Virus record (IMG/VR): IMGVR_UViG_3300044616_000808
Span: 1-22,125 of that record
Strand: one strand, 5' to 3'
Length of the DNA stretch: 22,125 nucleotides
Source of the DNA: a virus
Shown: positions 1-22,125 of the stretch, piece after piece
Position numbering within the stretch: the first letter of the stretch is position 1
How the letters are laid out: each line of letters starts with the position of its first letter
The notes under the pieces: model-generated
What the model was told of the DNA's origin: nothing
The model's database searches: none
Seen by the model: the letters and a program-made list of their open reading frames with translations, nothing else
Translations under genes and position numbers: made by a program

Positions 1-129
1 GCCGCGAAGTGGCGGGCCATGTACGCGCTGGCGCACAAGCGTGAGGTCACGCTGGCGCAGAGGCTCCGGGTGCTGATCCAGAGCTTGCGCCAGGTTGCTA
101 GCGAGGTGCGCGGAATGGGCGCGAATTAA
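1..129 (+). CDS. C-terminal end of an unknown protein (cut by window edge)
   Basis: Frame 1 is open from the left edge to a TAA at 127-129 and gives 42 residues, starting AAKWRAMYALAHKR and ending VRGMGAN. It is rich in Arg, Lys, Ala and Leu and looks mostly helical. No domain can be recognised from this tail alone. Its stop overlaps the stop of the convergent - strand gene that begins at 329 (TTA at 126-128), so the two reading frames meet end to end with no spacer. The high GC of this stretch contrasts with the AT-rich spacers that follow. The call rests on the open frame and the tight convergent junction. Confidence 0.5.
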   Translation, partial: AAKWRAMYALAHKREVTLAQRLRVLIQSLRQVASEVRGMGAN

Positions 130-329
130 GCGTCCTGCATCTTAGGAAAAGCCTCAAGATTGCGGTCGGTATCCAACCACCGAGCCCGGATCAATTTGAG
201 GTTATATTTCTTCGCCCACAGATGAGCATCTGCCTCGATAAAGCACCACTTGCTGGAACCCTCCGCAGGTGGCAAAGGTTCAATCTTCCAAAGTCCGTCG
301 ATGTTGATGAGGTGGCAACGTGTTTTCAT
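126..329 (-). CDS. Small hypothetical protein, 67 aa
   Basis: The predicted protein begins MKTRCHLINIDGLWKIEPLP and contains SSKWCFIEADAHLWAKKY and LIRARWLDTDRN, a balanced soluble composition with several Trp residues. I do not recognise the family. The start ATGAAAA is shared with the next - strand genes at 521, 838 and 1378, which supports it. No Shine-Dalgarno sequence precedes it; the leader is an AT-rich spacer (330-360) resembling those before the next two genes. The gene ends convergently against the partial + strand gene at the window edge. It is probably an accessory early gene, but no function can be assigned. Confidence 0.5.
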   Translation of the reverse strand: MKTRCHLINIDGLWKIEPLPPAEGSSKWCFIEADAHLWAKKYNLKLIRARWLDTDRNLEAFPKMQDA

Positions 330-350
330 TTTTAGGATTTCAATTTGAAT

Positions 351-521
351 TTAAGGTTGACGACTTGAAACTCTAGCAAGGTGCGTGATGATTCTTCGGC
401 GCTCCTCATCCGATAGAGTGGCCATCACTGCGGGCGGCACCACGCTCCGATAGGTGCAGCGTCGACCCTCTAGAATGTTCCAAAGGGATACGGCACCGTT
501 TTTCCGACAGATAGTTTTCAT
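351..521 (-). CDS. Small hypothetical protein, 56 aa
   Basis: I chose the internal ATG at 521 because upstream codons (to 590) lie in a low-complexity AT-rich repeat and in the neighbouring gene. From there the protein is MKTICRKNGAVSLWNILEGR, then a middle part with RSVVPPAVMATLSDEERRRI and a C-terminus ITHLARVSSRQP. The segment LSDEERRRIITHLARVS looks like a genuine amphipathic helix. The start has the same ATGAAAA context as its - strand neighbours and no Shine-Dalgarno sequence. Family unknown. It lies between the 67-aa and 90-aa genes on the same strand, so the three may be co-transcribed. Confidence 0.45.
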   Translation of the reverse strand: MKTICRKNGAVSLWNILEGRRCTYRSVVPPAVMATLSDEERRRIITHLARVSSRQP

Positions 522-539
522 GTTTGAATTCATGGATTT

Positions 540-567
540 TGATTTTGGTTTTCTGATTTTGGTTTTC
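540..567. repeat. Exact 14-bp tandem duplication in an AT-rich spacer
   Basis: The + strand word TGATTTTGGTTTTC occurs twice back to back, at 540-553 and 554-567. It lies just upstream (on the - strand) of the ATG at 521, and the stop codon of the 90-aa gene (566-568) falls on its end. The surrounding genes are GC-rich, so this spacer stands out in composition. Confidence 0.8.
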
Positions 568-838
568 AAAACGCGCAGCACCCACAGCATGGCGCGTCCT
601 CACAGCGCCCAGCCCGGTTGCGGATGCCACGCCAGCCTGAGGACGTGACGACGCCGTAGGATGTTGCGTTGCCGCGCGACCAGGCGAGTGCCTCGTTAAG
701 GTCGCTGGATGGTTCAGCTCCGGCTGTGCAGTCAGGACAGAGGACGGCCCAGCCACGGCGGGTACGGGAGAGAGTGCCGGCCTGGGCTGGCACAGTGGTG
801 CAGCATTCGCTGCAATTGGCGGGGTATCGGTTTTTCAT
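566..838 (-). CDS. Small Cys-rich probable zinc-binding protein, 90 aa
   Basis: The start at 838 gives MKNRYPANCSECCTTVP followed by RRGWAVLCPDC. The pairs C9/C12 and C34/C37 form two CxxC knuckles about 21 residues apart, the layout of a treble-clef or zinc-ribbon finger. The rest (LNEALAWSRGN and a Cys-rich tail APCCGCCAF) is unassigned. An upstream in-frame ATG at 889 would add 17 residues made of AT-rich repeat sequence, so I prefer 838, which again has ATGAAAA. Zinc-finger mini-proteins are common among phage early or accessory genes and often bind nucleic acid or host protein, but nothing here shows which. The odd C-terminal tail could mean the reading end is less conserved. Confidence 0.5.
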   Translation of the reverse strand: MKNRYPANCSECCTTVPAQAGTLSRTRRGWAVLCPDCTAGAEPSSDLNEALAWSRGNATSYGVVTSSGWRGIRNRAGRCEDAPCCGCCAF

Positions 839-870
839 GTGTGTGTTGGTTTTGGTTTTGCTTATCCGAA

Positions 871-950
871 TTTCAAATTCAAATTTCAAATTTAAATTCT
901 AAACTCGGATTTCAAAATCAAAATTGGTTTTCTAAATTCAAATTTCAAAA
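871..950. repeat. AT-rich spacer with an exact 16-bp direct repeat
   Basis: AAATTCAAATTTCAAA occurs at 875-890 and again at 934-949. The material between and around is made of related words (TTTCAAA, AAATTTAAATT, ATCAAAATTGG). This forms the - strand leader of the 90-aa gene. Shorter spacers of the same flavour precede the genes at 521 and 329. Confidence 0.75.
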
Positions 951-1129
951 AAGGTTTTTGCTTTGGGGAATCGAGAGCCGAAAACGGCCTGGGTGATGCG
1001 ACGATGCGGGTGCTGGGTATGGGTGCGTATTGGTGCGAAAAAGCGTCAAAAGACGGCGCCTTTCAGACCAAAGATACTAGAAAAGGTTGAAACGGAGAAG
1101 GTTAAGGCATAGGGAAAAGGCGCAAAAGA
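951..1129. other. Intergenic stretch between two - strand gene groups
   Basis: I see no convincing gene here. A 38-codon + strand frame starting at 996 has no supporting feature. The stretch lies between the terminator of the GP88 operon and the leader of the 90-aa gene, so a - strand promoter for the left gene group is expected. A -35-like TTTTGACG is present on the - strand (1051 to 1044), but I see no clear -10 box at the usual spacing. Confidence 0.4.
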
Positions 1130-1154
1130 GCCCCTAGGCGCTGAACCTAGGGGC
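1130..1154 (-). terminator. Intrinsic terminator of the GP88 operon
   Basis: A perfect 9-bp inverted repeat, GCCCCTAGG (1130-1138) and CCTAGGGGC (1146-1154), surrounds a 7-base loop. Read on the - strand, the hairpin is followed directly by CTCTTTTGCGCCTTTT, a T-rich tail. It sits 17 bp after the stop of the 68-aa gene. The + strand side lacks a T tract, so it acts on the - strand. Confidence 0.85.
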
Positions 1155-1171
1155 GATTGCTTGGCAAGGGG

Positions 1172-1378
1172 TTAGAGTATGCCTCTCATGATGTCCCGAT
1201 ATAAACGACGGTTTTCGGTGTGTAACTCGCGGCAAGCGCGCGCAAACTGTACTCGCCAGGATAGGCGCTGAGCTTGCCAAAATTCGGGTTTTAGACGGCT
1301 TATAGCGTAGCAGAGCACCTCTCGGTGCGAGTCTGCTACGTTACAGCGTGAAACGATGGAAAAGAGGGCGGTTTTCAT
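1172..1378 (-). CDS. Hypothetical protein, 68 aa, last gene of GP88 operon
   Basis: The protein begins MKTALFSIVSRCNVADSHREV and continues with RLKPEFWQAQRLSWRVQFAR and ENRRLYRDIMRGIL, a basic, mostly helical sequence with no membrane segment. I do not recognise the family. Its ATG overlaps the stop of the GP88 gene by one base (TAATG on the - strand), which implies translational coupling, and an intrinsic terminator follows 17 bp after its stop. The coupling and terminator make it a real gene. A role linked to the GP88 protein is an inference from operon position only. Confidence 0.7.
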   Translation of the reverse strand: MKTALFSIVSRCNVADSHREVLCYAISRLKPEFWQAQRLSWRVQFARACRELHTENRRLYRDIMRGIL

Positions 1379-1983
1379 TAATGGAGTCTGTAGGTGACCG
1401 TTTGAACGCTCTTATCCCAACAGTTGCGACAGTCGCCGCACTTGTTGCCCTGCGCAGGCGCAGGACAGGTCCCCTCCGTTGATGAGACTTCGCTGGTGGT
1501 AAGGCCCATATGCTGCGCGAGACTGTTAGGGCCAGCTTTATCTACCATGTAAGCGGAAAGACGCACAGTAAGGTTAGCTGGAAACGGGCCGTAGAGCTCG
1601 AAATACTCACTGACAATCCCATACTCTTTAGTCGGGAGCCAGAATTGTATTTCAGGCAACGCTAGAGCAATGCGAACGATACTTTTGAGCGTTTTTAGAG
1701 ACTGTAAGTCGCCACTATCGAACCATCGAAAATATCCGCTTTTCTCTGTACTGCGGATTTTTTCGATCATCGCTGGCACCCATTGGGGCGAGTCCATTAG
1801 GGCGAGACGCTCTTGCAAGGCACGCTGCACGTTAGGCATGCGATAAAAGCCGGATAAGGCATAGCAGCCATGGCATACAGAGCCAGCGACTTGAGCGAGC
1901 TTACTGCCCGTTTTGCATGCTAAAGCGGGTACTGACCAGCCTTGGCAAGGCATCTTTGATGGTTGTGAGAGGGTGAGTTTCAT
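1378..1983 (-). CDS. GP88-family phage protein, 201 aa
   Basis: The sequence fits what I know of the 'gene product 88' family of actinophages and other phages: KTGSKLAQVAGSVCHGCYALSGFYR near residues 24-48, YFRWFDSGDLQS at 84-95, FWLPTKEY at 114-121, NLTVRLSAYMVD at 137-148, and a C-terminal cysteine cluster C173, C182, C185, C188 (CGDCRNCW). C37 and C40 form a CxxCY motif. Eight cysteines in two groups suggest a metal or iron-sulphur site. The family has no established biochemical function that I know of, and I do not assign one. Length looks complete. It is the middle gene of a - strand operon, 35 bp after a 47-aa membrane protein and overlapping the 68-aa gene. No Shine-Dalgarno sequence is visible before the ATG. 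Confidence 0.85.
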   Translation of the reverse strand: MKLTLSQPSKMPCQGWSVPALACKTGSKLAQVAGSVCHGCYALSGFYRMPNVQRALQERLALMDSPQWVPAMIEKIRSTEKSGYFRWFDSGDLQSLKTLKSIVRIALALPEIQFWLPTKEYGIVSEYFELYGPFPANLTVRLSAYMVDKAGPNSLAQHMGLTTSEVSSTEGTCPAPAQGNKCGDCRNCWDKSVQTVTYRLH

Positions 1984-2018
1984 ATGTTGCGTGTTTGTAG
2001 TGTGTTAGGTTGCTGAGG

Positions 2019-2162
2019 TTATTTTTGCTTGCTTTTGCGGTAGTCGAAATAGACTGAAAGCCAAAGGGTTGCGGTTATAAGCGCGCATCCTCCCATAAGA
2101 AGGAAAAGGCACAAGCGGGTATAAGCCGCGAACTCTAAGGCGTTCATATCGTGGACGTTCAT
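2019..2162 (-). CDS. Small single-pass membrane protein, 47 aa
   Basis: Reading the - strand from the ATG at 2162 gives 47 residues, from MNVHDMNALEFAAYTR through a hydrophobic stretch (about residues 17-37, LCLFLLMGGCALITATLWLSV) to a basic tail YFDYRKSKQK and a TAA. The charge pattern predicts a cytoplasmic C-terminus. It lies 35 bp upstream of the GP88 gene on the same strand, so it is probably the first gene of that operon. A second in-frame Met is at residue 6. I recognise no family. Small phage membrane proteins include holins, superinfection-exclusion proteins and host-modifying peptides; the sequence does not choose between them. Confidence 0.6.
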   Translation of the reverse strand: MNVHDMNALEFAAYTRLCLFLLMGGCALITATLWLSVYFDYRKSKQK

Positions 2163-2285
2163 AAGCTGAGTTGGGTTGGTTAAGGTTGAACTAACAGTGG
2201 CGAGACTAGCGTTTCGGTATAGCGTGGCAATAAAAAAGAGAAGATGGGCAAAGAAAAAAGCATGAGTGTGACAGCTTGGCGAGCT

Positions 2286-2303
2286 CGCGACTGTCGCGAC
2301 TGT
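2286..2303. repeat. 9-bp tandem direct repeat
   Basis: CGCGACTGT occurs twice without a gap (2286-2294 and 2295-2303). It is the first of three repeat pairs in the divergent intergenic region. Confidence 0.75.
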
Positions 2304-2335
2304 GGTACGGCGAGAGCGAAAGCGGCGGCGCTATT

Positions 2336-2372
2336 GCAAGTGAGTTGCGTTAGCGTAGTGCAAGTAAGTTGC
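2336..2372. repeat. 13-bp iteron-like direct repeat, 24-bp period
   Basis: GCAAGTGAGTTGC (2336-2348) and GCAAGTAAGTTGC (2360-2372) differ at one base. Start-to-start spacing is 24 bp, near two helical turns, so a protein bound to both would meet roughly the same DNA face. Each copy is itself partly symmetric (GCAA at one end, TTGC at the other), as in an operator half-site pair. Confidence 0.7.
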
Positions 2373-2472
2373 AATAAGGTGAAGAAAATGCGTTACGCCC
2401 CCAGCGTCACACGAAAGCACCGCGCGCCCGCGCCCGCGCCCGGTACGCCCGCCCATCGTCCCAGCATCGCCC

Positions 2473-2511
2473 TTTTGACGTTCCCCGACGCACGTTTTGA
2501 CGATCCCGACA
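2473..2511. repeat. Imperfect direct repeat with TTTTGACG core, 22-bp period
   Basis: TTTTGACGTTCCCCGACG (from 2473) and TTTTGACGATCCCGACA (from 2495) match except for one substitution and one deletion in the first sixteen positions. TTGACG equals a sigma70-type -35 box, but neither copy has a clear -10 box at 16-18 bp. They could be operator copies rather than promoters. Confidence 0.6.
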
Positions 2512-2805
2512 CCCTACGTTTAGCCGACCCCTGTAAGCCGTTGAGCTCGAGCACCTTGCCAATAACTGAATACTATGTACGTCATATGGAACGGGGTTTT
2601 TACTCTGTAAAACCGGCGATAGGGGGGGCGGGGGGCCGACCTGTTATTACGACGGCGACGGCGACGCATTCCCCCCCTCAGACTTTTTTTCGCCAACTGG
2701 CCCCCTTCGCGCTTGCGTGTACCCGTCGCCATGCTACATTCCCCTACGTCGTCCAAGACACCTCGGCTTCCGTGTTTCCCTTCTGGGGCGCACGTTGGCC
2801 ACACT

Positions 2806-2847
2806 AAGCCCGTTGCGCCTTGAGGAGCGTAGCGGGCTTTCTCTTTC
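2806..2847 (+). terminator. Intrinsic terminator, + strand
   Basis: AAGCCCGTTGCGC (2806-2818) pairs with GCGTAGCGGGCTT (2827-2839): 13 bp including two G-U pairs, with an 8-base loop and then the tail TTTCTCTTTCC. It insulates the genes at 2893 onward from transcription coming from the left. No good + strand gene lies directly upstream, so the terminated transcript may be a noncoding or leader RNA from the repeat region. Confidence 0.75.
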
Positions 2848-2861
2848 CCCGCCTTGCACGC

Positions 2862-2878
2862 TACACTGCGCTAGTGTA
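2862..2878. promoter_or_regulatory. Operator-like dyad before the gene at 2893
   Basis: TACACT (2862-2867) and AGTGTA (2873-2878) are perfect inverted repeats five bases apart, centred about 22 bp before the ATG at 2893. TTGCAC just upstream (2854-2859) could be a weak -35 box. The position suits a repressor or activator site controlling the 2893-3491 gene pair. Confidence 0.45.
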
Positions 2879-2892
2879 CCGTTGGTGTCACT

Positions 2893-3300
2893 ATGACAAT
2901 CAAGTACACACTAAGCGAGAAAACGGTTAAGCAGCATCTTGGTCCGGCGTATCGGCCCATGTCGTACAAGCTCGGGGAGGACTACATCGAGCGGAAGTGC
3001 TTTCGCAGCTTCAAGCGCATCTATCGTAGCGACCTGTTGGATGGCACGCTGCCCGGTGAAGTGGCCGAGCAAAGCGCCTCTGAGCCGCAAGCGGACGTGC
3101 CGGCTCAAGTAGAAGCGCCCCATGTTGCGGAACCTGTGCAGAGTGGGGTAAGTGTGGAGCAGAAGATTGTCAGGTTGTATCCGAACCGGCGCTGGGTGCA
3201 GACGGACAAGGAGGAACAAGTGTTTGTGGGGCTCAAGGGACTCAATCTTAAGTGCGGTCAAATCATTCGGGTTAAGAACAAGACGCTATGCATAAGATGA
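2893..3300 (+). CDS. Hypothetical protein, 135 aa
   Basis: The protein has three parts. Residues about 1-58 are basic and compact (MTIKYTLSEKTVKQHLGPAY, ERKCFRSFKRIYRSD). About 59-88 form an acidic, Ala/Pro/Glu-rich linker (EVAEQSASEPQADVPAQVEA). Residues about 92-135 look like a small beta domain (KIVRLYPNRRWVQTDKEEQV, LNLKCGQIIRVKNKTLCIR). This two-domain plan with a flexible linker suits a nucleic-acid-binding or adaptor protein, but no family is recognised. It is the first gene after a terminator and an operator-like dyad, and its stop overlaps the next ATG (ATGA), so the two genes are coupled. No Shine-Dalgarno sequence is visible. Confidence 0.7.
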   Translation: MTIKYTLSEKTVKQHLGPAYRPMSYKLGEDYIERKCFRSFKRIYRSDLLDGTLPGEVAEQSASEPQADVPAQVEAPHVAEPVQSGVSVEQKIVRLYPNRRWVQTDKEEQVFVGLKGLNLKCGQIIRVKNKTLCIR

Positions 3301-3491
3301 CGCTCAAGGACAAGTTGGCGGTATATGACAAGCTCGAAAGGCTTAAGAGCAAGCTTAAGTCGCTTATGTTCGCATTAAGCGCAGGTTATGTTCTGCATAT
3401 CGCGCTTAAGTGGTGCTTAAGCCTGGTGAACGCGCAAGAGATGCAGCTTAACACCTTTGAGTTGGCTATACTTTGGATCATCTGTTCTTAA
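3297..3491 (+). CDS. Small membrane protein, 64 aa
   Basis: I chose the ATG at 3297 because it overlaps the stop of the previous gene as ATGA; an in-frame ATG at 3288 would add three residues. The N-terminus is a charged helix (MTLKDKLAVYDKLERLKSKL), followed by a hydrophobic segment (about residues 24-45, MFALSAGYVLHIALKWCLSLV) and a second hydrophobic stretch at the C-terminus (ELAILWIICS). One or two membrane passes are possible. Family unknown; holin-like size, but it sits far from the endolysin, so lysis is not a safe call. An intrinsic terminator follows 17 bp later. The gene is unusually rich in the hexamer CTTAAG, mostly as in-frame Leu-Lys codons. Confidence 0.65.
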   Translation: MTLKDKLAVYDKLERLKSKLKSLMFALSAGYVLHIALKWCLSLVNAQEMQLNTFELAILWIICS

Positions 3492-3508
3492 GCTGAGATC
3501 AAGTTCTT

Positions 3509-3549
3509 AGTCACTAGTGATATTCCCCTTCTCTAGTGACTTTCTTTTG
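3509..3549 (+). terminator. Intrinsic terminator after the 2893-3491 gene pair
   Basis: AGTCACTAG (3509-3517) and CTAGTGACT (3533-3541) form a perfect 9-bp stem with a 15-base loop, followed by TTTCTTTTGC. It marks the end of the small two-gene operon and separates it from the structured region and terL. Confidence 0.75.
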
Positions 3550-3554
3550 CTCTA

Positions 3555-3995
3555 GCTTCGTGTTGCCGTGATAACTGTCGAAGCGCCAGCTTATCACTCT
3601 CGCAGCAGAAGCTGCTGCTCACCGTGGGAGATAAACAATCCGGCAAGGAGAGTTGCGAGTGAGCATAGTACCCCCAAGACTCAGCATTACTGCCTATCTT
3701 GGGGGAGTACTATACAGAAATGAGACTTAACGATCCGTATAAGTGTCGTCGTTTCGTTTCGCAATTACAGTCATGAGTGATGGCTACCCGTTCGGGAAAC
3801 TCTTGCCATTCTCGTAGGCGTGACTGTCAGTACTCTGCAACTTTGAGACCGATGCAGATGTTTAATCCAGCTCAAGAGGGATAGCTGGAACCATTTAATC
3901 GCCTGTGCGTCCGATGTTTCAGGTGGTGCAGAGGGTACACGGTCGCCTATTTGACGACACAACAAATATAGGGCATCGTGGAAAAACGTCAACAC
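3555..3995 (+). ncRNA. Candidate structured RNA or long structured leader upstream of terL
   Basis: No convincing gene lies in these 440 bases, but complementary segments follow one another along them. I see TTGCCG 3563-3568 with CGGCAA 3641-3646; GTGATAA 3568-3574 with TTATCAC 3591-3597; GCAGCAG 3602-3608 with CTGCTGC 3612-3618; ATAGTACCCCCAAGA 3665-3679 with TCTTGGGGG 3697-3705 plus TACTAT 3708-3713; ACAGTCA 3767-3773 with TGACTGT 3821-3827, enclosing GAGTGATGGC/GCCATTCTC and a CCC/GGG hairpin; TCTGCA 3834-3839 with TGCAGA 3853-3858; TCCAGCT 3866-3872 with AGCTGGA 3883-3889; CGCCTG 3900-3905 with CAGGTG 3920-3925. GCTTCG 3555-3560 with CGAAGC 3579-3584 interleaves with the second pair, giving a possible pseudoknot. 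Strand is taken from the flanking genes. It could be a stand-alone RNA, a terL 5' leader, or a degenerate intron. I recognise no known family. The start and end are approximate. Confidence 0.5.
3951..3992 (+). promoter_or_regulatory. Inverted repeat just before the terL start
   Basis: TTGACG (3951-3956) and CGTCAA (3987-3992) are perfect inverted repeats about 30 bases apart, the second ending four bases before the terL ATG. In RNA they could fold the leader next to the start codon; in DNA TTGACG also looks like a -35 box, but TATAGG at 3967 is only 10 bp away, too close for a standard promoter. Confidence 0.35.
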
Positions 3996-3996
3996 T

Positions 3997-6111
3997 ATGA
4001 ATGAAGAAAATCAGGAAATTATCGAGAAAGTTTTAGCCTACAAGCTGGAGGATCATCCAATCCTGCCTGCGCCTAATAAGCGGGAAAGGTTGGCTATGAT
4101 CCAGAACATTGGCCCGGAGAAGGTGCTTGATCTGTTCCTTATGCGGGAGAACAAGATTAAGGCTGAACAGAACGATCCGATGCGCTATGGCCACGAACTG
4201 GCGCACTGGCCCGACGCGGACAGCCTGCTCAACCGTTTTAACGAGACGGTCATCCTTGGCGGGAATAGATGCCTGGCTGGGGAGACGGAGATCACAGATG
4301 CCAAGACCGGCAAGAAGCTGCGCGTAGATGCCATCAACAAGCCGTTTCATGTTCTGGCCATAGATGAATCAACCGGGCAGGTTGTGGTGGCTGAGGCTGA
4401 GGTTCCTTTCAAGAAAGAAAATGCGGATCTCTTTGAGGTAAAGACAAACCTTGGCACATCGGTTGTTTGCTCAGGGGCACACCTTGTTTTGTGCAAAGAT
4501 AAAACGTGGATGCCTATTTCAAAGCTGTCTACCAGCTCTGAGCTCTTTCATCCATGTGAAGACCTTAAGATAGAGTCAGTGCAATTTATACGGAATGACG
4601 TTGTGTGGGATTTCACCGTCCCAGTATATCATAACTACATACATGCGGCGATAACCCATCACAATTCAGGAAAAACCGAGTACGCAGCCAAACGGATGGC
4701 TCAAGCGTTCATCGGCACTGACCTGTCCGGCACTACACCCGACTGGATCAAGGAACGCCAGGGTAAACGCAACATCCGCATCTGGTGTTTGCACACGACC
4801 CACATGACCAGCGTGTCAGCACAGCAGAACGTATTCTATAAGTACCTTCCACCAGAGATTCGCAACATTAAACGTACTAATCATACGCAAATTAGTTTTA
4901 GCCAAAAGAACGGCTTTAGCGACAATACGGCGGTGTACATGGGCAACCAGATCTGGTTCCTGAACTATGCCCAGGACATTAAGGTGGTCGAAGGTGGCGA
5001 GGTGGACTACGTCTGGTGCGACGAGCTTGTCCCGCAGAACTGGCTGGAGACCCTCCGCTACCGGCTTGTGACACGCTCAGGCAAGCTGATCGTCACCTTT
5101 ACGCCGGTGCAAGGGTACACCCAGGTCGTGAAGGAGTACATCAACAGTACCAAGGTCACCGTCAGCCGCCCCTCGCCGCTCTTGCCCAATAGCAACGTCC
5201 TTACCGTACCCAAGGGTGAGATGCCCTACATGGCCGAGAACCTGTACGGACGACACGCCTGCATCTGGTATCATACCGAGCTTAACCCGTACAACAACTG
5301 GGAACGGATGAAGCAGGAGCTTTCGGGGCGCTCCAGCCACGACATCAAGATCCGCGCTTATGGCTGGGCAGATCAGACGGCTGGCTCCGAGTTTCCCATG
5401 TTTGGTGACCACAACCTGTGGAAGGGGGAGCCGGAAGACTTGATCCCCGAAGGAAGCAACTACATGACCGTTGACCCTGCCGGGGCGCGGAACTGGTTCA
5501 TGCTCTGGGGTAGGGTGGATAAATACGGTATACTTTGGGTCTACCGTGAATGGCCCGACCAAAGCTACGGGGAATGGGCGCTCCCTAGTGACAAGGCCGA
5601 CGGTCGAGCTGGCCCGGCACAGAAGGCGGGTGCAGGTCGCGGGGTGAACGAGTATACGGACTTGATCTGGAGCCTGGAGACGGCTGGCGACCGGCGCGAG
5701 ATGATCGTTGACCGTTGGATTGACCCAAGGACGGCTGGCACGGAGACGATCACCCGTGATGGGGGTGTTACAGTGTTGGACTTGCTTAATCAGACAGATA
5801 ATCCACTTATATTTACTCCTGCCGCCGCCATGCCAATTGAAGAGCGGGTGATGTTAATCAATGATCTTTTGTCATGGGATAGAGAAAAACCAATGGAAAA
5901 AGGTGTAAACCATCCCAAGTTAATGGTGCATGAGCGTTGTCAGAACTTGATTTACAGTTTAAAGGAATGGACTGGACAAGATGGACAAAAAGGTGCTAGT
6001 AAAGATCCAATTGACGCCTTAGGATATATGGTGGTTATGCAGCCACAATACTTCGGCGGTGAACAATGGGAAAAGCAAATGAGGCAAATGGCTCAAAGCG
6101 GCTCTTATTGA
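3997..6111 (+). CDS. terL: Terminase large subunit with intein in Walker A
   Basis: This is the ATP-driven DNA-packaging motor and nuclease that docks on the portal. The 704-residue precursor contains a 132-residue intein (residues 92-223); the mature protein would be 572 residues. The extein join restores GGNR-SGKTEYAAK, a typical terminase Walker A. Walker B is DYVWCDE (337-343, with D342 and E343), and TFTP (367-370) fits the coupling motif. The C-terminal RNase H-like nuclease shows D493 in MTVDPAG, D576 in RWIDP and D670/D673 in KDPIDALGY. The ATG at 3997 lies after the structured region and lacks a Shine-Dalgarno sequence. The portal gene starts 13 bp after the stop. Base composition changes sharply near 5760: 42 of 60 bases are G or C at 5581-5640, against 24 of 60 at 5881-5940, while the protein remains terminase-like. 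This suggests a recombination junction. No small terminase is visible in the window. Confidence 0.95.
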   Translation: MNEENQEIIEKVLAYKLEDHPILPAPNKRERLAMIQNIGPEKVLDLFLMRENKIKAEQNDPMRYGHELAHWPDADSLLNRFNETVILGGNRCLAGETEITDAKTGKKLRVDAINKPFHVLAIDESTGQVVVAEAEVPFKKENADLFEVKTNLGTSVVCSGAHLVLCKDKTWMPISKLSTSSELFHPCEDLKIESVQFIRNDVVWDFTVPVYHNYIHAAITHHNSGKTEYAAKRMAQAFIGTDLSGTTPDWIKERQGKRNIRIWCLHTTHMTSVSAQQNVFYKYLPPEIRNIKRTNHTQISFSQKNGFSDNTAVYMGNQIWFLNYAQDIKVVEGGEVDYVWCDELVPQNWLETLRYRLVTRSGKLIVTFTPVQGYTQVVKEYINSTKVTVSRPSPLLPNSNVLTVPKGEMPYMAENLYGRHACIWYHTELNPYNNWERMKQELSGRSSHDIKIRAYGWADQTAGSEFPMFGDHNLWKGEPEDLIPEGSNYMTVDPAGARNWFMLWGRVDKYGILWVYREWPDQSYGEWALPSDKADGRAGPAQKAGAGRGVNEYTDLIWSLETAGDRREMIVDRWIDPRTAGTETITRDGGVTVLDLLNQTDNPLIFTPAAAMPIEERVMLINDLLSWDREKPMEKGVNHPKLMVHERCQNLIYSLKEWTGQDGQKGASKDPIDALGYMVVMQPQYFGGEQWEKQMRQMAQSGSY
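4270..4665 (+). other. Mini-intein (132 aa) inserted in TerL Walker A loop
   Basis: The insert starts with Cys92 in block A (CLAGETEITD) and ends with His222-Asn223, followed by Ser224 as the +1 nucleophile. Block B is around GTSVVCSGAHLVL (153-165) with H162; the usual Thr of the TxxH motif is Ser159. Block F is VVWDFTVPVYHNYI (202-215) with D205 and H212-N213. Block G is ITHHN. With only about 130 residues there is no room for a homing endonuclease, so this is a splicing-only mini-intein. Removal joins GGNR to SGKTE. Until splicing, the P-loop is split and the terminase should not bind ATP properly. Confidence 0.93.
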
Positions 6112-6124
6112 ACTTTATCTTTCT

Positions 6125-8245
6125 ATGTATTCAGCTTCTTCAGATCCTCTGGCTATTGCAACAAATGTCCCCGACGTTGGGGATCTGTTGAGCGAATACA
6201 ATCGTGCCATGATCAACTCGACGCAGGGTAACCTGACGATCAAGTTCGATGATGTGCGTTTTGCACGGTGGGCAGGCCAGAGTGACGACGGCAAGAAGCA
6301 TAGCAACCTTCGCAACGAGGGTGACCCGGCATGGCCGTTTGAGGGGGCGAGTGACGTTCGCAACCGTTTAATTGATTCTACCTGCAACGAGCTTTCGTCG
6401 CTACTGGTAACGGCATTTGAGCGTGCAACGATTCGCGCAAGCGAGGTTGAAATGCAGGATATGTCGATTAGCGGCATAGCCACAACGCTTTTGCATTGGG
6501 TTCGCGACAATAAGATGCCGCTGGAGCTGCGCAGGGAGGCTGAGCTTGGCGCACAGTACGCTTTTCAGTACGGCTGGACGGCTTTCTTTGTGGGCTGGAG
6601 ACAGAACATCAGCAAGCGCGAACAGCCTGTCACGATGAATGAAATTGTGGCCTTGGCGCAACAGTCGCAAAGCCCGACGCTCATGCAGTTGCCAGACTTG
6701 ATCATGCAACAGTCTGATGAGGCTGCTGCTATTCTGGAGGCTACAATGCCGGGGCTATCCGCTCGCGAGGCAAAGCGAATGGTTAAAGAACTTGCCACTA
6801 CTGGAGTATCCTCTAGAGATGAAGAGTATATTAGCAAAAACTTGCCTGAGATTATTGCTCTTAAGCCTTGGGATGAAGTTCTTGTTCCGCCTGAAACGGC
6901 AGACCTCCAGCGATCCCGTGTAATTTTCCGCCGGACATGGATGTCTGAAGTGGAGATTCGCGAGAAGATTACCACTGAAGGCTGGAACAAAGACTGGGTA
7001 GAGCTGGCTGTGCAGATGGCTGGCAAGAGCAGCACAATGTACAACACGAACATCCTGCCAAGCACGGAGCTTCTTGTATACAACGGCCTTAACTATCAAA
7101 ACATGATTGAGGTGGTGTACTGCTACACCAAGAGTCTGGACGGCAAGGCTCCGTGCATCTACTACACGGTTATCTGCCCGCAGGCTGCCGTAGATCATCC
7201 GAAAGAAAAAATTTCGTATGCTATCCATGAAAGGCTTGATTACGCGCACGGAGAGTATCCGTTTGTGGAGTTCCGTCGTGAGTGCATCCGCCGTGCCATT
7301 ACTGATACTCGCGGCGTTCCTGAGCTTGCACACACGGATCAAGATGAAATCAAAGCGCAGCACGATTCCATCCGGGATCATACTGCCTTCTCGACTCTTC
7401 CCCCCATCAAAGTCGTCAAACGCATTGGAGCCATTAATCGAGTTGGGCCCGGAGTGCAGTTACCTGTCGTAAGTCCAACGGACTACACGTTCATGGATCC
7501 TCCAGCTCGCGAGCCGAATGTTGCTTTTGAGCTGATTAAACAAGTCGAGGCAAGCCATGCCGCTTACTTTGGTACGGTTAATCCTAATGTTGATCCACGC
7601 AAAACACAGCTTGCTCAACAGATGCTGGTAAACACTTGGCTGCTTACTTGGCGGACGATCTTCCGGCAGATGTTTAGTTTGTGCTGCCAGTACATGTCCC
7701 CTGTTGAGATCCAGCGCATTACTGGAGGCCAACTGCCGCAAAACTTGTCTGACATCCACAACGAGTTTGATTTAACGGTCAAATTTGACGTGATGGATCT
7801 CGATAAAGAGTACATTGCGCAGAAGATTGATTTCCTTACCAAGGTTGCACAACTTGACACTGGCGGAGTCTTAAACAGAAACAAGCTCACTGAGATGATG
7901 ATTCAGGCCGTTGCTCCAGAAGTGGCAAAAGACTTGATTCTTAATCCGCAAGATGCCAGCAGGCAGATGTTTAAAGATGTGCAGTCAGACATTGGCATGA
8001 TGCTGCTCGGCAACGAGGCGCTATACCAAGAGAACGATCCGGCTGCACAGACCAAGCTGCAATACGCGCAGCAGGTGATGCAGGCCAACCCGAAAGCGCA
8101 GGCGGCTCTTCAGCAGGACGAGAACTTTAAAGCGTTGTTTGAGAACTACATTAAGAGCCTGCAAATGTCTGTTATGCAACAACAAAACGCGCAAATTGGC
8201 CGGATTGGAGTAACGCCAGTGGCACAGCAGGAGGCGCAACAGTAA
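6125..8245 (+). CDS. Portal protein, 706 aa
   Basis: The portal is the dodecameric ring at one capsid vertex through which terminase packs DNA and to which the tail binds. Support comes from the size, the position directly after terL, and the segment DPAWPFEGASDVRNRLIDST (about 67-86), which is typical of podovirus-like portals. The middle contains mixed alpha/beta sequence (AFQYGWTAFFVGWRQ, IALKPWDEVLVPPETADLQR), and the C-terminal 90 residues are Gln/Ala-rich and helical (VMQANPKAQAALQQDENFKA, VMQQQNAQIGRIGVTPVAQQ), matching a portal barrel or crown. No Shine-Dalgarno sequence precedes the ATG; the leader is TTTATCTTTCT. A short AT-rich patch around 6770-6900 contrasts with its flanks. The next gene starts one base after the stop. 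Confidence 0.88.
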   Translation: MYSASSDPLAIATNVPDVGDLLSEYNRAMINSTQGNLTIKFDDVRFARWAGQSDDGKKHSNLRNEGDPAWPFEGASDVRNRLIDSTCNELSSLLVTAFERATIRASEVEMQDMSISGIATTLLHWVRDNKMPLELRREAELGAQYAFQYGWTAFFVGWRQNISKREQPVTMNEIVALAQQSQSPTLMQLPDLIMQQSDEAAAILEATMPGLSAREAKRMVKELATTGVSSRDEEYISKNLPEIIALKPWDEVLVPPETADLQRSRVIFRRTWMSEVEIREKITTEGWNKDWVELAVQMAGKSSTMYNTNILPSTELLVYNGLNYQNMIEVVYCYTKSLDGKAPCIYYTVICPQAAVDHPKEKISYAIHERLDYAHGEYPFVEFRRECIRRAITDTRGVPELAHTDQDEIKAQHDSIRDHTAFSTLPPIKVVKRIGAINRVGPGVQLPVVSPTDYTFMDPPAREPNVAFELIKQVEASHAAYFGTVNPNVDPRKTQLAQQMLVNTWLLTWRTIFRQMFSLCCQYMSPVEIQRITGGQLPQNLSDIHNEFDLTVKFDVMDLDKEYIAQKIDFLTKVAQLDTGGVLNRNKLTEMMIQAVAPEVAKDLILNPQDASRQMFKDVQSDIGMMLLGNEALYQENDPAAQTKLQYAQQVMQANPKAQAALQQDENFKALFENYIKSLQMSVMQQQNAQIGRIGVTPVAQQEAQQ

Positions 8246-8246
8246 T

Positions 8247-8498
8247 ATGACGGAAGATCAAAAGAACGCTTTTGGATTTTCAGGGAAAAACATTATTTGG
8301 TCAGAAACATGCAAGGTTCTTGAGCAATTACAAGAACAGCACTGGATGCTTGCTATAAGTAAAGACTGCAAAGGAGAAGATAGAATACATGCGGCTGGGC
8401 AGGCTGACGGAATTAATCTGGCTTTAAGCACGCTTATTGAATTAAGAAAACAAGCTAGACAATTAAATGGCTTGACTCCTGAAAAAGATTTGGCATAA
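8247..8498 (+). CDS. Small hypothetical protein between portal and scaffold, 83 aa
   Basis: The protein starts MTEDQKNAFGFSGKNIIWSE and looks alpha-helical (VLEQLQEQHWMLAISKDC, ADGINLALSTLIELRKQARQ). It has no membrane segment. Only one base separates it from the portal stop, so translation is probably coupled. A small helical protein at this place is common in phages with a portal-scaffold-capsid order, but its role is not known to me. Its base composition is more AT-rich than the portal gene, which hints at separate ancestry. No family assigned. Confidence 0.75.
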   Translation: MTEDQKNAFGFSGKNIIWSETCKVLEQLQEQHWMLAISKDCKGEDRIHAAGQADGINLALSTLIELRKQARQLNGLTPEKDLA

Positions 8499-8561
8499 CG
8501 CCACTAACGGGCCTTCCAGCGTTACTGGATTGAATTAAAAAGGGCTTGCTACCAATATAGC

Positions 8562-9557
8562 ATGAATAACACAAATACACAGCCTGACGCCGGGAGTCAG
8601 GAGGCAGATAGTACACCCGTTGCAAACAACCTCGGAAACATTAGTGGAAACAGTTTAACTGATTTCATTAAATCTAATTTCCTAAACGAGGAGGAGGCGG
8701 CTCCAGCCAAAGAGGAGCAGCAGGCCGAACCTGAAGTAGAGACCGAAGAGCCAATTGTGGACTCAGAGGTTGAAGCTGAAGAAGAGGCCGACCAGCCCAC
8801 CGATGAAGAAGGTGAGCCTGAAAGTCCATTAAGCCGAGGCGTGCAGAAGCGCATCAACAAACTAGTTGCTGCGAAAAAGGCCGCTCAGGCTAAATTGCAA
8901 GAACAGGAACAGCGATTGATTTCAATGCAGCAAGAGTTGGAAGCAGCAAAAGCTTCTGCGCCTGCTGTAAAGCAAGATATCAACAACTCGTTTGAAAATA
9001 TTAATTCAGCTCAAGAGCTGGAAAAACATTTTAAACAAGCTGTAGATGTAATTGTTTGGTGTGAACAAAATCCAGATGGCGGAGAAATACCAATGCCAAA
9101 TGGAGAAATGCTAGAGGTAACCTCAAAGCAAGTTCAGGCCATGAAGTCAGCCGCAATCAAGCATAAAGATCTTGAGATTCCAATTAGATACCAATATTTG
9201 CAACAACAGCAAATGGCGGAACCTTTAATCTTGCAGGATTTTCCTTGGTATAAAAAGCCCGAATCTCAGGAGTATCAAGCGGCAATGGCAATTGCGCGAG
9301 ATTTTCCAGAGATTAAACGCAGGCCAGATTGGAAGCATTTAGCTGGAATAGTTGTGGAGGGGTTGAAGGCTTATACAGATAAAAAGTCTAAACCAGCATC
9401 AACGGCTCCGATTAAACGCGCCCCATCACAGCCCGCGCCAAAGGCTGCTCCAAGCGCAAGCAAGGATGACACTAAGACGGCTCAAAAATCCTTTCTTAAG
9501 GATCCTTCAAGCAGAGATGGACTGAGTGACCTAGTAAAAGCAATGGGGTTTGTGTAA
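8562..9557 (+). CDS. Capsid scaffolding protein, 331 aa
   Basis: Scaffolding proteins guide capsid assembly and then leave or are cleaved. The case here is position, just before the major capsid gene, and composition: an acidic disordered N-terminal half (residues about 42-88, with runs of Glu such as VETEEPIVDSEVEAEEEADQ), a strong predicted coiled coil (about 94-132, QKRINKLVAAKKAAQAKLQE, QRLISMQQELEAAK) and a Lys/Pro/Ala-rich basic C-terminal region (about 283-320) ending in a helix (SDLVKAMGFV) that would suit capsid binding. No protease domain is visible. A 63-bp gap with an imperfect inverted repeat (CCACTAAC 8501-8508, GTTACTGG 8521-8528) precedes the gene; no Shine-Dalgarno sequence. 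The second half is AT-rich relative to the capsid gene. Confidence 0.82.
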   Translation: MNNTNTQPDAGSQEADSTPVANNLGNISGNSLTDFIKSNFLNEEEAAPAKEEQQAEPEVETEEPIVDSEVEAEEEADQPTDEEGEPESPLSRGVQKRINKLVAAKKAAQAKLQEQEQRLISMQQELEAAKASAPAVKQDINNSFENINSAQELEKHFKQAVDVIVWCEQNPDGGEIPMPNGEMLEVTSKQVQAMKSAAIKHKDLEIPIRYQYLQQQQMAEPLILQDFPWYKKPESQEYQAAMAIARDFPEIKRRPDWKHLAGIVVEGLKAYTDKKSKPASTAPIKRAPSQPAPKAAPSASKDDTKTAQKSFLKDPSSRDGLSDLVKAMGFV

Positions 9558-9601
9558 GCCCCTATTCAATTCAGTAACCTAACTTAACTTGATTTAGTAT
9601 T

Positions 9602-10654
9602 ATGGCACTTCTAACTGAACCTAATCTTAGCGGTCGCGGTAAACGCGAAGACTTGATGGACATGATTGCGCTTGTCGATGCAAAAGACACGCCATTCACG
9701 TCTATGGCCCGTAAGGGCAGCAAGCCCGGAAACATGTTTTTCCGTTGGCAGGCAGACAGCAATCCTGCGCCAAAAGTTGGCGGCACGATTGACGGCACGG
9801 ACGTTAGCACTTACACCAACTGGGATGTAGGCTATCGCGCCGAGCTGGCTAATTACGCTCAGGTGTTCCGCATGGACGCCGTTCGCGTGTCCAAGCTTTC
9901 CACTGACATTGCTCAAGTGGCAGGCGTGCGCGATGAGTTGGCGTACAACGTGTCCAAGTCGATCCTTCAGTGCAAGCGTTCGATTGAAACGACACTTTGC
10001 TCCAACCAAACCGCGCAACAGGACAACGGCTCTGTTCCTTACCTTACGGCTGGGATCCAGACATGGATCAGCACCGCTGGCACAGGAACTCCAACCCCCG
10101 GAGACATCCCTTCACAGTTCCGCACTCCTTCCGATTCGATCCTTACTGGTGCATCTAGTGGATTGACGGACCTTGACGTGCAAGGCTTGCTGAAGAGCAT
10201 CTACAACCAGACTGGTCAGTATCGCTCGTTTGACGCAATTGTTGGCACCGACCTCAAGCGTGCATTTACAAGCCTGCTTGGAACCTCGCAGTTGACTACA
10301 ACCTCCACTGCTGGAGTTTTGGCTGCTGGCGCAACCAAAGTGCAGACCTTCCAGCGTGACGCTGCTGCTGAAACCTACATCCAGTCCGTGGACGTGTTCC
10401 AAGGCGACTTCGGTACGGTCAAGCTGCACCCCACGGTGTTCCTTGGAACAATCAGTGGCGGCGCATGGACGGTGACCCCATACAAGGGGCTTGTCCTGAA
10501 CATGGACTTGATCGAAGTCCGCTACGGCGGAAACGTAGCCGCTGTGCAATCGCTGCCTGACTTCGGTGGCGGTCCTGCTCGGGTTGTAGAAGCCGTCTGC
10601 GGTCTTGTTGTCGGGAACCCGCTGGGTCTCGGCAAGTTTGACTTCTCAAGCTAG
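9602..10654 (+). CDS. Major capsid protein, SU10/DUF5309-like, 350 aa
   Basis: The N-terminal part KREDLMDMIALVDAKDTPFT (15-34), followed by SMARKGSKPGNMFFRWQADS (35-54) and APKVGGTIDG, matches the pattern of the SU10 major head protein family (DUF5309), which has the HK97 fold. The rest continues with RVSKLSTDIAQVAGVRDELA and, later, YRSFDAIVGTDLKRAFTSLL and KLHPTVFLGTISGGAWTVTP, as expected for such capsid proteins. Length is typical. It follows the scaffold gene after 44 bp. Codons are GC-rich and regular, as for a strongly expressed gene, yet the ATG is preceded by GATTTAGTATT with no Shine-Dalgarno sequence. The tandem RNA-like array begins 11 bp after the stop, so it is probably part of the capsid transcript. 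Confidence 0.88.
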   Translation: MALLTEPNLSGRGKREDLMDMIALVDAKDTPFTSMARKGSKPGNMFFRWQADSNPAPKVGGTIDGTDVSTYTNWDVGYRAELANYAQVFRMDAVRVSKLSTDIAQVAGVRDELAYNVSKSILQCKRSIETTLCSNQTAQQDNGSVPYLTAGIQTWISTAGTGTPTPGDIPSQFRTPSDSILTGASSGLTDLDVQGLLKSIYNQTGQYRSFDAIVGTDLKRAFTSLLGTSQLTTTSTAGVLAAGATKVQTFQRDAAAETYIQSVDVFQGDFGTVKLHPTVFLGTISGGAWTVTPYKGLVLNMDLIEVRYGGNVAAVQSLPDFGGGPARVVEAVCGLVVGNPLGLGKFDFSS

Positions 10655-10664
10655 TCCCCCTACC

Positions 10665-10738
10665 AGCGACACCTGCCGACCTTGGGCCACCATACCCGTA
10701 GGCGCAAACGAGTGGTGTGACACTCTGGAGAGACAGAG
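10665..10738 (+). repeat. RNA array unit 1
   Basis: Block 1 is at 10665-10675, block 2 at 10711-10721. The arm can fold as CCTTGGG with CCCGTAGG (one bulged T, one G-U pair). The last hairpin is CTCTG (10723-10727), loop GAGAGA, CAGAG (10734-10738). Confidence 0.8.
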
Positions 10739-10750
10739 ACAATAGCGTCG

Positions 10751-10839
10751 AGCGACACCTGTGGTTCCAAATGGAGCCAAACGCTTCCAGTGCTATGCAA
10801 CTGGTTGACAAGTGGTGTGACTAATCGGAGAGACGATTA
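10751..10839 (+). repeat. RNA array unit 2
   Basis: Block 1 is at 10751-10761, block 2 at 10811-10821. The arm holds two hairpins: TGGTTCC (10762-10768) with GGAGCCA (10773-10779), and CCAGT (10787-10791) with ACTGG (10800-10804). The last hairpin is TAATCG (10822-10827), loop GAGAGA, CGATTA (10834-10839). A 12-bp palindrome (10843-10854) links it to unit 3. Confidence 0.85.
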
Positions 10840-10854
10840 CTCCTCCAATTGGAG

Positions 10855-10938
10855 AGCGACACCTGCTGGTGGCTCCATGCCGCCGGACTTGATTGGCGAA
10901 AGCTGGTTGAGTCAGTGGTGTGACTAATGGAGAGACAT
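10855..10938 (+). repeat. RNA array unit 3
   Basis: Block 1 is at 10855-10865, block 2 at 10914-10924. The arm holds CTGGTGGC (10866-10873) with GCCGCCGG (10879-10886) and an 11-bp hairpin (10887-10912) capped by a GAAA tetraloop and containing several G-U pairs. The last hairpin is short: ATG (10927-10929), loop GAGAGA, CAT (10936-10938). Confidence 0.85.
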
Positions 10939-10946
10939 CTATAGAG

Positions 10947-10995
10947 AGCGACACCTGCCAGCAATGCAAAGTGGTGTGACACTGGGAGAGACTAG
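10947..10995 (+). repeat. RNA array unit 4 (minimal)
   Basis: Block 1 is at 10947-10957, block 2 at 10970-10980, separated by only 12 bases, in which at most a very short stem fits. The last hairpin is CTGG (10982-10985), loop GAGAGA, CTAG (10992-10995), with one G-U pair. It shows that the long arm is dispensable to the motif. Confidence 0.8.
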
Positions 10996-11004
10996 AATTT
11001 TTTT

Positions 11005-11484
11005 ATGGGCGCACAAAAAATTAATTCCAATCCAAACGCGAACGCGGGGCAATATCAATTTACTCCACAAATTAAAAACATTGATCCGAATCAGGTTCCT
11101 GCTGGAGGAATAAGCTTGCAGCCATTTCCTTCTGAACAAGGAGAAGTAAGGGGGATTAAAGGAGCCACCACCGCCGCGCTTCAAAATGTTTATGCGTTGC
11201 AAAAAGCCGCTGCGGAAAATTATAACAAGCAATTGATTCAACAACAGCAACAAGTTATTGATGCTGAAAATAAAAAGATTGCAGAACAAAACCAAAGGCT
11301 TATTAATAACCCCAAAAATATTGTTAAAGGTGCAAAATACAGCGCTAGCCCTAACGCTACTAAAGGGCCGCCAGTACAAAATTACGCAAAAGGCGCAAAA
11401 TACCTTAACCGGGCAGGGCAACAACCCGCACAGAAGAGCCCTCTTGAATCTAGTTTGTTTACGGCCCCAATAAATAGGATGTAA
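11005..11484 (+). CDS. Hypothetical virion-region protein, 159 aa
   Basis: The N-terminal third is Asn/Pro/Gln-rich (MGAQKINSNPNANAGQYQFT). Residues about 57-100 form a Gln-rich predicted coiled coil (ALQNVYALQKAAAENYNKQL, QQQQQVIDAENKKIAEQNQR). The C-terminal part has two related segments, NIVKGAKYSASPN and NYAKGAKYLNRAG. No family is recognised. It could be a minor capsid, internal or decoration protein by position, but that is inference. The ATG follows a T7 tract and the RNA array, with no Shine-Dalgarno sequence, so its expression may depend on the array. The gene is AT-rich compared with the capsid gene. Confidence 0.7.
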   Translation: MGAQKINSNPNANAGQYQFTPQIKNIDPNQVPAGGISLQPFPSEQGEVRGIKGATTAALQNVYALQKAAAENYNKQLIQQQQQVIDAENKKIAEQNQRLINNPKNIVKGAKYSASPNATKGPPVQNYAKGAKYLNRAGQQPAQKSPLESSLFTAPINRM

Positions 11485-11489
11485 TTGTC

Positions 11490-11837
11490 ATGTTGAACAT
11501 TGATCCTAGCCTAGCAGTAGAAATGGAGGCTGAATTTCGGCGCGGCTGGCAAATGAACCGCGTGCAGGCTGAAATTGATTCAAAACAGGCCGCCAAATAC
11601 ACAAAAATGCGCCACAAGTCAATCGAAGGACTTGGGCAGAAGATAGCCAACATTCCGGGCCACGCCTATCATTTTTGGGGGCAAAAACTGGGCTATCAAT
11701 GCTGGGATGACAAGCAGTTCATGAAAGAGTTTTTGCGCGACAACGATCAGTGCAAAGTAAATTCTGGCGGCACAAAAGAAATTAGTGTAGGCTGGGTGCC
11801 ATCTACTAACGTGAGATCCCGCACCGTTTACGCATGA
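11490..11837 (+). CDS. Hypothetical protein, 115 aa
   Basis: The first 60 residues are helical and charged (SLAVEMEAEFRRGWQMNRVQ, AEIDSKQAAKYTKMRHKS). The rest contains aromatic segments (HAYHFWGQKLGYQCWDDKQF) and a likely beta C-terminus. No membrane segment or known motif. Its last codon and stop overlap the ATG of the next gene (ATGA), so the two are translationally coupled. Position between capsid and probable neck genes suggests a structural or assembly role, not shown by sequence. A weak AGGATG lies 16 bp upstream of the ATG. Confidence 0.7.
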   Translation: MLNIDPSLAVEMEAEFRRGWQMNRVQAEIDSKQAAKYTKMRHKSIEGLGQKIANIPGHAYHFWGQKLGYQCWDDKQFMKEFLRDNDQCKVNSGGTKEISVGWVPSTNVRSRTVYA

Positions 11838-13027
11838 AGACCGTCCCGTTTAGCGATATTCTTGTAGAGGTCTGTCAGCTCATTGGGCTTGACCGAGCCA
11901 CGCTAAATGAAAAAAGCTTCAACGCAATTCGCGATTTTACATCGCGCCGCATTGGAACAATTTGGGATCGAGAAGAATGGCCGGACACCAATAGGTTTAT
12001 TAAAACTTTTCCGGGAAATCCAATTTCTTTAGTAGAGTTGGTTGATTTGCCAGCAATAGAAACTCAAACAGGACTTGAACTTCTTGCTCAAAATGACTCG
12101 CCATTATGGGTGCAGACAAGCGCCAATACCCAAGAAATGAAGTTAAGTTTAGACGCTGATTTTCCCCGTGTTTACACAGCAGATTTTTCTGGAGATGCTT
12201 ACAGGCTTGGCACTATTGCTGAGTCTGAAATAGAGATTCAAAATCCATTTTATTACACCTTTAACGGTGAAGTTAAAAATGCAGCAGACATTAAAACAGT
12301 GTCTTCATATGGCACTTCAACTGATTCGGTTGGGGAGTATATTTCTTTTGTTTCTATAACCGTGCCATACGGCACCACGGTTTCTTTTTCAACTTACGAA
12401 GGACCAAACGGCAAGCTCACAAGCACAATTACTTTTGACAAAAATCCCAAACGGATTGTTCAGCTTCCTACAAATTCTGTGCAGGGACTTGCTGCTTGGC
12501 CAGTAGATCCAAGGACAACAACCCGCGCTGTCCCGGTTGATTTTATAGTTGAAGATTTGTTTAATTCCGAGCTTCAAGAAGCTACATATTTGACGTTTTT
12601 GCAAAACGGAGAAAAATTCATTCAATACAGGTTAAATGCTCCAAGATTAATTGGCAGACCGTATAACTCCGCAATATCGTACAGCAAAAACGCGCAGGTT
12701 TATTACGACCCCATTCAGTCTTCGTCTAGCTTTACTCCTTCTGATCCATCAAAAGGCAGCAGGGGGGATTTTTGGAACTGTCTTGTAAACCTTGCTCCAT
12801 ACGCGCCGAGCTGGCCAATGGCTTTTTGGCAGCAGGTTTTGATACCGTATCGGTTTAAAGACTTTTTAGTAAATGGGATAAGCGCCGATTTTTTAAAGTC
12901 TGAAGGAAGAACCGACGAGGGGATAGCATTCGATCAGCTTGCAGAAATAGCAGTGCAGCAGCAGATTGACGTGTTAATTCGCCAGCAGGGGCAAAACCAA
13001 AAACTTAACATGGCCTACACCTACTGA
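11834..13027 (+). CDS. Probable head-tail connector or neck protein, 397 aa
   Basis: The N-terminal 60 residues are helical (FSDILVEVCQLIGLDRATLN, FNAIRDFTSRRIGTIWDREE), like those of adaptor proteins that dock on portals. A long beta-rich middle follows (about 75-300), and the C-terminus is helical again (FDQLAEIAVQQQIDVLIRQQ). This helix-beta-helix plan, with the position soon after the capsid gene, suits a connector or tail-completion protein. I do not recognise a named family, so the role is inference. The start overlaps the previous stop (ATGA), and the stop overlaps the next start (TGATG). The gene is AT-rich throughout. Confidence 0.6.
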   Translation: MKTVPFSDILVEVCQLIGLDRATLNEKSFNAIRDFTSRRIGTIWDREEWPDTNRFIKTFPGNPISLVELVDLPAIETQTGLELLAQNDSPLWVQTSANTQEMKLSLDADFPRVYTADFSGDAYRLGTIAESEIEIQNPFYYTFNGEVKNAADIKTVSSYGTSTDSVGEYISFVSITVPYGTTVSFSTYEGPNGKLTSTITFDKNPKRIVQLPTNSVQGLAAWPVDPRTTTRAVPVDFIVEDLFNSELQEATYLTFLQNGEKFIQYRLNAPRLIGRPYNSAISYSKNAQVYYDPIQSSSSFTPSDPSKGSRGDFWNCLVNLAPYAPSWPMAFWQQVLIPYRFKDFLVNGISADFLKSEGRTDEGIAFDQLAEIAVQQQIDVLIRQQGQNQKLNMAYTY

Positions 13028-13236
13028 TGATTACAAAATTTATCACCCGCAGAAATGGAACTGAAGCTGCGCCGGGAGGCAAGATTTTAACCCGCATTGG
13101 AGTAAACGGAAATAAGTTCACTTTTAAATTTCGCAAGCAAGCAGTTCAGCCCGGTCCAGTTACCACATATAGAATATTGACTGAATCTGGAAATCGCCTT
13201 AACAACGAAGCAAGCCAACGTATAACCACAGGTTAA
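13027..13236 (+). CDS. Small hypothetical protein, 69 aa
   Basis: The protein is basic and beta-like: MITKFITRRNGTEAAPGGKI, then RIGVNGNKFTFKFRKQAVQP and TYRILTESGNRLNNEASQRI. It has no Cys and no membrane segment. Its ATG lies inside the stop of the previous gene (TGATG), so the two are coupled, and the fibre gene follows two bases after its stop. A small adaptor joining neck and fibre is a possible role, but nothing beyond the position supports it. Confidence 0.7.
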   Translation: MITKFITRRNGTEAAPGGKILTRIGVNGNKFTFKFRKQAVQPGPVTTYRILTESGNRLNNEASQRITTG

Positions 13237-13238
13237 TT

Positions 13239-14525
13239 ATGGGTATCAGAATTACAGATTTGCCAGTAGCAAACACGGTTGAATTAGCCGATACACTTGT
13301 TATTGTTCAAAATGGAGACACTAAAAAGTGCCAAGTTGTTCAAGTCAGGTCGTTGAATGCTTCGGAAATTACCAGCGGCACATTAAACGCAGCTCGTCTG
13401 CCGTTGATTCCAGTATCTACTGGAGGCACAGGATCTACTGATGCCGTTTCTGCGCTTGCTACACTTGGAGCGCAACCCGCTCTTACATCAAGTGCGCCTG
13501 CTGGAATTACGCAGGGCGGAACTGGAGAGACAACAGCAGAGGCCGCGCTAACTGCGCTTGGGGGCGTCAGCCTTCAGCAGTTTAACTCTACAAACATTAT
13601 TGCGGGAGATGGCCTTGTTGGCGGCGGAGCGTTGTCCACGAGCAACATTATTGCTTTGCAAACCACAGGAGTGGCTGCTGGCACATTTGGAAGCGCGTCA
13701 ACGGTTGCTCAGTTTACGGTTAATGACAAGGGGCAAATCACCAATGCCGAAAATGTGGGGATTTCAGGATCGGCTGGAGGAACGGTTGTAGCTGTTGGCG
13801 CAACGTCTAGCACACTTTCTGTTTCTGGCAGCCCTGTAATTTATTCGGGTGCGCTTCAGATTAATTTAGCCACAACTGGCATTCAAGCCATTACGGCTGG
13901 ATCCAGCACCCAATGCCCAGTCATTACAGTTGACACATACGGGCGAGTCACTTCGCTTACAACCACCACAATCAATTCACTTACTCCAAGCGGAGTTGTT
14001 CCCGGAACTTACGGAACCGCATCACAAATCCCAGCGTTTACAGTAGATCAATTTGGGAGAATTACGTCAGGCACAAACAATTCAATTTCTTTAATTGGAT
14101 CAACGCTCTCATCAATCAGGGAAAACATTACTGTAACCGCAACTGCCGCTTCAGCAGGAACAACAATTCAATTTGATGCGTTAACGCAAAATGTACTGTA
14201 TTACACGCTGCCAGCCACGGGAACATTTAGATTAAACATACGAGGAAATTCGTCAACAACCCTGCTTGACTACATGTCAGTTGGACAGTCAATTTCAATT
14301 ATCTTTTTAACTGAAACTGGAAATCCAGCATACGGAATGAGCCCAAATAGTCCACCCACTATTGATGGTATTAATTTGGAATTTCCAGTAAAATGGGTTA
14401 ATGGCACATTTCCAACACCCACTACAAATGCTGTAAACGCATACTTGTTTACAATCATAAAAACTACAAGCAACGCCTTAGGCTGGAGAGTGCTTGGTGA
14501 AATGATTTCTTACAAAGGGTCGTAA
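13239..14525 (+). CDS. Tail fibre protein 1, 428 aa
   Basis: The N-terminal module ITDLPVANTVELADTLVIVQ (5-24) resembles the N-terminus of the next gene product and is probably the virion-attachment part. Two copies of the phage fibre repeat GGTG.T..A..AL..LG follow (about 62-77 and 93-108). Then come three beta repeats of about 32 residues, each ending in V(D/N)..G.(I/V)T: 142-173, 212-243 and 250-281. The C-terminal 140 residues may be the tip domain. Gly, Thr, Ser and Ala dominate, as in trimeric fibres. The role would be adsorption to the host surface. No Shine-Dalgarno sequence; the leader is CAGGTTAATT. No chaperone or protease motif is visible. Confidence 0.82.
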   Translation: MGIRITDLPVANTVELADTLVIVQNGDTKKCQVVQVRSLNASEITSGTLNAARLPLIPVSTGGTGSTDAVSALATLGAQPALTSSAPAGITQGGTGETTAEAALTALGGVSLQQFNSTNIIAGDGLVGGGALSTSNIIALQTTGVAAGTFGSASTVAQFTVNDKGQITNAENVGISGSAGGTVVAVGATSSTLSVSGSPVIYSGALQINLATTGIQAITAGSSTQCPVITVDTYGRVTSLTTTTINSLTPSGVVPGTYGTASQIPAFTVDQFGRITSGTNNSISLIGSTLSSIRENITVTATAASAGTTIQFDALTQNVLYYTLPATGTFRLNIRGNSSTTLLDYMSVGQSISIIFLTETGNPAYGMSPNSPPTIDGINLEFPVKWVNGTFPTPTTNAVNAYLFTIIKTTSNALGWRVLGEMISYKGS

Positions 14526-14548
14526 GTTTGGTTTAATCAATTAATTGT

Positions 14549-17500
14549 ATGCCTGACATTAAAATTTCTGCTCTTCCTTCGGCGTCTACTGTAAATGATG
14601 CTGATATTTTTGTTTTAAACCAAAGCGGGGAAACTAAAACCGCAGCTAAATCGCTTATTACGGCAGGTCTAGCGGGGACTTCTCAGCTATCCGGCTTTAC
14701 AAACACCGCTCAAGTGGAGGCTTTAGCTTCCGCTCAAATCGCGGCAATTACGCCAGCTTCTATTGGAGCTGTGGCTACTGGCGATGTCATTGCTATCAGT
14801 AACGGCGGCACCGGGGCAACAGACGCTGTCAGCGCGTTAGCCAACCTCGGTGGGATTACTTCCGCTCAAGTGCCTGCATTCAACACGCAGCAGCTGAATG
14901 CTTATGTGCTGAAGTCTGGCTCAACGATGGACGGTCGCCTCATCATGGCCGCAACCACGGATCAGGCTAAGGCTAACATTGGGGGGTTAATTGGAACATT
15001 AAATCCATCTACTGTAACGGCAGGGGATCTTTGGATAAGCAGCCAGAGCAAATTAACATTTTCTCCTTCATCTGGGGTCAACATAACTGTTCCCGGTCTT
15101 ACTCAATCAAACACATTCAATCAGCCGCAAACCATTGGCGTTGGCGGCACTTCAACGTCACTTGCGGTAAATCAAAGCGGCACAGGCCGCGCAGCTACGT
15201 TCGCAGCCAACTCTACGGCTCCTGCTGTTGCAATCACGCAGACTGGCACTGGTGCTGCGCTTTCGGTGGACAGTAAAGGGATTTCGTTCTATGACGGAAC
15301 GGTTCAAACAGGCGGCACGGGCCATTACGTGACTGGGCTGGCAGCTTTGGTAAATCAAGCTGGAACGTCAAACACTGTTCCTGTTCCCAACACGTTTACT
15401 TACTCTACCTTTGGCACCCCTTCAATTGACGGCCAAAATATTACTCTTGGCGTTGTAGTTCTTTTTACGGCTCAGTCTGATGCAAAACAAAACGGGCCAT
15501 GGATTGTAACTGCCATGAACGTAAGCAGCGTTTCTGGCGCTGTCTTGACTCGACCAACATGGTTTAGCGGAACTATCTATCAAGGGGTCACCGTTAGTGT
15601 TGGCGCTGGCAATACACGTTCTGGATACATCTACAACGTAGGCAAGGCTACAGGCGGAGCTATTAATGTTGGCTCAAGCGACATCTCTGTTTCTGTTGTC
15701 AACTACAATCAAAATGCGGTTGGCACGGCTCAGATTTCTGGCTTTGCAACTACCGCGCAACTCGGTAGCTACGCGACCACTTCGCAGATTTCTGGCATTG
15801 CCACAACTGCACAGCTTTCAGGGTTTGCTACAACCGAGCAGCTTGGCGGCTACGCAACCACAACACAGATCAGCACGCTTCAGCCTGCACTAACATCTGC
15901 CGCGCCCCTAGCCATCTCGCAAGGTGGAACTGGAGCGACTACTGACATTGCCGCACTAACAAACCTTGGTGCCTTGTCTGCGACTGCCGCTGCTGGCGGA
16001 GATCTGTCTGGCAACTACCCGAACCCGACGGTTGCAAAGATTCAAGGTCAGGCTGTGTCTGCCACTACGCCAACCAGTGGACAAGTGTTGACTTGGAATG
16101 GCTCGGCATGGGTGGCTACAGCGCCTGCTACTGGCGGATCTGGTGGTGGTGGAGTGTTGTTCTACCTTAATTATGGCACAAACCCAGATGCGCCTGCTCC
16201 GGCTGGCTCCAAAGAGCTGGGACGTGTTGCCGAGGTGGCTCAGACTTCCGTGCAGTCAGCGGTGCTTACCAGTGGCGTTTGGACTGACATTGCTGGGTTT
16301 GTTTCAGACACACTTGATCCCAACCTTCAGGACATCCCAGCTGGTATCTTTGACTTCAACGTGTGGGCTAAGTCAGACGCAAACGCAAATGCGCCGACAC
16401 TGTTGCGTGTGCAGGTTTACAAGTGGGATGGCACAACTTCGACGTTGATTGCCACGTCCGGCACTGCTGTTGTCAGCAACAACGGCACCACGGTTCAGAC
16501 TGCCATTTCGGTGGTGATCCCGCAGACCGATGTAACGCCATCCGACAGGCTCTACATTCTCTTGCAGGTGCAGGCTTCTGCCGCAGGACATACCGCCACA
16601 ATTGAGTTTGGCGACGGTACGCCTTCTCACGTTCACACGACGATCCCGTCGGTAGGCGGCACAGGTGTGGTAAAGGTCATTAACGGTGTCCCGCAGAACC
16701 CGGCATCACTAATCACCGACTCGGATGTCTCAAGCGCAGCGCCCCTTGCACTGGACAAGGTGCAGATGGGTCAGGTGAGCGTTCTTGCTGGAGACGGCTT
16801 GACTGGCGGCGGAGATCTTTCGACCAGCCGCACGCTTGCGCTTGTCACCACTGGAATTGCCGCGATTACAGCAGGATCATCTTCAGTTGTGCCTGTTATC
16901 ACGACCAACATTTACGGTCAAATCACGGCACTTACAACAGAGGCTATCCCCGCAGGCACATCTGGCACTGTAACGGCTATTACGGCGGGCGCTGGGCTTA
17001 CAGGCGGCACCATCACTAGCGATGGCATCATTGCCCTTGAAACGGCTGGTCCGGGCGTATTAACCAACGTAGGCTCCAGCGCAGCGGTGCCTGTCATTAG
17101 CGTGGACGCTTACGGGCGCATCAGTGCGCTTGAGACGGCCTCTTTGTCTGGATTAGGCACAGTGACGAGCATCGCCATGACAAGCCAAGTGTCCGGCCTG
17201 TCATTTTCGCCAACGAGCGCAATCACCGACAATGGCACGTTCAACCTGACTGGTACGCTTGACGTTTCCAACGGCGGGACGGGCGCTACTGACGCGCCAT
17301 CGGCGCTGAGCAACCTTGGCGGGATCACCTCAGATGCACTGAGTGGACTGGCGACAACGGGCCAGCTATCTGCCTACCAGCCTGCGCTTACGACGGCTGC
17401 TCCGCTGGGGATCGAGCTTGGTGGTACTGGAGCAATCACACAAGAAGCCGCTCGCACTGCAATGGGCGGGCTTCAACAAGTTGACTACTACATTAGTGCT

Positions 17501-18415
17501 GCAATTGCAGGGTCAATGACCACAACTGGAATAAATGTATTAACTTACAATACTCCTGCTGTACTTACGATTGAAGGCATTGCGCCATCTGTGGGTGATA
17601 CGGTTTTTGTTGGCGGACAGACAGGCTCTACAAACCCTACCAACATAGCAAATGGGCCGTGGATTATCACAAGAGTTGGAACCGCAAGTGTCACGACAGA
17701 ATTAACGCGCCCAACATGGTTTTCTGGAACCGTAAAAAACAACACGATATGTGCTATTAAATACGGCAGCGGAAGTGCTGGGACTGTAAGGGCCGCTATT
17801 GGGCCAACAACTACGTCAAAAACAGATATCAATGTTGGGACAACCGCAATAACTACACCTCTTGTTTCGTCAAGAAATAGTAACGCAATTACCGCTGCCA
17901 ATATATTTACTTCGCGGCAAACCTTTGTAGCAAATTCAACCACGCTTAACCCAATTAGCTTCAGCACAGCCGCTGCCACACTCCTTTCCACCCGCGCACT
18001 TGGCGCTCTTGAGTGGGACAACACGCAGCTCTACATTACCGAGTCCAATCAGTTCTCTGTGCTTAACAGAACGCCAATTGCCACGGCAATGGTGCTTATT
18101 AACGCGCAGACTGGCACGACGTTTACGCCTGTTGTGACTTCTCCAAGTGACGCTGGCAAGTTAATCACGCTTAGTAATCCAAATTCAATTACGGTAACAA
18201 TTGCTGCTGACACAGGCTCTGTTATAACCGACTTTCCTGTTGGCACACAGCTTCTAATGATGCAGCTTGACGCAGGTCAGGTGACAGTGTCCGGGGCCGC
18301 TGGTGTAACCATTGTTAGCAAGAACGGGACAAAAACTGCTGGTCAATACTCGCTGATTTCGCTAATCAAAATAGCCGGGAACCAGTGGGTCGTTGGTGGC
18401 GATGCAACAACTTAA
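14549..18415 (+). CDS. Large tail fibre protein 2, 1288 aa
   Basis: This is the longest gene in the window. The N-terminus (ISALPSASTVNDADIFVLNQ, 5-24) is related to that of fibre 1. Further on are several GGTGATDA.SALANLG-type repeats, five tandem 9-residue units of the type AQISGFATT (nt 15728-15862), the fibre segment GGDLSGNYPNPTVAKIQGQA, and beta repeats such as VPVITTNIYGQITALTTEAI and VPVISVDAYGRISALETASL, related to those of fibre 1. A domain containing NGPW(I)(V/I)T and LTRPTWFSGT occurs twice, near nt 15380-15700 and 17530-17870. A lectin-like or carbohydrate-binding domain is possible around nt 16150-16650 (VLFYLNYGTNPDAPAPAGSK). Base composition alternates along the gene, consistent with mosaic assembly. 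The role is probably host-receptor contact. Confidence 0.85.
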   Translation: MPDIKISALPSASTVNDADIFVLNQSGETKTAAKSLITAGLAGTSQLSGFTNTAQVEALASAQIAAITPASIGAVATGDVIAISNGGTGATDAVSALANLGGITSAQVPAFNTQQLNAYVLKSGSTMDGRLIMAATTDQAKANIGGLIGTLNPSTVTAGDLWISSQSKLTFSPSSGVNITVPGLTQSNTFNQPQTIGVGGTSTSLAVNQSGTGRAATFAANSTAPAVAITQTGTGAALSVDSKGISFYDGTVQTGGTGHYVTGLAALVNQAGTSNTVPVPNTFTYSTFGTPSIDGQNITLGVVVLFTAQSDAKQNGPWIVTAMNVSSVSGAVLTRPTWFSGTIYQGVTVSVGAGNTRSGYIYNVGKATGGAINVGSSDISVSVVNYNQNAVGTAQISGFATTAQLGSYATTSQISGIATTAQLSGFATTEQLGGYATTTQISTLQPALTSAAPLAISQGGTGATTDIAALTNLGALSATAAAGGDLSGNYPNPTVAKIQGQAVSATTPTSGQVLTWNGSAWVATAPATGGSGGGGVLFYLNYGTNPDAPAPAGSKELGRVAEVAQTSVQSAVLTSGVWTDIAGFVSDTLDPNLQDIPAGIFDFNVWAKSDANANAPTLLRVQVYKWDGTTSTLIATSGTAVVSNNGTTVQTAISVVIPQTDVTPSDRLYILLQVQASAAGHTATIEFGDGTPSHVHTTIPSVGGTGVVKVINGVPQNPASLITDSDVSSAAPLALDKVQMGQVSVLAGDGLTGGGDLSTSRTLALVTTGIAAITAGSSSVVPVITTNIYGQITALTTEAIPAGTSGTVTAITAGAGLTGGTITSDGIIALETAGPGVLTNVGSSAAVPVISVDAYGRISALETASLSGLGTVTSIAMTSQVSGLSFSPTSAITDNGTFNLTGTLDVSNGGTGATDAPSALSNLGGITSDALSGLATTGQLSAYQPALTTAAPLGIELGGTGAITQEAARTAMGGLQQVDYYISAAIAGSMTTTGINVLTYNTPAVLTIEGIAPSVGDTVFVGGQTGSTNPTNIANGPWIITRVGTASVTTELTRPTWFSGTVKNNTICAIKYGSGSAGTVRAAIGPTTTSKTDINVGTTAITTPLVSSRNSNAITAANIFTSRQTFVANSTTLNPISFSTAAATLLSTRALGALEWDNTQLYITESNQFSVLNRTPIATAMVLINAQTGTTFTPVVTSPSDAGKLITLSNPNSITVTIAADTGSVITDFPVGTQLLMMQLDAGQVTVSGAAGVTIVSKNGTKTAGQYSLISLIKIAGNQWVVGGDATT
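15728..15862 (+). repeat. Five tandem 27-bp (9-residue) repeats in fibre 2
   Basis: The encoded units are AQISGFATT, AQLGSYATT, SQISGIATT, AQLSGFATT and EQLGGYATT, followed by a partial TQIS. The amino-acid pattern is stronger than the base identity, so selection acts on the protein, as expected for a repetitive fibre shaft. Confidence 0.85.
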
Positions 18416-18418
18416 TTT

Positions 18419-20602
18419 ATGCTAGCTTTACTTGGCAGCCTTAGGAAAGCTGGAGGCGCTCCTCCAAGCCCTAATTTTATAACCAATTCGCTTAGGTTTC
18501 GCTCAGTTAATTCAGCGCGTTTGTCACGGACGTTTGGAACGCCAACAGATGCAAATGTATATACTTGGTCTGGCTGGGTAAAGCGCACTATTCAGAATAC
18601 AAACCCATCGTTGTTTGGCGTAAGCAACAGCACATATTTTGGATTTAGAACTACTGAAGCTATTACTGTTTTTATAAATAATGTTTTTACATTAACAACA
18701 ACTGCAATTTTTCGTGATCCACTTGCTTGGTATCATATTGTTTACGTTCAAAACGGAACATCTCAAACATTTTATGTAAATGGATCTATAGTTGCCACTG
18801 GAACGGCTTCGGCTTTAGGATTTAATACAGCCACGTCTCATAATATAGGAAATGCTGCCGAAACTGCTCGTCCTTTTGACGGATATCTTGCGGAAATAAA
18901 TTTTGTTGATGGCCAAGCATTAACTCCGTCGTCGTTTGGTGAAATTAATTCTACAACTGGCGTATGGACGCCAAAAGAATACACTGGAACTTACGGCAAT
19001 AATGGGTTTAGGCTGCGCTTTAACAACACATCTTCTTTAGCTACTTTAGCAGAGGATAGCTCGGGGCGCGGGAACCATTGGACGGCTACAAATGTCAGCC
19101 TAACTTCTGGCGTAACATACGACAGCATGGTTGATGTTCCAGTAAATTACAGCGATGGGCAAAACGGAAGAGGAAATTATGCTGTAATAAATTCACTCAA
19201 TCCAATAACAACAGCTTCCTTAACTTCTGCAAACCTTCAAACAACTTCCGCAGCCTCTCAAGCTATTGTTGGGAGCATGTCAATGGATAACGGAAGTTGG
19301 TATTGGGAAATACAATACAACGCTGCAACTGCGGATCAGTTGGTTGGGGTGTACAAAACATCTGCAACCACTATTTCGGTTACGCCAACAACCAATGTTA
19401 TTGGTGTAAGGTTTAATGCCGACACAGGAAATTTGGATTACACTGTTGACGGAACATCATACAGCTCGATTGCCACAGGGCTTACTGGAGGAGGATACAT
19501 TCCATACGCAGCCTCTGCAACAAACGCTAAAATTATCTATGCTAACTTTGGCCAGCGTCCGTTTCAGTATACGCGACCTGCTGGGTTTAACGCGCTTAAC
19601 GCAAGCAATCTTTCAAATCCAACAATTGTTAATCCGGCAAATTATGTTGCGGCTACAATTTACACTGGAACAGCTAATCCGCTATCTATATCAAACAGCA
19701 CAAACGGTGTGTCATTCCAGCCAAATTTAGTGTGGATTAAATCTCGCACATCCGACTCAGCAAATCATGCGTTGTTTGATTCAATAAGAGGCGCAGCAAA
19801 TTACATTTCATCTAACACAACTGCAACTCAAGTTACTAATGCCAATACGCTTACGGCGTTTACAGCAAACGGATTTGATCTTGGCACAGACACGGCGCTG
19901 GTTAATGCAAATGCTGGTTCTTATGTGGCGTGGCAGTGGAGGGAAAGTGCCACCTCAGGAGTAGACATTGTTTCGTACACAGGCACAGGCGCAAGCACTA
20001 CAATTGCCCACAATTTAGGCGTTGTTCCTGCAATGATTATTGTAAAGCAACTAACGCCTATTGCAGCTGTTAGTAACTGGCAGGTATATCATACCTCAAT
20101 CCCGGCTACAGACAGCATGCAGCTTAATACGCAAAATCAAGCAGCGGCGGCTCCAACAGTGTGGGACAATACAGCTCCAACCTTAAATAGCTTTAGCATT
20201 GGGGCGTCTTCTGATGTAAATGCCATTGGCATAAGTTACATTGCATATTGTTTTGCTGAAATTTCAGGGTTTAGCAAATTTGGTGTATATCAAGGCAACT
20301 CAAGTCTTTCTGGCCAATTTGTGAATTGCAATTTTGCGCCTAAAGTAGTTTTAATAAAAAATTTTACTTCAGGTGGCGTTGGGTCTAATTGGTTTATTTA
20401 CGATTCAGCTAGAGGAACAAATACCAAGCCCGGACTTAGAGCAAACGCAGTGTTTTCTGAACTAACAACCACCAGCCTTGATTTTATTTCGACTGGGTTT
20501 AAATTAAGAACTAATAGCGCTGAGCTAAACGGAAGCGGAAACAATTATATTTTTGCAGCTTTTGCAGAAGCTCCATTTAAACACGCATTAGCCAAATTTT
20601 AA
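18419..20602 (+). CDS. LamG-like adhesin or tail protein, 727 aa
   Basis: Residues about 22-190 match a LamG/concanavalin A-like jellyroll as found in many phage structural proteins: SLRFRSVNSARLSRTFGTPT, VYTWSGWVKRT, WYHIVYVQNGTSQTFYVNGS, FDGYLAEINFVDGQALTPSS. Residues about 262-375 look like a SPRY-type beta sandwich (GSWYWEIQYN, IGVRFNADTGNLDYTVDGTS). The remaining part has two related modules with the pattern PxLVWIK/PKVVLIK, an F(D/Y)S.RG segment, and a GF.L strand, as in a domain seen in phage tail proteins. Jellyroll and SPRY domains bind carbohydrate or protein, so receptor binding is the likely role. The start is three bases after the fibre 2 stop. It is AT-rich. Confidence 0.8.
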   Translation: MLALLGSLRKAGGAPPSPNFITNSLRFRSVNSARLSRTFGTPTDANVYTWSGWVKRTIQNTNPSLFGVSNSTYFGFRTTEAITVFINNVFTLTTTAIFRDPLAWYHIVYVQNGTSQTFYVNGSIVATGTASALGFNTATSHNIGNAAETARPFDGYLAEINFVDGQALTPSSFGEINSTTGVWTPKEYTGTYGNNGFRLRFNNTSSLATLAEDSSGRGNHWTATNVSLTSGVTYDSMVDVPVNYSDGQNGRGNYAVINSLNPITTASLTSANLQTTSAASQAIVGSMSMDNGSWYWEIQYNAATADQLVGVYKTSATTISVTPTTNVIGVRFNADTGNLDYTVDGTSYSSIATGLTGGGYIPYAASATNAKIIYANFGQRPFQYTRPAGFNALNASNLSNPTIVNPANYVAATIYTGTANPLSISNSTNGVSFQPNLVWIKSRTSDSANHALFDSIRGAANYISSNTTATQVTNANTLTAFTANGFDLGTDTALVNANAGSYVAWQWRESATSGVDIVSYTGTGASTTIAHNLGVVPAMIIVKQLTPIAAVSNWQVYHTSIPATDSMQLNTQNQAAAAPTVWDNTAPTLNSFSIGASSDVNAIGISYIAYCFAEISGFSKFGVYQGNSSLSGQFVNCNFAPKVVLIKNFTSGGVGSNWFIYDSARGTNTKPGLRANAVFSELTTTSLDFISTGFKLRTNSAELNGSGNNYIFAAFAEAPFKHALAKF

Positions 20603-20605
20603 CTT

Positions 20606-20866
20606 ATGGCAAGAAAATCTGTATCACTCGCAGTGGGGCGCGGCGAAAAGTTGCCTGTGTCTAAAGGTGCAGGCCTAACAGCAAAAGGTCGAGCCAAATA
20701 CAATCGGGCTACTGGCAGCAACCTGAAGGCTCCTGCGCCCAACCCAAAAACCAAGTCTGACGCTGGCCGTAAGAAATCATTTTGTGCTAGGATGGCTGGT
20801 GTCGTAGCCAAAGCAAAAGGCCCAGCAGAACGGGCTAGAGCAAGCATGAGACGCTGGAAATGCTAG
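20606..20866 (+). CDS. Small basic protein, DUF6321-like, 86 aa
   Basis: The sequence (MARKSVSLAVGRGEKLPVSK, GLTAKGRAKYNRATGSNLKA, GRKKSFCARMAGVVAKAKGP) is strongly basic and matches from memory a conserved small phage protein family (DUF6321) often found among phage structural and lysis genes. The function of the family is unknown to me. High Lys, Arg and Ala content would suit DNA binding or an internal virion protein. The composition becomes GC-richer from here on than in the preceding gene. The stop overlaps an alternative start of the next gene at 20860. Confidence 0.8.
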   Translation: MARKSVSLAVGRGEKLPVSKGAGLTAKGRAKYNRATGSNLKAPAPNPKTKSDAGRKKSFCARMAGVVAKAKGPAERARASMRRWKC

Positions 20867-20868
20867 TT

Positions 20869-21048
20869 ATGGACGAGTTCATTGCCAAGGTTCTTAACCA
20901 CATTTTTGAGCAAGGCTTGACAGTTTCCCTGCTGGCGTTGGCCCTGTACTATCTACACAGCAAGCTAAACAAACTAGAAGTGAAGATCACCGAGTGCGAG
21001 CAAGACAGGCTCAGGCTCTGGGAAAGAATCGCTCAACTCCACGACTAA
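20869..21048 (+). CDS. Small membrane protein with coiled coil, possible holin or spanin-like, 59 aa
   Basis: The protein has a short amphipathic N-terminus (MDEFIAKVLNHIFEQG), one membrane segment (about residues 17-31, LTVSLLALALYYLHS) and a charged helical tail with coiled-coil heptads (LNKLEVKITECEQDRLRLWE). That layout is common in lysis-region membrane proteins. An in-frame ATG at 20860, overlapping the previous stop, would add three residues; I prefer 20869 because it follows the stop by two bases. It is the first of three closely spaced genes ending with the endolysin, so a part in lysis is plausible, not proven. Confidence 0.65.
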   Translation: MDEFIAKVLNHIFEQGLTVSLLALALYYLHSKLNKLEVKITECEQDRLRLWERIAQLHD

Positions 21049-21050
21049 CT

Positions 21051-21206
21051 ATGAAAGAATACCTCAAACAACCTTCCACTTGGCTCGGACTTGCTAAACT
21101 TGGCGCTGCCCTCGGGCTGTACAGCACTGGCATCGGTGGAGCCATCGCGCAGGGCGTTATGGCAATTTTTGGCATTATTGACGTAATTCGTAACGAGAAA
21201 CGGTGA
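21051..21206 (+). CDS. Small hydrophobic protein, holin candidate, 51 aa
   Basis: The start at 21051 follows the previous stop by two bases and gives MKEYLKQPSTWLGLAKLGAA, LGLYSTGIGGAIAQGVMAIF and GIIDVIRNEKR. A charged N-terminus, a Gly/Ala-rich hydrophobic middle (about 11-46) that could cross the membrane once or twice, and a basic C-terminus resemble small phage holins. A longer frame from 20994 lies inside the previous gene and is unlikely. The stop overlaps the GTG start of the endolysin (GTGA), which is the usual holin-endolysin arrangement. Holin function is inference from size and context. Confidence 0.65.
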   Translation: MKEYLKQPSTWLGLAKLGAALGLYSTGIGGAIAQGVMAIFGIIDVIRNEKR

Positions 21207-21679
21207 TTGACGAGCGATCAGCCAAACACATCGCAACTCTGCTTCCCGAAGTTCAGGACGCATTTACAGCTTTTTTGCTCGATGCCAAACAGATAGCAGC
21301 TAAAGACGGCTTGGACTACAGAGTCATCTGCGGTACTCGATCATGGAACGAACAGGCTGCACTGTACGCCAAGGGGCGCACTGCGCCGGGACCAAAGGTG
21401 ACTAATGCCAAACCGGGATCATCGATGCACAACTTCGGACTCGCCATCGACTGCGGCGTGTTCAAGGGCAAAGTGTACATGGATGACGGGACACCCGCTG
21501 ACAAAAAGACAGCGGATCTTATGCATAAACACGTCTCAACGCTGTGTGCAAAGCACAACCTTAGATGGGGCGGCAATTTCAAGAAGCTTTATGATGCGCC
21601 TCATTTTGAGTATAATACTCCTTATACTGTTAGCGAGCTGTGCATTCGCTGGGAAAAAGAGCAGTCTTTAATTGTTTAA
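21203..21679 (+). CDS. Endolysin, M15/VanY-type L-Ala-D-Glu peptidase, 158 aa
   Basis: The enzyme cuts the peptide stem of peptidoglycan during lysis. The family signature is clear: GTRSWNEQAALYAKGRTAPG (44-63), VTNAKPGSSMHNFGLAIDCG (66-85) and DAPHFEY (131-137). The zinc ligands are H76, D83 and H134; the acid E136 and R46 fit the active site. Length is typical of single-domain phage T5-like endolysins; no cell-wall-binding domain and no signal peptide, so it needs a holin. The start is GTG at 21203, overlapping the stop of the small hydrophobic gene as GTGA. This enzyme type suits a Gram-negative or other diaminopimelate-containing wall. Confidence 0.93.
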   Translation: MIDERSAKHIATLLPEVQDAFTAFLLDAKQIAAKDGLDYRVICGTRSWNEQAALYAKGRTAPGPKVTNAKPGSSMHNFGLAIDCGVFKGKVYMDDGTPADKKTADLMHKHVSTLCAKHNLRWGGNFKKLYDAPHFEYNTPYTVSELCIRWEKEQSLIV

Positions 21680-21683
21680 CTAT

Positions 21684-21929
21684 ATGCCTAAAACTGATGC
21701 CAAAGCTTTATTGATGATTCTTGGAGGCCCGATGGGGACAAAAAGAGGAAAGTCATGCCCCGAATGCGAATCGCCGCTTGAATCGAATGGCTGTTGTTCT
21801 GAGTGTGGGTACGGGGAAGAAGAGGAGGAGTATGAGGAGGAAGAAGAGGAAGATCACAATAGCCGCATGATTGAGCTTCGCGACGACCTTCAGCGGATTG
21901 TAGATAAACTCAGCAAGTTAATCTCTTAA
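21684..21929 (+). CDS. Small zinc-ribbon protein with acidic run, 81 aa
   Basis: I chose the ATG at 21684, four bases after the endolysin stop; an upstream TTG would overlap it. The protein has SCPECESPLESNGCCSECGYG, two CxxC pairs that would bind one zinc (zinc-ribbon type), followed by a Glu-rich run (about residues 45-57) and a helical C-terminus (IELRDDLQRIVDKLSKLIS). No named family is recognised. Possible roles include interaction with host transcription or a basic virion protein. The stop overlaps the next ATG (TAATG). Confidence 0.75.
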   Translation: MPKTDAKALLMILGGPMGTKRGKSCPECESPLESNGCCSECGYGEEEEEYEEEEEEDHNSRMIELRDDLQRIVDKLSKLIS

Positions 21930-22125
21930 TGCCTTCTCAGCCAGAGCTTGAATCGGACAACAGCTATATTGGGTTTTCCAGTAGGCTGGATCCTGCAAAT
22001 TTGCCGCAGGGCATTCTTCAGGCAGCTCAAAACATTCGGCTACAGCGGGGGATTGCACAGCCCAGAAAAGGCTGCCAGCGGCTTACAAGCACTGATCTTG
22101 AATCGCTGACAATGGTTGGCTCTTC
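21929..22125 (+). CDS. N-terminus of a virion structural protein (cut by window edge)
   Basis: From the ATG at 21929, coupled to the previous stop as TAATG, the frame runs open to the window end (65 complete codons). It reads MPSQPELESDNSYIGFSSRL, DPANLPQGILQAAQNIRLQR, GIAQPRKGCQRLTSTDLESL. The pattern 'G..SRLDP..LP.G....A.N.RL..G....R.G' is one I associate with the beginnings of large phage tail or neck proteins that assemble on the virion. Only the start is visible, so the exact role stays open. Confidence 0.6.
   Translation, partial: MPSQPELESDNSYIGFSSRLDPANLPQGILQAAQNIRLQRGIAQPRKGCQRLTSTDLESLTMVGS

What the first reader, a model, noticed from the sequence alone, without database searches (positions are those of the whole stretch)
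4270..4665. Splicing-only mini-intein splitting the TerL Walker A motif
The 132-residue insert with blocks A, B, F and G lies between GGNR and SGKTE, the phosphate-binding loop of the packaging ATPase. It has no homing endonuclease, so it is maintained without its own mobility. Packaging motor activity must wait for splicing, which could serve as a timing or condition-sensing step. The block B position usually occupied by Thr is Ser.
Basis: partly seen in the sequence, partly recalled or inferred. Interest (0 to 1): 0.7.

Follow-up and report, generated by a model that had tools for sequence, protein, structure and literature searches.

The report
Intein with antisense-encoded homing endonuclease kin
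A self-removing protein insert sits in the DNA-packaging motor gene of this phage, and it descends from a family of such inserts whose DNA also encodes, on the opposite strand, a cutting enzyme that appears to spread the insert between phages.

Summary
In detail: window 4270-4665 is a 132-aa mini-intein between GGNR and SGKTE of TerL. Pfam, NCBIfam, PDB sequence hits and an AlphaFold2 model (pLDDT 96.3; NpuDnaB intein, Z 20.6) agree. The interpretation needs changing. The same site was read in 80 close relatives: 49 empty, 15 mini, 14 longer inteins, 2 undetermined. The longer inteins carry an HNH endonuclease gene on the opposite strand, while the intein frame stays open through it. All 80 best HNH relatives in IMG/VR are nested this way, in terminase P-loops, in one phase. 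Variable sites switch from the intein's wobble position in the splicing parts to the HNH's wobble position inside the nest (p=3e-52). In 26 of 26 HNH clusters the intein frame has no stop, where synonymous shuffles give 4-10; free HNH genes show no such avoidance. One pair of phages shows a homing footprint. The window's mini-intein groups inside the HNH-bearing inteins, so it most likely lost the gene. Timing control of packaging is unsupported. Cultured phages (Pectobacterium phage Ymer group, Pseudoalteromonas PHS3) carry the same layout. I found no report of it in the papers I could read; one preprint cited there was not available.

The parts
3997..6111 (+). TerL (large terminase) precursor ORF, 704 aa including the intein
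   Evidence: Pfam Terminase_6N 21.5 bits, just under its 22-bit cutoff
4258..4269 (+). GGNR, first half of the Walker A loop, end of the N-extein
   Evidence: sequence; joined to SGKT in the empty relatives
4270..4665 (+). mini-intein, 132 aa, Cys1 ... His-Asn, +1 Ser
4270..4308 (+). block A region, starting CLAGETEI
   Evidence: alignment A3; block name recalled
4453..4494 (+). block B region, G62...S68-G-A-H71
   Evidence: alignment A3; block name recalled
4549..4566 (+). short linker HPCEDL at the place where longer relatives hold the antisense HNH gene; inferred deletion scar
   Evidence: alignment A3, tree
4603..4641 (+). block F region, VWDFTVPVYHNYI
   Evidence: alignment A3; block name recalled
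4645..4665 (+). block G, AAITHHN, C-terminal splice junction
   Evidence: alignment A3; block name recalled
4666..4680 (+). SGKTE, second half of Walker A, start of the C-extein
   Evidence: sequence

Best explanation
The window's insert is a class-1-type mini-intein that should excise itself from the TerL precursor and rebuild the Walker A loop. It is an HNH-less derivative of a lineage of terminase P-loop inteins that encode their homing endonuclease on the strand opposite to the intein. In the full-length members one DNA stretch is read twice: rightwards as an apparently unstructured loop of the intein, leftwards as an HNH endonuclease, often from what looks like its own promoter. The endonuclease would cut intein-free terminase genes in co-infecting phages, and repair would copy in the intein, the nested gene and a little flanking sequence. 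Shown by sequence: intein identity, empty sites, the nested HNH gene, selection on both frames, the mobile distribution and one co-conversion footprint. Inferred: splicing, expression of the HNH protein, cutting at the empty site, and loss rather than original absence of the gene in the window's copy.
For: Same-site states in 80 relatives: 49 empty, 15 mini, 10 type A, 4 type B, 2 undetermined. Antisense ORFs are HNH_3 (43.5 and 47.1 bits, cutoff 24.8; PHROG E 1.9e-25 and 5.5e-21). 80 of 80 HNH relatives (the best 80 of 196) lie antisense inside an ORF that spans them, all in one phase; the C-terminal splice junction was read in each. 26 of 26 clusters have 0 stops in the intein frame against shuffled means of 4.15-10.39, P at most 0.002 each; controls: 72 free HNH genes, 488 stops seen, 534.8 expected, 1 of 72 with none. 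Variable sites by intein codon position 1/2/3: HNH part 61/202/42, N splicing part 45/21/137, C splicing part 14/9/56, p=3e-52. AF2 of a long intein: splicing parts confident, residues 95-258 almost all under pLDDT 50. L017 (intein+HNH) and L029 (empty): all differences near the site lie within 138 nt upstream and 9 nt downstream, then no difference for about 2.7 kb downstream. Mini clade 98/95, sister to type B at 100/99, inside HNH-bearing inteins. Promoter-like score upstream of the HNH start exceeds synonymous resampling at P<0.05 in 9 of 26 clusters, Fisher 1.4e-8. Cultured examples.
Against: Nothing was tested at the bench. A Shine-Dalgarno-like motif precedes the HNH start in only 6 of 26 clusters, and 17 of 26 clusters show no promoter signal at P<0.05 (L227 0.985, L126 0.571, L159 0.496). 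Type A ends in Lys-Asn, not His-Asn, and Pfam scores of the long inteins stay below the cutoff. Loss in the mini rests on a tree of 126 columns with many open forks and no certain root. Clusters and variable sites are not independent, so the p-values overstate. Co-divergence of HNH and splicing parts is modest (Spearman 0.34, p 0.005), and HNH also tracks the extein (0.27, p 0.012).
Confidence: 0.86

Rival explanations
1. The mini-intein is the original, endonuclease-free form, and the antisense HNH gene invaded relatives of it later.
For: Mini-inteins are compact, and the four tested form one clade. An HNH gene could land in the loop from outside: free HNH relatives exist.
Against: The nested layout, in the same phase, is spread across divergent terminases, and the minis sit next to type B inside the HNH-bearing set at 100/99. 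Loss needs one step; several separate gains would be needed otherwise.
Confidence: 0.12
2. The antisense ORF is only a by-product: the sense loop is the functional part, and the reverse frame is open by chance.
For: Long antisense ORFs are common in GC-rich genes (phase-1 ORFs).
Against: HNH homology with E down to 1.9e-25, constraint on the HNH frame, and a sense loop with no confident fold.
Confidence: 0.01
3. The HNH gene interrupts TerL as a split intein: two intein halves are made separately and trans-splice, and the sense frame is not translated through the nest.
For: Split inteins with an endonuclease gene between the halves are known (recalled, Dassa et al. 2009; not held). The PHS3 record annotates TerL as starting after the HNH gene.
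Against: The sense frame has no stop in 26 of 26 clusters against 4-10 expected, and in PHS3 a 708-aa frame spans the HNH.
Confidence: 0.04
4. The intein is kept because conditional splicing times DNA packaging.
For: The insertion splits the ATP-binding loop, so unspliced TerL should be inactive (inference). Some inteins respond to conditions (recalled).
Against: 49 of 80 close relatives have no insert; presence changes repeatedly on the TerL tree; no sensing feature was found.
Confidence: 0.05

Closest known systems
Canonical inteins with an in-frame homing endonuclease domain, including phage TerL P-loop inteins (Kelley et al. 2016, PMC5050341, passages seen)
   Same: Hint splicing domain, insertion in the TerL P-loop, patchy distribution, endonuclease at the loop between blocks B and F (last point recalled).
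   Different: Here the full-length relatives encode the endonuclease on the opposite strand instead of as an in-frame domain, and the insertion is at GGNR^SGKT, not between Lys and Thr. The window's copy has none.
[quoted passage not shown] 2025, PMC11855218; abstract, sections 3.6 and 4.3 and passages seen)
   Same: A hidden HNH endonuclease overlaps a frame that stays open. The ShiLan HNH is a distant relative (37.6%).
   Different: ShiLan is out of frame (third frame) with no detectable splicing domain. Here the gene is antisense inside a recognisable intein.
Group I introns with homing endonuclease genes on the complementary strand (PMC2585584, passages seen)
   Same: The endonuclease gene lies antisense to the element's host gene.
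   Different: The intron is removed from RNA and its loop need not be translated; here the opposite frame must stay open because the intein is translated.
DnaB mini-inteins (1mi8, 4o1r)
   Same: Fold, size and splice-junction residues.
   Different: Host protein and insertion site; 26-29% identity over the structural alignment.

Membership tests
Intein (class 1 type) | Cys1, block B His, C-terminal Asn, Cys/Ser/Thr at +1 | tested here: met
   C1, H71, N132, +1 Ser
Intein (class 1 type) | Hint fold | tested here: met
   AF2 pLDDT 96.3; 4o1r Z 20.6, rmsd 1.7 over 131 residues
Intein (class 1 type) | in-frame insert absent from close homologues at the same site | tested here: met
   49 of 80 relatives empty at GGNR^SGKT
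Intein (class 1 type) | self-splicing | not testable with these tools
   needs expression of the precursor
Mini-intein derived from an antisense-HNH intein | splicing domain groups within antisense-HNH inteins | tested here: met
   four minis sister to type B at 100/99, inside HNH-bearing rows; root uncertain
Antisense-HNH intein, full member | the window copy itself carries the HNH gene | tested here: not met
   no HNH_3 match in the window record; the window copy is a derivative, not a full member
Antisense-HNH intein (the relatives) | HNH gene antisense within the intein, both frames under constraint | tested here: met
Antisense-HNH intein (the relatives) | HNH expressed and cuts the empty site | not testable with these tools
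   only a co-conversion-like footprint and promoter-like sites
ShiLan-type hidden HNH | same-strand out-of-frame HNH and no splicing domain | tested here: not met
   opposite strand and a Hint domain

The most novel reading that the evidence does not exclude
A widespread, previously undescribed class of intein encodes its homing endonuclease on the complementary strand of the splicing element, in one fixed phase, driven by its own promoter, so that one DNA segment is under selection as two proteins on opposite strands. It moves through phage terminase P-loops. The window's mini-intein is a natural endonuclease-loss product that may still be mobilised in trans.
Probability: 0.6. Interest if true: 0.88.

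Novelty: new variant of a known kind. Interest (0 to 1): 0.8.

Why it matters
Inteins are taught as one polypeptide with an in-frame endonuclease domain. If these relatives work as the sequences suggest, the endonuclease can be uncoupled from the host gene's expression by placing it on the other strand. That would let it act early while terminase is a late gene, and would leave a strong double-coding constraint that can be measured. Annotation misses or mangles such genes: the HNH is absent from the seven annotated Ymer-group records seen, and TerL is truncated in PHS3. Cultured phages make both the splicing and the homing directly testable.

Tried and rejected
Conditional-splicing role: no evidence found. 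tRNA, Rfam and tandem-repeat scans of the window gave no RNA gene and only short repeats. INPHARED holds one TerL homologue of the window protein at 29%, with no intein annotated. A blastn search of phage records with a nested HNH stretch found nothing. The Gosselin et al. 2025 preprint on actinobacteriophage inteins with 'non-canonical architecture' (cited in PMC11855218) is not held and was not read; it may describe related layouts. Papers in the listings were seen as listings only, save those quoted; of PMC1508164, PMC1635734 and PMC7886860 passages were seen and none describes an antisense endonuclease gene in an intein. Shine-Dalgarno motifs as a general rule for the nested gene: rejected, 6 of 26. 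First-pass shuffles mis-identified the HNH start in six type A alleles and found none in L068; those rows are not used, and one search replaces them. Of the 196 HNH relatives and the 141 only the best 80 each were kept and examined; of 218 TerL relatives only 80. In one search, 72 of 81 controls passed the length and completeness filter. In one search only clusters with at least two distinct equal-length inteins entered. Of the phage records with HNH matches (175, 41) eleven were opened.

Full report
What is at the coordinates. The ORF at 3997-6111 encodes a 704-aa terminase large subunit with a 132-residue insert at 4270-4665 between GGNR and SGKTE. The insert matches intein profiles and DnaB mini-inteins in the PDB. 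AlphaFold2, with 23 related inteins as alignment, gives pLDDT 96.3; the NpuDnaB and SspDnaB inteins are the best structural matches, Z 20.6 and 20.4. It is a mini-intein with Cys1, His-Asn and +1 Ser. The Ser in block B is shared by nearly all same-site inteins.

The site in relatives. A search with the C-extein gave 218 relatives in viral contigs; the best 80 were kept. Read at the same site, 49 are empty, 15 carry the 132-aa mini form, 10 carry a 314-aa intein (type A), 4 a 293-aa intein (type B) and 2 cannot be told. On a DNA tree of the C-extein (56 distinct rows) well-supported branches force at least 10 changes for empty, 6 for type A, 5 for mini and 3 for B. Presence is therefore fluid. 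For types A and B taken alone the number of changes is no lower than in many shuffles (220 and 500 of 500 as low), as expected of something that moves freely; the bootstrap was flagged as not fully settled.

The hidden gene. In types A and B the extra stretch holds, on the opposite strand, an ORF of 237 or 219 aa that is an HNH endonuclease: Pfam HNH_3 43.5 and 47.1 bits (cutoff 24.8) and PHROG HNH families with E 1.9e-25 and 5.5e-21. The two are 43% identical. Searching viral contigs with a three-sequence HNH alignment gave 196 relatives; the best 80 were kept without regard to context. All 80 lie antisense inside a longer ORF that spans them, all in the phase where first codon positions face each other, and the junction N^S[GASMT]K[TS] was read in each. 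The N-terminal GGN[RQ]^C was found by the pattern in 77 of 80; L146 and L154 are cut by the contig end and L166 reads GGNL^C. Two bacterial contigs (L215, L227; among 80 kept of 141) and nine isolate records (eight Pectobacterium/Dickeya phages of the Ymer group, and Pseudoalteromonas phage PHS3) have the same layout. L227 is at a different terminase site.

Both frames are constrained. With HNH genes clustered at 80% identity (91 sequences, 26 clusters), the intein frame has no stop within the HNH gene in 26 of 26, whereas synonymous shuffling of the HNH codons puts a mean of 4.15 to 10.39 stops there; at most 1 of 500 shuffles per cluster reached zero. Two of the 26 (L280, L227/L215) were picked because they are nested, and A and B were the discovery cases. 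For free HNH genes the same test finds 488 stops against 534.8 expected, none absent except in 1 of 72; with GC under 0.58, 0 of 38. Within clusters, variable sites in the HNH core fall on intein codon positions 1/2/3 as 61/202/42, the middle one being the HNH wobble position; in the N splicing part 45/21/137 and the C splicing part 14/9/56; the overprinted HNH tail shows 8/12/14 (Fisher p 3e-52, not corrected for shared ancestry). In the cultured Ymer group (8 records, 5 distinct sequences) the pattern repeats: extein 12/5/154, N splicing part 0/0/5, HNH tail over the N splicing part 4/4/3, HNH alone 4/18/7, C splicing part 2/0/8. AlphaFold2 of one long intein folds residues 1-94 and about 260-295 with confidence and leaves 95-258 almost wholly under pLDDT 50.

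Movement. L017 (type A) and L029 (empty) differ at six places within 138 nt upstream of the site, at four within 9 nt downstream, and nowhere else until 2766 nt downstream or, upstream, in the 501 nt held. L017's +1 Ser codon is the TCA found in all 9 other type A loci, while L029 has AGT. This is what co-conversion during homing would leave. Splicing-part distances follow HNH distances (Spearman 0.34, p 0.005) and not extein distances (0.08, p 0.23); HNH and extein distances also correlate (0.27, p 0.012) in 19 representatives.

Expression. Upstream of the HNH start, promoter-like scores exceed those of synonymously resampled intein codons at P<0.05 in 9 of 26 clusters (Fisher 1.4e-8; clusters not independent), and a perfect TTGACA is present in 13 of 26. 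Some of the best -10-like boxes lie about 26-41 nt upstream of the start, often with a Shine-Dalgarno-like motif; others end 6-11 nt before the start codon, as in leaderless genes. Shine-Dalgarno-like motifs occur in 6 of 26. This is suggestive only.

The window's copy. In a tree of splicing parts, the four minis (window, L008, L013, L026) form one clade (98/95) whose sister is type B (100/99), within rows that all carry the nested HNH. The simplest reading is one in-frame loss that left the linker HPCEDL (window 4549-4566). Ymer and L227 are long branches and the root is uncertain. No HNH_3 gene is found in the window or in the other mini-bearing records G001, G002 and G004, so any present mobility would have to come from outside.

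Known and new. Inteins in TerL P-loops are known (PMC5050341, passages). Endonuclease genes on the complementary strand are known in group I introns (PMC2585584, passages). An out-of-frame HNH without a splicing domain is known in phage methylases (PMC11855218; abstract, two sections and passages). The Ymer paper does not mention intein or HNH (PMC11445585, term search). Ten literature searches showed no intein with an antisense endonuclease gene; they cover open-licence PMC papers only, and one relevant preprint could not be read. I therefore call it a new variant of a known kind.

Noticed in passing
L160, L133, L144, L166 (terminase ORFs of 1051-1175 aa): Besides the P-loop intein with the antisense HNH, these terminases carry a second intein-like segment further downstream (in L160 and L166 with residues resembling an in-frame LAGLIDADG endonuclease; label recalled).
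   Followed up: partly
L286 (Pseudoalteromonas phage PHS3, KX912252.1) 703-2826 -: The record annotates TerL as starting after the HNH gene; the open frame in fact spans it, so the P-loop half and the intein are missing from the annotated protein.
   Followed up: partly
L227 2877-5192 - (Polynucleobacter contig): A terminase-like ORF holds an intein at a site other than the P-loop (HEY^C ... NKN^C), again with an antisense HNH in the same phase.
   Followed up: partly
L106 and L107 2800-5509: A radical-SAM-like ORF (label recalled) holds an intein-like segment with an in-frame HNH-like stretch, and a free HNH gene of similar sequence lies just upstream, overlapping its start.
   Followed up: no
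window 869-950 and 540-567: AT-rich imperfect tandem repeats among short ORFs.
   Followed up: no
window 1378-1983 (-): Homologue of Gene product 88 (Pfam PF17338, E 3.4e-25), one of the few likely leftward genes.
   Followed up: no
window 13239-18415: Two neighbouring tail-like ORFs (428 and 1288 aa) share a similar N-terminus and repeated GGTGATDAVSAL-type modules.
   Followed up: no
L108 1012-3747 (+): Another terminase-like ORF has an intein-like insert with an HNH-like stretch in frame, i.e. the classical arrangement.
   Followed up: no

Follow-up and report, generated by a model that had tools for sequence, protein, structure and literature searches.

A pseudoknotted phage RNA motif, present in four tandem copies behind a capsid gene, as a candidate element acting on the elongating RNA polymerase

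The gap behind the major capsid gene of a viral DNA stretch of 22,125 nucleotides (IMG/VR record IMGVR_UViG_3300044616_000808, hereafter the window) contained four tandem units of a three-block motif which, as judged from its sequence variation across phages, is an RNA element with three covarying helices, S1, S2 and P3. Each unit is predicted to form an H-type pseudoknot (S1 and S2); UGAC comes next, and then the P3 hairpin, whose G(GARAGA)C loop is invariant. With some reserve, we favour the reading that the motif may be a nascent-RNA element modifying the elongating RNA polymerase, comparable to the put RNA of phage HK022 in its working but not itself a put.

The array occupied positions 10665-10996 of the + strand. 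The preliminary description had reported four copies identical at 30 of 30 bases, with stretches of different sequence and length between the blocks, and this held: the blocks were exact, in the same order and all on the + strand, with AGCGACACCTG starting at 10665, 10751, 10855 and 10947, AGTGGTGTGAC at 10711, 10811, 10914 and 10970, and GGAGAGAC at 10727, 10827, 10929 and 10985, while the spacers of units 1 to 4 measured 35, 49, 48 and 12 nt between blocks 1 and 2 and 5, 5, 4 and 4 nt between blocks 2 and 3. Dinucleotide-preserving shuffles of the window gave no match to the three-block pattern, for which the chance expectation was 0. Unit 1 (10665-10738) pairs G10666-C10667 with G10675-C10676 in S1 and 10669-10673 with 10714-10718 in S2, and the P3 arms at 10723-10726 and 10735-10738 enclose the loop GGAGAGAC at 10727-10734. 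The S1 of unit 2 (10751-10839) consists of a G-C and a G-U pair (10752-10753 with 10761-10762), its S2 joins 10755-10759 to 10814-10818, and its P3 is a stem of 5 bp (TAATC/GATTA) with the loop at 10827-10834. Unit 3 (10855-10941) has an S1 of 3 bp (AGC/GCU), an S2 formed by 10859-10863 and 10917-10921, and a weak P3 of 2 bp plus a closing G-C pair around the loop at 10929-10936. Unit 4 (10947-10996), whose S2 is formed by 10951-10955 and 10973-10977 and whose P3 (CTG/TAG) carries the loop at 10985-10992, has the shortest P2, with 12 nt separating its first two blocks. The number of units varied in close relatives, with four in L103 and L112 and two hybrid units in L062, the latter apparently produced by recombination at the common AGTGGTGTGAC.

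Directly upstream of the array, on the + strand, lies the major capsid protein gene (9602-10654; Pfam SU10_MCP, 135.8 bits), a firm assignment, and unit 1 begins 10 nt past its stop codon at 10654. About 10 nt separate the end of unit 4 from the ATG at 11005 of a 159-aa ORF (11005-11484, + strand), which has no family match and, like the other genes of the window phage, no Shine-Dalgarno sequence. Type III antitoxin repeats (ToxI-like), which are nearly identical and lie beside a toxin gene, were rejected as an identity for the array: its units vary in length and spacing, the gene in front of it encodes the capsid protein, and neither of the two ORFs that follow it matched PHROGs or Pfam. The 5' end of a group II intron (GUGYG) was also rejected, since unit 4 is followed by only about 10 nt before the next gene begins, no intron domains were found and Rfam gave no group II match. 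Elsewhere in the window, a terminase-like gene (3997-6111) showed a weak intein-splicing match (residues 111-174) ahead of its ATPase match, which suggests a putative intein in the large terminase subunit, and an ORF on the minus strand (1378-1983) matched Pfam GP88 (gene product 88).

The search patterns constrained the blocks and left the stems free, so that covariation in the stems was an independent test. P3 is a stem of 3-5 bp with the third block, G(GAGAGA)C, as its loop, and pairing of its arms was found in 86% of cells instead of 48% after shuffling, over 135 distinct instances and with all six pair types. An E. coli prophage related to the E. coli phage mEp390 had one P3 pair swapped, a compensatory change in an otherwise identical core. 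S1 is the pseudoknot helix, and its strands, the GCs on either side of the first block, immediately flank that block. We scored it in a second form of the motif, described below, by comparing the upstream nucleotides -1 to -3 with positions +2 to +4 past the 5' strand of S2, and found pairing of 82%, 77% and 63% against 41%, 44% and 34% in shuffled sequences; the signal appeared only in the right register, shifted registers being at background. S1 of the first form consists of two G-C pairs, replaced by U-A/A-U in a few phages. The complementarity of ACACC and GGTGT, already pointed out in the preliminary description, corresponds to S2, which covaries in the wider family from ACACC/GGUGU in the window to ACGCC/GGCGU or AGUUC/GAACU in other phages; the last is our reading of the sequence of mEp390, where the loop is read as GGAAAGAC. 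Blocks 1 and 2 themselves thus covary across the wider family, and this result, the hairpin nature of block 3 with its covarying arms and the pseudoknot helix go beyond the earlier account. When S1, S2 and P3 were taken together, both sides had changed in 10 of 13 pairs, with a covariation score of 0.409 against 0.100 and slid controls of at most 0.145. Folding-energy z-scores were -1.9, -2.1, -4.1 and -0.1 for units 1 to 4, modest values for units 1, 2 and 4 from a method that cannot display a pseudoknot. The P3-type hairpins of Pseudomonas phage Itty13 (L256:2180-2220) were densely packed with scant room for a pseudoknot, so that P3 may also occur by itself.

The gapped three-block pattern was present in at least 119 stretches of viral contigs and in 12 stretches of bacterial and archaeal genomes totalling 257 billion bases. 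Inspection of arrays revealed the second form, GAACGCC..GGCGUGAC-stem-GGAGAGAC, in at least 120 stretches. The two forms adjoin each other in the same phages, and the covariance model of the second form (R2), built from other phages, recovered unit 1 of the window at E 1.4e-6; they are therefore one family. The second-form model was also run on whole bacterial genomes, with a prefilter able to lose weak matches, and it hit 3 of 349 Pseudomonadota, 2 of 151 Chloroflexota and 0 of 146 Cyanobacteria. The motif, widespread in viral contigs and rare in bacterial genomes, is thus mainly a phage element, and pattern scans placed it in many phages besides that of the window. The hosts of cultured phages with the motif include Escherichia, Vibrio, Pseudomonas, Gordonia and Planktothrix, and the carriers as a whole span phages of Proteobacteria, Actinobacteria and Cyanobacteria as well as genomes of Chloroflexota. 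Annotated carriers include Pseudomonas Itty13 and Medea1, Gordonia LittleMunchkin, Mannheimia 587AP2, Morganella IME1369_02, Providencia PSTRCR_117lys, Rhodobacter RcCWillis, Sinorhizobium phiM9, Synechococcus MinM2, EBPR podovirus 1, E. coli mEp390, Klebsiella P7641, Acinetobacter Alexa, Cronobacter CS01, a group of Vibrio siphophages, Aggregatibacter S1249 and, with a weak match, Iodobacter phiPLPE. At L010:7470-7740 and L125:7620-7790 the motif formed the 5' portion of longer non-coding regions, apparently structured, with CCAGCGAAAGCUC in common; L125 has a second copy downstream, with the loop GGAAAGAC.

The motif had been called unrecognised, and neither the Rfam 15 covariance models, at gathering and at permissive thresholds (E up to 5-10), nor literature searches, whose coverage excluded most subscription journals and bioRxiv, returned a family or a description that matched it. 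Its reading as an RNA was borne out by the covariation. Drum and skipping-rope RNA motifs are linked to phages and sometimes tandem, their function is not established, and they are believed to have Rfam entries; Rfam, however, gave no match to our motif. The glycine riboswitch has the string GGAGAGA in common with it but no other conserved element.

Comparison of the gene contexts showed that both flanking genes were on the strand of the motif in 90 cases and both on the opposite strand in 9, when random gaps gave equal numbers. The motif was often closely behind a stop codon, with the next ORF after it at a median of 37 nt; ORFs were called crudely, as the longest open frames, and such placement figures are trends. 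A tRNA gene followed in 23 of 224 clusters, typically at 8-19 nt, where less than 1% was expected, so that the position of the motif is not specific to translation. The protein-coding genes downstream were functionally incoherent (RuvC, portal, SSB, connectors, methyltransferase, ParB, polymerase), and in some carriers the motif stood at the start of early recombination operons or ahead of terminase genes. Among 198 clusters, 147 had a single copy, 39 had two, 8 had three, 3 had four and 1 had five. At L176:8300-8380, a P3 hairpin with GGAGAGAC as its loop took the place of the anticodon arm in a tRNA-like gene; a search for further cases gave 18 matches against 13 for a reversed-loop control, none of which besides L176 forms the stem, and their sequences were unrelated.

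These positions are the ground for the put-like reading: the motif would act in the nascent transcript, at untranslated points, ahead of any next gene and in hosts of different phyla. Each unit would be a cis-acting RNA that folds as it emerges from the RNA polymerase between two phage genes and acts on the host elongation complex, and the polymerase would then resist pausing or (Rho-dependent) termination in untranslated stretches, whether behind a stop codon, ahead of tRNA genes or in early-operon leaders, the job done by HK022 put RNA and lambda nut sites. In the window, the four units downstream of the capsid gene might keep, or tune, transcription into the later genes. The range of hosts over several phyla suggests a universal host partner, of which RNA polymerase or the core elongation factors would be the simplest; it is from this pattern that we infer an effect on transcription and any contact with the polymerase. 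An antiterminator or processing element, one of the functions listed in the preliminary description, fits the contexts best. Several results speak against the put-like reading. Intrinsic terminators were not enriched downstream of the motif (42 against 50 upstream, of 149 clusters), some copies are isolated, in convergent regions or antisense to their annotated neighbours (Alexa, Vibrio 1.103.O, RcCWillis), and a Q-type antiterminator is also encoded by mEp390, 587AP2, S1249 and IME1369_02, which rules out the motif as a replacement for Q.

In five temperate phages of different genera (mEp390, 587AP2, P7641, Medea1 and S1249), the leftward early operon had the motif in its leader, behind the repressor, the region of putL in HK022. 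The element of mEp390 is on the minus strand at 27420-27505. A promoter-like site was found about 370 nt upstream of the element in mEp390 and about 240 nt upstream in 587AP2; in HK022, putL closely follows its promoter, and the distance from promoter to put is about 270 nt for putR (PMC9378689). The motif and put are both short phage RNAs of about equal size with two structural arms, found in early-operon leaders and indifferent to the identity of the downstream genes. The action of put is blocked in zinc-finger mutants of rpoC. However, put consists of two stem-loops without the S1/S2 pseudoknot or the G(GARAGA)C loop, and it is present at both early operons, whereas these temperate phages had one copy per genome and none in the rightward early operon, a difference that also counts against put-like action. 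The HK022 genome contained no GGAGAGAC, and its best R2 score (13.9 bits, E 0.06) was inside the IS903 transposase gene; with no convincing match in sequence or structure, homology to put was rejected. A lone P3-like hairpin (GACTGATGGAAAGACATCG) at position 39855 of HK022 (L255), upstream of the terminase end, may be there by chance. Like the motif, lambda-type nut sites (boxA/boxB) are cis-acting RNAs of phage operons whose small hairpin loop is rich in purines, but boxB has a pentaloop in place of a hexaloop plus pseudoknot, and no phage N protein coupled to the motif was identified. Two E. coli prophages related to mEp390 (L295 and L296) have the flanks of its element in common with other sequence in its place, which in L295 is a terminator-like hairpin with a T run.

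The strongest rival is a processing role, because such elements occur at tRNAs and gene borders (PMC10879173). The motif would then be a self-cleaving ribozyme or a host RNase site that splits the transcript into a separate capsid mRNA, tRNAs and downstream mRNAs, which would suit a compact pseudoknot with strictly conserved unpaired bases, placed between cistrons and directly ahead of tRNAs; the HDV-like theta ribozymes of phages also lie on the sense strand at tRNAs (PMC10879173). We consider this unlikely, since theta ribozymes abut tRNA 3' ends whereas the motif is mostly 5' of tRNAs, commonly by 8-19 nt, no HDV-like or other Rfam ribozyme family matched it, tandem copies within one gap would be redundant, and early-operon leaders need no processing. 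By the tests made, the motif is not a member of put, the theta ribozymes or any Rfam family. A rather improbable alternative is an attenuator or a stabiliser of the 3' end, either of which would increase capsid mRNA relative to the mRNA from downstream. The location behind the capsid gene, in the family of the window and in Stenotrophomonas phiSHP3, would agree with it, as would the variable copy number and the T-run that 47 of 149 clusters have at most 14 nt beyond P3, against 4 in a control stretch, but most other contexts are not behind a capsid gene, and P3 is short and usually has no U-tract directly after it.

We think it decidedly improbable that the motif, as a non-coding RNA or RNA domain, acts in trans by binding a host factor, for example as a decoy for an RNA-based defence or an RNA-binding protein, with the copies as several sites. 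Its invariant exposed loop, its clusters of up to five copies, its co-location with tRNAs and some copies in long gaps far from any sense gene are consistent with this, but the strong sense orientation, the closeness of the next gene in most phages and the preponderance of single-copy clusters are not. It seems highly improbable that the motif is a riboswitch or translational element directed at the start codon that follows. Pseudoknots are common in riboswitches, and an ORF often starts 10-40 nt downstream; nevertheless, tRNA genes occupy the same position, the downstream genes belong to no common pathway, Rfam gave no match and the window phage does without Shine-Dalgarno sequences. A metabolite riboswitch, in the sense of the tandem riboswitch aptamers suggested earlier, is not favoured with downstream genes so incoherent, tRNAs among them, and a Shine-Dalgarno role of GGAG is weakened because the genes of the window phage lack such sequences and the motif also precedes tRNAs.

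The motif represents a widespread and deeply conserved phage RNA family, with a pseudoknot backed by covariation and no Rfam entry. It is possible, though doubtful, that it forms a new RNA class of phages of Proteobacteria, Actinobacteria and Cyanobacteria that reprograms the host elongation complex without a phage protein (or, failing that, self-cleaves), as a portable gene separator. RNA-only antitermination has so far rested on HK022 put, of which only ten known sequences were compared in the cryo-EM study (PMC9378689). If the motif acts like put, controlling RNA polymerase without a protein would be a strategy common among phages of different bacterial phyla; if it is a ribozyme or a decoy instead, it would likewise be a new class.
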